From Aquimarina spinulae (lineage in GTDB: Bacteria > Bacteroidota > Bacteroidia > Flavobacteriales > Flavobacteriaceae): a DNA stretch of 64,000 bases. Positions within the stretch are counted from its first letter, which is position 1. Each line of letters begins with the position of its first letter. Of this stretch, positions 1-64,000 are shown one piece after another. The notes below the pieces were generated by a model. The model was not told the origin of the DNA and ran no database searches. It saw only the letters and a list, made by a program, of their open reading frames with translations. The position numbers and the translations under genes are program-made. Location of the stretch: assembly GCF_943373825.1 (NCBI RefSeq), contig NZ_CALSBP010000001.1, positions 992,001 to 1,056,000 of the forward strand, given 5' to 3'.

Positions 1-163
1 GGTAGGGTATTATGTGTATTATCCTTATGATTTTGAAGGACAAACGTATCTTAGAGCAGGAGTTCAATATTATTTTACTAAAAACATATTTGGTTCGCTA
101 ACTGTTAGATCTCATGCTGCCAAAGCTGAGGCTATGGAGTTTTCGATAGGGTATAGATTATAA
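1..163 (+). CDS. Partial outer-membrane beta-barrel protein, possibly acyloxyacyl hydrolase (3' end)
   Basis: Only the last 53 codons are in the window, in the frame starting at base 2 and ending at TAA 161-163. The tail has alternating aromatic and polar residues (VGYYVYYPYDF, VQYYFTK) and ends in IGYRL, the usual C-terminal signature of an outer-membrane barrel strand. The LTVRSHAAKAEAMEFSIGYR ending resembles flavobacterial acyloxyacyl hydrolase/PagL-like lipid A deacylases, which carry a similar His-Ala-Lys-Ala-(Asp/Glu) segment. That family call is from memory of the pattern and is tentative; the barrel call is firmer. Confidence 0.5.
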   Translation, partial: VGYYVYYPYDFEGQTYLRAGVQYYFTKNIFGSLTVRSHAAKAEAMEFSIGYRL

Positions 164-172
164 AAATACTGC

Positions 173-267
173 TGAAATGAGCCATAACAATCGAATGGAT
201 ACCAACCAAGATGTTAAATGGCAAATTCCATCTGACAACTAAAAAACAATAAAAAAGAACAGATGAA
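173..267 (+). repeat. Repeated intergenic element, copy A
   Basis: This 95-base stretch starts 10 bases after the stop of the upstream barrel gene and runs into the first codons of the GIN-domain gene at 263. A second copy lies on the minus strand at 61113-61205, in the same arrangement between two unrelated genes. Over the 66-base core (177-242) the copies match at 53 positions with no insertion or deletion; the block AATGGCAAATTCCATCTGAC is identical, and both copies end ACAATAAAA..GAACAG directly before ATG. The function is unknown. Confidence 0.8.
177..242 (+). CDS. Possible 21-residue peptide inside repeat element copy A
   Basis: ATG 177 opens a 21-codon frame that ends at TAA 240-242, 20 bases before the next gene. 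Its C-terminal half reads VKWQIPSDN. The second copy (61201-61136, minus strand) keeps the same frame length and the residues WQIPSD, but has TAG at codon 6, so it would make only five residues or need a later start. The absence of indels over the frame favours coding or a fixed RNA length; the stop in copy B argues against an essential peptide. I do not recognise the peptide. Confidence 0.3.
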   Translation: MSHNNRMDTNQDVKWQIPSDN

Positions 268-307
268 TCTTAATGTAAGTTTAAAAAAACAGAATGTTGG
301 ACTTGAC

Positions 308-1081
308 ATGTCGAAGTCTTTTTTAAAATATATAGTAGTAAGATGTATAGGGATATGGGTTGTATTATTTTTATTTGGTTGTGATTCTGAAAATGCTTCA
401 GATTGTTTTCAAAGAACAGGAACAATAGTTAGAAAAGAAATTGAAGTTACTGATTTTACACGTATTTTGGTAAATCCAAATATAGAACTAATCGTAAAAG
501 AAGGTGCTATTACTTCAGTAATTATTGAAACGGGAGATAATTTGCTAAACGAAGTTTCGGCAATAGTCGAAGATGATCGACTGGTGCTTAGTAATACTAA
601 TGATTGTGCATTTTTTAGAGATTTTAATCAAACTAAGATTTTTGTTACTGCTCCTAATATTACAGAAATAAGGAGTGGAACACAATTCGATATCTCATCC
701 GATGGGGTATTAAACTATACTTCATTAACATTATTATCTGAAGATTTTGGTGAAAATACCGAAACTACAACAGGAACATTCAATTTGAGTGTAGATTGTG
801 AATCTATTAATGTTGTAGGAAATAATATTGCTTCATTTTTTATAACTGGAACAGTACAGACATTAGATGTCAATTTTGCTTCCGGAACCGGAAGATTTGA
901 AGGAGCTAATTTAGTAGCAGAGAATGTTCAGGTTTTTCATAGAGGGACCAATAAAATTATAGTAAATCCTCAACAATCAATTACAGGAGAGATACGAAGT
1001 ACAGGAGATGTAATTTCGGTGAACAGACCTTCAATTGTTGAAGTAGAAACATTTTTTACGGGAAAACTTATATTTCAATAG
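308..1081 (+). CDS. GIN-domain (DUF2807-like) putative lipoprotein
   Basis: This is probably an outer-membrane or periplasmic lipoprotein. From ATG 308 there is a basic start (MSKSFLKY), a hydrophobic segment (IGIWVVLFLFG) and a lipobox Cys (LFLFGC). An in-frame ATG at 263 would add 15 polar residues; it matches the position where the repeat element ends, so it cannot be excluded. The rest is a beta-helix-like succession of short strands (IELIVKEGAITSVIIETG, VIVE.RLVLSN, FVTAPNITEIRSGTQFDI), the pattern of the GIN domain found in many Bacteroidota lipoproteins of unknown function. No catalytic residues are recognised. Confidence 0.7.
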   Translation: MSKSFLKYIVVRCIGIWVVLFLFGCDSENASDCFQRTGTIVRKEIEVTDFTRILVNPNIELIVKEGAITSVIIETGDNLLNEVSAIVEDDRLVLSNTNDCAFFRDFNQTKIFVTAPNITEIRSGTQFDISSDGVLNYTSLTLLSEDFGENTETTTGTFNLSVDCESINVVGNNIASFFITGTVQTLDVNFASGTGRFEGANLVAENVQVFHRGTNKIIVNPQQSITGEIRSTGDVISVNRPSIVEVETFFTGKLIFQ

Positions 1082-1311
1082 TTATTCAATACGCCTCTCC
1101 TTAGCATTGATAAATAGAATACCTGTGTTGCTTTTACATTTCTTTTTCTTCTATAGTATCGTTTCCATTTCGAACTGATTTCAACAAAGTTTACTTAAAA
1201 CAATAGTAAGGTAACACCATAAAAAGTTTGCGGAATTTAAATCTTTCTAATTGAAATTAATGTCTAACTTTATAAGACACCAGGATTTTATTCCAAATTT
1301 TATATTTAAAA

Positions 1312-4041
1312 ATGATTCAAAATCAGTTTGATAAGACTCAAGATGTTGAGAATGTAGAAGAAAATTATCTTAAAGAAGAACTGTATGCTCTTATTAAGAA
1401 AGACGATTATATTTTTGATTTTATACAAAAATCGAGCCTTGATGGGCTTTGGTTTTGGGATTTAGATAATCCCGAAAACGAGTGGATGAATTCTAAGTTT
1501 TGGACCACTTTGGGATATGATCCCAATAAGATGCCACATAATGCTTCTGCATGGCAGGATATTATAAATAAAGAAGACTTAGAAGTAGTATTTCTTAATT
1601 TTACAAAACATTGTAAAGATCCTTCACATCCGTATGATCAAATCGTAAGGTATAAACATAAATTTGGGCATACCGTATGGATTCATTGTAGAGGATTAGC
1701 GATACGCGATAGTAAAGGAAAACCAGTACGAATGTTGGGCGCTCATACCGACATTACTAAATTAAAAAAAGTAGAAATACAGCTACAAAGGCAGGTAGAT
1801 CGTTACCAACACATTATTGAAGGGACAAACCTGGGGACTTGGGAATGGAATGTAAAAACAGGAGAAACTATGTTTAATGAGAGGTGGGCTAATATAGCTG
1901 GGTATACGCTCTTAGAGTTAGAACCAGTTTCTATCAATACATGGGCAGAATCAGTGCATCCCGATGATTTGGAAAAATCTAATAAACTATTAGAAGATCA
2001 TTTTTCTGGAAAAACACCTTTTTATGAATGTGAAGCCAGAATGAAACATAAAAATGGAGAATGGATATGGGTGTTGGATCGTGGAAAAGTAGTAAGCTGG
2101 GACTCAGAAGGAAATCCAGAATGGATGATTGGTTCACATCAGGAAATCACGGAGAGTAAGAAGGATTTAGAAAAAAACAAGTTATTTATACAACAGGCTC
2201 CAAGTGCTATAGCGATGTTCGATACTGATATGCGTTATTTGGCAGTTTCTCAAAAATGGTATGAAGATTATAATATTAGTGATGATACTATTATAGGTAA
2301 ATCACATTATGACGTTTTTCCCGAAATAGGAGAAAAATGGAAAGATGATCATAAAAGATGCCTTAATGGAGAAGTATTAAAAAGCGAAGAAGATCGTTTC
2401 GAAAGATTAGATGGATCTGTGCAGTGGCTTGCCTGGGAGTTGAGACCATGGTATACCGATGAAAATAAAATAGGAGGTATCTTAATGCATACTGCAGATA
2501 TCACTAGAACCAAAAAAGCAGAAATAGGTCTACGCATTAGCGAAGAAATGTTTAGGAGAAATTTTGAAAATGCTGCAATAGGAATGGTGATGTTGGATCA
2601 AAAAGGTCATTTCACAAAAGTAAATTATAAACTGTGTGAGATTCTTGGGTATTCTAATAACGAATTGACAAAGCTGGCTTTTAAAGATATTCTTCATCCG
2701 GATGATTTAGCAATAAGTAATACGTTATTTCAAAAACTTTTTAAAGGAGAAACGTTGTATAGCAATATGGAGGAAAGATGCTTTCATAAAGATGGCCATA
2801 TTGTATATATCAACCTTTCGGTTTCGGTTATTAAAGGAGAGAGTGATAAACCTACCTATTTTATTGCTCAAATTGCAGATATAAGCCATAAAATTATTGC
2901 CAGGCAAAAGCTGCAGAATACTGTTGGTGAATTAAAAAGTATAATCGATGATATAACTCAGGTAAGTATCATTGGTACAGATAAGAATGGTCTGATCACT
3001 ACATTTAATAAAGGGGCAGAAAACCTGTTAGGGTATACCAAAGAGGAAATAATATTAAAAAAATCACTTTTACTATTACACCAAAAAGAAGAAATAGAAA
3101 AGAGAGAGAAAGAACTATCATTACAGCTAGATCAAGAAATTAAAGGTTTTGAGGTTTTTACAGCATTACTCGAAAATCAGGAGTATGATGTAAAAGAGTG
3201 GACGCATGTAAGAAAGGATGGCATTTGCTTTCCTGTTCAGGTTACATTGTCTCCTATAAAAACCAAAGGAGTGATTAATGGATATCTTGGGGTAGCAACC
3301 GATATTAGTGAGATTAAAAAAGTAGAGCAGGATTTAAAATCATGGTTAACAGTTGCAGAAGATCAAAATAAAAGACTGCGTAATTTTGCGCATATAGTTT
3401 CGCATAATTTAAAATCACATTCTGGGAATTTTCAAATGTTGCTAGACCTGTTTATTCAGGAGAATCCAGAGATTGAGGATAATGAAATCATTCAACTTTT
3501 TAAAACAGCATCAGAGAATCTTACCGAAACCATAGTACATTTAAATGAAGTAGTCTTAATGAATACTTCTGTTGATGAGAATTTAGTTGGGTTGAATTTA
3601 TATGAAGCAATTAACAAAGTCACCGAAAGCGTTTCTGCTATTGCAAAAGAGACTATCGTGACTATAAATAATAATACACAACCAGATATAAATATTTTAG
3701 GAATCCCGGCATACTTAGATAGTATTTTACTAAATTTTATAACTAATGGGATAAAATATAGTTCTGAAGAAAGGGAGAGTTATATCGATTTAAGTACCAG
3801 AATAGAAGGTGAATTTGTGATCTTAAATATTAAGGATAATGGATTGGGGATTGATCTGAAAAGACATCAGGCCAAACTATTTGGGATGTATAAGACTTTT
3901 CATAATAATAAAGAAGCCAGAGGTATAGGACTATTTATTACTAAGAACCAGGTAGAAGCCATGGGCGGTAAAATTGAAGTAGAAAGCACAGTAAATAAAG
4001 GAACAACTTTTAAAATTTATATGAAACATGAAAAAAATTGA
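1312..4041 (+). CDS. Cytoplasmic multi-PAS sensor histidine kinase
   Basis: 909 residues without signal peptide or membrane segment, so a soluble sensor. Five PAS domains lie in series at about residues 40-155, 165-285, 290-400, 410-530 and 540-670; most end in the DIT/ITE/ADI motif that closes a PAC segment (HTDITKLKK, HQEITESKK, TADITRTKK, IADISHK, ATDISEIKK). The kinase core follows: H-box FAHIVSHNLKSHSGNF with phospho-acceptor His698, N-box LNFITNGIKYS, G1 box DNGLGID and G2 box GIGLFI. The gene overlaps the downstream response regulator by 14 bases, so the two very likely form one signalling pair. The input signal cannot be told; the first, second and fourth PAS domains look like PAS_3 folds. 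Confidence 0.93.
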   Translation: MIQNQFDKTQDVENVEENYLKEELYALIKKDDYIFDFIQKSSLDGLWFWDLDNPENEWMNSKFWTTLGYDPNKMPHNASAWQDIINKEDLEVVFLNFTKHCKDPSHPYDQIVRYKHKFGHTVWIHCRGLAIRDSKGKPVRMLGAHTDITKLKKVEIQLQRQVDRYQHIIEGTNLGTWEWNVKTGETMFNERWANIAGYTLLELEPVSINTWAESVHPDDLEKSNKLLEDHFSGKTPFYECEARMKHKNGEWIWVLDRGKVVSWDSEGNPEWMIGSHQEITESKKDLEKNKLFIQQAPSAIAMFDTDMRYLAVSQKWYEDYNISDDTIIGKSHYDVFPEIGEKWKDDHKRCLNGEVLKSEEDRFERLDGSVQWLAWELRPWYTDENKIGGILMHTADITRTKKAEIGLRISEEMFRRNFENAAIGMVMLDQKGHFTKVNYKLCEILGYSNNELTKLAFKDILHPDDLAISNTLFQKLFKGETLYSNMEERCFHKDGHIVYINLSVSVIKGESDKPTYFIAQIADISHKIIARQKLQNTVGELKSIIDDITQVSIIGTDKNGLITTFNKGAENLLGYTKEEIILKKSLLLLHQKEEIEKREKELSLQLDQEIKGFEVFTALLENQEYDVKEWTHVRKDGICFPVQVTLSPIKTKGVINGYLGVATDISEIKKVEQDLKSWLTVAEDQNKRLRNFAHIVSHNLKSHSGNFQMLLDLFIQENPEIEDNEIIQLFKTASENLTETIVHLNEVVLMNTSVDENLVGLNLYEAINKVTESVSAIAKETIVTINNNTQPDINILGIPAYLDSILLNFITNGIKYSSEERESYIDLSTRIEGEFVILNIKDNGLGIDLKRHQAKLFGMYKTFHNNKEARGIGLFITKNQVEAMGGKIEVESTVNKGTTFKIYMKHEKN

Positions 4042-4441
4042 TATAGCTTGTATTATTGATGATGACCCAATTTTTGTATTTGGGATTAAAAAAATAATGG
4101 AACTTGTTGATTTTTGCAATGGCTTTATGGTCTTCCGAAATGGAGAAGAAGCATTAAATAATCTAAAAGCGATTATTTCGGCAAATGAAAAATTACCAGA
4201 TGTTATTTTGTTGGATTTAAATATGCCAGTGCTAGACGGGATACAGTTTTTGGAAGAATTTGTAAAAGTACCATGCAAGAAGAAAATAATTATTTACGTC
4301 GTTTCCTCATCTGTTGATCCAGAAGATATCCTAAGAGCTAAATCTTTTGAGTATGTAAGCGATTATATCGTTAAACCGATTTCTGTAGAAAAACTCAAAG
4401 ATATTTTAAATGATATAGAAAAGACAAGTCATTGTCAATAA
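4028..4441 (+). CDS. Single-domain CheY-like response regulator
   Basis: 137 residues consisting of a receiver domain only. The acidic pocket is IIDDDP (residues 9-14), the phosphoacceptor is Asp63 in LLDLNMP, the switch Ser lies in VVSSSVDP, and the conserved Lys is in VKPIS. There is no output domain, so it acts by protein-protein contact or as a phosphorelay shuttle. Its start overlaps the end of the PAS kinase by 14 bases, which makes that kinase the probable phosphodonor. Confidence 0.92.
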   Translation: MKKIDIACIIDDDPIFVFGIKKIMELVDFCNGFMVFRNGEEALNNLKAIISANEKLPDVILLDLNMPVLDGIQFLEEFVKVPCKKKIIIYVVSSSVDPEDILRAKSFEYVSDYIVKPISVEKLKDILNDIEKTSHCQ

Positions 4442-4472
4442 AAGGATTAAAATATAGGTGTAAGAATTATAT

Positions 4473-5372
4473 TTAAGAAGGGTTAGTGAGTTCTCTAAAC
4501 AAACCTTCCAGGTTTTTATTTTTTCGAGATAGCTGTAATATCTTTAGCTTATTATCATGGGCAAAGTCAAAAACTACTGGGCGCATATCCGTTTTAGTAT
4601 CAAAAGTAATTTGATAAACAAACCCATGAATGTTTTTTACATCACTTACATTAGACAGTTTTTGTAAAAAAGCTTCTTCTATACGATAATCAAACTCGAC
4701 TTCGATAATCTGATCGATCTCGTCTGCTATTTCATGTAAATATTTGTCTGCAACAATTTCTCCTTTGTTAATAATAATGACCCGATCACACATTGCTTCA
4801 ACCTCTTGCATTATGTGAGTAGATAAAAAAACTGTTTTTTCTTTACCAATTGTTTTTATTAATTCTCTAATCTCTACTAGTTGATTGGGATCTAAACCTG
4901 TTGTAGGTTCATCCAGTATTAAAACTTGAGGATCATGAAGTAATGCACATGCCAAACCAACTCGCTGGCGATATCCCTTAGAAAGTTGACTGATTTTTTT
5001 ATTGGCCTCTGGAGTTAACCCTGTTAGTTTGATTACTTCTTCAATTCTGGATTTTGAAATCTTATATACTCGGGCATTAAATGCTAAATACTCTCGTACA
5101 TACATTTCCAAATACAAAGGGTTATGTTCAGGAAGGTACCCTATACTTTTTTGTACATCAATAGCTTGTGAGTATATATCAAAATTATTAACAACGGCAG
5201 AGCCCTCAGAGGGATCAAGATAGGTCGTTAGAATTTTCATCATAGTCGATTTACCCGCCCCGTTAGGACCAAGAAAACCAACAATCTCACCTTGTTTTAT
5301 TGCAAAAGAAATAGCATTAAGTGCTTTTTGATCATTATAAAGTTTAGAAATATTAGATACCGAAATTGACAT
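4473..5372 (-). CDS. gldA: Gliding motility ABC transporter ATP-binding protein GldA
   Basis: ATPase of the GldAFG ABC transporter implicated in gliding in Flavobacterium. Visible are Walker A GPNGAGKST, the Q-loop near SIGYLPEHNPLY, an ABC signature LSKGYRQRVG, Walker B VLILDEPTTGLDP and the H-loop FLSTHIM. The YLPEHNPLYLEMYVREYLAFNARVY stretch is the pattern I associate with GldA, but it is close to other bacterial ABC-2 export ATPases. I place the start at ATG 5372 (MSISVSNISKLY); an upstream TTG at 5381 is also open. As usual for gldA it stands apart from the permease genes. Its promoter carries the 49-bp element shared with the desaturase operon. Confidence 0.82.
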   Translation of the reverse strand: MSISVSNISKLYNDQKALNAISFAIKQGEIVGFLGPNGAGKSTMMKILTTYLDPSEGSAVVNNFDIYSQAIDVQKSIGYLPEHNPLYLEMYVREYLAFNARVYKISKSRIEEVIKLTGLTPEANKKISQLSKGYRQRVGLACALLHDPQVLILDEPTTGLDPNQLVEIRELIKTIGKEKTVFLSTHIMQEVEAMCDRVIIINKGEIVADKYLHEIADEIDQIIEVEFDYRIEEAFLQKLSNVSDVKNIHGFVYQITFDTKTDMRPVVFDFAHDNKLKILQLSRKNKNLEGLFRELTNPS

Positions 5373-5397
5373 ATAGAACAAGTATGAAGTCTGTTTA

Positions 5398-5446
5398 TAC
5401 CCAAAAATACATAATTCATATATGTATTGTATGAGAAACTTAGAAA
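5398..5446 (-). promoter_or_regulatory. gldA promoter element (twin of 7375-7423)
   Basis: On the minus strand this 49-base block is nearly identical (four or five transitions) to 7375-7423. It contains CATATATG flanked by ATACA and TGTA, and ends in TATTTTTG (plus-strand 5402-5409), which fits the Bacteroidota -7 box TAnnTTTG. The start codon of gldA lies about 30 bases downstream. No good -33 TTG is seen at normal spacing, so an activator bound to the conserved block is plausible. Confidence 0.65.
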
Positions 5447-5519
5447 AAATAATTTAACGTAAATTTTCTTTATTCAGTATTCACATTAAGTTAATTAATG
5501 TAAGTAAAAAGACTATTCA

Positions 5520-6452
5520 TTATTTTTTTGACCAATCATTTTCTATCCAGAAGAGCCCGGTAATAAAAATGAATACTCCTAAAAACGCAGGAAATAAATG
5601 AGCAAAATTTAAATACCCGATAGCAAAATGAACTAAAATAGCAGAAGAATATCCTATGGTTATTGCAATTGCCAAAGTTTCCCATAAGATTTTCGAAGGG
5701 TTAGCGTACCAAATTATAAAATATAACATAATACCGATAGTAGCTAAACTACCGCCAAATGAAGCTCTATCATGTGCTATTACAGGAATGAGGTTAGGGT
5801 TTATATCCTGAAGCCCACATACTTTGATATCCATAAAGGCAAGATCTTGAGGAACAAAAACAGACGTCATACCTACCATCATTATAATTGCACCTCCCAG
5901 AAAAAGTGCTAAAGCACTTAGTAGCATTAAACAATTTCCTCTACCCAATCTTGAACTTAGATGAAATTTTTTCTGTTTTTTTAAAAGAGAATTAAATTGA
6001 TATTTTCGTTCTTTCTGATAAGAATGATATAATCCTAATATAAATAATGGAGTTATTGCTATTGTTCCTAGTGCGTGCCATGAGTCAAAATAATTATATC
6101 CCAAATAAGAGAAAAAACTTGCAAAACCATAAATGCCTGATATAAAAAGAACCCACCATGCCCAGGGCTCTTTTTTCTGTAATGGAACTAATGCTAACCA
6201 AAGATATAAGATACCAACCGTAATTAAAGCACCTCCGTAAGAAACACGATCATGAAACATGAACTTTACAATTTTCCCATTTTTATAGCTAGAAAGTTGT
6301 TTTGCTGTCATGCCTATAATATCAATATCATGAGGTAAAAAGCTTCCAGAAAGCGATTGCCCTATTAAAAATACACCAATAAACAATAGTATAATGCCCA
6401 AAACAACAAAAGGAATAATTCCATTTTTAATAAATAGGCGATATAATTTCAT
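5520..6452 (-). CDS. Integral membrane protein with two tandem homologous halves
   Basis: 310 residues with about eight predicted hydrophobic segments. It is an internal duplication: residues ~8-150 and ~170-310 share F(L/V)P(H/Q)D after the first helix, then HDR(V/A)S(Y/F)GG(A/S)LxT(V/I)GI(L/M)Y at the second, and a conserved His near the last pair (SWHALG, FAHLFP). The HDRxSFGG motif in both halves suggests a paired functional site, possibly metal or haem related, but I cannot name the family. The start lies 12 bases after the desaturase stop, so the two genes form one transcript and probably both concern the membrane or lipids. Confidence 0.75.
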   Translation of the reverse strand: MKLYRLFIKNGIIPFVVLGIILLFIGVFLIGQSLSGSFLPHDIDIIGMTAKQLSSYKNGKIVKFMFHDRVSYGGALITVGILYLWLALVPLQKKEPWAWWVLFISGIYGFASFFSYLGYNYFDSWHALGTIAITPLFILGLYHSYQKERKYQFNSLLKKQKKFHLSSRLGRGNCLMLLSALALFLGGAIIMMVGMTSVFVPQDLAFMDIKVCGLQDINPNLIPVIAHDRASFGGSLATIGIMLYFIIWYANPSKILWETLAIAITIGYSSAILVHFAIGYLNFAHLFPAFLGVFIFITGLFWIENDWSKK

Positions 6453-6464
6453 TAATTTTTTACT

Positions 6465-7289
6465 TTATAATTTGATAGTTTCGAGATTGTAATTTTTAAG
6501 ATACGGCAGTAATCTTTTTCCAAGTTTTCTCCAGTTTTGATGAGGAACCATGGGATACAAATGATGTTCTAAATGATAATTATGGTGAGCAAAGAAGAAG
6601 CTTATGATCGGACCTCTAAATAGTTTTGTTTGAAATATTGGATGCGTATAATTTACTTTATGGGGGATATATACTGTAAATAGCGGATACAGCCAACTTC
6701 CCATTTGAACTAATAAAAAATAATATAATAAAAAAGGATAGTGTTGGTATAGTAGTATTGCTATTACTATATATATCAGAAATAAGGTCCCTTCAGCATG
6801 TATCCAAATTCTATCTTTAGTCTTAGAATGTTTTCGTGCCCAAAAAAATAGTTTGTACAAATAAATAATGCCTTCAAGAATTAATTCGTACGGTTTCATA
6901 TGTATAGAAGCACCTTCAATATCATTTTCTTTAGGAAAATTGCGATGGTGGTTTATATGACATACTTTAAAAGCGTGACCGCTTCTTAAGGTTAACATTT
7001 CAATAATTGATAAGAAAAATCTATTTACACCAGGATGTAATTTTAAAGTTCCGTGTACAAGGTCGTGAGATGTCGAAACATAAGTAACAAACATCAATAT
7101 AACAACAGATAGGATTGCCAAGATCCATAATTCATTACTAGCAAAATAAAAATATCCGAAACAACACAGAAATGGTTTCGTAATAGTCCAGACCTTTTGC
7201 GCCTTGGTCAAATACAATAAGTCCTTGCCTAATACCTTGATACTTGGCAGAATTATCTCCTGTTCCATTTGTTTTTGGTTAGATAGCAT
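6465..7289 (-). CDS. Membrane fatty acid desaturase family protein
   Basis: 274 residues with the three histidine clusters of membrane di-iron desaturases: HDLVHGTLKLH (box 1), HINHHRNF (box 2) and HHNYHLEHHLYP (box 3), between hydrophobic segments. It would introduce a double bond or hydroxyl into an acyl or carotenoid-like chain at the inner membrane; the substrate cannot be assigned, and beta-carotene hydroxylase-like relatives share these boxes. ATG 7289 is used; ATG 7268 (MEQEII) is also possible. It is first in a two-gene operon under the 7375-7423 promoter element. Confidence 0.85.
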   Translation of the reverse strand: MLSNQKQMEQEIILPSIKVLGKDLLYLTKAQKVWTITKPFLCCFGYFYFASNELWILAILSVVILMFVTYVSTSHDLVHGTLKLHPGVNRFFLSIIEMLTLRSGHAFKVCHINHHRNFPKENDIEGASIHMKPYELILEGIIYLYKLFFWARKHSKTKDRIWIHAEGTLFLIYIVIAILLYQHYPFLLYYFLLVQMGSWLYPLFTVYIPHKVNYTHPIFQTKLFRGPIISFFFAHHNYHLEHHLYPMVPHQNWRKLGKRLLPYLKNYNLETIKL

Positions 7290-7672
7290 TATAGATAGCC
7301 TTTATTTCTATAATTCTTCTAAGGTTTTTTTAGTAGAACTATAGTGTAAATACTCTCTTAGTAATATAAGTTGGTATCCAAAAGTACATAATTCATATAT
7401 GTGTTGTATGAAAAACTTAGAAATAATGATAGTAACATTAAGATAATATTGAGGTAAAATGATAAGATAAAAGATGTATTATCTTTATAATATAGGATAA
7501 GATATTTTTAATATGTCACTAACCAACTTAAAACAGATAGTCTATAATTTTCTTCATAAACTGGTTTGTCTAAGTCAGCAAATTATCTTTTTTATAGTCT
7601 CTCTTTTTCTTAAAAAAGGATTGTTTAAGCATTGATATGCTATGTTTATCTTTTTTAGATTTTTAAAACATA
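7290..7672. other. Divergent intergenic region, desaturase operon / glycosidase
   Basis: 383 AT-rich bases between the minus-strand desaturase and the plus-strand glycosidase. The only recognisable item is the 49-base promoter element at 7375-7423, oriented toward the desaturase. The 250 bases nearest the glycosidase show no convincing TAnnTTTG box, hairpin or small ORF. Confidence 0.6.
7375..7423 (-). promoter_or_regulatory. Desaturase operon promoter element (twin of 5398-5446)
   Basis: Minus-strand block matching the gldA promoter element over 49 bases. It ends in TACTTTTG (plus-strand 7379-7386), a perfect TAnnTTTG -7 box, with CATATATG about 13 bases upstream. The start codon lies ~85 bases downstream. 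Such similarity is far beyond what a core promoter needs, so a shared regulator binding site is inferred. Confidence 0.65.
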
Positions 7673-8986
7673 ATGAATAAGATTAAGAGCCTTAAATGGG
7701 GAGTCGCAATTGCTGCTCATCAAACTGAAGGAGCTTATGATAAGGATAAAAAAGGCCTTTCTATTTGGGATACGTTTACTCAAAAACCCTATAAAATCAA
7801 AGACCGTTCTAATGCTAAAATTGCAACAGATTTTTATCATAGATTCGAAGAAGATATCGATCTTGCTGTTGACATTGGATTACAGATATTTCGCTTTTCT
7901 GTTTCCTGGTCAAGAATATTTCCGGACGGTACAGGAATAGTGAATCCAAAAGGGATTGAGTTTTATAATAAGGTAATTAATTACTGTTTAAAAGTAGGAA
8001 TAGAGCCTTGGGTTACAACATACCATTGGGATTTGCCACAAAAATTACAAGATAAGGGCGGTTGGACAAATCGAGATAGTATTAGCTGGTATGCAGCATA
8101 TATAACTGTACTAAGAAACCATTTTGCAGATCGAGTAAAGCATTGGGTATTGATTAATGAAGGAATAGTATGTATTGGCGGAGGTTATTTTCTTGGTGTA
8201 CATGCTCCTGGCAAGAGAGGGATTCGTAATTTTATTTCGAGTACACACCATCTTTTATTGGCGCAAGCTGAAGGGTTTAAAGTTTTGAAGAAAAAAGAAG
8301 GCCTTCAGGTAGGTACAGCAATAAGTTGTACCAAAATCGAACCCTATAGAAATACGACTGCTGATCATAAAGCAGCTATTAGGATCGATACATTAATGAA
8401 CCGCCTGTTTATAGAACCTCATTTGGGATTAGGGTATCCCGATAATGATTTTCCGACCTTAAAACGTATATCTAAATACTATAAAAAAGGAGATATTGAA
8501 GCATTAAAAACTGATTTTGATTTTTTGGGAATTCAAACTTATGCAAGAGAAGTAGTTAAAGCAGCTTGGTATATCCCATATCTTGGAGCAATTCAGGTGA
8601 AGCCTGAAAAAAGGAATGTGAAAACTTCGGTGATGGGGTGGGAAACATATCCAGAAGGAGTACAGTATTTTTTAGAAAGATTTGCTAAATACAATCCTAA
8701 AAAAACACTTTGGCTTTCTGAATGCGGAATGGCACTATCTAAGAATGAAGATGAACAGAAAAGGATCGAGTATTACCAAAAAGTAATCGAAGGAATGAAA
8801 ACTGTATTGGATAAAAACATAAATCTTAAAGGAATTTTACTTTGGACATTGGTAGATAATTTTGAATGGGCAGAAGGATATATTCCCAAGTTTGGGATAA
8901 TAAGTTTAGATAGAAAAACTATGCAACGCAAAATGAAAACATCTGCACTCTGGTTAAAAAAATATTTATCAAATATAAAACTCTGA
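7673..8986 (+). CDS. Glycoside hydrolase family 1 beta-glycosidase
   Basis: 437-residue, single-domain TIM-barrel enzyme without signal peptide, hence cytoplasmic. Family 1 landmarks: WGVAIAAHQTEGAY near the N terminus, SVSWSRIFP, TTYHWDLPQ, acid/base Glu163 in INEGI (usually NEP), nucleophile Glu350 in LSECGM (usually TENG), and LWTLVDNFEWAEGY near the C terminus. The changes next to both catalytic Glu residues (Pro to Gly, Asn to Cys) and GIQTY for the usual GINYY suggest an altered subsite, so the natural sugar is uncertain. The 3' end overlaps the convergent lrp-type gene by 18 bases. Confidence 0.9.
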   Translation: MNKIKSLKWGVAIAAHQTEGAYDKDKKGLSIWDTFTQKPYKIKDRSNAKIATDFYHRFEEDIDLAVDIGLQIFRFSVSWSRIFPDGTGIVNPKGIEFYNKVINYCLKVGIEPWVTTYHWDLPQKLQDKGGWTNRDSISWYAAYITVLRNHFADRVKHWVLINEGIVCIGGGYFLGVHAPGKRGIRNFISSTHHLLLAQAEGFKVLKKKEGLQVGTAISCTKIEPYRNTTADHKAAIRIDTLMNRLFIEPHLGLGYPDNDFPTLKRISKYYKKGDIEALKTDFDFLGIQTYAREVVKAAWYIPYLGAIQVKPEKRNVKTSVMGWETYPEGVQYFLERFAKYNPKKTLWLSECGMALSKNEDEQKRIEYYQKVIEGMKTVLDKNINLKGILLWTLVDNFEWAEGYIPKFGIISLDRKTMQRKMKTSALWLKKYLSNIKL

Positions 8987-9430
8987 TGTATGCTTAATTT
9001 CTTTAAGAACAAAAGTGCTATTCAGAACACCAATATTTTCGATTTTTGAAAGCTTTGTTTTTACAAAATCATGATATTCTTCCAAACTTTTGGTGTGAAT
9101 TTTTAAAACAAAATCTACCTGCCCTGCCATATGGTAGCATTCTTGTACTTCTTGCAGGTTCTGAATTTGCTTTTCGAATTTTTCTATAAAAGCTTCATTG
9201 TGATAGCGCATAGAAACCTGACAAATTGTGGTGATAGCACGATCAATTAATTTCTTGTCTAAGATGGCAACATACTTTTTGATGAATCCTTGTTTTTCTA
9301 GTCTCCGTATTCGCTCATATACGGGAGAAGCAGTAATGTTAAGGATTTTGGCAATTTCTTTTGCAGTTTTTTTAGAATCTTCCTGTAAAATTCTAAGGAT
9401 AGTAATGTCTGTATGGTCTAATTGTTCCAT
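8969..9430 (-). CDS. Lrp/AsnC family transcriptional regulator
   Basis: 153 residues: an N-terminal winged helix-turn-helix (DHTDITILRILQEDSKKT, IAKILNITASPVYERIRRLEKQG) followed by the ligand-binding RAM/AsnC domain (TTICQVSM, VQECYHMAGQVDFVLKIHTKSLEEYHDFV). Such proteins form octameric rings and sense amino acids. It is divergent from tdh-kbl; in E. coli Lrp controls kbl-tdh, so the same assignment is a reasonable inference here. A 9-bp inverted repeat across its promoter (9448-9485) suggests autoregulation. Confidence 0.92.
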   Translation of the reverse strand: MEQLDHTDITILRILQEDSKKTAKEIAKILNITASPVYERIRRLEKQGFIKKYVAILDKKLIDRAITTICQVSMRYHNEAFIEKFEKQIQNLQEVQECYHMAGQVDFVLKIHTKSLEEYHDFVKTKLSKIENIGVLNSTFVLKEIKHTSEFYI

Positions 9431-9447
9431 TTTAATTCAAAAAAAAG

Positions 9448-9485
9448 TTACTTCAAAAATAGAATTTAAGCTTATGTTGAAGTAA
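9448..9485. promoter_or_regulatory. Inverted repeat over the lrp-type promoter (candidate operator)
   Basis: TTACTTCAA at 9448-9456 and its exact complement TTGAAGTAA at 9477-9485 are separated by 20 bases, putting the half-sites on one helical face. The minus-strand -7 box TATTTTTG (plus 9454-9461) overlaps the left half-site, so binding would block transcription of the regulator. The site lies about 138 bases upstream of the tdh start. Confidence 0.5.
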
Positions 9486-9622
9486 ATATAGCTGAAATTA
9501 TATTAAAAATTAGTAATTATTGCTTAATTATTTAATAATCATGGCAGGAAACGTTACATTTTGTACTTTGCCAAGTAAATAACACTGTTAAATAGTTGAA
9601 TTTTAAAGTGAAAATAGAACAT

Positions 9623-10597
9623 ATGGAAACGATTGTTTTGGTAATAGGAGCGAATGGTCAATTAGGATCGGTATTAACAGAATCTCTCAAACAAAAATTT
9701 GGAAGCTCTAATGTAATTGCTTCTGATTTAAGGTCTAGAGAAGGATATGAAGGCTCTTTTGAAATAATCGATGCAACAGATATTAATAGAATAGAGGAAG
9801 TAGTTGTTCGGTATAACGTTACTCAAATATATCACCTTGCAGCAATTCTTTCTGCCAAAGGAGAAGAAACACCTTTAAAAACCTGGGACATTAATATGAA
9901 AACTTTGTTTAATGTACTCGAAGTCTCTAGGCAGCACAATATTAATAGGATATTTTTTCCAAGCTCTATAGCCGTTTTTGGCGAAGGAGCACCCTTAGAA
10001 CACACTCCAAATAATGCCTATCTGGATCCCGCTACAGTATATGGGATTAGTAAAGCAGCAGGAGAGAATTGGGCACAATATTATTTTCTTAGATACGGAC
10101 TTGATGTTAGGTCGATTCGCTATCCAGGTGTGATTGGGTATCAATCATTACCAGGAGGAGGAACTACAGATTATGCAGTAGATATCTATCACAAAGCAGT
10201 TTTAGGAGAAGAGTTTAGTTGTTTTTTAGAAGAAGATACTACCTTACCTATGATCTTTATGGAAGATGCCATACGTGCAACTTTAGAATTAATGGATGCC
10301 CCTAAAGAAGATATCAATATAAGAACTTCGTATAATATTGCAGGAATTAGCTTTTCTCCTGCAGAAGTAGCGGCAGAAATTCGTACATTATATCCTAATT
10401 TTGAAATCAAATATAATCCTGATTTTAGACAAGAAATTGCTGCACGATGGCCTAAATCTATAGACGATTCTGCTGCAATTAAAGATTGGGGATGGAGACC
10501 AGAATTTGATCTTGAGTCGATCACAAGTACAATGATCCAAAAACTAAAAGAAAAATATAAAACGGGATCAAAGAATCAGGCAACTTTAATGCTTTGA
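9623..10597 (+). CDS. tdh: NAD-dependent L-threonine 3-dehydrogenase (short-chain epimerase-like type)
   Basis: Extended SDR protein that oxidises L-threonine to 2-amino-3-ketobutyrate. The Rossmann motif is GANGQLG at the N terminus, and the catalytic YxxxK is in YGISKAAGENW. The stretches FPSSIAVFGEGAP and RYPGVIGY.SLPGGGTTDYAVDIY fit the epimerase-like Tdh found in Bacteroidota and eukaryotes rather than the zinc type of E. coli. ATG 9623 (METIVLV) is the best start; a TTG at 9596 adds nine residues. kbl, encoding the next enzyme, follows after 56 bases. Confidence 0.88.
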   Translation: METIVLVIGANGQLGSVLTESLKQKFGSSNVIASDLRSREGYEGSFEIIDATDINRIEEVVVRYNVTQIYHLAAILSAKGEETPLKTWDINMKTLFNVLEVSRQHNINRIFFPSSIAVFGEGAPLEHTPNNAYLDPATVYGISKAAGENWAQYYFLRYGLDVRSIRYPGVIGYQSLPGGGTTDYAVDIYHKAVLGEEFSCFLEEDTTLPMIFMEDAIRATLELMDAPKEDINIRTSYNIAGISFSPAEVAAEIRTLYPNFEIKYNPDFRQEIAARWPKSIDDSAAIKDWGWRPEFDLESITSTMIQKLKEKYKTGSKNQATLML

Positions 10598-10653
10598 TGC
10601 CTACATCTTTGTATGAAATAAAATATAACAATAAAGAATAAATACCAAGTAAC

Positions 10654-11841
10654 ATGTTTTCAAATATAAAAGACGATTTACAAAAAGAGCTGGATGAGAT
10701 TATATCGGCAGGATTGTATAAAACCGAAAGAATAATTACTACCCCACAAGGAGCCAGTATAGACACAACAAATACCAAAGATGTATTAAATTTTTGTGCA
10801 AATAATTATTTAGGCCTTTCATCACATCCTGATGTAATTGAAGCAGGTAAGAAAGCCATAGATTCTCATGGGTATGGATTGTCATCTGTGAGATTTATTT
10901 GCGGAACTCAAGATATTCATAAAGAACTAGAGCGTAAAACTGCCGAATTTTTGGGAATGGAAGATTGCATTTTATATGCAGCTGCTTTTGATGCTAATGG
11001 AGGAATATTTGAACCTATTCTTGGGCCAGAAGATGCTATTATTTCTGATGCACTAAACCATGCCTCTATTATTGATGGAGTTAGATTATGTAAAGCAAAA
11101 CGCTTTAGATACGAACATAATAATATGGTAGATCTTGAAAAGCAATTAAAATCGGCAGAAGGATCAAGACGTATACTTATTGTGACAGATGGTTCTTTTT
11201 CTATGGATGGTACAATTGCCCAGTTGGATAAAATCTGTGATCTGGCAGATCAATATGAAGCTATGGTTATGATAGACGAATGTCATTCTACAGGTTTTTT
11301 AGGAAAAACAGGTCGAGGAACACATGAGTATCGTGATGTAATGGGGCGTATAGATATTATTACAGGAACCTATGGTAAAGCTTTGGGTGGTGCTTCTGGT
11401 GGATTTACTGCTGCCAGAAAAGAAATTGTAGAAATGTTAAGACAACGATCCAGACCTTATTTGTTCTCTAATACAGTAGCACCATCAATTGTAGGAGCAT
11501 CGATCAAAGTATTAGATTTGTTAAGTTCCTCTACAGTACTACGAGATAAACTAGAAGAAAATACAAAATACTTCAGATCAGAAATGACCGCAGCAGGATT
11601 TGATATTATCCCGGGAGATCATCCTATAGTCCCGGTAATGTTATACGAAGCAAAACTTGCACAAGAATTTGCAGCTAAATTACTTGAAGAAGGAATTTAT
11701 GTTATTGGATTTTTCTATCCTGTTGTACCTAAAGGGAAAGCAAGAATTAGAGTGCAATTGTCAGCTGCTCATGATCGCAATCACTTAGAAAAAGCAGTAA
11801 AAGCTTTCACTAAAGTGGGTAAAGAACTGAATGTGATATAA
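10654..11841 (+). CDS. kbl: Glycine C-acetyltransferase (2-amino-3-ketobutyrate CoA ligase)
   Basis: 395-residue PLP enzyme of the alpha-oxoamine synthase family; it cleaves 2-amino-3-ketobutyrate with CoA to glycine and acetyl-CoA. PLP Lys242 is in [14 protein letters not shown], the ring-stacking His in [11 protein letters not shown], and the cofactor Asp-x-x-His in IDECHSTG. Length matches the family. With tdh upstream it completes the two-step threonine-to-glycine route. Confidence 0.95.
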
Positions 11842-12034
11842 ATACAAACGTTTGTTAGTGGTTTAAAAAGTAGAGGATTCATAGAATACTTAGAGTTTTA
11901 TTTAAAATCTTTCAGTAATATCTATTAAAACATCAAGATTTGATGATAATACTCTGGTGATTATGAAAAAAATCAAAAATTATTTTGAATCGTAATAGTT
12001 TTAGCTAATTTAGCAACGTAATAATGATACAATA
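11842..12034 (+). promoter_or_regulatory. Promoter of the aromatic amino acid operon
   Basis: TTTTG at 11983-11987 and TAATTTAG at 12006-12013 (one base off TAnnTTTG), 18 bases apart, give a plausible Bacteroidota promoter with a start of transcription near 12020. This is about 15 bases before the leader peptide at 12035. The preceding ~140 bases after kbl hold no clear terminator or gene. Confidence 0.5.
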
Positions 12035-12112
12035 ATGAGCAATTTATTTACTTGGAACGGATTCTATTTTTTCTTCTTTTATTTTAAAAGCAAGATCGGG
12101 ATCGTTATGTAA
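12035..12112 (+). CDS. Phe/Tyr-rich leader peptide of the pheA operon
   Basis: 25-codon frame, ATG 12035 to TAA 12110-12112, too short for usual ORF lists. Its centre reads FTWNGFYFFFFYF: within 13 codons there are seven Phe, two Tyr and one Trp. The operon downstream makes Phe and Tyr, so this is a classic attenuation leader. The codons after the aromatic run (ATC GGG ATC, 12095-12103) carry the sequence that can pair with the 5' arm of the terminator hairpin at 12140. Aromatic-codon stalling would free that segment and favour readthrough. Confidence 0.85.
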   Translation: MSNLFTWNGFYFFFFYFKSKIGIVM

Positions 12113-12139
12113 ATAAATCAGCAAAATTTATAAAACTAG

Positions 12140-12169
12140 AATCCCGATGAAAAATCGGGATTTTTTTTT
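12140..12169 (+). terminator. Attenuator terminator before pheA
   Basis: A perfect 9-bp stem, AATCCCGAT (12140-12148) with ATCGGGATT (12154-12162), loop GAAAA, followed by an unbroken T run to 12169. It ends 16 bases before the pheA start. The competing antiterminator is ATCGGGAT at 12095-12102 pairing with ATCCCGAT at 12141-12148, eight pairs. Confidence 0.88.
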
Positions 12170-12185
12170 GCAATAAAATTAACAT

Positions 12186-13016
12186 ATGAAACAAAAGGTT
12201 GCTATACAAGGAATAAAGGGTTCATATCATCACGGCGTTGCTCAGGCATATTTCGGAGAAGATATAGATGTAAATGAATGCATGTCTTTTCAGGAAGTAG
12301 TGCATAGTTTAGAACATAATAAGAGTACAGATGCAGTAATGGCAATCGAAAACTCTATTGCAGGTTCTATTATTCCAAATTATGCTTATATAGATGAGCA
12401 TGATCTTACCATTAGAGGAGAATATTTTTTACCTATTCATCACTGTTTAATGGCTTTAGATGGACAAGAAATTTCAGATGTCAAAGAAGTATATTCTCAT
12501 CCAATGGCTTTGCTACAATGTAAAGAGTTTTTTAGAGCACAACCACATATCAAATTGATAGAGGATGCAGATACAGCCGATGTTGCTAAGAGAATTCATG
12601 AACAGCAACTAGAAGGAGTTGCTGCCGTAGCAGGAGAAACCGCTGCAAATATTTATCAATTAAATATTTTAGCCAAAGAGATTCAAACTATAAAATCAAA
12701 TAGTACCCGATTTTTTATTTTAAATACAGAAGAAGAATCTAACTCAGAAAAGAAAGATATCAATAAAGCATCTTTAAAATTTCTAACAGATCATAAAAAA
12801 GGAAGTTTAGCTACAGTACTTAATGTAATGAGTGATTGTGGATTGAATTTAACTAAAATCCAATCATTACCTATTATTAGTATGCCTTGGAAATATTCCT
12901 TTTTTGTCGATGTAACCTTTATGGATTATGATGATTATGCTAAAGCAATGTCTATCCTAAAAATCATGGCATTAGAACTAAAAGTATTGGGTGAATATAA
13001 AAATCAAAATGGATGA
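12186..13016 (+). CDS. pheA: Prephenate dehydratase
   Basis: 276 residues converting prephenate to phenylpyruvate. The N-terminal PDT domain opens with VAIQGIKGSYHHGVAQAYFG and has AIENSIAGSI and the catalytic NSTRFFIL (TRF) motif. A C-terminal ACT domain (~residues 195-276: KGSLATVLNVMSDCGLNLTKI) would bind Phe for feedback inhibition, although the usual ESRP is QSLP here. There is no chorismate mutase domain; that activity is fused to the DAHP synthase at the end of the operon. The stop overlaps the next start by four bases (ATGA). Confidence 0.95.
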   Translation: MKQKVAIQGIKGSYHHGVAQAYFGEDIDVNECMSFQEVVHSLEHNKSTDAVMAIENSIAGSIIPNYAYIDEHDLTIRGEYFLPIHHCLMALDGQEISDVKEVYSHPMALLQCKEFFRAQPHIKLIEDADTADVAKRIHEQQLEGVAAVAGETAANIYQLNILAKEIQTIKSNSTRFFILNTEEESNSEKKDINKASLKFLTDHKKGSLATVLNVMSDCGLNLTKIQSLPIISMPWKYSFFVDVTFMDYDDYAKAMSILKIMALELKVLGEYKNQNG

Positions 13017-14212
13017 GCATTCAAACGGCAAAAAGATTAGAAACAGTAGAAGAATACTATTTCTCCAAAAAATTAAGAGAAGTTAGAGAGCTTGTAGCTT
13101 CAGGAAAACCGGTTTTAAATATGGCTATTGGTAGCCCAGACTTGGATCCACCAAAAGAAGTAGTACAGGCCATTCAGGAAGCAGTACTTGTAGATGGTGC
13201 TCATAAATATCAAAGTTACCAAGGCTTGCCAGAATTAAGAGAAGCCATTGCAGATTTTTATAGTGCAAAATACCAGGTTTCCTTAAACCCAAAAGATGAA
13301 ATCTTACCACTAATGGGATCTAAAGAAGGAATCATGCATATTTCTCTGGCGTACCTTAATGAAGGAGATGAAGTATTGGTTCCTAACCCTGGATATCCAA
13401 CATATAGTGCAGTGACTAATTTGGTAGGCGCAAAACCAATTTTTTATGATTTAATTGAAGATAATGGATGGGAGCCAGATTTTCATAGCCTTTCAAAAAA
13501 AGATTTGAGCAAGGTGAAAATTATGTGGATTAACTACCCAAATATGCCAACAGGAGCCTCGGGCAATGTGAGGCTATTTAAAAAAATGATTGATTTTGCT
13601 AAAAAACATAGCATTCTATTGGTAAAAGATAATCCATACAGTTTTATCTTAAACGATAGTCCTACAAGTATTTTATCAATAGAAGGAGCAAGAGAAGTAG
13701 CACTGGAGTTAAATTCTTTAAGTAAAACTTTTAATATGGCTGGATGGCGTGTGGGAATGGTTAGTGGTAGTTCTGATAAAATTGAAGCGATTTTAAAAGT
13801 GAAAAGTAATATGGATAGCGGTATGTTTCAAGGAATCCAAAGAGGAGCTATCGCAGCATTGCGTATTTCTAATGGTTGGTACGATAAAATGAATGCAATC
13901 TATAAGGAAAGAAGAACGTTGATCTGGGAGTTGGTAGATCTTTTGGGGTGTCGTTATGATAAAACCGCAAAAGGAATGTTTGTCTGGGCTAAGTTACCAG
14001 AAGGAACCGATGCAGTAGAATTTATAGACACTATCTTATATGAGAATGATATCTTCATCGCTCCTGGTGATATTTTCGGAAGTAATGGAAAAGGATATAT
14101 ACGTTTTTCACTTTGTGTAACGAAAGAGAATATTAAAGAGGCTATAGGAAGACTTAATAAAACAGAATTACCATTGGCGACAAAGGATATGATAAATCAA
14201 AATTGTAACTAG
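13013..14212 (+). CDS. Class I/II PLP aminotransferase of the Phe/Tyr operon
   Basis: 399 residues, fold type I. NxxGYPTY (PNPGYPTYSAVT) and the PLP Lys in SLSKTFNMAGWRVG are visible, and RFSLC near the end supplies the carboxylate-binding Arg. Its place between pheA and tyrA, overlapping pheA by four bases, implies transamination of phenylpyruvate and 4-hydroxyphenylpyruvate as the last step of Phe and Tyr synthesis. The sequence alone does not exclude an aspartate or LL-DAP-type aminotransferase; note NYPNMPTGA in place of NPxNPTG. Confidence 0.88.
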   Translation: MSIQTAKRLETVEEYYFSKKLREVRELVASGKPVLNMAIGSPDLDPPKEVVQAIQEAVLVDGAHKYQSYQGLPELREAIADFYSAKYQVSLNPKDEILPLMGSKEGIMHISLAYLNEGDEVLVPNPGYPTYSAVTNLVGAKPIFYDLIEDNGWEPDFHSLSKKDLSKVKIMWINYPNMPTGASGNVRLFKKMIDFAKKHSILLVKDNPYSFILNDSPTSILSIEGAREVALELNSLSKTFNMAGWRVGMVSGSSDKIEAILKVKSNMDSGMFQGIQRGAIAALRISNGWYDKMNAIYKERRTLIWELVDLLGCRYDKTAKGMFVWAKLPEGTDAVEFIDTILYENDIFIAPGDIFGSNGKGYIRFSLCVTKENIKEAIGRLNKTELPLATKDMINQNCN

Positions 14213-15061
14213 ATGAATGTATTTGTAGTAGGGATAGGTCTAATCGGAGGTTCTTTTGCCTTAGATATTAAAGCAGCTTTTAATGAAGCTAAGATTTATG
14301 GTGTGGATAGAAGTGAAGATAATCTGAACGAAGCATTATCACTAGGTCTTATTGACTATACATCTAGTTTGGATGAGTTGGATAAAGCAGATGTAGTTAT
14401 AATCGCCATACCAGTAGATGCAACCGTCGAGATATTGCCCACTATTTTAGATAAAATAGATGATAACTGTTTAGTTTTTGATGCTGGTTCGACCAAGAAG
14501 AAATTATGTAATGCTGTAGAGAATCATGACAAAAGAAGGAATTATTTGGCAATACATCCAATTGCAGGGACAGAGTTTTCTGGGCCACAAGCGGCAATTG
14601 CAAATTTATATAGAGGAAAAACGAATATTATCTGTGAGGTAGAAAAAACAGCATTTAAATTACAAGAAAAAGGGATGGAGATTTTTTCTAGATTAGGTAT
14701 GCGAATTCGTTATATGGATCCCTCTTCTCATGATAAGCATATTGCTTATGTTTCACATTTATCACATATTAGTTCTTTTATGTTAGGTAAAACTGTAATC
14801 GAGAAAGAGAAAAACGAAAGAGATATTTTTGATATGGCAGGTAGTGGTTTTGCTTCGACTGTTCGATTAGCAAAAAGTTCTCCCGCTATGTGGGCACCAA
14901 TTTTTAAGCATAATAAAGAAAATATAATAGAGACATTAGAAGAATATATTGCTAATCTTGCTCAATTTAAAGAGTTGATTGAAAATGACGATTTTTTAGC
15001 TGTATATAGAGAAATGGAAGATACAAATCATATAAAGACAATTTTAAAAGGAATTGCTTAA
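14213..15061 (+). CDS. tyrA: Prephenate dehydrogenase
   Basis: 282 residues; oxidative decarboxylation of prephenate to 4-hydroxyphenylpyruvate. The Rossmann motif GIGLIGGSFALDI is at the N terminus, followed by GVDRSEDNL (the acidic Asp suggests NAD), AIPVDA, DAGSTKK and the prephenate-site HPIAGTEFSGP; HIAYVSHLSHI follows. It starts directly after the aminotransferase stop (TAG ATG), indicating translational coupling. No ACT domain is present. Confidence 0.95.
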   Translation: MNVFVVGIGLIGGSFALDIKAAFNEAKIYGVDRSEDNLNEALSLGLIDYTSSLDELDKADVVIIAIPVDATVEILPTILDKIDDNCLVFDAGSTKKKLCNAVENHDKRRNYLAIHPIAGTEFSGPQAAIANLYRGKTNIICEVEKTAFKLQEKGMEIFSRLGMRIRYMDPSSHDKHIAYVSHLSHISSFMLGKTVIEKEKNERDIFDMAGSGFASTVRLAKSSPAMWAPIFKHNKENIIETLEEYIANLAQFKELIENDDFLAVYREMEDTNHIKTILKGIA

Positions 15062-15130
15062 ACTAATGCATAATCCGGGTAAACTATAAAACCAATACAA
15101 ACTTTAATAAATTAAGAATAAAAAATAAAA

Positions 15131-16213
15131 ATGGAGAATAAAAAAGAACTTAGAAACTGGCTAGATGATTACAACCTGGATCATCCATTGGTAATCGGAG
15201 GGCCTTGTAGTGCCGAAACAGAAGACCAGGTAGTAAAAATAGCACATCAACTTAAAGATTCTGATGCTACAGTATTGCGTGCAGGAATCTGGAAACCAAG
15301 AACAAGACCTGGAAATTTTGAAGGAGTAGGAGCTTTGGGGTTAAAATGGTTGCAAAGAGCTAAAGAAGAAACCGGGATGAAAATTGCTACAGAAGTAGCA
15401 AATCCGCATCACGTAGAATTAGCTTTAGAACATGGAGTTGATGTTTTATGGATAGGAGCAAGAAGTACAGTGTCTCCTTTTATTGTTCAGGATATTGCAG
15501 ATGCCTGTAAAGGAATCGATAATCCAGTCTTAATAAAAAATCCAATTAACCCTGATTTATCCCTTTGGTTAGGAGCTGTAGAACGTTTTTATACTGCAGA
15601 CGTTAAAAACCTGGGAGTAATTCATAGAGGATTTTCAACATATGAGAAAACAAAATATCGTAATATCCCAGAATGGCAAATCCCCATTGATTTACAAAAT
15701 CGTTTCCCAGATTTGCCATTGATCTTAGATCCTTCTCACATCGCAGGAAGAAGAGATTTGATTTTTGACCTGTCTCAAACAGCTTTGGATCTTAATTTTG
15801 ACGGACTTATTGTAGAAACACATTACGATCCTGATAACGCTTGGAGTGATGCTAAACAACAAATTACACCAGAAACATTGGTTCAGTATATGAAAGATTT
15901 AAAAATTCGTAAAGAAATTGGAGAAGATGAAGCGTATCAAAAAGTACTTGATGAATTACGTGCTAAGATTGATATAGCAGATAATCAATTGTTAGAAGTT
16001 TTATCAAAAAGAATGAAAATTTCTGATGATATAGGAAAAGCAAAAGCCAAGCAAAATGTTGCTATTCTACAATCTAAACGATGGAATGAAATACTAGGAA
16101 GAATGATTCTTGAAGGAGAAGAAAATGGATTGAGTGAAGAATTTATACTTCGTATTTACAAAGCAATTCACCAAGAATCTATTAATCATCAGAAAAAAGT
16201 AGCAAAAGGATGA
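15131..16213 (+). CDS. Bifunctional DAHP synthase / chorismate mutase (AroQ type)
   Basis: 360 residues. Residues ~1-265 are a type I-beta 3-deoxy-7-phosphoheptulonate synthase, condensing PEP and erythrose 4-phosphate: GGPCSAE, RAGIWKPRTRPGNFEG, HRGFSTYEKTKYRN and DPSHIAGRRD (metal His). Residues ~270-360 are an all-helical AroQ chorismate mutase: LDELRAKIDIADNQLLEVLSKRMKISDDIGKAKAK. It thus supplies the first enzyme of the shikimate pathway and the branch-point mutase feeding PheA and TyrA, completing the operon. It begins 69 bases after tyrA. Confidence 0.95.
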   Translation: MENKKELRNWLDDYNLDHPLVIGGPCSAETEDQVVKIAHQLKDSDATVLRAGIWKPRTRPGNFEGVGALGLKWLQRAKEETGMKIATEVANPHHVELALEHGVDVLWIGARSTVSPFIVQDIADACKGIDNPVLIKNPINPDLSLWLGAVERFYTADVKNLGVIHRGFSTYEKTKYRNIPEWQIPIDLQNRFPDLPLILDPSHIAGRRDLIFDLSQTALDLNFDGLIVETHYDPDNAWSDAKQQITPETLVQYMKDLKIRKEIGEDEAYQKVLDELRAKIDIADNQLLEVLSKRMKISDDIGKAKAKQNVAILQSKRWNEILGRMILEGEENGLSEEFILRIYKAIHQESINHQKKVAKG

Positions 16214-16221
16214 AATAAGAA

Positions 16222-16252
16222 AGCCACTCGTCATGGTAACTAACGAGTGGCT
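16222..16252 (+). terminator. Hairpin ending the Phe/Tyr operon
   Basis: Perfect 10-bp stem AGCCACTCGT (16222-16231) with ACGAGTGGCT (16243-16252), nine bases after the last stop codon of the operon, then TATATTTTCTTTC. The T tract is interrupted, so termination strength is uncertain. The remaining ~240 bases up to rsgA hold nothing else clear. Confidence 0.65.
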
Positions 16253-16494
16253 GCTATATTTTCTTTCGAACTATATAGATTTAATTGTGATCAGACTTTA
16301 CTGTCAAAAGTTTCTGCTTTATTATAATGATATTTCTATGATGGATTCTACCAGGTTTTTCACAAACTTTTGAATTAATACACAAGAGATAAAGAATAAT
16401 TGTTTGGAAAAAAGGCTTCGTAAAATTTTATGTTTTTTTAATTAAGAAAAGAAATAAGACCTCTACAAATATTAATATTTGCATCTTTGTGTCT

Positions 16495-17445
16495 ATGACA
16501 GGTACCGTTTATAAATCTACAGGAAGTTGGTATACCGTAAAAACTAATAACGGAAAAGTATACGAATGCCGTATAAAAGGAAAGTTTAGGATTAAGGGTA
16601 TCAAAAGTACCAATCCTGTAGCTGTAGGAGATCTTGTGGATTTTAAATTAGAAACTAATAACGATCAGGAAACAGGAGTTATCGAATATATTCATGAGAG
16701 GCATAATTATATTATAAGAAAATCTGTGAATCTGTCTAAACAGACACATATTATAGCCTCAAATGTAGATGTAGTCTTTTTATTAATAACACTAAATAAC
16801 CCAACAACATTTACAACATTTATAGATCGATTCTTAGTTACTGCAGAAGCATATGGTATTAAAGCAGTTTTGCTTTTTAATAAAATAGATACCTATGATG
16901 AAGAGGAACTTTTGGAGATTAAATATCTGGCAGCGATATATAGAAAAATAGGATATGAATGTATAGGAATATCTGCAAAAAATGGTAAAAATGTAGACAA
17001 AGTAAAAGCAATAATGAAAAATAAAGTAAGTATGTTTTCTGGTCATAGCGGGGTAGGAAAATCTACTTTAGTTAACACAATTGCACCTGGTTTGTCGTTA
17101 AAAACAGCCGAAATAAGTGATCAACATCAACAAGGTTTACATACCACTACTTTTGCAGAAATGTTTGATCTTAATTTTGATGCCAAGATTATCGATACGC
17201 CCGGGATAAAAGGTTTTGGAGTTGTTGATATGGATAAAGAAGAATTAGGAGATTATTTTCCCGAATTCTTTGAGTTAAAATCAGATTGTAAGTTTAATAA
17301 CTGTTTGCATATTAATGAACCAAAATGTGCTGTTAAAAAAGCATTAGATAACGAAGAAATTGCCTGGTCGAGATATAAGAGTTATTTACAAATTCTTGAA
17401 GGAGAAGAAGAACACTACAGAAAAAATAATTACGACGACGAATAA
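16495..17445 (+). CDS. rsgA: Ribosome small subunit-dependent GTPase A
   Basis: 316 residues; a circularly permuted GTPase that checks the maturing 30S subunit. Order visible: N-terminal OB fold (GTVYKSTGSWYTVK), then G4 FNKID, G5 ISAKNG, G1 GHSGVGKST, G2/G3 HTTTFAEM and DTPGIKGFG, and the C-terminal zinc site CKFNNCLHINEPKC (Cys-Cys-His-Cys). ATG 16495 is preferred over GTG 16489, two codons upstream. CATCTTTG at 16482-16489 is one base off a -7 box and lies immediately upstream, so the transcript may have a very short leader. Confidence 0.95.
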   Translation: MTGTVYKSTGSWYTVKTNNGKVYECRIKGKFRIKGIKSTNPVAVGDLVDFKLETNNDQETGVIEYIHERHNYIIRKSVNLSKQTHIIASNVDVVFLLITLNNPTTFTTFIDRFLVTAEAYGIKAVLLFNKIDTYDEEELLEIKYLAAIYRKIGYECIGISAKNGKNVDKVKAIMKNKVSMFSGHSGVGKSTLVNTIAPGLSLKTAEISDQHQQGLHTTTFAEMFDLNFDAKIIDTPGIKGFGVVDMDKEELGDYFPEFFELKSDCKFNNCLHINEPKCAVKKALDNEEIAWSRYKSYLQILEGEEEHYRKNNYDDE

Positions 17446-17708
17446 TTTTTATAATCCACAGCAGAAAAATAGATTAAATTTCTAAGTTGTACTAAATCAG
17501 CTAATAAAAAAATAAAAAAAAATTCTCAGTTCCGAAAAATGAAACTCAGACATTGTATACTTGTGCCATAAAGTTGTTAGTTAAAATGATTTTTAGAATT
17601 ATTTAATGTGATAATTGAATGAAAAACATGTAAACAAAATACGTTGTTCTATATCAAATAAATAGAGTAATAAAAAATCTTTTGTTTTTTAAAATCAATA
17701 ATAAATAA

Positions 17709-18161
17709 ATGAGGGCCGTAATTCAAAGAGTTTCTGAGGCATCTGTATGTGTCGAAGGCAAAATTGTTTCAAACATAAATCAAGGATTACTTATTCTAAT
17801 AGGAATAGAAGAAAAGGATTCGCAAGAGGATATAGATTGGTTATCAGGAAAAATATCTCGCCTTAGGATATTTGGAGATGAAGCTGGTGTAATGAATAAA
17901 AGTGTATTAGATGTAAATGGAGATGCAATAGTGGTAAGTCAATTTACATTACATGCCAGTATCAAAAAAGGGAATAGACCCAGTTATATTAAAGCAGCCA
18001 AGCCAGAAATAGCTATTCCTCTCTATGAGAGTTTTGTACAACGATTAGAGTTGGATTTAGGAAAGAAAATAGGTACAGGTGTATTTGGAGCTGATATGAA
18101 AATATCACTACTTAATGATGGACCTGTTACTATAACTGTAGACACAAAAAACAAAGAATAA
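17709..18161 (+). CDS. dtd: D-aminoacyl-tRNA deacylase
   Basis: 150 residues. It hydrolyses D-amino acids from mischarged tRNA. Both active-site motifs are present: SQFTLHA (family SQFTLxA) and NDGPVTI (family NxGPVT); the N terminus MRAVIQRVSEASV is typical. The 263 bases before it are AT-rich with no recognisable feature. The downstream DUF3857 gene begins 23 bases later, suggesting cotranscription through aroA. Confidence 0.95.
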   Translation: MRAVIQRVSEASVCVEGKIVSNINQGLLILIGIEEKDSQEDIDWLSGKISRLRIFGDEAGVMNKSVLDVNGDAIVVSQFTLHASIKKGNRPSYIKAAKPEIAIPLYESFVQRLELDLGKKIGTGVFGADMKISLLNDGPVTITVDTKNKE

Positions 18162-18184
18162 ACCACCCCCTAAAATAATTTTTT

Positions 18185-20101
18185 ATGTTACAAAAAATAC
18201 TGCTGGTTTCAGTTGTGCTTACCTTATTCTATGTTGAGCAAAACTCTGCTCAGGACGATCTAAGACTACAAGCTATACTCTTAGATTCTACACTTACTAA
18301 AAATGCTAATGCTATTGTAAGATCCGAGGAAGTTACTATTGAGATAAAATCAATAAATTCTGTTGTTGTAAAAACCAAAAGAATTGTTACCGTACTTAAT
18401 AAATATGGGGATGGATATGCTGATTGCTGTGAATATTACGATCCGAATAGGAAAATAAAAAAACTAGAAGCTATAGTTTATGATTCTTTTGGTAAGGAGG
18501 TTAAAAAATACAAAAAGAAAGACTTTAAAGATAGAAGTGTTAGCGATAATTCTTCATTGGTAAGAGATGATAGAATAAAATATTTTGAATATACACCATT
18601 GAACTATCCTTATACACTTGCTTTTGAAAGTGAGGTAGAAAACTCAACAACAGCATTTATAAAATATTGGAAACCTATTTTGGCATATAGACTAAGTGTT
18701 GAGAAATCAATATATAAAATTTTAAACCCTTCAAAAATCTCGATTAGATATAGAGAAACAAATTTGGATGAGTATTCAGTCGAAACTAATAAAAGTAATT
18801 TGGGAACTACCTATAAAGTTTTCAATATTCCTGCAAAATTACCAGAAGTGTGCAGTCTCCCTCTTAATGATATGATCCCAATGATAAAAGTGGCATTAAA
18901 CGAATTTTCATTAAAAGGGGTGAAAGGTTTTGCTAAAGATTGGAAGTCTATGGGGAAATGGCAATATGAAAATTTGGTTTCTGGTCGGGATAAATTATCT
19001 GAAACTACTATTGAGAAAGTTACTGAGCTAGTTTCGGATGCTACTACAACTAAAGAAAAAGCAAAACGTATTTATAATTATGTTCAGAATAAAACACGTT
19101 ATATAGGTATACAATTAGGTATAGGAGGTTGGATGCCTATGTTGGCAGAGGATGTAGATCGATTAGGATATGGAGATTGTAAAGCGTTAACCAATTATAC
19201 AAAAGCTTTATTAAAGAGTCAAGGTATTTCATCAAATTATTGTGTTGTGTGGAGAGATTCTGATAAGATTAATATAGATTCAGAATTTACTTCGATGGAA
19301 GGTAACCATGTAATATTGAATATTCCAGATGGAGATAAAGATATCTGGTTAGAGTGCACTAGTCAGACACTTCCATTTGATTTTAATGATTCTACTACTG
19401 ACGATAGAAATGTATTGGTTGTAAAACCCGAAGGAGGAACCATTAAAAGAACCAAAAAATACGAACCTGAAGAAAATATACTTCATACTACGGCTACAGT
19501 TAATCTTGAAGTAGATAGATCCATGTCTGCAACTGTAAAAAGAGTATCGCAGGGGCTTGAATATGACTGGAATTATAACATTCAGTTTGAAACATCAAAA
19601 GATCAAAAATTATATTATAAAGAATTTTGGGGATATATCAATAATCTGGAAATCGGTAAGATAAATCTTAATGATAATAAAGACGATATCAAATTTACAG
19701 AAGATATAGAAATCTCTTGTGTTTCTTATGCCAAAAAAGTAGGAAGCCGTCTATTAATATCTCCTAATCTTTTTAGTCGAGATCAGATTAATCTACCTAA
19801 ATATGATACCAGAAAAACCCCTTTGGTAATATCAAGAGGATATGTAAATACAGATGAGTACATCATTAATTTACCTGATGGATATATGGCAGGAAATTTA
19901 CCCGAAAAAAAATCTATTGAAACCGTGTTTGGTAGTTATAGCTATGAACTCGAAAAGATTGATGATAAGCAACTTAAATTCAGACGATTTTTGAAAATCG
20001 TTGACGGCACATTTCCGAAAGAAAAATATGAGGAATACAGAAATTTTAGATCCGAAATTAAGAAAATAGATAAATCAAGAATAGCATTAAAACAACAATA
20101 A
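18185..20101 (+). CDS. Secreted DUF3857 / transglutaminase-like protein with intact Cys-His
   Basis: 638 residues with an N-terminal signal peptide (MLQKILLVSVVLTLFYVEQNSAQ). The first ~250 residues are a beta-rich DUF3857 region, followed by a transglutaminase-like core (~290-400) with Cys in GYGDCKALTNYTKALL, His in EGNHVILNIPDG and an acidic residue in WLECTSQ. The C-terminal part resembles the beta-rich extension of this family. The role is unknown; a periplasmic or surface peptidase-like function is possible. The next gene is a paralogue 12 bases downstream lacking the Cys. Confidence 0.8.
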   Translation: MLQKILLVSVVLTLFYVEQNSAQDDLRLQAILLDSTLTKNANAIVRSEEVTIEIKSINSVVVKTKRIVTVLNKYGDGYADCCEYYDPNRKIKKLEAIVYDSFGKEVKKYKKKDFKDRSVSDNSSLVRDDRIKYFEYTPLNYPYTLAFESEVENSTTAFIKYWKPILAYRLSVEKSIYKILNPSKISIRYRETNLDEYSVETNKSNLGTTYKVFNIPAKLPEVCSLPLNDMIPMIKVALNEFSLKGVKGFAKDWKSMGKWQYENLVSGRDKLSETTIEKVTELVSDATTTKEKAKRIYNYVQNKTRYIGIQLGIGGWMPMLAEDVDRLGYGDCKALTNYTKALLKSQGISSNYCVVWRDSDKINIDSEFTSMEGNHVILNIPDGDKDIWLECTSQTLPFDFNDSTTDDRNVLVVKPEGGTIKRTKKYEPEENILHTTATVNLEVDRSMSATVKRVSQGLEYDWNYNIQFETSKDQKLYYKEFWGYINNLEIGKINLNDNKDDIKFTEDIEISCVSYAKKVGSRLLISPNLFSRDQINLPKYDTRKTPLVISRGYVNTDEYIINLPDGYMAGNLPEKKSIETVFGSYSYELEKIDDKQLKFRRFLKIVDGTFPKEKYEEYRNFRSEIKKIDKSRIALKQQ

Positions 20102-20113
20102 ATAACCATCTCA

Positions 20114-22144
20114 ATGAAAAATATAAATACAGTACTACTTGGTTTCGTTTTTATAATTTCTGCCAGCAGTTTTGCACAGGAATATAAATTTGGAAAAGTA
20201 TCAAAAGAAGAACTCTTAGAAACAGTATATGATAATGACAGTTCAGCAAATGCTGCCGTTCTTTATGAAAAGAAACATGTACACATAAGCTATAATCAAT
20301 CTCATGGATTTCAGTTGATTACCGAGGTGTATAAAAGAATAAAGTTGTATAAAAAAGATGGGTTTGATTATGCAACAGATGAGGTGTTTTTGTATCATAA
20401 AAATGGCGAAAATGAAAAAATAGTAAATTTAAAAGGGGTTACATACAGTTTGGTAAATAATAAAATTGTAGAAACCAAACTTAAAAAGGATGGAATTTTT
20501 AAAAATGAGCATTCTAAATATTACAATCAAGTAAAATTTACAATGCCTGCTTTACAAGAAGGTTCGGTAATTGAGTATAAATATAAGATCATTTCGCCAT
20601 TCGTATACAATATAGATAGAGTCTACCTGCAATATGAAATACCAATTAAAAAACTAGACGTAGTAGTCGAGTCTCCAGAATATTTTATATTCAAAAAGTT
20701 TACATCCGGGTATCTTCCAATTGATGTTAAAGAGTCAAACTATAGCGGTAAGATCATATTAACATCTAAAACCAGAACAGGCGGAGGAAGTTTAACAAGT
20801 GGCCCAATAAGATCAAATTTTTCAACCAATGGTGTTGATTTTAAAGTTATTAAAAACACAATTAGTTCTACCAATATTTCTGCTTTTAAAATAGAGCCGT
20901 TTTCCGGAAATGTAAAAAATTATATTTCGAGTATAAGCTATGAATTATCTAGTGTTAATTGGCCAAATACACCTGTTAAATACTATTCTACAACCTGGGA
21001 GGATGTTACAAAAACAATTTATAAAAGTGGTAATTTTGGTGAAGAATTAAAAAAGAAAAGCTACTATGAAGAAGATTTAAAAGCTATAGTATCGCGTTCA
21101 GAAAATCAGACAACCAAGATGATGAAAGTATTCGATTATGTAAAAAAAAGAATGCGATGGAATGATACATATGCCGTAGGTACAAGTGTGGGAGTCAAAA
21201 AAGCATATAAAGAAAAGACAGGTAATTCTGCAGAAATTAACCTAATGCTTACTTCTATGTTATCACATGTTGGCCTGGATGCTAATCCTGTATTAGTAAG
21301 TGCAAGTAACAGAGTTATTGCCCTGTTTCCTACTGTAAATGGGTTTAATTATGTGGTATCCAGAGTAAAATTAGCCGATGGTAGTCATGTTTACCTGGAT
21401 GCTACAGATAGGTATGCTTTACCAAATGTTTTACCAGATCGAGTAATTCGTGGATTTGGGAGAGTAATTTCTAAAAATGGGACTTCGCAAAGAGTAGATT
21501 TTAGACCAAAAAAACCTTCTTTAAAAAGATATAGTGCACAATGTCAAATTGATAAAGATGGAGTTGTAAAAGGTAAGTTTAACGTTCGCCATATGGATTA
21601 TTTTGCACATGATTTTAGAATAGAAAATGAAGCAAAAGATGATGAAAGTAAAGTAAAGCGTTTTAAAAAAAGGTTTGACTTAGATGAAATTGAAGAATAT
21701 ACTGTTAAAGGTGTAAATGAAGCTGGGAAAGGAGTTAGTGAAAGCTTTAATTTTATATCTTACGACCAGGTAGAATCTATAGAAAATGAGATGTATTTTT
21801 CTCCGTTGTTATTTTTAAGAGATAAAGAAAATGTATTCAAGTCTAGCAATAGAGAATACCCAATAGATTTTGGTTATGGGTTTACCAATGCCTATATGTT
21901 AAGTATAAAAATTCCCGAGGGATATGAAGTAGTCGAACTTCCAAAATCCGGCGCTTTTAAAATGCCAGAAAATATAGGGGCTTTTTCATTTAGGTCAAAT
22001 ATAACCAATGGGATGATACAAATTGTTGTTAATGAAACTGTTAATGTTGCTTTCCTTTCTTCTAACTATTATTTGGCACTAAAGGAGTTTTATAATCAAA
22101 TTATTGAAAAAGAAAATGAACAGGTTGTTCTTAAAAAAATATAA
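20114..22144 (+). CDS. Secreted DUF3857 / transglutaminase-like paralogue lacking the catalytic Cys
   Basis: 676 residues with signal peptide (MKNINTVLLGFVFIISASSFAQ). It follows the same domain plan as the upstream neighbour, but the GDCKA motif is GNSAE and the NHVIL His position reads FNYVVSRV, so hydrolase activity is unlikely; VYLDATD keeps the Asp. Related Bacteroidota proteins with GNSA are known to me, so this is probably an old, fixed paralogue with a structural or carbohydrate-related role. It is cotranscribed with its active sister, perhaps forming a complex. Confidence 0.8.
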   Translation: MKNINTVLLGFVFIISASSFAQEYKFGKVSKEELLETVYDNDSSANAAVLYEKKHVHISYNQSHGFQLITEVYKRIKLYKKDGFDYATDEVFLYHKNGENEKIVNLKGVTYSLVNNKIVETKLKKDGIFKNEHSKYYNQVKFTMPALQEGSVIEYKYKIISPFVYNIDRVYLQYEIPIKKLDVVVESPEYFIFKKFTSGYLPIDVKESNYSGKIILTSKTRTGGGSLTSGPIRSNFSTNGVDFKVIKNTISSTNISAFKIEPFSGNVKNYISSISYELSSVNWPNTPVKYYSTTWEDVTKTIYKSGNFGEELKKKSYYEEDLKAIVSRSENQTTKMMKVFDYVKKRMRWNDTYAVGTSVGVKKAYKEKTGNSAEINLMLTSMLSHVGLDANPVLVSASNRVIALFPTVNGFNYVVSRVKLADGSHVYLDATDRYALPNVLPDRVIRGFGRVISKNGTSQRVDFRPKKPSLKRYSAQCQIDKDGVVKGKFNVRHMDYFAHDFRIENEAKDDESKVKRFKKRFDLDEIEEYTVKGVNEAGKGVSESFNFISYDQVESIENEMYFSPLLFLRDKENVFKSSNREYPIDFGYGFTNAYMLSIKIPEGYEVVELPKSGAFKMPENIGAFSFRSNITNGMIQIVVNETVNVAFLSSNYYLALKEFYNQIIEKENEQVVLKKI

Positions 22145-22146
22145 TA

Positions 22147-22473
22147 ATGAATATTAAAAATGCACAGGAGGCCGTAGATAACTGGATCAAAAATCATGGA
22201 GTGCGGTATTTTAATGAATTAACCAATATGGCGCAGCTCACCGAAGAAGTAGGAGAAGTTGCCAGAATTATAGCGCGACGTTATGGTGAACAAAGTGAAA
22301 AAGAGAGTGATAAAAATAAAGATCTAGGAGAAGAATTAGCCGATGTTTTGTTTGTGGTATTATGTCTGGCTAATCAAACAGGAATTAATCTTCAGGAAGC
22401 TTTTGATAAAAAGCTGGATATTAAAACAAAAAGAGATCACGATCGTCATCATAACAACGAAAAATTAAAATAA
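22147..22473 (+). CDS. MazG-like nucleotide pyrophosphohydrolase
   Basis: 108 residues, all-alpha NTP pyrophosphohydrolase fold. The metal motifs EEVGEVARIIARR and LGEELADVLFVVLCLANQ (ExxE ... ExxD) are intact. It probably hydrolyses a (d)NTP or non-canonical nucleotide. It begins two bases after the preceding stop and its TAA shares a base with the ATG of the next gene. Confidence 0.88.
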   Translation: MNIKNAQEAVDNWIKNHGVRYFNELTNMAQLTEEVGEVARIIARRYGEQSEKESDKNKDLGEELADVLFVVLCLANQTGINLQEAFDKKLDIKTKRDHDRHHNNEKLK

Positions 22474-22727
22474 TGTTTGCATCAATTCTTTCGTCAAAAA
22501 AGTACTGGTCCTCTGTATGCTTTATAGGATTTGGCTTTATAATTATTTTTAGTGTTATTGAGTATTTTATGCAATACAGTAGTTCTACTTGGAGTATTTT
22601 TATTGAAGAAAGAATCAATCATCAACAATGGATTAGATATATAATATCTCGAATAGTAGGAGGATTAATATATGGGATGATCATGGGATATTATTTTGAA
22701 TTAAGAAAAAGGAAATCAAATCGATAA
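22473..22727 (+). CDS. Small membrane protein of unknown function
   Basis: 84 residues with two hydrophobic segments (VCFIGFGFIIIFSVIEYFM and IVGGLIYGMIMGYYFEL) and a basic tail (RKRKSNR). The start overlaps the previous stop by one base, and aroA follows after one base, so it is translated within the operon. I do not recognise a family. Confidence 0.65.
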   Translation: MFASILSSKKYWSSVCFIGFGFIIIFSVIEYFMQYSSSTWSIFIEERINHQQWIRYIISRIVGGLIYGMIMGYYFELRKRKSNR

Positions 22728-22728
22728 A

Positions 22729-23955
22729 ATGAATTTGAAATTAGAACACATACCCAATATAGAAAGCAATACGCTACAAATTACGGGATCGAAAAGTGAA
22801 ACAAATAGATTACTAATACTCCAGGCATTATACCCTAATATAAGTATCGAAAATGTATCCAATAGTGATGACTCTGAGTTAATGCAAAAAGCATTGAAGA
22901 GCGATGAAATTACTGTAGATATTCATCATGCAGGTACGGCAATGCGTTTTCTTACCGCATATTTTGCTGTTAAACACGGTAGAGAGACTGTGCTCACAGG
23001 AAGTAAAAGAATGAAAGAAAGGCCAATCAAAATATTGGTCGAAGCATTAGAACAATTAGGATGTGAGATTAGTTATGAAAACGAACATGGCTACCCTCCG
23101 ATACGTATTCAAGGAAAGAGACCCGAAACAAACTCTGTCTCTTTGCAAGCAAATGTGAGTAGTCAGTATATTTCGGCATTAATGTTAATTGCCCCTTCAT
23201 TACCCAATGGGTTAGAAATTATATTAGAAGGAAAAGTAACCTCTGTGCCTTATATTAATATGACATTAAGTTTGTTAAGTGATGCTGGTATTAAAGGTGT
23301 TTTTAAAGACAATAAAATTACTATTAATCCTTGCGACAAAATTTCTCCAAAAAATATTGTAGTAGAATCAGATTGGAGTTCTGCTTCTTATTTTTATAGT
23401 ATTGTTGCGCTTTCTGATAATACATCTGTCACTATTGGAAGTTATAAAAAACAGAGCTATCAGGGAGATGCTAAACTTGCAGAAATATACAAAAGCCTGG
23501 GAGTAGAAACTACTTTTGATCAAAATACAATTACCTTAAAAAAGGTTTCTGGTAAACTTAAGAAACTTGAAGATGGATTAGATTTATCTAATTCTCCCGA
23601 TATCGCTCAAACAATAGCCGTAACTTGTTTTGGATTAGGTATTGGATGCTACCTCACTGGCTTGCACACATTAAAAATAAAAGAAACAGATCGTCTAGAA
23701 GCTTTAAAAAATGAAATCGAAAAATTAGGAGGGCAAGTTCATATTACTGAGAATTCTCTTCGGTTAGAACCTTCCGGATCCATAAAAAAAGATGTAACTA
23801 TAGCAACATATCATGATCATCGTATGGCGATGGCATTTGCACCTCTTGCGCTTAAAACATCATTATATGTCGAAGATCCTAATGTTGTTTCTAAATCCTA
23901 TCCCGATTTTTGGTTAGATTTAAAGAAATTAGGGTTTAAAATTGCAGAAGTGTAA
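22729..23955 (+). CDS. aroA: 3-phosphoshikimate 1-carboxyvinyltransferase (EPSP synthase)
   Basis: 408 residues; sixth step of the shikimate pathway. Substrate-binding motifs are visible: GSKSETNRLLI (Lys-Ser and Arg), HHAGTAMRFLTAYFA, QYISALMLIAP, SPDIAQTIAV, KIKETDRLEALKNEI and YHDHRMAMAFAPLAL. The N-terminal GSKSETNR differs from the more common SKSxSNR, as in other Bacteroidota. It lies in a different transcript from the Phe/Tyr operon. Confidence 0.93.
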   Translation: MNLKLEHIPNIESNTLQITGSKSETNRLLILQALYPNISIENVSNSDDSELMQKALKSDEITVDIHHAGTAMRFLTAYFAVKHGRETVLTGSKRMKERPIKILVEALEQLGCEISYENEHGYPPIRIQGKRPETNSVSLQANVSSQYISALMLIAPSLPNGLEIILEGKVTSVPYINMTLSLLSDAGIKGVFKDNKITINPCDKISPKNIVVESDWSSASYFYSIVALSDNTSVTIGSYKKQSYQGDAKLAEIYKSLGVETTFDQNTITLKKVSGKLKKLEDGLDLSNSPDIAQTIAVTCFGLGIGCYLTGLHTLKIKETDRLEALKNEIEKLGGQVHITENSLRLEPSGSIKKDVTIATYHDHRMAMAFAPLALKTSLYVEDPNVVSKSYPDFWLDLKKLGFKIAEV

Positions 23956-24063
23956 AGAGAGCTATAGCAGTATAGTTGATGCCAATTTAGATATTTTGAA
24001 GTTGATTTTTATGTGATAATTTAAAAACAGTACCTCTGTAAATGTAAATATATTCTAATTTAC

Positions 24064-24095
24064 TTGACAACCCCTATCGCAAGATTGTATATTTG
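24064..24095 (+). promoter_or_regulatory. queA promoter
   Basis: TTGACA at 24064-24069 and TATATTTG at 24088-24095, a perfect TAnnTTTG, lie 21 bases apart. The expected start of transcription is near 24101, leaving a short leader before ATG 24118. This is the clearest core promoter in the window. Confidence 0.75.
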
Positions 24096-24117
24096 CACCT
24101 TCAAAAAATAAATACGA

Positions 24118-25167
24118 ATGAAGCTATCACATTTCAATTTTAATCTTCCACAAGATTTATTGGCTGAGTATCCAGCTGAAAACAGAGATGAATCTCGCCT
24201 AATGGTTCTTAATAGAAAGGATCAAACCATAGAGCATAAACAGTTTAAAGATCTTATAGATTATTTTGAACCAAATGATGTGATGGTTGTTAATAATACT
24301 AAAGTTTTTCCTGCTAGATTGTACGGTAATAAAGAAAAGACAGGAGCTAGAATTGAAGTATTCTTATTACGTGAATTAAATTCTGAAACAAGACTTTGGG
24401 ATGTACTTGTTGATCCAGCTAGAAAAATACGTATTGGTAATAAACTGTATTTTGGAGATGATGAGAGTTTAGTGGCAGAAGTAATAGATAATACAACATC
24501 TAGAGGACGTACATTACGTTTTTTGTATGATGGTTCCTATGATGAATTTAGACAAAAACTTAATGATCTGGGAGAAACACCTTTACCTAAGTATATTAAG
24601 AGAGATGCAGAACCAGAAGATGAAGAAAGATATCAAACTATATATGCTAAAAATGAAGGCGCTGTTGCTGCTCCAACTGCAGGACTCCATTTTTCTAAGC
24701 ATTTAATGAAAAGACTAGAGATCAAAGGAGTTGATTTTGCAGAAATCACATTGCATGTAGGCTTAGGAACATTTAACCCCGTTGAGGTTGAAGATTTATC
24801 TAAACATAAGATGGATAGTGAAGAAGCTTATGTTACTGCTAATGCTGCTCATACCATTAATAACGGGATAACAAATAAAAGAAGGATTTGTGCTGTCGGA
24901 ACCACAGTAATGAGAGCTCTTGAAAGTTCGGTATCATCAGAGAGAACTTTAAACGAGTTTAGAGGATGGACTAATAAATTTATTTTTCCTCCTTATGATT
25001 TTAGTATTGCAAATTGTATGATTACGAATTTTCATACGCCTAAATCTACTTTATTAATGATGGTATCTGCATTTGCAGGACATGATTTTATTAAAGAAGC
25101 ATATGAAGAAGCGGTAAAAGAAAAATATAAATTTTATTCTTATGGTGATGCTATGCTAATTATCTAA
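24118..25167 (+). CDS. queA: S-adenosylmethionine:tRNA ribosyltransferase-isomerase
   Basis: 349 residues; makes epoxyqueuosine from preQ1-tRNA using SAM. Characteristic stretches: [62 protein letters not shown] and [20 protein letters not shown]. It is monocistronic, with its own promoter upstream and terminator downstream. Confidence 0.96.
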
Positions 25168-25187
25168 AAATAAAAATGAATATTATT

Positions 25188-25225
25188 AAAACCCTACTAA
25201 ACCCTAAATTTGGTAGGGTTTTTTT
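25188..25225 (+). terminator. Terminator after queA
   Basis: AAAACCCTAC (25188-25197) pairs perfectly with GTAGGGTTTT (25213-25222), with a 15-base loop, and is followed by more T to 25225. It lies 20 bases after the queA stop. Confidence 0.85.
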
Positions 25226-25461
25226 GTATGTTTCTAGAAATTAGCTCATTAAATTGCATTTTTTGCAAAAAAAGTGCTATTTTCGAGGCCTTAAAAAATT
25301 ATGGTAAAACCGTAATTGCTTTTAAGTGCCAAAAAAACGATTAATATCGGTTTTTGTCGAAAAACATGCTAGATGAGGCTTATAAACGTACTTTTTATAA
25401 ATTTGTACCGTTTTTTTTTGTATGTTCCAATTATAAAAAAAGAACTAAACCTAATTATAGA

Positions 25462-26385
25462 ATGAAAAGAGTAATTTATTACGTAGCATTTTTTAGTACT
25501 GTTTTTTCTTATGCTCAAACCAAGGTTGGTAACATTGGCTTTAACGATGTTGATGTTTTTGATGAATCAGAGTTAATGCTTAATGGTGCTGGATCTACAG
25601 AAAAGTTATATGCAATGGCATTATATTTAGACTTTGAGGTAGATGGTGTAGAGGATGGGGTAATGGTAGCAGAAAAAGATGTTACTATGGCTATTACAAT
25701 TAAAATTATTTCTTCAATTACCGATAGTGAGTTCAAGAATATTATAAGAAATGGTTTAGAAAGAGCTACAGATGGTAATAGCTACTTGTTAGAAAATCAA
25801 ATTAGAGATTTTCTTAATCTTCTTCCAAATGAGATAGATAAATTTGATATTTATAAAATTTTGTATGTCAAAGGAGGGAAATTAACTCTTTATAAGAACA
25901 AAGAATTACTAGGAACAATAAATAGTAAAGAGTTTAAAAAAGCCTTATTTAAAATTTGGTTAGGAGAAAACCCTGTTGATGAACATTTAAAAGAAGACTT
26001 ACTTGCATCTTATGAACCTAACCCCATATTAGGAAGATGGAAAACATATGATAGAAAAACAGGTGTAGCTATTAGTATTGTTCAGTTATATATTATAGAA
26101 AATAAAGTGTATGGAACAATACAAAGAATGATGCGTATATCAGAAAGAGATGCAATCTGTTATGAATGTGAAGGTGCAGACAAAAATCAAAACGTAGAAG
26201 GATTAGTAATTCTAAAAGGATTAAGATTAAAAGGAGATAGGTATGTAAATGGAAAATTTACAGATATAAAAAACGGTAGAGTTTCAGAATGCCAAATATG
26301 GATTGATGAGGACGAACCAAATATACTTAAGGTGAAGTATAAAGGAGGAGGAGGAGTCCATGAATGGAGAAGAATTAAAAAATAG
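25462..26385 (+). CDS. Secreted two-domain protein: chalcone isomerase-like plus DUF2147
   Basis: 307 residues from ATG 25462, which opens a clear signal peptide (MKRVIYYVAFFSTVFSYAQ); the longer frame from TTG 25354 is unlikely. Residues ~20-185 (GNIGFNDVDVFDESELMLNGAG, KLYAMALYLDF, FKKALFKIWLGENPVDEHLKEDLL) look like the chalcone isomerase-like fold of bacterial secreted proteins. The C-terminal part (ILGRWKTYDRKTGVAISIVQLY, YGTIQRM, LKVKYKGGGGVHEWRR) looks like DUF2147. A lipid-related role is possible from the first fold, but there is no direct evidence. TAAATTTG near 25396 may be its -7 box. Confidence 0.7.
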   Translation: MKRVIYYVAFFSTVFSYAQTKVGNIGFNDVDVFDESELMLNGAGSTEKLYAMALYLDFEVDGVEDGVMVAEKDVTMAITIKIISSITDSEFKNIIRNGLERATDGNSYLLENQIRDFLNLLPNEIDKFDIYKILYVKGGKLTLYKNKELLGTINSKEFKKALFKIWLGENPVDEHLKEDLLASYEPNPILGRWKTYDRKTGVAISIVQLYIIENKVYGTIQRMMRISERDAICYECEGADKNQNVEGLVILKGLRLKGDRYVNGKFTDIKNGRVSECQIWIDEDEPNILKVKYKGGGGVHEWRRIKK

Positions 26386-26410
26386 GATGATCTAAAATAA
26401 CACTGAAAAC

Positions 26411-26436
26411 CCCTGGATACTTCTCCAGGGTTTTTT
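26411..26436 (+). terminator. Terminator between the DUF2147 gene and rlmN
   Basis: CCCTGGA (26411-26417) pairs with TCCAGGG (26424-26430), flanked by an A run upstream and TTTTTT at 26431-26436. It lies 25 bases after the stop. Confidence 0.82.
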
Positions 26437-26503
26437 GATCCCTATAATAAAGAAAGAAGATCTATGTTACAGTACCATTTATCTTTATACTTTTGCAGAA
26501 GTT

Positions 26504-27544
26504 ATGAATGTGAAGAAAAAAGACATAAGAACCTTAACTAAAGATCAGTTACGGCTTTTCTTTGAAGAAAATGGAGATAAATCTTTTAGAGGAAATCAGG
26601 TTTATGAATGGCTATGGAGTAAAGGGGCTCATAGTTTTAATGACATGACCAATATTTCTAAAGCCACTCGAAAAATACTGGAGGAAAATTTTGTAATCAA
26701 TCATATTCAGGTTGATCAAATGCAACGAAGTACAGATGGTACAATTAAAAATGCAGTAAAATTGCATGATGGATTAATAGTAGAATCAGTACTAATTCCT
26801 ACTCCGACCAGAACTACAGCTTGTGTGTCTTCGCAAGTTGGATGTAGCTTGGATTGCAAGTTCTGTGCAACAGCTCGATTAAAAAGGATGAGAAACCTTA
26901 ATCCCGATGAGATTTATGATCAGGTAATGGCTATAGATAAAGAAAGTCGACTATACCATAATCGCCCTTTATCAAATATTGTATTTATGGGTATGGGAGA
27001 GCCTTTAATGAACTATAATAACGTATTGAAAGCTATTGATAAAATCACTTCTCCCGATGGGTTAGCAATGTCTCCAAAAAGAATCACATTATCTACTTCT
27101 GGTGTGCCTAAAATGATTAAAAAAATGGCAGATGATGAGGTGAAATTTAAATTAGCAGTTTCATTACATTCTGCAATAGATGAAATAAGAACATCAATAA
27201 TGCCTTTTAATGAAACATTTCCACTTGTAGATCTTAAAGAAGCGTTAGAATATTGGTACCAAAAAACAAAAAGTAAGATCACTTATGAGTATGTGGTTTG
27301 GAAAGGGATAAATGATAGAAAGGAAGATATAGAAGCTTTGATACGATTCTGTTCTTATGTTCCATGTAAAGTAAATTTAATAGAATATAACCCAATAGAT
27401 GATGGAGCATTTCAACAAGCATCAAACAAAGCAATTGAAAACTATATTCATGCGCTAGAATCTCATGGTATTGTTATTAATGTTCGTCGCAGTCGCGGAA
27501 AAGATATAGACGCAGCTTGTGGTCAGTTAGCTAACAAATCATAG
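26504..27544 (+). CDS. rlmN: 23S rRNA (adenine2503-C2)-methyltransferase, radical SAM
   Basis: 346 residues from ATG 26504; the longer frame from 26435 runs back through the terminator and is rejected. It methylates A2503 of 23S rRNA and A37 of some tRNAs. The radical SAM cluster CSLDCKFCATA (CxxxCxxC) is intact, as are GMGEPLMNYN, the LAVSLHSA segment, and the C-terminal Cys in RGKDIDAACGQL that forms the RNA adduct. A perfect -7 box TACTTTTG lies at 26488-26495, so the mRNA is nearly leaderless. Confidence 0.95.
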   Translation: MNVKKKDIRTLTKDQLRLFFEENGDKSFRGNQVYEWLWSKGAHSFNDMTNISKATRKILEENFVINHIQVDQMQRSTDGTIKNAVKLHDGLIVESVLIPTPTRTTACVSSQVGCSLDCKFCATARLKRMRNLNPDEIYDQVMAIDKESRLYHNRPLSNIVFMGMGEPLMNYNNVLKAIDKITSPDGLAMSPKRITLSTSGVPKMIKKMADDEVKFKLAVSLHSAIDEIRTSIMPFNETFPLVDLKEALEYWYQKTKSKITYEYVVWKGINDRKEDIEALIRFCSYVPCKVNLIEYNPIDDGAFQQASNKAIENYIHALESHGIVINVRRSRGKDIDAACGQLANKS

Positions 27545-27668
27545 AACTACTCCTTATATTTATTAAATTAAAGGTAATATTCTTGATATATAACAATATC
27601 GGTTTCAAAGAAAAACTATTTTACGTTATCTTCGCGTTACTATAGAAAACAGAATCAAGTACAGCATA

Positions 27669-28646
27669 TTGAAAGTTGTAGAACAAATAAAATTACCGAT
27701 CATTGATGAAATGGAACTTTTTGAGCAAAAGTTTTCAGAATCAATGACCTCTAAGGTAGCCTTACTCAATAGAATTACACATTATATTGTAAATAGAAAA
27801 GGTAAGCAGATGCGACCTATGTTCGTTTTTCTGGTCTCTAAAATGGTATCTGGAGGAGAAGTAAACGAACGAACATATCGGGGAGCTTCGGTAATAGAAT
27901 TGATTCATACTGCAACTTTGGTTCATGATGATGTCGTAGATGACTCTAATCAAAGGCGAGGCTTCTTTTCTATTAATGCCTTATGGAAAAACAAAATAGC
28001 AGTTTTGGTAGGGGATTATCTATTGTCAAAAGGATTGTTACTTTCTATTGATTATGGAGATTTTGATCTTCTAAAAATTATTTCGGTAGCAGTAAGAGAA
28101 ATGAGTGAAGGAGAACTGTTACAAATCGAAAAAGCTAGAAATCTTGATATCACAGAAGAGATATATTATGAGATCATCCGCCAGAAAACGGCAACATTAA
28201 TAGCAGCTTGTTGTAGCTTGGGAGCTTGTTCTGTAGCTCCGGATTCTGATGATGTTGAAAAAATGAGAAAATTTGGAGAACTCATCGGAATGGCTTTTCA
28301 GATTAAAGATGATTTATTTGATTATGGTGATACAGCCATAGGAAAACCCACCGGGATTGATATTAAAGAGCAAAAAATGACACTCCCTCTTATCTACACA
28401 CTAAATCATTGCACTAAAGAAAAAAAGAAGTGGCTTATTAACTCGGTAAAAAATCATAATAAAGATAAAAAAAGAGTTAAAGAAGTTATAGACTTTGTAA
28501 AAATAAGTGGAGGATTGGAGTACGCCATTAAAATAATGCATCAATTTAAAAATGAAGCACTTTCCATCTTATCAGAATATCCGGATTCAGATTACAAATC
28601 TTCTTTAGAACTTATGGTTGATTATGTTATTGACCGAAAAAAATAA
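27669..28646 (+). CDS. Polyprenyl diphosphate synthase
   Basis: 325 residues, trans-isoprenyl diphosphate synthase fold. The first Asp-rich motif is DDVVDDSNQRRG, the second DDLFDYGD, and GKQMRPMF and GDYLLSKG are typical. It elongates farnesyl or geranyl diphosphate with IPP, most likely to the long chain used for menaquinone; chain length is not readable by eye. The start is TTG 27669 (MKVVEQIK), which I believe matches relatives; ATG 27714 would cut conserved residues. TATCTTCG at 27627-27634 is one base off a -7 box. Confidence 0.9.
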   Translation: MKVVEQIKLPIIDEMELFEQKFSESMTSKVALLNRITHYIVNRKGKQMRPMFVFLVSKMVSGGEVNERTYRGASVIELIHTATLVHDDVVDDSNQRRGFFSINALWKNKIAVLVGDYLLSKGLLLSIDYGDFDLLKIISVAVREMSEGELLQIEKARNLDITEEIYYEIIRQKTATLIAACCSLGACSVAPDSDDVEKMRKFGELIGMAFQIKDDLFDYGDTAIGKPTGIDIKEQKMTLPLIYTLNHCTKEKKKWLINSVKNHNKDKKRVKEVIDFVKISGGLEYAIKIMHQFKNEALSILSEYPDSDYKSSLELMVDYVIDRKK

Positions 28647-28829
28647 TTAGAGGCTTTTTAGTATTAAAAAAACGGTATGCAATAGGCGTATAATGAGTTT
28701 CTTAAGAAAGAAAGGTGTCAATTAATTCTAAATATTTATAATACAACATTAATTATTTTAAATACGAGGCAACCTTTTTATTTTTATTCTCGTCTATGTA
28801 AATAGAAGATCTAATTAATCGATTTTATA

Positions 28830-29399
28830 TTGAAAGTTATTCAATTTTATAAAAGTGAAACCCAACTCATTAAAAGGGCAGCAAAGCAATATCGTGATGC
28901 ACAGCATCAGTTATACAATAAGTATGCGCCCAAAATGCTTAGTGTGTGCAGGCGATATATTAAGGATATTCATTTTGCGGAAGAAGTAATGCTTGGCGGG
29001 TTTTTAAAAGTTTTTATGAATTTGAATAAATTTAAATTCGAAGGAAGTTTTGAAGGATGGGTACGAAGAATTATGGTTAATGAATCGATCTCTTTTTTAA
29101 GAAAAGAAAAACAAGTTCTTTTTACAGAAGAAATAACAAGCTATACCGAAGAATCCTGGAACAATATTAATACAGAATTAGAAATAGACCAGATTCAGGA
29201 GCTAATAGATAGTTTGCCAGAAGGATATAGAATGGTATTTGTATTATATGCTATAGAAGGATACAAGCATAGCGAGATAGCTAAAATGCTAGAGATTTCT
29301 GAAAGTACTTCAAAATCTCAACTATTTAAAGCTAGGAAAACGTTACAACAAAAGTTAAATCAACAAAATAAGATAAATAATGGCGCCATTGAAATTTGA
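28830..29399 (+). CDS. ECF-type RNA polymerase sigma factor
   Basis: 189 residues starting at TTG. Region 2 is LYNKYAPKMLSVCRRYIKDIHFAEEVMLGGFLKVF with SFEGWVRRIMVNESISFLRK, and region 4 is LPEGYRMVFVLYAIEGYKHSEIAKMLEISESTSKSQLFKARKTL. It overlaps the next gene, a membrane anti-sigma-like protein, by 20 bases; a barrel protein follows. The three together suggest an envelope-responsive switch. Confidence 0.92.
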   Translation: MKVIQFYKSETQLIKRAAKQYRDAQHQLYNKYAPKMLSVCRRYIKDIHFAEEVMLGGFLKVFMNLNKFKFEGSFEGWVRRIMVNESISFLRKEKQVLFTEEITSYTEESWNNINTELEIDQIQELIDSLPEGYRMVFVLYAIEGYKHSEIAKMLEISESTSKSQLFKARKTLQQKLNQQNKINNGAIEI

Positions 29400-30198
29400 G
29401 GAAAAGATGAAAGAAAAGCTGGAGCAACGCGCTATAAAGCCTTCAAGTGATTCTTGGGAGCGATTAACAACGCAGTTAGATAGCGCAAGAAAACAAAAAA
29501 AAGAAAGTAAAAAAATTCAATGGTATGGTGTCGCAGCAATTTTTGTTGGAATTTTGATTCTGACTTCAATACTGATGAACCAAAATCCGATTTCAGAACA
29601 AGATAATACTCAATTTGTTGATAACAATAATGAGATTATTAAAAATGAAAATACTGAGGTAGTTGAAAATAAGGATACACAACAAAAAGTTATAGAGAAA
29701 AGTAATTCTAAAGCTTTTGAAGAAAATCCAATATCGAATAATATTGTGACATCCTCTCTTAAAAAAGAAAATCTTAAAAAGAAAAATGTTGCCTCAGAAA
29801 TAATACATGAGGATAAGACTGCCAAAAAGATGTTAGGAAATAGGAACTATGATACTGAGTTAGCAGAAAATGATAAAAATGCCAATACGATTAAAAACAA
29901 AATTTTACCTGTAGATTCTTTGATTATTGAAGATAAGGTAGCGGGAGTAGTGGCGCAAATTCAAGAGCTTCAAAAAAACAATACTCAAGTGACCGATGAT
30001 GAAATCAATAGGTTATTGCTAAAAGCTCAACGAGAAATTTCAACAGAAAAAATATTAAAATCTAGTACAGTGAGTGCATCAAATCTTCTACAGGATGTAG
30101 AGGCAGAACTTGATGAGACTTTTAAACAACGTGTTTTTGAAGCGCTTAAAACAGGTTTCCAGAAAGTTAAAACAGCGGTAGTAGAAAGGGATAATTAA
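29380..30198 (+). CDS. Anti-sigma-like single-pass membrane protein
   Basis: 272 residues. The N-terminal cytoplasmic part (~50 residues, FEEKMKEKLEQRAIKPSSDSWERL) precedes one membrane helix (WYGVAAIFVGILILTSILM), then a long, low-complexity Asn/Lys/Glu periplasmic region. The WERL segment and the overlap with the ECF sigma gene are typical of flavobacterial anti-sigma factors. No zinc-binding motif is present. Confidence 0.75.
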   Translation: MAPLKFEEKMKEKLEQRAIKPSSDSWERLTTQLDSARKQKKESKKIQWYGVAAIFVGILILTSILMNQNPISEQDNTQFVDNNNEIIKNENTEVVENKDTQQKVIEKSNSKAFEENPISNNIVTSSLKKENLKKKNVASEIIHEDKTAKKMLGNRNYDTELAENDKNANTIKNKILPVDSLIIEDKVAGVVAQIQELQKNNTQVTDDEINRLLLKAQREISTEKILKSSTVSASNLLQDVEAELDETFKQRVFEALKTGFQKVKTAVVERDN

Positions 30199-30222
30199 AA
30201 TCATTCATCAATCAAATAATCC

Positions 30223-30252
30223 GTAATCTCCCTGGTATACTAGGGAGATTAC
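30223..30252. other. Perfect hairpin between anti-sigma and barrel genes
   Basis: GTAATCTCCCT (30223-30233) and AGGGAGATTAC (30242-30252) form an 11-bp perfect stem with an 8-base loop. No T run follows on either strand, so simple termination is not indicated; an RNA processing or stability site that sets different levels of the two genes is possible. Confidence 0.55.
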
Positions 30253-30269
30253 AAATAAAATTCAAAAAA

Positions 30270-31313
30270 ATGAAGACGATAGTTACAATAGCTACATTTG
30301 TGGCCATGGCACTTTTTGCCCAATTGTCAAGTGCACAGGAAGTAAGTGATAATAATGTAATAGAGAAATTGAAACAGCAGAAAGAACGTGTTATTAATGC
30401 TGAAAAAGAAGCATTAAAAAAGGAAGTAGAAGAAATTAATGAAAAGCTGGTAAATGAAGAAATAACCAAAGAAGATGCGCAAAAACTTAAAGAAGAAGTT
30501 GCTAAGTTACATGCTCTTAATATTGAAAATAGGATAGCTATTATAGAAAATAAAATTGCACTTTTGGAGCGCAATGAGGGGGATGCTATTGAATTTTTAG
30601 AAAAAGATCTGGAGTACAACTTTACTTTCTTAGGGTTTAATTTTGGATCTGATAAAGACAGAAAAATACCATATGATAGGCGTACGACGTCAAATTTAGT
30701 AATTGCTTTTGGACTTAACAATGCAATGGTAGATGGGCAATCATTGGATGATTCTGATTATAAAATTTCTGGAAGTAGGTTTTTTGAAATTGGGTGGGCC
30801 TGGAAAACAAGAGTGTTTAAAAATACCAACTTCCTAAGAATTAAATATGGGATCTCATATACTTCTAATGGTTTAAAACCTACAGATAATAGATATTTTG
30901 TAGAAAATGGTAATCAAACGACATTAGAAGAATTTAGAGTAGAATTGGATAAATCCAAATTTAGAATGGATAACCTTGTGGTTCCTGTACATTTTGAATT
31001 TGGTCCGTCAAAAGTAACAGAGACAGAAAAGAGTATACGATATTCTACTACAAATAGATTTAGAATCGGCTTGGGAGGGTATGCCGGAGTAAATATAAGT
31101 ACTCGCCAAAAATTAAAATATAAAGAAAATGGCGATCGCGTTAAAGATAAAATTAAAAGAGATTATAACACCAGTGATCTAATATATGGATTAAGTGGAT
31201 ATATTGGCTTTGGAGATATGTCTATATACATTAAGTACGATCTGTCTCCAATTTTTAAAAATGCAGAGATTGAACAAAATAATGTGTCGTTAGGATTACG
31301 TTTTGACTTTTAA
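30270..31313 (+). CDS. Outer-membrane beta-barrel protein with N-terminal coiled coil
   Basis: 347 residues. A signal peptide (MKTIVTIATFVAMALFAQLSSAQ) is followed by a charged helix of ~80 residues (KLKQQKERVINAEKEALKKEVEEINEKL ...), likely a coiled coil facing the periplasm, and then a barrel of alternating strands ending in NVSLGLRFDF. It is the third gene after the ECF sigma/anti-sigma pair. It may be the target or sensor of that system; the specific function is unknown. Confidence 0.78.
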   Translation: MKTIVTIATFVAMALFAQLSSAQEVSDNNVIEKLKQQKERVINAEKEALKKEVEEINEKLVNEEITKEDAQKLKEEVAKLHALNIENRIAIIENKIALLERNEGDAIEFLEKDLEYNFTFLGFNFGSDKDRKIPYDRRTTSNLVIAFGLNNAMVDGQSLDDSDYKISGSRFFEIGWAWKTRVFKNTNFLRIKYGISYTSNGLKPTDNRYFVENGNQTTLEEFRVELDKSKFRMDNLVVPVHFEFGPSKVTETEKSIRYSTTNRFRIGLGGYAGVNISTRQKLKYKENGDRVKDKIKRDYNTSDLIYGLSGYIGFGDMSIYIKYDLSPIFKNAEIEQNNVSLGLRFDF

Positions 31314-31828
31314 TCGATGAATAAATTGATGCGGTTACCCGTATATTTTGTGAAATTACTGGACTATAATAGATAAAATAGTTTTTTGTTAATAAAGTAG
31401 GAGCAAGTAATGATTATTTTAAAAGAGCGATATGAATATATCGCTCTTTTATTTTTTTTACCTCATAAGCTGTTTGAGTTATGATTCTCACACCTTTATT
31501 TAACAGCTACCCTATCAAATCGATATGCTAGACGTTTATATTTTTTTGTTAAATAATTTACTAATAATGAATATTTGTTAAATATATAAATAAAAGCATT
31601 ACCCTTAAATTAATTATGGTTTTAACGTAACCATTTGAATGTAAGTATTTTATGACAATTTATTTTTTTGTTTCTAGATGAAATATTCTATATTTATCCA
31701 AGTCATAATTGAAATAATTCTTTCCAAAATTTTAATAACGATTCTACATTTTTTGCCTCAAAATGTTAATCGTTACTACTTATGCTGAAATTGGTATAAA
31801 ACCGAACAATTAACCAAATTTCACTCAT
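31314..31828. other. 515-base intergenic region
   Basis: Apart from the terminator at 31421-31460, this very AT-rich stretch shows no ORF of interest, no repeat and no convincing promoter by eye. The ~370 bases before the T9SS gene may be its regulatory region. Confidence 0.5.
31421..31460 (+). terminator. Terminator after the sigma / barrel operon
   Basis: AAAAGAGCGATA (31421-31432) pairs perfectly over 12 bases with TATCGCTCTTTT (31439-31450), then ATTTTTTTTA. It lies 108 bases after the barrel gene. Confidence 0.88.
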
Positions 31829-34800
31829 ATGAAAACTAAATTTTTTTATCTAACATTATTTGTGTTTTGCAGCTTCGGGCTGCTTGCTCAAAAGGGAACT
31901 CCCGTAAAAGCTAACTCTGTAAGTGAATCAGCTTACAAAAGGGATATCCCAGCATTTTCTAAAATGAAAAACATTATTTCTGCTAAAGGGCTTGACCATG
32001 TCGCTCCGCGTAAACGTAGAGGAAGTAATACTTTCGTTCCAGGAAAAGGTTTCCCTCGGGGAAATGATCCGCTTATCGAGCAACAAAAAAGTGCTCGTAA
32101 AATGGCAGTTCGAGCTCCAGTAGCATCTTTTGATGCTCATGTAGGAACTGTATTAAATGATGCAACAGGGGCAATTGGCCCTAATCATTATGTGTATGCA
32201 TTTAACTCTGGTTTTGGTATCCTCGATAGAACGGGTAACGTTCTATTGGCTGAAGCCTCTTTAGGAACCTTGTTTCCTGGGGAAACATTAGGAGATCCAG
32301 TGGTGGTATATGATAACTTCGCCGATAGATTTATTATCATGGAGTTTAGTAACTCACCAAATGGATTTTTAATAGCAGTCTGTAAAGGACCAGATCCAGT
32401 AAATGATGGATGGTCTACCTATAGATTTAATACGGGAACATTTCCTGATTATGAAAAATTATCTATCTGGAATGATGGATACTACATTACTGCAAATAAA
32501 GATCAAAATGCTCCGGATACTAATGATGTTGTATTTGTGGTAGAACGAGATAAGATGATTGCAGGAGAAACAACCGCCCAAATGGTAAGTTTTCCATTGC
32601 CAGGAGCAGAAACCAATGGGTTTTATAGTCCAGGTGGATTTAATGCTACAGGTACAACACTTCCTCCGGCAGGTGTAGGTTGTTCTATAGTGTACATGCA
32701 AGATGATAGCTGGTCTGGGATTTCAACAGATCACTTAAAGGTATGGACAACCAGTGTAAACTGGACGACTCCAGCGAATTCTACAATTTCACAACCGCAA
32801 TCGATCAATACAACACCTTTTGATAGTGTGTTTGATAATGGATCTTTTCAAAACCTTGATGAACCAGGTAGTGGGCCAGACATAGATGCATTACAGGCAA
32901 CTATGATGTATATGACAAACTATAGACGTTTTGGTACTCATAACTCTGTGGTAATGAATTTTGTGGTAGACTTAGATGGTAATGATAGTTTAGCTGGTAT
33001 TCGTTGGTATGAACTTCGCCAAACTGCAGATGGGCAACCATGGACTATTTATCAAGAAGGTACATATACACAACCAGATGGGCTTAGTGCTTTTTGTGGA
33101 AGTATTGCTCAGGATTCACAAGGTAATATCGGGTTAGCATATACAGTAGTAAGCACTAGTGTATATACTTCATTACGATACACTGGTCGATTAGCTAGTG
33201 ATCCGGTAGGAACGATGACTGTTGCAGAACAGGTTTCTGCAGATGGAGATAGCCAAAATAATAGAGGTGATGGTCGTTACGGAGATTATGGTCAAATGAC
33301 TATTGATCCATTAGATGATAAAACTTTCTGGCATATTAGTGAGTATATGAAAGGACCAGCTCCTAATGTGAGAAAGAGTCATGTTGTAGCTTTTAGAATT
33401 GAACCAGATACTCCAGATACAGAAGCTCCTACAGCTCCTGCTAATCTAACTGCATCTAATACTACTGATGTTTCTACTTCATTGAACTGGGACGCATCTA
33501 CTGATAATATAGGAGTTACTGGATATGACGTATATCAAGATGGTACGGTAGTGGCAACTGTGGCTACAACTACAGCAGATATTACTGGGTTAACAGCAAG
33601 TACCTCTTATGATTTCTCTGTAAAAGCAAAAGATGCAGCAGGAAATGAATCTGTTGCAAGCGCAACAATTACTGTTACTACAGTTGCACCAGATACTCAG
33701 GCGCCAACTGTACCCGCAAATTTAACAGCATCTAATACTTCGGCAGGTCAAACAACCTTAAACTGGGATGCATCTACGGATAATGTGGGTGTTGCAGGAT
33801 ATGATGTATTACAAGACGGAGCAGTAGTTGCTACTGTAACCGCTACAACTAATATAGTAACTGGACTTTCTCCTGAGACTACATATGAGTTTAAGGTGTT
33901 AGCTAAAGATGCTGCCGGAAATGAATCAGCTACCAGTACACCAATAAGTGTAACTACTCTAGCTGCAACAGGGTGTTTAAATGGAGTTGCTGTTCCATAT
34001 AGTGAAAGTTTTGAAAGTGATTTTGGAGGATGGACACAAGCATCAGGAGATGATCTGGACTGGTCAAGAGATTCTGGTGGTACACCTTCTAATAATACAG
34101 GACCTTCAAGTGCAGATGATGGATCAACTTATATTTATGTTGAAGCATCTGGAAATGGTACTGGATACCCAAACAAGAGAGCAATTCTTAATTCTCCTTG
34201 TGTTGACCTTAGTGGTGCTACAGCGGCTATATTTTCATTTAGATATCATATGTATGGTGCTACCAATTTTGGATCACTAGATGTTGAAGCGAGTAATGAT
34301 GATGGTGCAACCTGGACAAGTATTTGGAACCAAAGCGGAAACCAGGGGAACTCATGGCAAACAGCTACAATAGATTTGGCAGCGTATCTTGGGGTTGGAC
34401 TACAATTACGATTTAATCGTGTAACTGGGAATACCTGGCAAGCCGATGCAGCAATAGATAAAATATCACTTACTAGTGATACTGCAGGAAATTGTGCTAC
34501 TGGTGATTTATCATTAAGTATAACATTTGATAACTATCCAGAAGAAACTTCTTGGACATTGACCGATGCAGGAGGTACAACCGTGGCTTCAAAAAGTTAT
34601 TCTACGGCAAATCCAGATGGGTCTACCGTTACAGAAACTATTAGTGCACCAGCTTCAGGAAGTTATACATTTACAATTTCTGATTCTTTTGGAGACGGAA
34701 TTTGCTGTTCTTATGGTAATGGCTCTTACACATTATCAAGTAGTGCAGGTGCAATTGCATCAGGAGGAGAATTCACAAATTCTGACGCTACAGAGTTTTG

Positions 34801-35092
34801 TGTTCAAGGATCAAGTGTAAGGCTGGATACTTATGAATTAACAGATGTTAACTCAAATGACAAACGATTTATGTTGTATCCAAACCCAACTAATGGTATT
34901 TTAAATATATCAGTTGGTAAGACACCAATCCAAAAACTAGAGATTTTCTCTATGTTTGGTCAAAAAGTTCGTAGCATTGATGACCAGGGAATTAAGCAAA
35001 TCGATGTAAGTAATCTTACTGCAGGGACTTATTTTGCAAGAATTACTGCTAAAGAAACTATTGTTACAAGAAGTTTTATTGTAGCAAAATAA
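31829..35092 (+). CDS. T9SS-secreted fibronectin type III surface protein
   Basis: 1087 residues. Signal peptide (KTKFFYLTLFVFCSFGLLAQ); a large N-terminal domain (~residues 100-525) with no family recognised; two tandem Fn3 repeats (~530-620 and ~625-715), each opening with the APT.PANLTASNT pattern and NWDASTDN; a MAM-like domain (~718-885, starting YSESFESDFGGWTQASGDDLDW); a small domain with DSFGDGICCSYGNGSY; and a C-terminal type A sorting signal (FMLYPNPTNGILNISV ... GTYFARI). It is exported through the type IX system and probably attached to the surface, perhaps as an adhesin or enzyme. Substrate unknown. Confidence 0.85.
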   Translation: MKTKFFYLTLFVFCSFGLLAQKGTPVKANSVSESAYKRDIPAFSKMKNIISAKGLDHVAPRKRRGSNTFVPGKGFPRGNDPLIEQQKSARKMAVRAPVASFDAHVGTVLNDATGAIGPNHYVYAFNSGFGILDRTGNVLLAEASLGTLFPGETLGDPVVVYDNFADRFIIMEFSNSPNGFLIAVCKGPDPVNDGWSTYRFNTGTFPDYEKLSIWNDGYYITANKDQNAPDTNDVVFVVERDKMIAGETTAQMVSFPLPGAETNGFYSPGGFNATGTTLPPAGVGCSIVYMQDDSWSGISTDHLKVWTTSVNWTTPANSTISQPQSINTTPFDSVFDNGSFQNLDEPGSGPDIDALQATMMYMTNYRRFGTHNSVVMNFVVDLDGNDSLAGIRWYELRQTADGQPWTIYQEGTYTQPDGLSAFCGSIAQDSQGNIGLAYTVVSTSVYTSLRYTGRLASDPVGTMTVAEQVSADGDSQNNRGDGRYGDYGQMTIDPLDDKTFWHISEYMKGPAPNVRKSHVVAFRIEPDTPDTEAPTAPANLTASNTTDVSTSLNWDASTDNIGVTGYDVYQDGTVVATVATTTADITGLTASTSYDFSVKAKDAAGNESVASATITVTTVAPDTQAPTVPANLTASNTSAGQTTLNWDASTDNVGVAGYDVLQDGAVVATVTATTNIVTGLSPETTYEFKVLAKDAAGNESATSTPISVTTLAATGCLNGVAVPYSESFESDFGGWTQASGDDLDWSRDSGGTPSNNTGPSSADDGSTYIYVEASGNGTGYPNKRAILNSPCVDLSGATAAIFSFRYHMYGATNFGSLDVEASNDDGATWTSIWNQSGNQGNSWQTATIDLAAYLGVGLQLRFNRVTGNTWQADAAIDKISLTSDTAGNCATGDLSLSITFDNYPEETSWTLTDAGGTTVASKSYSTANPDGSTVTETISAPASGSYTFTISDSFGDGICCSYGNGSYTLSSSAGAIASGGEFTNSDATEFCVQGSSVRLDTYELTDVNSNDKRFMLYPNPTNGILNISVGKTPIQKLEIFSMFGQKVRSIDDQGIKQIDVSNLTAGTYFARITAKETIVTRSFIVAK

Positions 35093-35114
35093 TTTCTGAA
35101 CAAAACTAATTATT

Positions 35115-35148
35115 AAGAGGCTGTCTTTTTTAGGCAGCCTCTTTTTTT
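35115..35148 (+). terminator. Terminator after the T9SS surface protein
   Basis: AAGAGGCTGTC (35115-35125) pairs with GGCAGCCTCTT (35133-35143) with one wobble, followed by TTTTT. It lies 22 bases after the stop codon. Confidence 0.85.
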
Positions 35149-35288
35149 ATTAAATAAAGAAGAGGACAGTGTCTCAGGAATTATATTATTTTTGCGTTGA
35201 GCTTGTCAATATAGATAAAGACAAACTTTTGTAGTAGGATTCTCAATAAAGTGCTTACTGCTCAATATTAATTATATAATACCAGATA

Positions 35289-37256
35289 ATGATCAATAAG
35301 TCCACTATAGATGCTGTATTCGAAACTGCTCGGTTAGAAGAAGTAATAGGTGACTTTGTGCAATTAAAAAAAGCAGGGAGTAATTTTAAGGGATTAAGTC
35401 CTTTTAGTGATGAAAGAACACCTTCTTTTATGGTGTCTCCCGTAAAACAGATTTGGAAAGATTTTTCTAGCGGAAAAGGAGGTAATGTAGTTGCCTTTTT
35501 GATGGAACATGAGCATTTTACATATCCTGAAGCCATAAAATATTTGGCTAAAAAATATAATATTGAATTTGAAGAAACCGAGCAAACCGATGAACAAAAA
35601 CAGCAGGCAGATGAAAGAGAAAGTATGTATCTGGTTAGTGAGTTTGCTAATACTTTTTTTCAGAATTCTTTACTTAAAACAGAGCAAGGTAAAGCCATAG
35701 GGCTAACTTATTTTAAAGAAAGAGGATTTACCGAAGAAACTATAAAAAAGTTTGGACTAGGGTACTCTCCTGATGTTTGGGATGCATTGACGGCAGAAGC
35801 AATAAAAAAAGGATATCAATTAGACTATTTAGAGAAAACAGGTCTTACTATTGTAAAAGAAGAAAAACAATTTGATCGTTTCAAAGGTAGAGTGATGTTT
35901 CCTATTCAATCAATGTCTGGTCGTGTCCTGGGCTTTGGAGGGAGAATCTTAACCAATGAGAAAAAAGCAGCAAAATACCTTAACTCTCCAGAAAGTGATA
36001 TCTACCATAAGAGTAAAGTGCTTTATGGCATTTATCATGCAAAACAAGCTATTGCCAAAGAAGATAACTGTTACCTTGTAGAAGGATACACAGATGTTAT
36101 TCAATTTAATCAAACAGGGGTCACCAATGTAGTTTCTTCATCAGGTACAGCATTAACATCAGATCAAATTCGGCTAATTAGTAGACTAACCAAGAATGTC
36201 ACGGTATTGTTTGATAGTGATGCTGCTGGGATGCGAGCCTCTTTGAGAGGGATTGATTTGATTCTTGAACAAGGAATGAATGTAAAAGTCTGTAGTTTTC
36301 CTGATGGGGAAGATCCAGATAGTTTTGCTAAACAAAATACGCTAGAAGAACTAAGCTCGTATCTCGAAGAGAATGTTCAGGATTTTATTAGCTTTAAGGC
36401 ATCACTATTGCAGCAAGAATCTAAGAATGATCCTATTAAAAGAGCAGAATTGGTTAGAGATATGGTAACCAGTATTTCTAAAATCCCAGATGTGATCAAA
36501 CGAGAGATTTATGTAAAAGAATGCTCTCGAATAATGGACGTTTCTGAAGATGTATTGTTTGATACTTTAGCACAAATTCGTAATGTTGATGTAAAAGAAG
36601 ATCGTAAACAGCAAAAACAGCATCAAAAATCACTAGAAGTTGTAAAGAAAGAAACTGCTCAATCTCCAAAAGTTGACGAACAGTACGAACTAGAAAGAAA
36701 GGTCATAGAGATATTATTACTTTATGGAAATCGTGAAGAAGAGTTTGAAGATCTTGTTTTAAAAGAAAATGATGATGGAGATCTCGTTTTAGAGCCAGAA
36801 GTACATACTACAAAAGTATTTGAGAAAATATATCTAGATCTTCAGGATGATGAAATAGAATTTACTAACAATAGTTTTAAAGAGATATATGTTGTTTTAA
36901 TAGAACAATTACATCAAAATGAAGAATTTAAAATCGAAAATTTTATTAATCATGTGGCTCCCGAGATAGCTTCAGAGATCACAGCTATCATGATGAATGA
37001 AGAGCGATATACATTGCATAGATGGATAGATATGGAGATTCATGTAAAACAAAAAGATTTTACAATAGCCCAATATGTGAGTGATATTATTTTAAATCTA
37101 CGAAGATTTCTGATTAGTCAAAAAGTAAAAGAGCTCTCACAAGAAGTGAAAGCTCCAAATACTGATGCCGATGATAATCAAGAAACCATACAGGATATCA
37201 TGGATTATCTGTCATTAAAAAGAATATTGTCTGAGAAGCTAAACCGAGTAGTTTAG
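35289..37256 (+). CDS. dnaG: DNA primase, zinc-site variant
   Basis: 655 residues; makes RNA primers at the replication fork. The N-terminal CHC2-type fold is recognisable (GLSPFSDERTPSFMVS, KDFSSGKGGNVVAFLM), but all four zinc ligands are replaced: Ser37, Ser40, Asp58 and Ser61 stand where Cys, His, Cys, Cys are usual. The Toprim core is intact (VEGYTDVIQF, SSSGTALT, LFDSDAAGMRA). The C-terminal ~200 residues correspond to the helicase-binding region. A -7 box TATTTTTG lies at 35187-35194. The stop overlaps the convergent regulator gene by four bases. Confidence 0.95.
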   Translation: MINKSTIDAVFETARLEEVIGDFVQLKKAGSNFKGLSPFSDERTPSFMVSPVKQIWKDFSSGKGGNVVAFLMEHEHFTYPEAIKYLAKKYNIEFEETEQTDEQKQQADERESMYLVSEFANTFFQNSLLKTEQGKAIGLTYFKERGFTEETIKKFGLGYSPDVWDALTAEAIKKGYQLDYLEKTGLTIVKEEKQFDRFKGRVMFPIQSMSGRVLGFGGRILTNEKKAAKYLNSPESDIYHKSKVLYGIYHAKQAIAKEDNCYLVEGYTDVIQFNQTGVTNVVSSSGTALTSDQIRLISRLTKNVTVLFDSDAAGMRASLRGIDLILEQGMNVKVCSFPDGEDPDSFAKQNTLEELSSYLEENVQDFISFKASLLQQESKNDPIKRAELVRDMVTSISKIPDVIKREIYVKECSRIMDVSEDVLFDTLAQIRNVDVKEDRKQQKQHQKSLEVVKKETAQSPKVDEQYELERKVIEILLLYGNREEEFEDLVLKENDDGDLVLEPEVHTTKVFEKIYLDLQDDEIEFTNNSFKEIYVVLIEQLHQNEEFKIENFINHVAPEIASEITAIMMNEERYTLHRWIDMEIHVKQKDFTIAQYVSDIILNLRRFLISQKVKELSQEVKAPNTDADDNQETIQDIMDYLSLKRILSEKLNRVV

Positions 37257-37885
37257 CTAATATGCAATAATCTGGATTGATGAATTAGATCAGCAAGATT
37301 ATCCACTTTTAATTTTTTTAGCAGTCGTGTCTTATACGTACTTACCGTTTTTTCATTAATAGATAATGTAGAAGCTATATCTTTATTGCGTTTTCCAGAA
37401 GATAGCAGGTTGAGTACTTCTATTTCTCTGGAGGATAGTTTTTTATATTTTACAACCATATTATTTTCATTAGCATTTCCGTTTGCTAATTGTTGTGTAA
37501 GGTTATCATTTAAATATATACCACCCCTTGCAACGCGTTCGATTGCTTTTTTAAGTGTTTTTGTTGGTACTGTTTTGGATAAGTATGCCGAAGCTCCTGC
37601 TTTAATAGCACTTAAAGCATACATTTCTTCGGGATGAGAACTAAAAATAATTACTTTGATTCTGGGAAATTCTTTTTTAATAGTTCTCAATGCCATAATT
37701 CCATTGATCTGAGGTAAATCTAACTCCATGATGAGTACATCTGGAGTATTAGCTTTCAAAACATCATACATCTCGTTTCCGTTACTTACTTTGCCAATGA
37801 TCTCATAATCTTCTGAGTTGCGAAATAAGGAAACGATCCCCTTCCTTGTAATTGGATGATGATCTGCGATTAATACGGTTGTCAT
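37253..37885 (-). CDS. NarL/LuxR-type response regulator with Glu at the phosphoacceptor site
   Basis: 210 residues: a receiver (1-120) and a LuxR helix-turn-helix (~145-205, KLSSREIEVLNLLSSGKRNKDIASTLSINEKTVSTYKTRLLKKL). In the receiver the phosphoacceptor position reads IMELDLPQ, so Glu54 replaces the Asp of the usual LDLNLP, and the acidic pair is DH (IADHHP) rather than DD. The switch Lys (YLSK) is kept. Glu can mimic phospho-Asp, so the protein may be constitutively active or respond by another route. No kinase gene is adjacent. Confidence 0.9.
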   Translation of the reverse strand: MTTVLIADHHPITRKGIVSLFRNSEDYEIIGKVSNGNEMYDVLKANTPDVLIMELDLPQINGIMALRTIKKEFPRIKVIIFSSHPEEMYALSAIKAGASAYLSKTVPTKTLKKAIERVARGGIYLNDNLTQQLANGNANENNMVVKYKKLSSREIEVLNLLSSGKRNKDIASTLSINEKTVSTYKTRLLKKLKVDNLADLIHQSRLLHIS

Positions 37886-38026
37886 TCTTGTTTACGATTG
37901 TTAATGTTAGTTTAATTTTAAGAGTGTAACATCTTAGGCTAGGGGTAATTTTCAAATCTTTGTGCAAAATTACTAAGAACTAGTCCTCGTAAACTTTTTT
38001 TTATGTATTTATCGACAAAATGTTGA

Positions 38027-38815
38027 TTATAATAGATTAACGGGTATTTTACACACCGGAATAGGGATCATTTTGTGTTGGTTTACGGTATTTAGACGGA
38101 TAAAAATTTTAAAAACCTCTTGTTCTCTTCCTTTAAAATCATCAATTTTTTTACCTTCATCTTTCATTTTCATAGCCCATTCTAATTCATCGTAACTTGC
38201 ACCAATTTGATCTTCGTCACTTCTGCTATCTCCAAATAATCCATCAGTTGGAGGAGCAACTTGTATCGAATTAGGTACCTTTAAAGCTTCTCCTATAGCA
38301 TATACTTCACTTTTTAGCAAGTTTGCAATTGGGCTTAAATCCACGCCACCATCCCCATACTTGGTGTAAAAACCAACTCCGAAATCTTCAACCTTATTAC
38401 CTGTTCCTGCAACTAGATATTTGTATAAACCAGCAAAATAATATAATGTAGACATCCTTAATCGAGCTCTGGTATTTGCTAATGACAGATCAAGTTGTGC
38501 ACTTGGAGCTGTCTCCGGAACCACAGATTTTAATTCTTCAAAAACCGGAGTTAGGTCAACTCTGATATCAGAAACATTAGGAAACCTTTCTTTTAATTGG
38601 GTAATATGCTCCTGGGCTCTGGTTACCTGACTCTGGGCTTGATGAATTGGCATTTCTACACAAAGCGTTTTTAATCCTGTTTTTGCACATAAAGAAGAAG
38701 TAACAGCACTATCAATCCCCCCGCTTACACCAATAACAAAACCTTCTATGTTTGCATTGGTAGCGTATTCTTTTAACCAGTTTACGATATGATCAATTAC
38801 TTTTTCTGTTTGCAT
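38027..38815 (-). CDS. nadE: NAD synthetase (ammonia-dependent)
   Basis: 262 residues; last step of NAD synthesis, amidating deamido-NAD with ATP and ammonia. The P-loop SGGIDSAVTSSL, GTGNKVEDFGVGF and KYGDGGVDLSPIANLLKSEVY are diagnostic. There is no glutaminase domain. It is divergent from gldB, an arrangement I recall from other Flavobacteriaceae. Confidence 0.95.
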   Translation of the reverse strand: MQTEKVIDHIVNWLKEYATNANIEGFVIGVSGGIDSAVTSSLCAKTGLKTLCVEMPIHQAQSQVTRAQEHITQLKERFPNVSDIRVDLTPVFEELKSVVPETAPSAQLDLSLANTRARLRMSTLYYFAGLYKYLVAGTGNKVEDFGVGFYTKYGDGGVDLSPIANLLKSEVYAIGEALKVPNSIQVAPPTDGLFGDSRSDEDQIGASYDELEWAMKMKDEGKKIDDFKGREQEVFKIFIRLNTVNQHKMIPIPVCKIPVNLL

Positions 38816-38889
38816 TCTTCGTTATTTGTTAGTGTTAATTTAAATCCGAATACGATGAGTATTTCAGTTTTATACTTCGTATTTCGATC

Positions 38890-38921
38890 TTTGTCTGTGG
38901 CAATTTGATATCTTACCTTTG
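38890..38921 (+). promoter_or_regulatory. gldB promoter
   Basis: TTTG at 38890-38893 and TACCTTTG at 38914-38921 (perfect TAnnTTTG), 20 bases apart. The predicted transcription start is near 38927. Confidence 0.7.
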
Positions 38922-38999
38922 CGAATATAAAATTAATAAAAAAAGATGGCGTTCTGGAATAGTAGAAATTATTTAAAGAGATATTATAATTTAGGAATG

Positions 39000-39965
39000 A
39001 ATAGTATTAAGTATTTAAAATTAGCCATTGTTTTTTGCATATTATTTTCTTGCTCTAGCAAAAATAAAGTAGATAAAGAGGTTGCTAAAATCCCTGTAGA
39101 TATTAAAATTGAACGTTTTGATCGATTATTTGCAAAAATGACTCAGGAAAACTTACCTAATCTAAAAAAAGAATATCCTTTCTTATTTTCAGAAAAATAT
39201 GCAGATAGTGTATGGATTAAAAGATCTCGAGATACAATACAACAAGAAGTAAACAAAGAAGTAGAAAAAGCTTTTCCCGATTTTTCTTCTGAGGAAAATG
39301 AACTACATTCACTTTTTCAGCATATTAAATATTATTTCCCAGAAATTAAAGAACCTAGAGTGGTTACAATTACCAATGATGTAGATTATCATAATAAAGT
39401 GGTACTGTCAAAAGGGTTACTTATTATTTCCTTGGATACATATTTAGGTAAGGATCATCATTTTTATGAAGGGATACAAAAATACTTAAGACAACATTTT
39501 GACAGACAGTATATAGTGCCAGAGGTAGCCTCTATGTATGCTAAAAACCAGATAGGGCCGATTAGAGATAGAACGTTTTTAGGTAATCTTGTTTCTTTTG
39601 GGAAAGAACTATATCTTAAAAATTTACTCTTACCAGATTTTAGTGATGCCAGAAAAATAGGGTATACAGAGGAGCAATATGCCTGGGCAAAAGCTAATGA
39701 AGAGGAAATATGGAGGTATTTCGTAGATCGCCAACTATTATACAGTACAGACAGCACTCTTATGCCTAGATTTTTGTACCCTGGACCTTTTTCAAAATTT
39801 TATTTAGAAGAAATTGATAAAGAAGCACCAGATAGAATAGGACAATTTATAGGATGGAGAATTGTAGCTTCGTATATGAAAAATAACAATGTATCTTTGC
39901 GGCAATTAATAGTGGCAGATGCCGAAACGATTTTTAATAGATCAAAATATAAACCCGAAAGATAA
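39000..39965 (+). CDS. gldB: Gliding motility lipoprotein GldB
   Basis: 321 residues from ATG 39000, which places a lipoprotein signal at the N terminus (LAIVFCILFSC, lipobox Cys). ATG 38946 is open and would add 18 residues before the signal; I prefer the shorter form. The sequence AKIPVDIKIERFDRLFAKM and the pairing with gldC identify it. Known work in F. johnsoniae shows GldB is needed for gliding; it has no named catalytic activity. It is followed by gldC with a one-base overlap. Confidence 0.9.
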   Translation, partial: NSIKYLKLAIVFCILFSCSSKNKVDKEVAKIPVDIKIERFDRLFAKMTQENLPNLKKEYPFLFSEKYADSVWIKRSRDTIQQEVNKEVEKAFPDFSSEENELHSLFQHIKYYFPEIKEPRVVTITNDVDYHNKVVLSKGLLIISLDTYLGKDHHFYEGIQKYLRQHFDRQYIVPEVASMYAKNQIGPIRDRTFLGNLVSFGKELYLKNLLLPDFSDARKIGYTEEQYAWAKANEEEIWRYFVDRQLLYSTDSTLMPRFLYPGPFSKFYLEEIDKEAPDRIGQFIGWRIVASYMKNNNVSLRQLIVADAETIFNRSKYKPER

Positions 39966-40303
39966 TGGCAAATAATCATAAGTCAGAAATAAAAATAGAT
40001 ATAGAGCTAGATGAAAACAGGATTCCAGAAAAATTAAAATGGACGGCAAAAGATGGTGGAGTAGAGAACGAAGAAACCAAAGCAATGCTTCTGTCTGTAT
40101 GGAATAGCAAAAATAAGGAAAGCCTTCGTATTGATTTATGGACTAAAGATATGCCAGTAGATGAAATGAAGATCTTTTTTCATCAAACATTAGTTGCTAT
40201 GAGTGATACTTTTTATCGAGCTACGCAAGATGAAAAAATGTCGGCAACTATGAAAGACTTTTGTGATTATTTTGCTGAAAAACTAGAACTTAAGCAAAAA
40301 TAG
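39965..40303 (+). CDS. gldC: Gliding motility protein GldC
   Basis: 112 residues, soluble and acidic (SEIKIDIELDENRIPEKLKWTAKDGGVENEETKAMLLSVW). It shares one base with gldB (stop TAA/ATG), and the gldB-gldC order matches F. johnsoniae. GldC is thought to support GldB; its biochemical role is unknown. Confidence 0.92.
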   Translation: MANNHKSEIKIDIELDENRIPEKLKWTAKDGGVENEETKAMLLSVWNSKNKESLRIDLWTKDMPVDEMKIFFHQTLVAMSDTFYRATQDEKMSATMKDFCDYFAEKLELKQK

Positions 40304-40362
40304 TATTGTGCTTTTTTGAAATGTTTTATCAAATTTGTTGACTAAATGTCAAAATCTAAACA

Positions 40363-40728
40363 TTGAAAAAAACCTTGTATTTTGTATATAATACAAAATC
40401 AGATATTTGGAATAAATATCTTGATAACCTTCATAAAATTATAAGTCCGACTACATATTCATGTGATCTTTGTAGTCTTACTCATGGTAATTTTTCTGAA
40501 AAAAAGGAATGGAAGAGTTTTAGAGAAAATTCAAATTATAAATTCGTTTTTATGTATAAAGATGAGTTTTTGAGAATGTATTCCTGTTTGGGAGATAAGA
40601 ATTTTGGATTTCCTATTATTTTTCAAAAGCAAGGAGAAAAGATTGATGTACTATTTGATTCAAAAGAGATATCATCTTTAAACTCTGTAGAAGAATTGAT
40701 AGAATTTCTGAAAAAGAAAATGAGTTAA
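40363..40728 (+). CDS. Uncharacterised small protein with CDLCSLTHG motif
   Basis: 121 residues, TTG start at 40363. It opens with a beta strand (KKTLYFVYNTKSDIWNKYLDNLHKI), then CDLCSLTHGNFSEKKEWKSF with a CxxC pair, and ends SVEELIEFLKKKMS. The fold outline (strand, helix, CxxC after residue ~35, C-terminal helix) recalls a thioredoxin-like domain, but CxxC is misplaced for a classical one. I do not recognise a named function. Its 3' end overlaps the convergent engB by four bases. Confidence 0.65.
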   Translation: MKKTLYFVYNTKSDIWNKYLDNLHKIISPTTYSCDLCSLTHGNFSEKKEWKSFRENSNYKFVFMYKDEFLRMYSCLGDKNFGFPIIFQKQGEKIDVLFDSKEISSLNSVEELIEFLKKKMS

Positions 40729-41330
40729 GATTTTTTTAGCTGCGAATTAATTTCTGTTATGTAGTTAAGAACATCTTCTTTGCCTAACCCAGAAGAAGAT
40801 GAGGTGATAAAATAATTAGGCATTTCTTCCCAATATTTGAGCATTTCTTCAGTGTAAGCATTTATTTGAGCGGGTAATTTATTTTTTGAAAGCTTATCGG
40901 CTTTTGTGAAAATAATAGAAAATGGTATTTGATTTTCTCCTAACCATTGCATAAACTCAAGATCTATTTTTTGTGGTTCATGACGGCAATCCACTAAAAC
41001 AAAAGCGCTAACCAATTGTATGCGTTTAGAGAAGTACGCAGTAATAAATTTCTGAAATACTTTTTTTGAAGACTTAGATACTCTTGCATATCCGTATCCT
41101 GGTAAATCAACCAAAAACCAAGCCTTATTGATAATAAAATGATTAATCAATTGCGTTTTTCCCGGTCTTCCAGATGTTTTAGCAAGACTTTTGCGAGTAG
41201 TAAGCATGTTGATTAATGAGGACTTGCCAACATTAGATCTGCCTATGAATGCATATTCAGGGAGTTTATCTTTAGGACATTTGGCAACATCGCTATTACT
41301 CATTACAAATTCAGCGCTACTAATCTTCAT
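40725..41330 (-). CDS. yihA: Ribosome biogenesis GTP-binding protein YihA/YsxC (EngB)
   Basis: 201 residues; a TRAFAC GTPase that assists 50S assembly. G1 GRSNVGKSS, G2 region GRPGKTQ, G3 DLPGYGYA, G4 TKAD and G5 TSSSSGLG are all visible. It follows the hydrolase gene by 19 bases on the same strand. Confidence 0.94.
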   Translation of the reverse strand: MKISSAEFVMSNSDVAKCPKDKLPEYAFIGRSNVGKSSLINMLTTRKSLAKTSGRPGKTQLINHFIINKAWFLVDLPGYGYARVSKSSKKVFQKFITAYFSKRIQLVSAFVLVDCRHEPQKIDLEFMQWLGENQIPFSIIFTKADKLSKNKLPAQINAYTEEMLKYWEEMPNYFITSSSSGLGKEDVLNYITEINSQLKKS

Positions 41331-41349
41331 AGTATCAAATCAATTATGA

Positions 41350-42120
41350 TTAGAAGTTACGTTCTTGTAACCAATTGTATAGTAAACGGTTAAATTCTTC
41401 GGGATGCTCCATCATAGCAGCATGACCACACTTGTCAATCCAGTATAAATCAGAATCAGGTAATAAACGATTAAAATCATCTGCAACTTCTGGAGGAGTA
41501 ACATTATCATTTTTCCCCCAAATAATACAAGTTGGGGTATTCATGTTTGGTAAATCTTTTGCCATGTTATGCCGAATAGCGCTCTTAGCAATTGCAAGAG
41601 TTCTAATTAATTTATTTCGATCATTAACAGTAGCGTATACTTCATCTACAATTTCTTTGGTGGCAATTTCGGGGTCATAGAATACATTTTCTGCTTTAAC
41701 TTTAATGTATTCATAGTCACCTCGTTTTGGATAACTCTCTCCCATGGCACTTTCATAAAGGCCAGAACTTCCGGTTATAACCAAGCCTTTTACTTTTTCG
41801 GGAAACATTTTGGTGCATAAAAGTGCAATGTGTCCTCCTAGAGAATTACCTAGAAGTATAACTTCTTTATCACCATATCCTAAATGATCTATAAAATCTT
41901 TAAGGTACCTGGCATAGGTACTAACTTTGGTTTTTAGTAAAGGTAAAGTGTATACAGGGAGCTCAGGAATCAGTACCTTATATCCGTGTTCAGGGAAGTA
42001 AGAACTAACACCTTCAAAATTACTCAAACCACCCATCAATCCGTGTAGAATGATAATTGGTGTGCCTTCCCCTAAATCTAGATAACTAAATTTTCCGTCT
42101 TTTTTTAATTCGTGCTTCAT
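41350..42120 (-). CDS. Alpha/beta hydrolase
   Basis: 256 residues, cytoplasmic. The oxyanion segment is HGLMGGLSNF, the nucleophile Ser is in GNSLGGH, the acid Asp in WGKNDNVTP and the His in CGHAAMMEHP, so the triad is complete. The substrate is not inferable. It is cotranscribed with yihA. Confidence 0.88.
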   Translation of the reverse strand: MKHELKKDGKFSYLDLGEGTPIIILHGLMGGLSNFEGVSSYFPEHGYKVLIPELPVYTLPLLKTKVSTYARYLKDFIDHLGYGDKEVILLGNSLGGHIALLCTKMFPEKVKGLVITGSSGLYESAMGESYPKRGDYEYIKVKAENVFYDPEIATKEIVDEVYATVNDRNKLIRTLAIAKSAIRHNMAKDLPNMNTPTCIIWGKNDNVTPPEVADDFNRLLPDSDLYWIDKCGHAAMMEHPEEFNRLLYNWLQERNF

Positions 42121-42423
42121 TAATACTTCTTACAAGAATTAAAAGCAAATATAGCATTTTCATAATTAGTTTTGGGTTTTTTTATTAATACTACAGAATG
42201 ATTTTTTATATTTTTTTTTACGGCCTATTATTTCTATCTCAAATTAGGTGAAACCAAGAATTCACAAGTGTTACCGTAGTGTGCTGATAAACAAAATCTT
42301 AAAGTTTTTAGTAGTTGTGGCTTTATTGTTTAGAAGACAATTTATTAACAATGTGGTAAATTGTGGTAAAAAGTGGTAATTTTTTCAATATATTTGACTA
42401 ATTAAACGTTTAGGGAAATAAAA
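42121..42423. other. Divergent region between hydrolase and mraZ
   Basis: 303 AT-rich bases. Its mraZ-proximal third carries the MraZ-type repeats and the promoter described separately. No gene or clear minus-strand promoter is visible in the rest. Confidence 0.5.
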
Positions 42424-42430
42424 GTGGTAA
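42353..42430 (+). promoter_or_regulatory. mraZ promoter and MraZ-type operator repeats
   Basis: Three direct GTGGTAA repeats at 42353, 42363 and 42373 with exact 10-base period, then the -7 box TATATTTG (42389-42396), and a fourth GTGGTAA at 42424 that contains the GTG start codon of mraZ. MraZ is known to bind short direct repeats upstream of its own gene (for example GTGGG with 10-bp period in E. coli). The three tandem copies cover the -33 region, so they suit autorepression. Confidence 0.82.
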
Positions 42431-42891
42431 ATCTAATCGGCACATACGAGTGTAAAGCAGACGCTAAGGGACGTCTGATGATGCCTGTGGCTTTTAAGAA
42501 GCAACTCTCGCCGGTGCTACAAGATGGATTTGTATTAAAAAGAGCTGTTTTTCAATCTTGTTTGGAGTTGTATCCAATGGCAGAATGGAATCTTTTGATG
42601 CAAAAAATTAATAAACTCAACCGCTTTAAAAAGAAAAATAATGATTTCATCAGAAAATTTACTGCTGGTGTAAAAGTAGTTGAAATTGACGCTGCTGGTC
42701 GACTTTTGATTCCAAAAGATCTGGTTGGCTTTGCAGGGATTACTAAAGATTTGGTGTTATCATCTGCTGTAAATATTATAGAGATTTGGGACAAAGATCA
42801 ATATGAAAAGGCAATTGATGATGCAGCTGTTGATTTTGCAGATTTGGCAGAAGAAGTAATGGGTTTTGATGACGAAATAGATCATGATTGA
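42424..42891 (+). CDS. mraZ: Transcriptional regulator MraZ
   Basis: 155 residues, GTG start. Two SpoVT/AbrB-like halves each carry a D(A)xGR motif: CKADAKGRLMMP and VEIDAAGRLLIP. It binds the repeats in its own promoter and controls the division and cell-wall cluster that follows. It is the first gene of the dcw cluster. Confidence 0.95.
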   Translation: MVNLIGTYECKADAKGRLMMPVAFKKQLSPVLQDGFVLKRAVFQSCLELYPMAEWNLLMQKINKLNRFKKKNNDFIRKFTAGVKVVEIDAAGRLLIPKDLVGFAGITKDLVLSSAVNIIEIWDKDQYEKAIDDAAVDFADLAEEVMGFDDEIDHD

Positions 42892-42979
42892 TAGTGTTGA
42901 TAGAAGTTAAAGCGCTTATTCTGATAAGATTAGTAGAGGTTAGGCTTTTATTTAGACTGTTAAAACTAGAAAAGAAAAG

Positions 42980-43885
42980 ATGAGAGAGATGGAATATCAT
43001 AACCCGGTTTTACTTAAAGAAACGGTAGATGGATTAGCAGTGAAGCCAAATGGAATCTATGTCGATGTCACATTTGGTGGAGGAGGTCATTCTAGAGAAA
43101 TTCTGAAGCGATTGGGGCCAGAAGGTAAATTGTTTGCTTTTGATCAGGATCAGGATGCTTTAGAGAATGCGATTGATGATGATCGATTTACTTTAATAAA
43201 CGAAAACTTTAGGTTTATTAAACGATTTCTACGATTCTATGGGGTTAGAAAAGTAGATGGAATCTTGGGGGATTTTGGGGTTTCTTCACATCAGTTTGAT
43301 GTAGCAGATAGGGGCTTTTCTACTAGGTTTGAAGCAGATCTGGATATGAGAATGAATCAAAACGGAGAAATATCAGCTTATCATGTAATCAATGAATACG
43401 ATGAGTCTGATCTAAGGATGATGTTTTTGCAATATGGAGAATTGAGAAGTGCTCCTAAGCTAGCAAGAGCGATAGTTGGAGCCAGAAAAGAAGAAAGTTT
43501 AAAAACCAGTGTAGAATTAAAAGAAGTGCTTAGGCCGTTTTTGCCAAAACATAAAGAACATAAAATACTGGCACAGATATATCAAGCGATTAGAATCGAA
43601 GTAAATCAGGAGATTGAAGCTCTTAAAGAGTTTTTAGTACAAACAACAGAGCTCTTGGATGTCGAAGGAAGAATTAGCCTGATCTCTTATCATTCTTTAG
43701 AAGATAGGTTGGTAAAGAGATTTATACGTAGCGGGATGTTTGAAGGAGAGCCGGAAAAGGATTTATATGGTAACGTATCGGTACCTTTTAAAAAAGTAGG
43801 AGGATTGATAGTTCCGGATAAAGAAGAAGTTAAAGAAAATAATAGAGCACGAAGTGCTAAACTGAGAATAGCCGAAAGAATTTGA
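42980..43885 (+). CDS. rsmH: 16S rRNA (cytosine1402-N4)-methyltransferase
   Basis: 301 residues. YHNPVLLKETVDGL, the SAM motif DVTFGGGGHSREIL, GDFGVSSHQFDVADRGFS and SYHSLEDRLVKRF are standard for RsmH. Start at ATG 42980 or ATG 42989 (MEYHNP). The stop overlaps the ftsL TTG start by four bases. Confidence 0.95.
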   Translation: MREMEYHNPVLLKETVDGLAVKPNGIYVDVTFGGGGHSREILKRLGPEGKLFAFDQDQDALENAIDDDRFTLINENFRFIKRFLRFYGVRKVDGILGDFGVSSHQFDVADRGFSTRFEADLDMRMNQNGEISAYHVINEYDESDLRMMFLQYGELRSAPKLARAIVGARKEESLKTSVELKEVLRPFLPKHKEHKILAQIYQAIRIEVNQEIEALKEFLVQTTELLDVEGRISLISYHSLEDRLVKRFIRSGMFEGEPEKDLYGNVSVPFKKVGGLIVPDKEEVKENNRARSAKLRIAERI

Positions 43886-44193
43886 AGCAGACAATTTATG
43901 ACATATTAAAAGGTAAGTTTCTTATTGCAGATGATGCAATGAAAAACTGGAGAATGTTATTGTTTCTTTCTTTTTTGGCAATAATAATGATTGCAAGTTC
44001 ACATAATGCAGAGAGTAAGGTGCATGAGATTGCTAGATTGAATAATGAAGTTAGAGAATTAAGGACACATTTTGTAGATGGAAAAACCGAATTGATGAGA
44101 TTGAAGATGGAGTCATCAATAATTAAAAAGATGACGCAAAAAGGGCTAAAACGCCCCGAAAGACCTCCTAGAAAAATAATAGTAAAAAAGTAA
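43882..44193 (+). CDS. ftsL: FtsL-like cell division protein
   Basis: 103 residues, TTG start overlapping the rsmH stop. A short cytoplasmic part is followed by one membrane helix (MLLFLSFLAIIMIASSH) and a leucine-rich coiled-coil segment (KVHEIARLNNEVRELRTHFVDGKTELMRLKMESS). Size, topology and place between rsmH and ftsI identify it as the FtsL-like protein of this phylum; it would act in the FtsQLB-type divisome complex. Confidence 0.85.
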   Translation: MKQTIYDILKGKFLIADDAMKNWRMLLFLSFLAIIMIASSHNAESKVHEIARLNNEVRELRTHFVDGKTELMRLKMESSIIKKMTQKGLKRPERPPRKIIVKK

Positions 44194-44197
44194 ACTG

Positions 44198-46192
44198 TTG
44201 GCAATAAAAGAAAAAAACATATTAAACCGATTGTATTTCATAGCAGCGTGTATGTTCATCTTTGCAATAGCAGTATTGGTCAAGTTAGTGAATATACAGT
44301 TTGTAGAAGGGGATATGTATCGTAAGAAAGCTCAGGAACGAGTTTTTAAAACCTTTGATATCCCTGCGAACCGAGGTAACTTGTATGATAGTAAAGGAAA
44401 CCTCTTAGCAACATCTGTTCCTAAGTATGATATACGATTTGATGCATTGGCAGTTAATGATAAGGATTTTAGAGCACATATTAAACCACTTTGCATAGCG
44501 TTGTCCAAAGAATTTGGAAAACCAGTTTCATATTATGACAAAATTATAAGAACTGCAAGAGCGAATAGAAATAGATACTTGTTGTTACGAAGAAATTTAG
44601 GGTATTCTCAGTATATGAGAGTTAAAAAATTCCCTTTGTTCGAATATGGAGCTAATCGAGGAGGATTAATAGTAGAGCAACGTACAGTAAGAGAACATCC
44701 TATAGGAAAAATAGCTGAACGTACAGTAGGGTATGAAAGAAGGGATGAACATGGGTATTATACCAGAGTAGGCTTAGAAGGGGCTTATGGACCATTTTTA
44801 AGAGGGAAAGAAGGGAAACGAAAAAAGCAAAAAATAGCAAAAAACCAATGGAAACCTATAGGGGATGCTAACGAAGTAGAACCGCAAGATGGGTATGATG
44901 TTATTTCTACTATTGATGTAAATATACAGGATATCGCACATCACGCATTACTGGCTCAACTTGAAACATTTGAAGCAGAGCATGGCACTGTAGTGGTAAT
45001 GGAAACTAAAACCGGAGAGATAAAAGCGATTTCTAATCTGGGACGCACCAATGCAGGGAAATATTATGAGAAACTTAATTATGCAGTTGGAGAATCTCAT
45101 GAACCGGGATCTACATTTAAATTGATGACAATGGTTGCTGCTTTAGAAGACAGAGTTATTGATTCGAGTTATGTAGTAGATACAGAAAATGGTCGTGTAA
45201 AGTTTTATGATAGAATTGTAAAAGATTCTAAATGGGGAGGATATGGAAAAATATCTGCAGCAAAAGCATTTGAGTTATCATCGAATACTGCTTTTGCTAA
45301 GATGATTAATGAAAATTATAAAGATAATCCCAGAAAGTTTGTAGATCGATTAATTAATATGGGGCTTGGAGAAACGCTTGGATTGGCAATTAAAGGAGAA
45401 GGAAAACCTAAAATTCCTTATCCAGGGGATAAAGATTGGTACGGAACCACATTGCCGTGGATGGCACATGGTTATGGTGTTGCAATTACGCCATTACAAA
45501 CATTGGTTTTTTATAATGCAATCGCTAATGATGGCGAAATGGTAAAACCTAGATTTATTAAAGAAGTCAAAACATGGGATAAAACCAGGGAGAGGTTTGA
45601 TAAAGAAATTCTTAATCCAACAATATGTTCTAAAGAAACTGCAAAAATTGTTCAGGAGATGATGAAGAACGTGGTTAAGAGAGGAACAGCAGATAATATC
45701 CGTACTAATAATTTTGGTATTGCAGGCAAAACAGGCACATGTTGGGGAAATTATGGGAAAGACAAAGAACGTGAATATATATCATCCTTTGCCGGCTATT
45801 TTCCATCTGATAAACCTATTTACTCTTGCATTGTAGTGGTGCATAAACCAAATAAGAAAAAAGGATATTATGGTAGTGAAGTTGCTGCTCCGGTCTTTAA
45901 AACCATTGCTACAAAAATATATAATGATATACCAGTAATTGATGAGGTTTCTTATGCTGTTGTTGAAAGTAAATCAGTTGTAAATAGTTATGAGAAGTAT
46001 TATCAGAACGCTCAAAAATACAAGACTATAATGCCTAATGTAACAGGTATGCCAGCTATGGATGTGATCTCTCTTTTAGAAAATATGGGACTGAAAGTCG
46101 AATTAAAAGGATCAGGAAGAGTGAAAAAACAATCTATAGAACCAGGAACTAAAGTAAAGATAAACCAAACAGTGAGATTAGAATTATCGTGA
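44198..46192 (+). CDS. ftsI: Division transpeptidase FtsI (class B penicillin-binding protein)
   Basis: 664 residues, TTG start. One membrane helix (LYFIAACMFIFAIAVLVKLV), a dimerisation domain (FDIPANRGNLYDSKGNLLATS), and the transpeptidase with SxxK Ser305 in EPGSTFKLM, SSN in LSSNTAF and KTG in GKTGTC. The C-terminal ~65 residues (MPNVTGMPAMDVISLLENMGL) form one PASTA domain. It crosslinks septal peptidoglycan. Its stop overlaps the murE GTG by four bases. Confidence 0.95.
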   Translation: MAIKEKNILNRLYFIAACMFIFAIAVLVKLVNIQFVEGDMYRKKAQERVFKTFDIPANRGNLYDSKGNLLATSVPKYDIRFDALAVNDKDFRAHIKPLCIALSKEFGKPVSYYDKIIRTARANRNRYLLLRRNLGYSQYMRVKKFPLFEYGANRGGLIVEQRTVREHPIGKIAERTVGYERRDEHGYYTRVGLEGAYGPFLRGKEGKRKKQKIAKNQWKPIGDANEVEPQDGYDVISTIDVNIQDIAHHALLAQLETFEAEHGTVVVMETKTGEIKAISNLGRTNAGKYYEKLNYAVGESHEPGSTFKLMTMVAALEDRVIDSSYVVDTENGRVKFYDRIVKDSKWGGYGKISAAKAFELSSNTAFAKMINENYKDNPRKFVDRLINMGLGETLGLAIKGEGKPKIPYPGDKDWYGTTLPWMAHGYGVAITPLQTLVFYNAIANDGEMVKPRFIKEVKTWDKTRERFDKEILNPTICSKETAKIVQEMMKNVVKRGTADNIRTNNFGIAGKTGTCWGNYGKDKEREYISSFAGYFPSDKPIYSCIVVVHKPNKKKGYYGSEVAAPVFKTIATKIYNDIPVIDEVSYAVVESKSVVNSYEKYYQNAQKYKTIMPNVTGMPAMDVISLLENMGLKVELKGSGRVKKQSIEPGTKVKINQTVRLELS

Positions 46193-47652
46193 TAGAGTTA
46201 AAAGACATTCTATATAAGGTATCGATTAATGCCGTAGTTGGTAATACAACAATGAGCATTAATAAGATTGAATTCGACTCACGAAAAGTCGAGCAAGATG
46301 ATGTGTTTGTAGCTATTAGAGGCTCTGTTTCAGATGGTCATGATTTTATAGAAAAAGCCGTTGATCGAGGAGCTCTGGTTGTGATCTGCGAAAAGGTTCC
46401 GAATATTGCAGTTAGTGGTGTAACCTATGTAGAGGTCGAAGATACGCAATCTGCATTGGCAATTATGGCGTCTAATTATTATGATTCTCCTTCCGGAAAT
46501 CTAAAACTAGTTGGAGTGACAGGTACCAATGGTAAAACAACAATTGCATCTTTATTATATCAGCTTTTTAAGAAAGCGGGATTTAAAGTGGGCTTGTTGT
46601 CTACAGTAAAAGTTGTAGTAGATGCCAAAGTTTATGATGCGACACATACTACTCCGGATTCTTTAACTATTAACTACTACCTAAAAGAAATGAATAATGC
46701 AGGGGTAGAATATTGTTTTATGGAAGTTAGTTCTCATGGGATACATCAAAAACGTACAGAAGGATTAGATTTTGCCGGAGGAATCTTTACGAACCTGTCT
46801 CATGATCATTTAGATTATCACAACACATTCAAAGAATATCGTGATGTAAAGAAAACATTTTTTGATGAGTTGCCGGCAAAAGCTTTTGCATTGGTTAATA
46901 AAGATGATAAAAACGGAAGTTTTATGATTCAAAATACTAAGGCAAAACAACATACTTATGCTTTAAAATCCTATGCCGATTATAGAGGTCAAATTTTAGA
47001 AAGTAGCTTAGAAGGGTTATTGCTAAAGTTGAATGATCATGAAGTCTGGGCAAAATTAATAGGCAGTTTTAATGCATACAATCTACTGGCAATTTTTGGT
47101 ACAGCCGAATTATTAGGACTCGAAACCTTAGAAACCCTTCAGCTATTAAGCGACTTGCAAAGTGTAAGTGGTAGATTTCAATATATGATCTCTGATGAAA
47201 AAATTACAGCAATAGTTGATTATGCTCATACACCCGATGCATTAAAAAATGTGTTAGAGACTATTAATGATATTCGAACCAATAATGAAACATTGATTAC
47301 AGTTGTAGGATGTGGTGGAGATAGAGATAAAATGAAGCGACCTGTGATGGGAAACATTGCAGCAAGACTTAGTAATAAAACAATTTTTACGAGTGATAAT
47401 CCCAGGACAGAAAATCCAGATCAGATTATAGAAGATATCGAGAAAGGAGTAGAGCCGCAGGATTATAAAAAAACACTATCAATTACAGATAGAAAACAAG
47501 CTATTAAAACTGCATGCCAATTAGCAAATAAAGATGATATCATTCTTATTGCTGGTAAAGGGCATGAAACCTATCAGGAAATTAATGGAGAACGAACCGA
47601 TTTTAATGATTTTGAAATTGTCAAACAAGAACTAAAAAAACTAAATAAATAA
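46189..47652 (+). CDS. murE: UDP-MurNAc-tripeptide synthetase (meso-DAP adding)
   Basis: 487 residues, GTG start. The Mur ligase P-loop is GVTGTNGKTT, and TTPDS and SSHGI are present. The amino-acid specificity motif is DNPR (SDNPRTENP), which in MurE indicates meso-diaminopimelate rather than lysine. Second enzyme gene of the wall series in this cluster; murF is not present here. Confidence 0.95.
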   Translation: MIELKDILYKVSINAVVGNTTMSINKIEFDSRKVEQDDVFVAIRGSVSDGHDFIEKAVDRGALVVICEKVPNIAVSGVTYVEVEDTQSALAIMASNYYDSPSGNLKLVGVTGTNGKTTIASLLYQLFKKAGFKVGLLSTVKVVVDAKVYDATHTTPDSLTINYYLKEMNNAGVEYCFMEVSSHGIHQKRTEGLDFAGGIFTNLSHDHLDYHNTFKEYRDVKKTFFDELPAKAFALVNKDDKNGSFMIQNTKAKQHTYALKSYADYRGQILESSLEGLLLKLNDHEVWAKLIGSFNAYNLLAIFGTAELLGLETLETLQLLSDLQSVSGRFQYMISDEKITAIVDYAHTPDALKNVLETINDIRTNNETLITVVGCGGDRDKMKRPVMGNIAARLSNKTIFTSDNPRTENPDQIIEDIEKGVEPQDYKKTLSITDRKQAIKTACQLANKDDIILIAGKGHETYQEINGERTDFNDFEIVKQELKKLNK

Positions 47653-47692
47653 ATCCTTGACTCTCTTAAAAAAGAGGTAGAGGTAGTAACTT

Positions 47693-48925
47693 ATGCTATA
47701 CTATCTATTCGAATATTTGGAAAGCGAATACCAGTTCCCCGGGGCGACGTTGTTTCAGTTTATCACTTTTAGGGCAGCAATGGCAATAATTTTGTCGCTA
47801 TTAATCTCTACAATTTATGGTAAACGAATCATAAATTTTCTTAGAAAAAAACAGATGGGAGAAAGCATTCGTGAGCTTGGTCTGGATGGTCAAGCCGAAA
47901 AAGCTGGTACACCAACCATGGGAGGAATTATTATTATTCTGGCAACTCTGGTGCCTGTATTGCTGTTTGCTAAACTTGATAATATATACGTAATCTTATT
48001 GATCGTTACTACATTATGGATGGGAGTTATTGGTTTTACAGATGATTACTTAAAAATAAAAAGAAAAGATAAAGAAGGGCTGGCAGGAAAATTTAAGATA
48101 ATAGGACAGGTTGGACTTGGGCTTATTGTAGGATGTACAATGTACTTTCATAATGATATTACTATCAAAGAAGAAAAAGTAAAATCAGAAACAGAGCAAG
48201 TTGTAAATACCGGAGAAGAGGTGTCCGATTTTAATCCCGCTATAAAATCTACAAAAACTACGATACCTTTTTTTAAGAATAATGAGTTTGACTATTCAGA
48301 TTTGATTACCTGGATTAGTCCTGAAATGGAAAAATATGCTTGGTTAATTTTTATACCTATTGTCATTTTTATTGTTACGGCCGTATCAAATGGAGCGAAT
48401 CTAACCGATGGGATTGATGGTCTTGCAGCAGGCTCATCTGCAATTATGGTATTAACATTAGCTCTTTTTGCATGGGTGTCTGGTAATATTATTTTTTCAG
48501 ACTATCTCAATGTGATGTATATCCCAAATTCTGGAGAAATGACCATCTATATTACTGCATTTGCAGGGGCATTAGTAGGGTTTCTATGGTATAATACGTT
48601 TCCGGCTCAGGTCTTTATGGGAGATACAGGTAGTCTTACTATAGGAGGAATAATAGCAGTAATTGCAATCGCAATACGTAAAGAATTTTTGATCCCAATT
48701 TTATGTGGCATCTTTTTTATTGAAACCGTATCAGTAATGATGCAGGTGAGTTGGTTTAAATATACCAAAAAGAAACATGGAGAAGGAAGAAGAATATTTC
48801 TAATGTCTCCATTGCATCATCACTATCAAAAAAAAGGAATACATGAAAGTAAGATCGTTACTAGATTCTGGATTGTCGGCATTTTCATGGCGATTATAGC
48901 AGTGATTACATTAAAAGTTAGATAG
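47693..48925 (+). CDS. mraY: Phospho-MurNAc-pentapeptide transferase
   Basis: 410 residues, about ten membrane helices. It transfers the MurNAc-pentapeptide to undecaprenyl phosphate (lipid I). Signature stretches: [12 protein letters not shown], the metal-site Asp pair in [32 protein letters not shown] and the HHHY loop [11 protein letters not shown] longer insert at ~residues 160-215, facing between helices, is commonly seen in Bacteroidota. Confidence 0.95.
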
Positions 48926-48926
48926 T

Positions 48927-50261
48927 ATGAAAAGGCTGGTGGTGCTGGGAGCAGGAGAAAGTGGAGTAGGAACTGCTATTCTGGGTAAAAAAGAAGGGTT
49001 CGATGTTTTTGTTTCAGATAAAGGAATAATTACAGATCAATATAAAGAAGTTCTTAGAAATTTTGAAATCGAATGGGAAGAACAACAGCACACAGAAATT
49101 AAAATTCTGAATGCAGATGTTGTTATGAAAAGCCCTGGAATTCCTGATACAGTAGCATTAATAGTAAAGCTGCATAAAAAAGGAATTCCTGTAGTGTCTG
49201 AGATAGAATTCGCTGCAAAATATACAACCGCTCAGATTGTTGGTGTTACCGGGAGTAATGGAAAAACTACCACCACAATGCTTACACATTATGTGCTTCA
49301 GCATGGTGGATTAAAAGCCAATATGGCTGGTAATATAGGAGATAGTTTTGCAAAACAAGTAGCAGAAAATGATGCTCCTTTTTATGTGCTTGAGCTAAGT
49401 AGTTTTCAACTAGATGGGATAAAGGATTTTGCTCCGCATATTGCTGTTCTTACAAATATTACTCCAGATCATTTGGATCGATACGAATACAAGTTTGAGA
49501 ACTATATAGCGTCAAAATTCAGAATTGCAATGAATCAAAATGAAAATGATTATTTCATTTATGATGCAGACGATACTGTAATAACAGAATATTTAAAACA
49601 ACATCCCGTTCGCTCAAGATTACTGCCTTTTTCATTGACCAAAAAGGTAGAAAATGGAGCATATTTAGAAGAAGAAAATATAACAATAATAATAGATAAC
49701 AACAAAGTAATCATGCCAACAACAAATTTAGCATTAAAAGGAAATCACAATGTAAAAAACGCTATGGCCGCCGCTACAGTATCACAATTGTTAAAAATTA
49801 GAAAAGCGACCATTAGAGAGTGCCTGGAGAATTTTCATGGAGTAGAACATAGATTAGAAGATGTATTAAAGATTAATAATGTACAATACATTAATGATTC
49901 TAAAGCGACAAACGTAAATGCTACTTTTTATGCTTTGGATGCTATGAAATCGGCAACAGTTTGGATTGTTGGCGGAGTAGACAAAGGAAATGATTATACA
50001 GAATTGTATTCACTGGTTAATGAAAAAGTAAAAGCTATTATTTGTTTAGGAGTAGACAACTCCAAGATTATTAATGCATTTGGAAATTGTGTGGATAATA
50101 TTATAGAAACACAATCGATGAAAGAAGCTGTAAATATGGCGTATAAAATAGCGGAGAGAAATGAAAATGTACTGTTATCTCCAGCGTGTGCAAGTTTTGA
50201 TTTATTTAAAAACTACGAAGAAAGAGGGAGACAATTTAAAGAAGCAGTAAGAGAATTGTAA
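48927..50261 (+). CDS. murD: UDP-MurNAc-L-alanine:D-glutamate ligase
   Basis: 444 residues. N-terminal Rossmann-like VVLGAGESGVGTA, KSPGIP, the ATP-binding GVTGSNGKTTTTML, ELSSFQLD, NITPDHLDRY and HRLEDV, followed by NDSKATNVNAT. It starts one base after the mraY stop. Confidence 0.96.
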   Translation: MKRLVVLGAGESGVGTAILGKKEGFDVFVSDKGIITDQYKEVLRNFEIEWEEQQHTEIKILNADVVMKSPGIPDTVALIVKLHKKGIPVVSEIEFAAKYTTAQIVGVTGSNGKTTTTMLTHYVLQHGGLKANMAGNIGDSFAKQVAENDAPFYVLELSSFQLDGIKDFAPHIAVLTNITPDHLDRYEYKFENYIASKFRIAMNQNENDYFIYDADDTVITEYLKQHPVRSRLLPFSLTKKVENGAYLEEENITIIIDNNKVIMPTTNLALKGNHNVKNAMAAATVSQLLKIRKATIRECLENFHGVEHRLEDVLKINNVQYINDSKATNVNATFYALDAMKSATVWIVGGVDKGNDYTELYSLVNEKVKAIICLGVDNSKIINAFGNCVDNIIETQSMKEAVNMAYKIAERNENVLLSPACASFDLFKNYEERGRQFKEAVREL

Positions 50262-50289
50262 TAAAAAATACAAAAAATTAATAGTAAGA

Positions 50290-51495
50290 ATGACTAAAGT
50301 ACTAGCAAATATAAAAGGGGATAAGGCGATCTGGGCGGTAGCAGCTTTGTTGGCACTGTTTTCGTTCCTACCTGTATATAGTGCTAGTAGTAATTTGGCA
50401 TATTTGTATGGAGGTGATGGGGATACTTTTAGTTTTTTGGTTAAACATTTTGCACATCTTGTTTTAGGTTTTTTGATCATGTATGGTGTGCATAAGATAC
50501 CTCACCATTATTTCAAAGGACTTTCTATTATCATGATACCAATGGTGATTGTACTGTTGTTAATCACATTGGCGCAGAATACAACAGGCGGAGGAACAAA
50601 CGCAAGTAGGTGGATTCGTTTACCATTTGTTGGTGTAGGTTTTCAGCCTTCTACTCTGGCAGCAGTAGTTTTAATGGCTTATGTAGCTAGATATCTTTCA
50701 AAAATTAAAGATAAAGCAGTTACTTTTAAGGAAACATTATTGCCATTGTGGTTACCTGTGTTTTTGGTACTAATGTTGATTTTGCCTGCCAATTTTTCTA
50801 CTGCAGCAATCATATTTTCAATGGTAATTGTTTTGGTATTTCTAGGAGGATATCCGCTAAAATATATTTCGGTGATCTTAGGGTCCGGACTTTTGATACT
50901 TACTTTTTTCATTTTGTTTGCAAAGGCATTTCCGGGAGTTTTTCCAAATAGGGTAGATACTTGGGTAAGTAGAATAGAAAATTTTACAGACAATAAGGAT
51001 ACTCAGGAAGATTATCAGATAGAACGTGCAAAAATTGCAATTGCCAGAGGAGGAGTTATTGGTACAGGCCCTGGTAAAAGTGTACAGAGAAACTTTTTAC
51101 CACAGTCATCATCAGATTTTATTTATGCAATTATTATTGAAGAATGGGGGTTTGTTGGAGGAGTTTTTCTAATGTTATTATACATATTGTTATTATTGAG
51201 GTTGGTGATTGTTGCTCACAAAAGCGCAGATATTTTTGGTAAGTTATTAGTTATGGGGGTTGGTTTGCCTATTGTTTTTCAGGCGTTCATAAATATGGCA
51301 GTTGCTGTAGAGTTGTTTCCGGTAACGGGGCAAACGCTACCACTTATTAGTAGTGGGGGAACATCAATTTGGATGACCTGCCTGGCAATCGGTATTGTAT
51401 TAAGTGTAAGTAGTAAAAGAGAAACTAGTATAGAAGAAGAACGAATAAAAGAAAAAGAAGAGGACCCTTTAGAGGTTTTGAGTGAAGTTTTATGA
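50290..51495 (+). CDS. ftsW: Septal peptidoglycan polymerase FtsW (SEDS family)
   Basis: 401 residues, about ten membrane helices. SEDS motifs: [17 protein letters not shown], the catalytic-region loop [29 protein letters not shown] and [17 protein letters not shown]. It polymerises glycan strands with FtsI. The final four bases overlap murG (ATGA). Confidence 0.95.
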
Positions 51496-52604
51496 GCAAA
51501 AAGCTAAGAATCATATTATCTGGAGGAGGCACAGGAGGACATATCTATCCTGCAATAGCTATTGCTAATGAAATACGTGACAGATACCCAGATACTTCTA
51601 TTTTGTTTGTAGGAGCAAAGGATCGTATGGAGATGCAAAAAGTACCGCAAGCTGGATATGAAATTGAGGGATTGTGGATTAGTGGTATTCAAAGAAAGCT
51701 AACGTTGAGTAATTTGTTGTTTCCGATAAAACTATTAAGCAGTCTGTGGAAATCCAGAAAAATTATAAAAAAATATAATCCAGATGTAGTTATAGGAACC
51801 GGGGGATTTGCAAGTGGGCCATTATTAAAAATGGCAAACTCAAGAAAGATTCCAACCGTGCTTCAGGAACAAAATTCGTTTCCGGGGATTACCAATAAAT
51901 GGTTGTCGAAAGGAGCCAGTAAGATTTGTGTTGCTTATGATAATATGGAAAAGTTTTTTCCGAAGAATAAAATCATAAAAACAGGAAATCCTGTTCGTCA
52001 GGATTTGCTAAATACTAAAGAAAAGAGAGATCAGGCCATTACAAAATATACCCTTGATCCAGAAAAGAAAACAATTTTGATTATTGGAGGAAGTCTGGGA
52101 GCAAGAAGAATTAATCAATTGATCGAAAAAGAACTTGGTTTTTTTGCAGGAAAAGAGATTCAGTTACTTTGGCAATGTGGGAAACTGTATTATTCAGATT
52201 ATAAACAATATACAAGTCAAAAGGATGTGCAAGTACATGAGTTTTTAGAGACTATGGATTTGGCATATGCAGCTGCAGATGTTATTATATCAAGAGCTGG
52301 TGCAAGTTCGGTTTCAGAATTATGTATTGTTGCTAAACCAACATTATTTATCCCTTCGCCAAATGTAGCCGAAGATCATCAAACCAAAAATGCGAAAGCA
52401 ATTGTTGATAAAAATGGAGCTGTAATGTTAAAGGAAAGCGAACTCGATAATAAGTTTGAGTATACGATTTCAGAATTACTAGATTCAGAAAATGTACAAG
52501 CCAAACTTTCTGAAGGAATAAAAGAATTGGCCTTGCCTAATGCTACTTCGGATATAGTAGATGAGATTGAAAAATTAATGCAAAATAAAGCAGTAAGAAA
52601 TTAG
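51492..52604 (+). CDS. murG: UDP-GlcNAc:lipid I N-acetylglucosaminyltransferase
   Basis: 370 residues, GT-B fold peripheral membrane enzyme making lipid II. The N-terminal loop [15 protein letters not shown], the G-rich [12 protein letters not shown], and [35 protein letters not shown] (UDP-GlcNAc site) are clear. Confidence 0.96.
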
Positions 52605-52613
52605 AAGCATATA

Positions 52614-53960
52614 ATGAATAAAGGTTTAGAGAACATACAAAATATATATTTTATCGGTATCGGTGGTATCGGTATGAGTGCTCTTGCCCGATATTTTAAA
52701 TTTCTAGGTAAAAATGTAGCAGGATATGATAAAACTCCTAGTCAGATTACTTCTGATCTAATAGCATTAGAAATTCCGATTCATTTTGAAGATAGTGTTG
52801 ATCATATTCCTAAGTCATTTTTGAATACTGAGAATACGTTAATTGTGTATACTCCCGCTATCCCAAAAGATCATAAAGAATATGTGTATGTACAGAGCAA
52901 TGGATTTTTGATCAAGAAGAGGGCAGAAGTTTTAGGAATTATTACAAAAGATACGTATACGCTTGCAGTGGCGGGAACACACGGAAAGACGACAACAACA
53001 GCTATTCTCGCGCATTTACTTAAAGAAAGCGGAGCAAAAGTGACTGCTTTTTTGGGAGGGATAAGTGAAAATTATAATTCTAATCTTGTATTAGAAGGAA
53101 ATGAAGTAGTAGTAGTAGAGGCAGACGAATTTGATAGATCGTTTTTACAATTATATCCGGATATAGCAGGAATTACTTCGATGGATGCAGATCACCTGGA
53201 TATTTATGAAAAGGCCAATGCATTAGAAGAGTCGTTTGTTGAATTTTCTTCTAGAGCAAAGGATCATCTTTTAGTACGTAATGGATTGCCTCTTTCGGGT
53301 ATCACTTTTGGAATCGAAGATGACTCAGATTACTGTGCTCAAAATATAAAAATAGATAATGGAACCTATGTTTTTGATTTAAAAACACCACATAAGTATA
53401 TTAAAGATTTGCATTTAAACCTGCCAGGTAGACACAACTTGTTAAATGCTATTACAGCCTTTGCTATAGCGATGCTTTACGGCTCCCCGACCGGACCTTT
53501 GGCAAAGGCTTTATTTTCTTTTAAAGGTGTGCAAAGAAGATTTAGCTACCAGATTAAAACGAATGATCTGGTGTATGTAGATGATTATGCACATCATCCT
53601 ACAGAAATTAATGCGCTGCATCAGGCGGTGAGAGAGATGCATCCTGGTAAAAAGATACTCGCTATTTTTCAGCCGCATTTATATAGTAGAACCAGAGATT
53701 TTGCAGCAGATTTTGCGCAGAGTCTTAGTCAGTTTGATCAATTACTGCTTTTGGATATCTATCCGGCAAGAGAATTGCCTATCGAAGGCGTAACCTCGGA
53801 TTGGTTATTAAGTATGATAGATGCAAAAGATAAAAAACTAATACAAAAAAATAATTTGATTGAAGCAATAGTAGGTAGTAATGCCGAGGTAGTGTTAACT
53901 ATTGGGGCAGGAGATATTGGAGAAGAAGTATATCGTATAAAGGAAGCTTTGTTAGTATGA
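52614..53960 (+). CDS. murC: UDP-MurNAc:L-alanine ligase
   Basis: 448 residues. FIGIGGIGMSALARY at the N terminus, P-loop VAGTHGKTTTTAIL, EADEFDRSFL, MDADHLDIY and the YAHHPTEI motif, all standard for MurC. The four-base ATGA overlap with ftsQ indicates coupling. No ddl gene follows, unlike E. coli. Confidence 0.96.
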   Translation: MNKGLENIQNIYFIGIGGIGMSALARYFKFLGKNVAGYDKTPSQITSDLIALEIPIHFEDSVDHIPKSFLNTENTLIVYTPAIPKDHKEYVYVQSNGFLIKKRAEVLGIITKDTYTLAVAGTHGKTTTTAILAHLLKESGAKVTAFLGGISENYNSNLVLEGNEVVVVEADEFDRSFLQLYPDIAGITSMDADHLDIYEKANALEESFVEFSSRAKDHLLVRNGLPLSGITFGIEDDSDYCAQNIKIDNGTYVFDLKTPHKYIKDLHLNLPGRHNLLNAITAFAIAMLYGSPTGPLAKALFSFKGVQRRFSYQIKTNDLVYVDDYAHHPTEINALHQAVREMHPGKKILAIFQPHLYSRTRDFAADFAQSLSQFDQLLLLDIYPARELPIEGVTSDWLLSMIDAKDKKLIQKNNLIEAIVGSNAEVVLTIGAGDIGEEVYRIKEALLV

Positions 53961-54676
53961 AAAGAAGGATTTTGACATATTTGAAATTTAGCGGCCTGCT
54001 CATTTTAATGGTAGTTCTTTTTGCTTTTGCCAGTAAACGTAATGAGCAACGAAGGATTAATGAAGTGCTCATAGAATTTGTTGAAGAGCAAGATCCTTAT
54101 GTAGATGAAGTGACGGTTAATAAATTGTTAATACAAAATCAGGACAAAGTTACGAACGTGGGTAAAGAAATTTTAGTTTTGAATACTGTAGAACAAAAGC
54201 TCGATGCACATAAAATGATTGAACATTCTGATGTGTATCTTACTGTAAATGGAGAACTTAGGGCAAGAATCAAGCAACGCACCCCAATTGCTAGGGTTAA
54301 TGCGGTTACTCCTTTTTATGTTGATGTTACAGGAAATACGATGCCTTTATCTGATAGTTATTCGGCTCATGTGCCAATAGTACATAATGTATCAGAGCGA
54401 GAAGTTATTCAGGTTTTCCCTTTATTAAAAAAAATTCAAGAAGATGAATTTTTAAAAAAACATGTTGTAGGGGTTTACCTTAATGTCGAAGGAAATTATG
54501 AACTAGAGTTGCGAGTGTACTCGTTTAAATTAGTTTTTGGAAAAATAGAAAATTTAGATAATAAAATCAGAAACTTTAAAGCATTTTATCAAAAAGCACT
54601 AAGAGATAAAAGTCTTGAAAAATATAAAAAAGTCAGTTTGCAATTTAGTAATCAAGTGGTGTGTACAATAAAATAA
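53957..54676 (+). CDS. ftsQ: FtsQ-like divisome protein
   Basis: 239 residues. A short cytoplasmic tail is followed by one membrane helix (FSGLLILMVVLFAFAS) and a periplasmic part with POTRA/FtsQ-like features (VEQKLDAHKMIEHSDVYLTVNGELRARIKQRTPIARVN). Sequence is divergent from proteobacterial FtsQ; the call rests on topology and position between murC and ftsA. Confidence 0.88.
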   Translation: MKRRILTYLKFSGLLILMVVLFAFASKRNEQRRINEVLIEFVEEQDPYVDEVTVNKLLIQNQDKVTNVGKEILVLNTVEQKLDAHKMIEHSDVYLTVNGELRARIKQRTPIARVNAVTPFYVDVTGNTMPLSDSYSAHVPIVHNVSEREVIQVFPLLKKIQEDEFLKKHVVGVYLNVEGNYELELRVYSFKLVFGKIENLDNKIRNFKAFYQKALRDKSLEKYKKVSLQFSNQVVCTIK

Positions 54677-54683
54677 TACCAAT

Positions 54684-56042
54684 ATGGAAAGAGAAGTAAA
54701 TGAAATAGCGGTAGGACTAGACATAGGGACAACTAAGATTGTTGCCATGGTAGGAAAATATAATGAGTACGGAAAGATGGAGGTATTGGGAATTGGTAAA
54801 TCCAAAAGTCTGGGGGTACACCGTGGTGTAGTTAATAACATAACGCAAACAATTCAATCAATACAACAAGCAATTCAGGAAGCAGAAAGTGTTTCGGGGT
54901 TAAAAATTAATGATGTAACGGTTGGGATTGCAGGTCAGCATATTCGTAGTTTACAACATAGTGATTATATCACCAGGCCTAATGCAGATGCTGTAATAGA
55001 TGAAGATGATATAGACAAATTATGCAATCAGGTACATAAATTAGTGATGTTACCTGGTGAGGAGATTTTACATGTACTACCTCAGGAATATAAAGTGGAT
55101 GGTCAAGCCGAAATAAAAGAACCGGTGGGGATGTATGGAGGAAGGTTAGAGGCTAATTTTCATGTAGTAGTCGGGCAAGTGACTTCTATTCGTAATATAG
55201 GACGATGTGTAAAAAGCGCGGGATTAGAATTGTCAGATGTGACTTTAGAACCATTGGCATCTGCTAATGCAGTGCTAAGCCAGGAAGAAAAAGAAGCAGG
55301 AGTTGCATTAATTGATATAGGGGGAGGTACCACAGATTTAGCCATTTTTAAAGATGGAATTATTCGTCATACAGCAGTAATTCCTTTTGGAGGTAATGTA
55401 ATTACCGAAGATATTAAAGAAGGATGCTCAATCATTGAAAAACAAGCAGAATTACTAAAAATAAAATTTGGATCTGCCTGGCCGGGTGAAAATAAAGATA
55501 ATGAGATTGTTTCAATTCCCGGACTAAGAGGAAGAGAACCTAAAGAAATTACGTTAAAAAATCTCTCTAAAATTATTCATGCACGAGTGGTCGAAATTGT
55601 AGAGCAAGTTTTTTTAGAAATCAAAAATTATGGACATGAATCTCCTAAGAAGAAATTAATTGCAGGAATTGTGCTAACAGGAGGAGGATCACAGCTTAAA
55701 CACCTTAAGCAACTTGTCGAATATATTACAGGTATGGATACACGAATTGGATATCCTAATGAACACCTGGCAGGAAATAGCGATTCAGAAACGACAAGTC
55801 CTATGTATGCAACTGCAGTAGGATTAGTAATGGATGGATTAATACATATTAAGAAACAAAAGAAAATAGGTAAAAAAGAAGAGGTTGCAAGTGTTCAATC
55901 AACACGACAAAACGAGGCAACGACTGTAGATAATGATGTTAATATTGAAGAAGAAGATCCAAGAGTAGATCTAAAACCGCGAAAGAATATTTTGGAGAAA
56001 TGGACAGAGAAATTCAAGGAATTCTTGGATAATGCAGAATAG
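54684..56042 (+). CDS. ftsA: Cell division protein FtsA
   Basis: 452 residues, actin-like ATPase tethering FtsZ to the membrane. Phosphate 1 loop GLDIGTTKIVAMVG, GIAGQHIRS, phosphate 2 ALIDIGGGTTDLAIFKDG and adenosine loop GIVLTGGGSQLKHL. A variable acidic linker (~390-435) precedes a C-terminal amphipathic helix (NILEKWTEKFKEFLDNAE) that should bind the membrane. Confidence 0.96.
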   Translation: MEREVNEIAVGLDIGTTKIVAMVGKYNEYGKMEVLGIGKSKSLGVHRGVVNNITQTIQSIQQAIQEAESVSGLKINDVTVGIAGQHIRSLQHSDYITRPNADAVIDEDDIDKLCNQVHKLVMLPGEEILHVLPQEYKVDGQAEIKEPVGMYGGRLEANFHVVVGQVTSIRNIGRCVKSAGLELSDVTLEPLASANAVLSQEEKEAGVALIDIGGGTTDLAIFKDGIIRHTAVIPFGGNVITEDIKEGCSIIEKQAELLKIKFGSAWPGENKDNEIVSIPGLRGREPKEITLKNLSKIIHARVVEIVEQVFLEIKNYGHESPKKKLIAGIVLTGGGSQLKHLKQLVEYITGMDTRIGYPNEHLAGNSDSETTSPMYATAVGLVMDGLIHIKKQKKIGKKEEVASVQSTRQNEATTVDNDVNIEEEDPRVDLKPRKNILEKWTEKFKEFLDNAE

Positions 56043-56122
56043 TTCGAAGATTAAGTAATGTTCATTTTTTTGAACAGTGAAAATATATAAAATACAGTAG
56101 GAGAACCAGAAAATTAGCAATT

Positions 56123-58099
56123 ATGAGTAAAAATGAGGAGTTCGAAAACATTTCGTTTGATTTACCAAAAAATCAATCTAATGTAATTAAAGTTATTGGA
56201 GTAGGAGGAGGAGGTAGTAATGCCATTAATCACATGTTCCAGCAAGGAATTAAAGGAGTTGATTTTGTCATTTGTAATACAGATGCACAAGCATTAGAAA
56301 ATAGCCCAATACCTAATAAAATACAGTTGGGAGTTTCACTAACCGAAGGACTGGGTGCAGGAGCAAACCCTGAAGTAGGTGAGCAATCTGCCGTAGAGAG
56401 CTATGAGGAGATAAAGACAATGCTGGATACCAATACCAAAATGATCTTTATCACAGCAGGTATGGGTGGAGGAACCGGTACAGGAGCTGCCCCTATTATT
56501 GCCAAAATGGCAAAGGAACTAGATATCTTAACTGTTGGGATTGTAACAATTCCTTTTCAGTTCGAAGGCCGTATGCGTAATGAACAAGCGCAATTGGGAG
56601 TAGAGAAACTTCGTGCTCATGTAGATTCTTTGGTTGTTATTAATAATAATAAACTAAGAGAGGTTTATGGTAATTTAGGATTTAAAGCTGGATTCTCTAA
56701 GGCAGATGAAGTTCTTGCCACCGCATCTCGAGGTATAGCAGAAGTAATTACACATCACTATACACAAAATATAGATTTACGAGATGCAAAAACAGTACTA
56801 AGCAATAGTGGTACAGCTATTATGGGGTCTGCTAATGCCTCTGGAAATAAACGTGCTCATGATGCTATTGTTAAAGCATTAGATTCTCCTTTGCTTAATG
56901 ATAATAAAATTACCGGTGCTAAAAATGTACTCCTGTTAATCGTATCTGGTAAAGAAGAGATTACTATCGATGAGATTGGCGAAATTAATGATCATATACA
57001 ACAGGAAGCTGGTCATGGCGCTAATATCATTATGGGAGTTGGTGAAGATGAATCTCTAGAAGAAGCAATCTCTGTAACTGTTATTGCTACTGGATTTGAT
57101 GTAGAGCAACAAGACGAAATTGTTAATACCGAAACTAAGAAAATAATTCATACTCTAGAGGACGAACAACGTTCTGCAATACAAGATTTATCTCCTAAAT
57201 CTACTGGTAATGTTACTCCTGTGCGTTCTCCTTTACCAAAGAAAAAAGAAGTAGAAGAACCATCAATTATAAAGCATGAACTAATTGAAGATGAAGAAGT
57301 AGATGAGGATTCCTTGTTGATCCCTACAACAGATCTGCTAAAGGATATTGATGTATCCTACGAAGTGGTAGATTCTTTTTCTTCAGATAATGATTTTGTG
57401 ATTATTAATGCGCAAGATATCATTAAACAAATAGAAGTTAATGATGAAAAAGAAGTTAATGCCGAAACAGAAAAAGAAGATCAGTTTGCACTAGCTTTTG
57501 ATATGCCTGTAGGAGGAAACGAAGAAGAATCTACAAAGGCACCAATGGCTTCTCTCGATGAGCCAAAAGTAGAAGATGAAGAACAACCTATTGTTTTTGA
57601 TCTAAGTGATGATATTCTCGATTTAGAAGTAAATGATGCAATAGAAGTGGTTCCTGTTGGAGAAACCACATCTGAAGGAGTGCGTAAGTATAGCTTAGAG
57701 GATTATATGGAAGAAGAAAAGCGATTAACCGAAGCGCAACCAGCAGAAGTTATGGAAGAAGAAGATGAAGAGGTTATATTAGAAAAGAAAACGATCGCTC
57801 CAACTCCAGAAGAAGAAAAAGTAGAAGATGCAGATCCAGTTAATCAGCCTATTTCTGAAACCCTAAAAGCCAGAGCAGCAGAACGTAGAGCTAAGATGAA
57901 AGAATTTAATTATAAGTTTAGAAATAACTCTTCTAACATCGATGATATCGAAAAAGAACCAGCTTATAAAAGAGCAGGAATCGATGTCGATACTAAACCA
58001 GATGATTCTGGACTATCAAGAACTTCTTTAGGAACCGATAGTAATGATGATATACAATTGCGTAAAAACAATTCTTTTTTGCATGATAATGTAGACTAA
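56123..58099 (+). CDS. ftsZ: Cell division GTPase FtsZ with long C-terminal extension
   Basis: 658 residues, nearly twice the E. coli length. The GTPase core occupies ~1-335: VIGVGGGGSNAINHM, the tubulin signature GGGTGTGAAP, and the synergy region. Residues ~340-600 are an acidic, probably disordered linker rich in Glu, Asp and Val. The last ~60 residues (LKARAAERRAKMKEFNYKFR ... SFLHDNVD) are basic then polar and may hold the partner-binding end. Long linkers are usual in Flavobacteriia, but the tail does not look like the standard FtsA-binding peptide. Confidence 0.97.
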   Translation: MSKNEEFENISFDLPKNQSNVIKVIGVGGGGSNAINHMFQQGIKGVDFVICNTDAQALENSPIPNKIQLGVSLTEGLGAGANPEVGEQSAVESYEEIKTMLDTNTKMIFITAGMGGGTGTGAAPIIAKMAKELDILTVGIVTIPFQFEGRMRNEQAQLGVEKLRAHVDSLVVINNNKLREVYGNLGFKAGFSKADEVLATASRGIAEVITHHYTQNIDLRDAKTVLSNSGTAIMGSANASGNKRAHDAIVKALDSPLLNDNKITGAKNVLLLIVSGKEEITIDEIGEINDHIQQEAGHGANIIMGVGEDESLEEAISVTVIATGFDVEQQDEIVNTETKKIIHTLEDEQRSAIQDLSPKSTGNVTPVRSPLPKKKEVEEPSIIKHELIEDEEVDEDSLLIPTTDLLKDIDVSYEVVDSFSSDNDFVIINAQDIIKQIEVNDEKEVNAETEKEDQFALAFDMPVGGNEEESTKAPMASLDEPKVEDEEQPIVFDLSDDILDLEVNDAIEVVPVGETTSEGVRKYSLEDYMEEEKRLTEAQPAEVMEEEDEEVILEKKTIAPTPEEEKVEDADPVNQPISETLKARAAERRAKMKEFNYKFRNNSSNIDDIEKEPAYKRAGIDVDTKPDDSGLSRTSLGTDSNDDIQLRKNNSFLHDNVD

Positions 58100-58144
58100 T
58101 TGCATAATAATTAGAATACTAATATTGTAAAGTATAAATATGTA

Positions 58145-58187
58145 ATTCTGGGACTTCGTCTATGTTTAGTATAGACTTAGCCAGAAT
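58145..58187 (+). other. Two-part hairpin after ftsZ
   Basis: ATTCTGG (58145-58151) pairs with CCAGAAT (58181-58187), and inside it GTCTAT (58158-58163) with ATAGAC (58171-58176), leaving an internal loop. No T run follows. It lies between the ftsZ stop and the terminator at 58214, so it may be a 3'-end stability element. Confidence 0.45.
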
Positions 58188-58213
58188 CTAAAAAATAAAC
58201 ATAATACTTAAAC

Positions 58214-58252
58214 TAAACCGATAATCTAAGAGTAGATTATCGGTTTATTTTT
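58214..58252 (+). terminator. Terminator of the dcw cluster
   Basis: TAAACCGATAATCT (58214-58227) pairs perfectly over 14 bases with AGATTATCGGTTTA (58234-58247), then TTTTTT. It lies 115 bases after ftsZ and directly before the yqeY -7-like box TATCTTCG (58253-58260). Confidence 0.9.
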
Positions 58253-58286
58253 TATCTTCGCAATCCAAAGATAAAAATCGATTATC

Positions 58287-58736
58287 ATGAGTTTAGAGCA
58301 AAAAGTAATGACTGCGATGAAAGAAGCTATGAAAGCTAAAGATACTAATGCATTAACATCATTGCGTGCTGTAAAATCAGCTATTCTATTAGCCCAGACA
58401 GAAAGTGGGGCAAAAGAAGAACTTACCGAAGATCAGGAATTAAAATTATTGCAAAAACAAGTTAAGCAACGTAAAGATAGTGCTGCGATTTTTATAGAAC
58501 AAGGGAGAGATGATCTGGCAACGCCCGAACTGGCACAAGCAAAAGTGATTGAACAGTTTTTACCAGAACAATTAGACGAAGCAGAGATCGAAAAAATAGT
58601 AATAGATATTATTGCTAAAACTGGCGCAGAGGGGATGAAAGATATGGGTAAAGTAATGGGGATGGCAAATGCTGCATTAACAGGGAAAGCAGATGGAAAA
58701 ACAATTTCTACAATAGTAAAAAGTAAATTATCTTAA
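58287..58736 (+). CDS. GatB/YqeY domain protein
   Basis: 149 residues, all-helical YqeY family: MTAMKEAMKAKDTNALTSLRAVKSAI, then QVKQRKDSAAIFIEQGRDDLA, FLPEQLDEAEIEKIV and a C-terminal QAMKDMGKVMG-like segment (GMKDMGKVMGMANAAL, GKTISTIVKSKL). It resembles the tRNA-binding tail of GatB and may bind tRNA; its function is unclear. It is placed after ftsZ as often in this family. Confidence 0.93.
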   Translation: MSLEQKVMTAMKEAMKAKDTNALTSLRAVKSAILLAQTESGAKEELTEDQELKLLQKQVKQRKDSAAIFIEQGRDDLATPELAQAKVIEQFLPEQLDEAEIEKIVIDIIAKTGAEGMKDMGKVMGMANAALTGKADGKTISTIVKSKLS

Positions 58737-58747
58737 TATAAGAAAAT

Positions 58748-58821
58748 GGCCTCGTGGCGCAACTGAATAGCGCATCAGATTTCGGCTCTGAGGGTTGGGG
58801 GTTTGAATCCCTCCGGGGTCA
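58748..58821 (+). tRNA. tRNA-Arg (anticodon TCG)
   Basis: 74 bases fold as a cloverleaf: acceptor GGCCTCG (58748-58754) with CGGGGTC (58814-58820) including two G-U pairs, a D arm GGCGC...GCGC, anticodon stem TCAGA/TCTGA with loop TTTCGGC, and T arm GGGGG/CCCTC with loop TTTGAAT. Anticodon TCG at loop positions 34-36 reads CGA and, by wobble, other CGN Arg codons. CCA is not encoded. Discriminator A58821. Confidence 0.88.
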
Positions 58822-58967
58822 CGAATGAATCACAAAAAAGTGAATCATGAAGCGAGTTTCAAAAATGAAGCTCGCTTCTTTTTTTGAAAATTGTGAAGTG
58901 ATTCTTTTTGTGATTTTCAACGCGGAGCGTTGTAGGGATCAACACTAGTTAATCCCTCCGGGGTCAC
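58806..58967 (+). repeat. Duplicated 3' end of tRNA-Arg
   Basis: The 17 bases AATCCCTCCGGGGTCAC occur at 58806-58822, the T-arm and acceptor 3' part of the tRNA, and again exactly at 58951-58967, 145 bases downstream. The second copy lacks the rest of a tRNA. Such direct repeats of a tRNA 3' end usually mark an attachment site of an integrated element or a decayed tandem tRNA; there is no cargo gene between the two copies. Confidence 0.75.
58828..58915 (+). terminator. Nested hairpin and T run after tRNA-Arg
   Basis: Inner stem GAAGCGAG (58849-58856) with CTCGCTTC (58871-58878), followed by seven T, a good terminator. Around it AATCACAAAAA (58828-58838) pairs with TTTTTGTGATT (58905-58915) and GAATCA (58842-58847) with TGATTC (58899-58904). 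The outer pairing makes an ~88-base imperfect inverted repeat, unusual for a simple terminator. Confidence 0.75.
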
Positions 58968-58971
58968 TTTT

Positions 58972-59015
58972 TGGACAAAATTGTCCAAAGCCAGACAATT
59001 TTGTCTGGCTTTTTT
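58972..59015. terminator. Double hairpin with T run
   Basis: TTGGACAA / TTGTCCAA (about 58971-58988) is followed at once by AGCCAGACAA (58989-58998) and TTGTCTGGCT (59001-59010), a perfect 10-bp stem, and five T. It would terminate transcripts from the plus strand. The ~170 bases that follow to the next gene hold nothing clear. Confidence 0.75.
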
Positions 59016-59188
59016 GTTGGATATTATTACTTTTATACATCTGTTAATCTTCTAGATACACCAATATTAAATCACATTATTAAAAGAATGACTTGTAACA
59101 TTTGTCACAGTTATTATTGAGAGGGGTAAATTAATTTTGCACTGAGTAAAGAAACGAACCTTTTCAATTTGGCGATATAGGGTATTTA

Positions 59189-59776
59189 ATGCATGCAAAG
59201 GATATTGAGAATTATCAGATAGAATTTATTCAAAAAACATTTAAGCAAAACACTCCTTCATATTTAAAAACTAGCAAGACTTACCCTCTTTATCAATTGC
59301 CTACTATGGGTTTGATTACGTTACGTACAACAGATCCTATAAAAAGCATACGCTTTTATGAATCTTTTTTTGGGATGAAATTACTGGTAAGAATGTATGT
59401 AAACAGAAGTAATGGTTTTACGCTTTATTTCTTAGGAGATAATAATCTGGTCGTACCAAACCCTGATATTGATGCAATTGAAAATAGAGAATGGATGTAC
59501 CAACAAAACAGTACTTTTATTGAATTACAGTATTACTGGGGTAGTGAGCACCAAAAGGGGTTCAAACTACAGACAATAGAGGATGAACCTATTGGATTTG
59601 CAGGAGTGAAATTTGAAACAAGAGACTTAAAAAAAATTGAAAAAGATTTTCTTATAAATAATATTTCTATTAACCCTCATGTTAATCTGATACAATCACG
59701 TAATGAGTTACGCGTCAAGAGTCCAAGCAATTATACTCTAATAATTCAAGAGGGAAATGAATGTTTGAATCATTAA
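59189..59776 (+). CDS. Glyoxalase I-like (VOC) protein lacking most metal ligands
   Basis: 195 residues resembling eukaryote-type lactoylglutathione lyase: ITLRTTDPIKSIRFYESFFGMKLL (family LRVKDPxKSLxFYxxxLGM), FTLYFLG, EWMY..., and STFIELQYYWGSE (family ATLELTHNWGTE). Of the four metal ligands of human GLO1, only the Glu (Glu112) is retained; by hand alignment the Gln is Leu42, the His is Gly139 and the last Glu is Ile. The classic reaction is therefore doubtful; a binding or non-metal role is more likely. No neighbour suggests a substrate. Confidence 0.72.
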   Translation: MHAKDIENYQIEFIQKTFKQNTPSYLKTSKTYPLYQLPTMGLITLRTTDPIKSIRFYESFFGMKLLVRMYVNRSNGFTLYFLGDNNLVVPNPDIDAIENREWMYQQNSTFIELQYYWGSEHQKGFKLQTIEDEPIGFAGVKFETRDLKKIEKDFLINNISINPHVNLIQSRNELRVKSPSNYTLIIQEGNECLNH

Positions 59777-59895
59777 CCAGAATGATTCAAAGTAATTATT
59801 TTCTAGGAGAAATAATATAAACTACCTTTTAAAAAATTATCCAATTTTATTAAGCCACTTTAAAGTACTCTGCTAACTCATTGATTTTTAGTAAT

Positions 59896-60093
59896 TCATT
59901 TTCCAAAGGGCTCGACATATGTCCTGCCGAGGTCACTACTAATCAACAAGATTTTGAAGTTTTGATAATCAGCATGAAAAAGTTTGAACTCTTCCCATGT
60001 TAGATTTGTAAGAAAAACAAGTTTTTCAGATTCAAGAAAACTTAAAGTAGAATCGAGATAAGTTAGTATATTTTCACTTTTATTATTTAACAA
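59896..60093 (-). CDS. Doubtful 65-residue ORF
   Basis: A TTG-initiated frame that starts 11 bases inside the end of the DUF4405-like gene and shows plausible protein composition (LTYLDSTLSFLESEKLVFLTNLTWEEFKLFH). It could be a small gene at the end of the minus-strand operon or the remnant of one. No family is recognised. Confidence 0.3.
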   Translation of the reverse strand: MLNNKSENILTYLDSTLSFLESEKLVFLTNLTWEEFKLFHADYQNFKILLISSDLGRTYVEPFGK

Positions 60094-61117
60094 TTTTTAC
60101 AATTCCTCTATCAATAATATCTAATGCTGTTGTGATGTTAGACATATCAGTAAACAGCTCATCTGTTTTTCCAGAATGATGACTATGCCCAATTGGCTCG
60201 AATAAAAAGTTTTTAGACAGCCCAAATTTATCTAAATCTACATCAACTGCATAAACAATAGCAGGTTGACCAACTCTACCTGAACCACTATAAATACTAT
60301 CATTTGGAAAACGGCCTTTACTATAATATTTGTTCCAGTTAAATGATTGATTGATCTCCATTAAAACTCTAAACTTTTTCAATTTTCCAAGTTTTGCTTT
60401 AGAATTAATGATAAAATCATGGGTTGGTGTTGCACCAGAAACAGCATCGATATCATAAGCTTTTCCTAAAGGAATAAATAATCCGTCAGAAGCTCTAATG
60501 CCTCTTTTGTGCGCCCAATATGGTAGCGATTCTGGGCGACGAACAATAGCAGGTTTCCAAATTCCGTTTTTGTTTGGTTTACCATTTACATATGTGCTTG
60601 TTGCAATAGATTTTGGGACAAATAAACTTTCAATATAATTTCCGTCGATATCTTCAACCCAAATTACCATCATTGCATAACGAAACGCGTTCCCTATTTT
60701 TACATCTATCTCTATCGCAACTTCGTTAGTTTCTTTTTTTACAATAATACTTTGCGTTCCGTCTTCTAACGTTTCTTTTCCTTGTAAGCTATTACGATAT
60801 TCATTTCCGAAATCGTAAACTTTGTTAAGTCCAGAAATATTCAACAACAATCCCGTGAATAAAATTCCTGCAATAAAAAGTAATGTGATAAAATGAACAT
60901 TCAAAAAGTTATTCTTTGAATTTATACTGTACATTTTTAATGGTTTTATATTATTGATGATATGAAAAACTGCCAAAATTGAAAATAGGAGTCCGAAAAC
61001 TGTATGTATCGATGCCGTAATTTTGTAATAAGGTTTTATATACATTAAAATTCCTGTTACGCTCAATATTAAAAATATTATAGCAATACTTATACTTACT
61101 AATTTTCTAGATTTCAT
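60083..61117 (-). CDS. Membrane protein with DUF4405-like helices and a periplasmic domain
   Basis: 344 residues. Three or four membrane helices at the N terminus (SISIAIIFLILSVTGILMYI, HTVFGLLFSILAVFHIINN, FITLLFIAGILFTGLLLNI) contain His residues spaced as in b-type haem-binding DUF4405 proteins (SIHTVFG, AVFHIINN). The remainder (~115-344) is soluble and extracytoplasmic, with GKAYDIDAVSGATPTHDF resembling the DUF2271/FMN-transferase-target motif SGATpT. A redox role at the membrane is inferred. It is last of a three-gene run, preceded by repeat element copy B. Confidence 0.65.
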   Translation of the reverse strand: MKSRKLVSISIAIIFLILSVTGILMYIKPYYKITASIHTVFGLLFSILAVFHIINNIKPLKMYSINSKNNFLNVHFITLLFIAGILFTGLLLNISGLNKVYDFGNEYRNSLQGKETLEDGTQSIIVKKETNEVAIEIDVKIGNAFRYAMMVIWVEDIDGNYIESLFVPKSIATSTYVNGKPNKNGIWKPAIVRRPESLPYWAHKRGIRASDGLFIPLGKAYDIDAVSGATPTHDFIINSKAKLGKLKKFRVLMEINQSFNWNKYYSKGRFPNDSIYSGSGRVGQPAIVYAVDVDLDKFGLSKNFLFEPIGHSHHSGKTDELFTDMSNITTALDIIDRGIVKIVK

Positions 61118-61205
61118 CTGTTCTTTTATTGTTCTTTATATGTCAGATGGAATTTGCCATTGATCATATCGGTTGGTATTAACCTAATTATTATGGCTCA
61201 TTTCA
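61113..61205 (-). repeat. Repeated intergenic element, copy B
   Basis: Minus-strand 93-base copy of the element at 173-267. It starts 4 bases after the stop of the DUF5916 gene and runs through ATG of the DUF4405-like gene (ATG 61117). The 66-base core 61201-61136 has the same length as in copy A and the WQIPSD codons, but TAG at codon 6. As in copy A, the gene upstream encodes an outer-membrane barrel-type protein. Confidence 0.8.
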
Positions 61206-61209
61206 TAAT

Positions 61210-63390
61210 TTAAAAATCAAAACGGTAATTGGCTTTAAATGCCACACCCCAATTAGTTCTTGAGATATGTTTATTGAAGTTATCAGTAACTACAAAATAG
61301 ATATACGATAATGGTTTATATTCCCATTGCAAACGGCTGTTAATATTGAAGTTATTTTGTTGAGTATTATATTGTACATAGGTTGTCCAATTCAAACGAT
61401 TGCTAAAAAATACTTCGCCTGTAAAACGAGCTAAATGAAAGGTGTTTTTTCCTAAGTTTTCAAGATTGATATGATTCAATGAATAATTAACATTTAACTG
61501 TGCAAAAGGTAAAAGTCGATATCCTAAAATAGTTTCAAAACCACTTCTTTTTCCGTTAAAATATCCACCGTAAAAAACTTCTGTCGCGTAATAGAAGTTT
61601 TTATTACTTGAACGGTTATCGTATCCAATTTTTGCATCAATTGTATTGTAAATATCTGGTTGAATAGGGTTACCATTATTTAAAATATCAAATCCGTATT
61701 GAAGATTGAAATAATTATGCGTCAAATTGAAATACAAAGACGACAAATTCTTCTTAAACCAAACTGAATTACCCAATACTGTAGACATCTCGGTAAGTGT
61801 GCCTTTGCTATTCCAAAATGCATCATTTACTATCGAGAAATACCGAAAACGATCTATAGTATTAGATTTTTTGGGATAATAATTTTTCTGAAAAACGAAA
61901 TAAGAATCTAAATATGAATCTCGAATTACCTGGTTGTTTATAGCATCATAATTGTAAAGCCTAGGTGTAAAGCCAACATCGGTTATAAAGTTTTTGTCTA
62001 CCGTTTTAAATGCACCTTTAACATACGTTTTTCGTGTGTTGTATTGCCCTTCGATATTGAAAAAGTTATTATTTGAATTGATATCGTTACTAAAGCTTTT
62101 TCCGTAGTTCGTCTGTGCTGACCATAAATTGTTTTTTGATTTGTAATTTAAATTCAAGCCAAAAACGCGATTGTAATCGTTTTTAAAATCAAATCTGTCG
62201 GTTTGTTGTCTGTTTACCCAATATGCTGTGGTTGTAAAAGCTCTTGATAGTTTTTGTCGACCCACCACAACAGCATAATTTTGTGCGTCGTTTCCATCAG
62301 TTTTTTCGGTTTGCGCATTTAAAATTCCGATGCGTGTATTAGGCGAAACATTTCCCGAAAGTTTTAATCCGAATTGCATATCGGTTGTTCCACCAATTAT
62401 TCGAGAGTAAAACGGATTGACACCAAAAGGCCCTAAATTATTAAACAAGTCGCTATTTTCTAAAAAGAAGTTTCTTCGTTCTGGAAAATTAATTGCAAAA
62501 CGGGTTAAGTTTACTACTTGTTGGTCAACATCTACTTGCGAAAAATCAGGATTTATAGTCGCATCTAATCGCAATGAAGACGTGATATTATACTGTGCAT
62601 CTATACTTGGTTTAAAGGTAGATTCATCGGTGTTATTAAGAACATCTTCTTCGTAATTATACGCTACAGATGGTACTAACATAAATTTTGAAGTATTGGT
62701 TTTGGGTAAATTTTCAATGATCACATCTTCTGTAAAACGTAAATCAAACTGAAAAAAGTTACGTGGCATATCGGTATATGTCATCCATAAATTTGTTTTA
62801 AAATCTCTATAGAAGAATTGAATTCCCCAAATATTGTTATTTACATCAAAGTTTAATGCTTTAAACGGAATTTCTATTTCATATACTTTTTTAGTTCCTT
62901 CAATTGAGGTTTGCGAATACCAAACGGCATTCCAACTTTCGTTAAAATTGTAATCTGTTCCGTTAAAATCTACCAACGCATCTACTTGTGTATTTCCTGT
63001 GTTCAGTGTAAAATAATAGCCGTTGTTTTCTTGATTGAATGGATCAAGTACTATTCCAAAAGCATCGCTGCTTACAACAGCATCTCCGTGATTATCACGC
63101 TTTAATGTGCTAATTTTATTTTGTGATGTCGTGTCGTAATATGCAACACCTATATATAGATTTTTACCATCATGAAATACCTTCACTTCTGTTTTATTTA
63201 ATGCTTTACCTTCATCGTTAGGATAATAATTATTAAAATCAGTAAACATTTGAGCATTTTGCCAGATAGGTTCATTCAATTTTCCGTCAATTTTTACAGA
63301 TTCTACAGAAAAGGGAATTGTTTTATTTTGAGAATATCCGCAGAAATAGAAACTGAGAACTACTGAAAAGGTAAATAGCTTAGTTTTCAT
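61210..63390 (-). CDS. DUF5916 protein: CBM9-like domain plus outer-membrane barrel
   Basis: 726 residues from ATG 63390, with signal peptide (MKTKLFTFSVVLSFYFCGYSQ). Residues ~25-220 form a CBM9-like carbohydrate-binding fold (VDGKLNEPIWQNAQ, EVKVFHDGKNLYIGVAYYD, VYEIEIPFKALNF). The rest is a large beta-barrel (FAINFPERRNFFLENSDLF..., ending AFKANYRFDF). Members are common in Bacteroidota, function unproven. The start overlaps the preceding SMP-30-like stop by 11 bases, so the genes are coupled. Confidence 0.82.
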   Translation of the reverse strand: MKTKLFTFSVVLSFYFCGYSQNKTIPFSVESVKIDGKLNEPIWQNAQMFTDFNNYYPNDEGKALNKTEVKVFHDGKNLYIGVAYYDTTSQNKISTLKRDNHGDAVVSSDAFGIVLDPFNQENNGYYFTLNTGNTQVDALVDFNGTDYNFNESWNAVWYSQTSIEGTKKVYEIEIPFKALNFDVNNNIWGIQFFYRDFKTNLWMTYTDMPRNFFQFDLRFTEDVIIENLPKTNTSKFMLVPSVAYNYEEDVLNNTDESTFKPSIDAQYNITSSLRLDATINPDFSQVDVDQQVVNLTRFAINFPERRNFFLENSDLFNNLGPFGVNPFYSRIIGGTTDMQFGLKLSGNVSPNTRIGILNAQTEKTDGNDAQNYAVVVGRQKLSRAFTTTAYWVNRQQTDRFDFKNDYNRVFGLNLNYKSKNNLWSAQTNYGKSFSNDINSNNNFFNIEGQYNTRKTYVKGAFKTVDKNFITDVGFTPRLYNYDAINNQVIRDSYLDSYFVFQKNYYPKKSNTIDRFRYFSIVNDAFWNSKGTLTEMSTVLGNSVWFKKNLSSLYFNLTHNYFNLQYGFDILNNGNPIQPDIYNTIDAKIGYDNRSSNKNFYYATEVFYGGYFNGKRSGFETILGYRLLPFAQLNVNYSLNHINLENLGKNTFHLARFTGEVFFSNRLNWTTYVQYNTQQNNFNINSRLQWEYKPLSYIYFVVTDNFNKHISRTNWGVAFKANYRFDF

Positions 63391-64000
63391 CTGTAAGTTT
63401 ATAAGCAATTAATTTATGGTGTAACATAGCAGGCACTAATACCATTTTTAATTCAGGAATGTAGGTAATATCGGCAGAATTAACTTTTTCTTTTGTAGTA
63501 TCTAAAAGCAAGGTTTTATCACCGTTTTTAGTTACATAATGTATCATCCCTTCCCAACTCGAAATTAAATAATCATCGTTACCAATAGCTACAATTCCAT
63601 CAGGGTTCGATATGTCTTTTGCTACTATTTTTGTGGTCTTAGTTTTTAAGTTGTAACTCTTAATTGTCTTGTCTCCTAAGCCAATAAGGATATTCCCTTT
63701 TTCATATAACACTCCGTTTGGCCATTCTAAATCATTCTTTAAAATGGTTGCTTTTCCATTTTTCAGGACGAATAATTTTCCGCTTTTTGTTCCACTTCCA
63801 TAGATAGCACCATCTTCACTTGGTGTTAAATCATTGATGCGTTCTGTACCTTCAATTTTATGTTTCGTAACTATTTTTGATGTATTGATGTTGATTTCTA
63901 AAATAGTATCAAAATCAGCAACAAATAACTTATCCTTGTAAATAGCTGTTCCTGTTGGTCCTTCGATGTTATCAATCCATTTATGGTTTTTGATTTTCCC
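63380..64000 (-). CDS. SMP-30/gluconolactonase-like beta-propeller protein (partial, N terminus missing)
   Basis: The frame stays open from its TAA (63380-63382) to the window edge, about 206 codons. Repeated short blades are visible (DNIEGPTGTAIYKDKLFVADFD, LKNDLEWPNGVLYEKGNILIGLGD, ISNPDGIVAIGNDDYLISSWEG), with GPTG, WPNG and NPDG turns as in SMP-30-like propellers. The true start lies beyond base 64000. It is the first visible gene of the minus-strand run. Confidence 0.75.
   Translation of the reverse strand, partial: GKIKNHKWIDNIEGPTGTAIYKDKLFVADFDTILEININTSKIVTKHKIEGTERINDLTPSEDGAIYGSGTKSGKLFVLKNGKATILKNDLEWPNGVLYEKGNILIGLGDKTIKSYNLKTKTTKIVAKDISNPDGIVAIGNDDYLISSWEGMIHYVTKNGDKTLLLDTTKEKVNSADITYIPELKMVLVPAMLHHKLIAYKLTDEN

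Follow-up and report, generated by a model that had tools for sequence, protein, structure and literature searches.

Comparative evidence for a probable three-state Phe/Tyr attenuator upstream of pheA in Aquimarina and other Bacteroidia

Introduction

In Aquimarina spinulae, the pheA gene is preceded by a short open reading frame (ORF) rich in Phe and Tyr codons and by an intrinsic terminator, which raises the question of whether the operon is controlled by a ribosome-mediated attenuator. The original prediction had proposed this for the site. The window analyzed here is a stretch of 64,000 nucleotides of the A. spinulae genome, and all coordinates given without a locus name refer to its + strand. 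The coordinates predicted for the leader ORF, the terminator and the antiterminator complement were all correct when checked, and the pairings, their conservation in relatives and the competing explanations are considered below.

Leader ORF, terminator and promoter upstream of pheA

Family models bore out the expected operon order of pheA, aminotransferase, tyrA and DAHPS/CM. The first structural gene is pheA (12186-13016), which encodes prephenate dehydratase (PF00800, E 4e-57) and is the single match to this family in its own genome. It is followed by a class I/II aminotransferase gene (13013-14212; PF00155), tyrA for prephenate dehydrogenase (14213-15061; NF006307, above its cut-off) and a gene for DAHP synthase fused to chorismate mutase (15131-16213; PF00793 and PF01817). 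Among the named relatives, the closest PheA proteins were those of Aquimarina sp. Aq78 and A. macrocephali, which were 99% identical.

The leader peptide ORF MSNLFTWNGFYFFFFYFKSKIGIVM (12035-12112) comprises 25 codons and ends with a stop codon at 12110-12112; its frame and aromatic run were confirmed by translation, and it has an F/Y-rich counterpart in relatives. Nine Phe/Tyr codons fall within its richest 14 codons. In particular, the control codons F10 Y11 F12 F13 F14 F15 Y16 F17 (12062-12085) form part of segment 1 of the putative attenuator. The terminator scan revealed an intrinsic terminator of 11 pairs, including G-U, at 12138-12164. Inside it lies the perfect 9-bp helix that had been predicted, formed by segment 3 (the 5' arm, 12140-12148), which is common to the antiterminator, and segment 4 (the 3' arm, 12154-12162), which overlaps the start of the T run at 12161-12169.

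Covariation of the terminator was evaluated in an alignment (A1) of 37 Flavobacteriaceae leaders, hand-picked from 57 non-redundant loci with the omission of other families and of some Flavobacteriaceae (Flavobacterium L058 among them). In this alignment, seven of the nine pairs showed changes on both sides, 98.2% of the cells paired and the covariation score was matched by 0/500 shuffles. The terminator was the only structure recovered by RNAalifold on A1, which may be expected because the alternative pairings are mutually exclusive. In a MAFFT alignment (A2), the antiterminators of different clades were shifted against each other by one column, and A2 was therefore not used for pair counts.

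A probable -7 box, TAATTTAG (12006-12013), a TAnnTTTG variant, is located upstream of the leader, and transcription would start near 12018, as judged from the position of this box. A TTTTG at 11983-11987, read from the sequence 18 nt before the -7 box, is a possible -33 element by its likeness to Bacteroidota promoters. A TAnnTT[AT]G box was present within 60 nt 5' of the leader start in 110/120 loci, compared with 15.2 expected from shuffles. The TAnnTTTG promoter consensus is quoted in PMC9723704, and the phylum is described as being without Shine-Dalgarno sites (PMC9723704, PMC6847099).

The variation among aligned leaders also bears on whether the frame is read. With seven groups summed, minor-allele counts in the F/Y codons were 9, 20 and 37 at positions 1, 2 and 3, and those of the whole leaders were 87, 131 and 175, a modest third-position bias. 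The third-position excess in the F/Y codons modestly supports translation of the leader frame. TTG starts were chosen for some Aquimarina leaders, which left the stop codon and the spacing unaffected.

These features could also be read as a constitutive terminator between the upstream neighbor and pheA, with the T-rich ORF as an AT-rich by-product, since T runs in AT-rich DNA read as Phe codons, the neighboring glycine C-acetyltransferase gene ends at 11841 and the scan from 11841 to 12138 revealed no other terminator on the + strand. The third-position variation of the F/Y codons and the conserved promoter-like box between that gene and the leader argue against this reading, which is taken up again with the comparative results.

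Conservation of the leader and terminator in relatives

In a first survey, GTDB species genomes were scanned with the A. spinulae PheA, and the best 80 of 280 relatives were taken. An F/Y-rich short ORF followed by a terminator was found within 400-450 nt in 79/79 named relatives with usable upstream DNA; these are the closest relatives, mostly Aquimarina, and their loci are related, so that the counts are not independent. The remaining locus, L062, had 37 nt of upstream DNA only and was set aside. Other genera among the 79 included Flavobacterium, Lacinutrix, Maribacter, Sinomicrobium, Galbibacter, Arcticiflavibacter and Aquaticitalea. Both the leader and the terminator were present in the Flavobacterium loci L058, L059, L061, L063, L064 and L065, and at L040, which showed a terminator alone within 350 nt, the leader appeared when more upstream DNA was included.

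A second survey extended the comparison to the family, class and phylum, in which prephenate dehydratase was found in 53/60, 33/119 and 258/296 genomes, respectively. Upstream DNA was taken for the best-scoring matches, at most 30 per search, which gave 87 new loci that are not a random sample. A fixed rule was applied to 450 nt of each region, namely a short ORF (10-45 codons) in which a stretch of 14 codons contains six or more F/Y, with a terminator no more than 120 nt from its stop. The rule was positive in 31/32 Flavobacteriaceae loci, including L129, which was re-read at a contig edge; L128, without a leader, was the one negative. An aromatic run before pheA, which the original prediction had suggested looking for in this family, was found in both surveys.

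In other families of the same class, the strict rule was positive in 12/26 loci, including L167, also re-read at a contig edge, and 10/26 loci showed no such arrangement. At L157, L158, L160 and L165, we observed an F/Y leader followed by a hairpin-like stretch and a T run that the rule missed, so that the count for the class probably underestimates the true number. Among the best-scoring loci of other classes of the phylum, 0/29 were positive by the fixed rule. As controls, the rule was applied to the reverse strands of the 87 upstream regions and to 20 dinucleotide shuffles of each region; it was positive on 0/87 reverse strands and on no shuffle, which argues against the T-rich ORF as a by-product of composition next to a constitutive terminator.

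Antiterminator pairing tracks the aromatic codons

Segment 2, ATCGGGAT (12095-12102), lies in leader codons 21-23, 9 nt after the last Phe codon. We confirmed the predicted 8-bp pairing of this segment with the terminator 5' arm, in which its complement is 12141-12148. In the window alone, this match was equalled by 4/200 shuffles, that is, it is modestly unlikely by chance. Taken by itself, the antiterminator was reached by 10/200 shuffles or fewer in only 45/80 rows. The case for the antiterminator is strong because of its conservation rather than because of the window's own 8-bp match.

To locate the antiterminator in relatives, we paired the terminator 5' arm with the stretch that runs from the last F/Y codon up to the terminator and took the best helix in each of 121 loci (109 distinct peptides). 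The antiterminator started 8-12 nt past the last Phe/Tyr codon in 106/121 loci, compared with 12.7 ± 3.0 loci in shuffled regions, where the maximum in 100 rounds was 20. Similarly, the mean antiterminator score was 17.5 versus 10.3 for the shuffled regions. At L076 and L079, the rule had picked another F/Y-rich ORF upstream, although the proper leader is present in both; these loci were kept as outliers among the 121 and omitted from the energy, folding and pairing tests. With the two misassigned loci excluded, segment 2 started anywhere between 33 nt upstream and 6 nt downstream of the last base of the stop codon. This wider scatter relative to the stop indicates that the spacing tracks the control codons, not the stop. 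Since a ribosome extends approximately 10 nt beyond its A-site codon, one that halts on any of the aromatic codons would leave segment 2 just accessible.

The two sides of the antiterminator helix also change together. Leaders with [CT]GGG were found in 67/73 loci with TCCCG arms and [CT]GAG in 0, and in loci with TCTCG arms the corresponding leaders were [CT]GAG in 24/27 and [CT]GGG in 1. The expected [TC]AGG leaders were found in just 5/11 loci with TCCTG arms. We also exchanged arms between classes. A 5-base core with Watson-Crick pairs only, at an offset of 10-12, matched its own arm in 58/118 loci, compared with an expected 2.2 for arms from the other classes; the difference was weak once G-U pairs were admitted (86 own versus 56.2 expected). 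When helix scores were compared in the TCCCG, TCTCG and TCCTG classes, foreign arms matched the own arm in 0 to 8% of cases. The two TTCCG loci paired with TCTCG arms about as well as with their own arms, and own arms were little better than foreign ones in a mixed class of other arms. Additionally, the interior of the antiterminator hairpin was more stable than shuffled sequence in 94/107 distinct leaders. The compensatory changes for which the original prediction had suggested looking are present, in that arm class and leader class change together in relatives. Both this covariation and the fixed spacing speak against a constitutive terminator, which we regard as highly improbable.

The attenuator might also be operated by something other than a ribosome at starved codons, since T-boxes, riboswitches and protein-bound leaders likewise use alternative hairpins before biosynthetic operons. 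A search of Rfam release 15 revealed no family at its cut-off in the leader region, and a relaxed threshold gave sub-threshold matches only. The alternative pairing, moreover, lies at a set distance from the aromatic codons, and we give a T-box, riboswitch or protein-bound leader a very small chance compared with sensing by a ribosome.

Protector hairpin and proposed mechanism

Ensemble folding of the window RNA predicted a further hairpin (1:2) at 12039-12122 that includes the antiterminator segment. Its inner helix is formed by 12072-12081 with 12085-12095 and its outer helix by 12042-12051 with 12109-12118, and the minimum free energy (MFE) of 12018-12139 was -18.8 kcal/mol. The 3' strand of this hairpin contains the codons K, S and K after the aromatic run, together with segment 2. 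The folds of the 26 loci displayed had the same arrangement, with the aromatic codon run in the 5' strand and the next codons and segment 2 in the 3' strand. Over 107 distinct leaders, segment 2 was paired upstream with a mean probability of 0.72, versus 0.49 with shuffled upstream DNA; this probability exceeded 0.5 in 97/107 leaders, compared with 54 for the shuffle mean. The leader MFE was below the shuffle mean in 107/107 leaders, with a mean z of -2.88. Scored as a single uninterrupted helix, the protector showed no excess over shuffled sequence (9.21 versus 9.32). A design without the 1:2 hairpin was considered and dropped, as ensemble folding with bulges shows the hairpin in most leaders.

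The predicted 1:2, 2:3 and 3:4 pairings together make up the full classical attenuator design. The attenuation logic that had been proposed for this site stood up, and the stall and antitermination steps are supported by the covariation and the fixed spacing in relatives; the 1:2 protector hairpin, however, had been overlooked. With an estimated probability of about 0.9, we interpret the region as a ribosome-mediated three-state attenuator that makes expression of the operon depend on how much charged tRNA-Phe and tRNA-Tyr is available, and we infer from the sequence that the leader is translated, that termination occurs in vivo and that the switch responds to Phe and Tyr.

According to this model, a ribosome that lingers on the Phe/Tyr codons (12062-12085) would disrupt the 1:2 hairpin and set segment 2 (12095-12102) free. 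The free segment would pair with 12141-12148, the terminator at 12140-12162 would not form and the operon would be read. If the ribosome instead advanced to the stop codon (12110-12112), it would cover 12095-12102 and the terminator would form. When the leader is not translated, the 1:2 hairpin would hold segment 2 and the terminator would probably be favored; the presence of this hairpin suggests termination rather than read-through in that state.

We compared these states by folding window RNA made to 12159 with the ribosome represented by coarse masks. With either of two masks on the control codons, the antiterminator probability was high (0.89 and 0.93), and with the ribosome masked at the stop codon the antiterminator fell to 0 and the terminator reached 0.84. 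With the full terminator (12164), the terminator won at equilibrium in every masked state. When the two were compared as bare helices, the terminator was the more stable one in 119/119 loci, and the antiterminator hairpin with its folded interior averaged -13.2, near the -14.6 of the terminator. Since the complete terminator is favored at equilibrium, the switch must be kinetic. In ribosome-free window RNA ending at 12150, where the 5' arm has just been made, the antiterminator prevailed over the protector (0.91), so that the outcome of the untranslated state is not predictable from energies alone.

A ribosome could also be halted by the peptide that it has made, as in TnaC, where the nascent chain arrests the ribosome with tryptophan. 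Arrest by the aromatic leader peptide, perhaps with free Phe or Tyr, would be compatible with the length of the aromatic run and with its order, which is partly conserved within genera. Between lineages, F and Y interchange and the run length varies, which fits codon sensing, and arrest by an abundant amino acid would switch a biosynthetic operon on in times of plenty. We therefore consider nascent-chain arrest scarcely probable and prefer stalling at Phe and Tyr codons.

Comparison with known attenuators

The pheL attenuator of E. coli has a leader rich in the end product of the operon and alternative pairings. The region described here resembles pheL and trpL in its short, end-product-rich leader peptide, its 1:2, 2:3 and 3:4 pairings and its intrinsic terminator before the operon; the trp attenuation scheme is summarized in PMC1183508. 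Upon comparison with the E. coli pheA and trp systems, we found several differences. The leader combines Phe with Tyr codons, and both amino acids are products of the operon. Segment 2 of the window lies inside the leader ORF, and in some relatives, such as Flavobacterium L058, it lies just after the stop codon. In contrast to E. coli, the host belongs to a phylum described as lacking Shine-Dalgarno sites (PMC6847099). Finally, unlike the E. coli attenuators, the present one is unrecognized by any Rfam family at its cut-off. A stretch at 12091-12168 matched the Rfam family Trp_leader (RF00513) with 24.1 bits against a cut-off of 41, perhaps reflecting a common layout of antiterminator and terminator.

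A study of Flavobacterium psychrophilum from 2021, whose first author is reportedly Guerin, concerns a member of the same family. According to this study, there are strong clues that amino-acid operons of F. psychrophilum are attenuated through leader peptides, and a conserved 5' element, which other genera also possess, is named before pheA (PMC9723704). This element shares with the attenuator described here the family, the gene, a structured 5' region and the lack of an Rfam hit, and the two are likely identical; for pheA, the text consulted there describes neither a leader sequence nor an antiterminator, a 1:2 hairpin, a spacing or covariation (PMC9723704). The original prediction had called such mechanisms rarely described in Bacteroidota, which holds in part and has to be qualified by these F. 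psychrophilum clues and the pheA 5' element (PMC9723704). Leader-peptide-like short ORFs have also been noted in Bacteroides thetaiotaomicron (PMC7366714), and leader genes near structural genes were counted for another purpose in many phyla, including Bacteroidetes (PMC4833913). PMC2864571 lists a "pheA" RNA motif and assigns it to Actinobacteria. In the literature consulted, we found no description of the pheA leader peptide of these bacteria, its pairings or its class-wide spread. An earlier prediction may be contained in Lopatovskaya et al. 2010, which reportedly treats attenuation in bacteria.

The mechanism itself is textbook knowledge; the comparative support for it here is strong, and it is conserved among relatives in a phylum in which attenuation is little studied. 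We lean slightly towards the view that combined Phe and Tyr attenuation is ancient and class-wide in the Bacteroidia and that its ribosome-edge spacing of approximately 10 nt is under selection in a phylum without Shine-Dalgarno starts. In that case, kinetic coupling of transcription and translation would be required in these species, and their amino-acid operons would quite generally be controlled by attenuation, in line with leader-like ORFs before trpE, hisG and, in tandem, ilvD. The region would offer a concrete, testable aromatic amino-acid sensor for Bacteroidota. Because a classical attenuator works only if ribosome and RNA polymerase keep pace, it would also make the close following of the polymerase by the ribosome directly testable in this phylum, and the gap of 8-12 nt from the last control codon to segment 2 would serve as a quantitative design rule.

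Leader-like ORFs upstream of other amino-acid operons

Similar arrangements were observed elsewhere in the A. spinulae genome. Upstream of trpE (L171 735-856), a leader MKTILTNNWWWSSQNENVVR with a WWW run is followed by a strong terminator, and upstream of hisG (L180 1269-1387), a leader MNNIFVHHHHSYIFAQAW with an HHHH run is followed by a terminator. By a simple helix scan, the antiterminator was not above chance in either the trpE leader (489/500 shuffles) or the hisG leader (209/500 shuffles), and both leaders are regarded as leads only. A hisG 5' element is named in PMC9723704 as well. Additionally, a Thr/Ile-rich frame ending ITTGTITIITLRG lies upstream of thrA, a homoserine dehydrogenase-family frame (L177 168-282, reversed locus), where no terminator was found by our terminator rule. 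A Thr/Ile-rich frame before thrA recalls the leader thrL.

Upstream of ilvD, on the reverse strand of its own genome (L173, L179), A. spinulae has two Ile/Val-rich leader ORFs in series with one terminator each. Such tandem leaders were found in 13/18 members of the genus Aquimarina, A. spinulae included (the others being L182-L191, L193 and L195); a single unit was present in L181 and none was detected in L192, L194, L196 and L197. In 26/26 units, the best complement of the terminator 5' arm started no more than 4 nt from the end of the leader stop; for the two units of A. spinulae, to which the shuffle control was applied, the complement was equalled by 27/500 and 2/500 shuffles. A TAnnTT[AT]G box preceded the first ilvD leader in 8/13 cases and was present in 0/13 of the 3-55 nt stretches that separate the first terminator from the second leader, so that one transcript may pass both units. 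A pair in series that responds to the same signal could thereby check the supply twice. Tandem attenuators with leader ORFs are also described for a single Salmonella transcript, mgtCBR, where the pair senses different signals, ATP and proline (PMC3641672). The Aquimarina ilvD leaders, in contrast, are both Ile/Val-rich.
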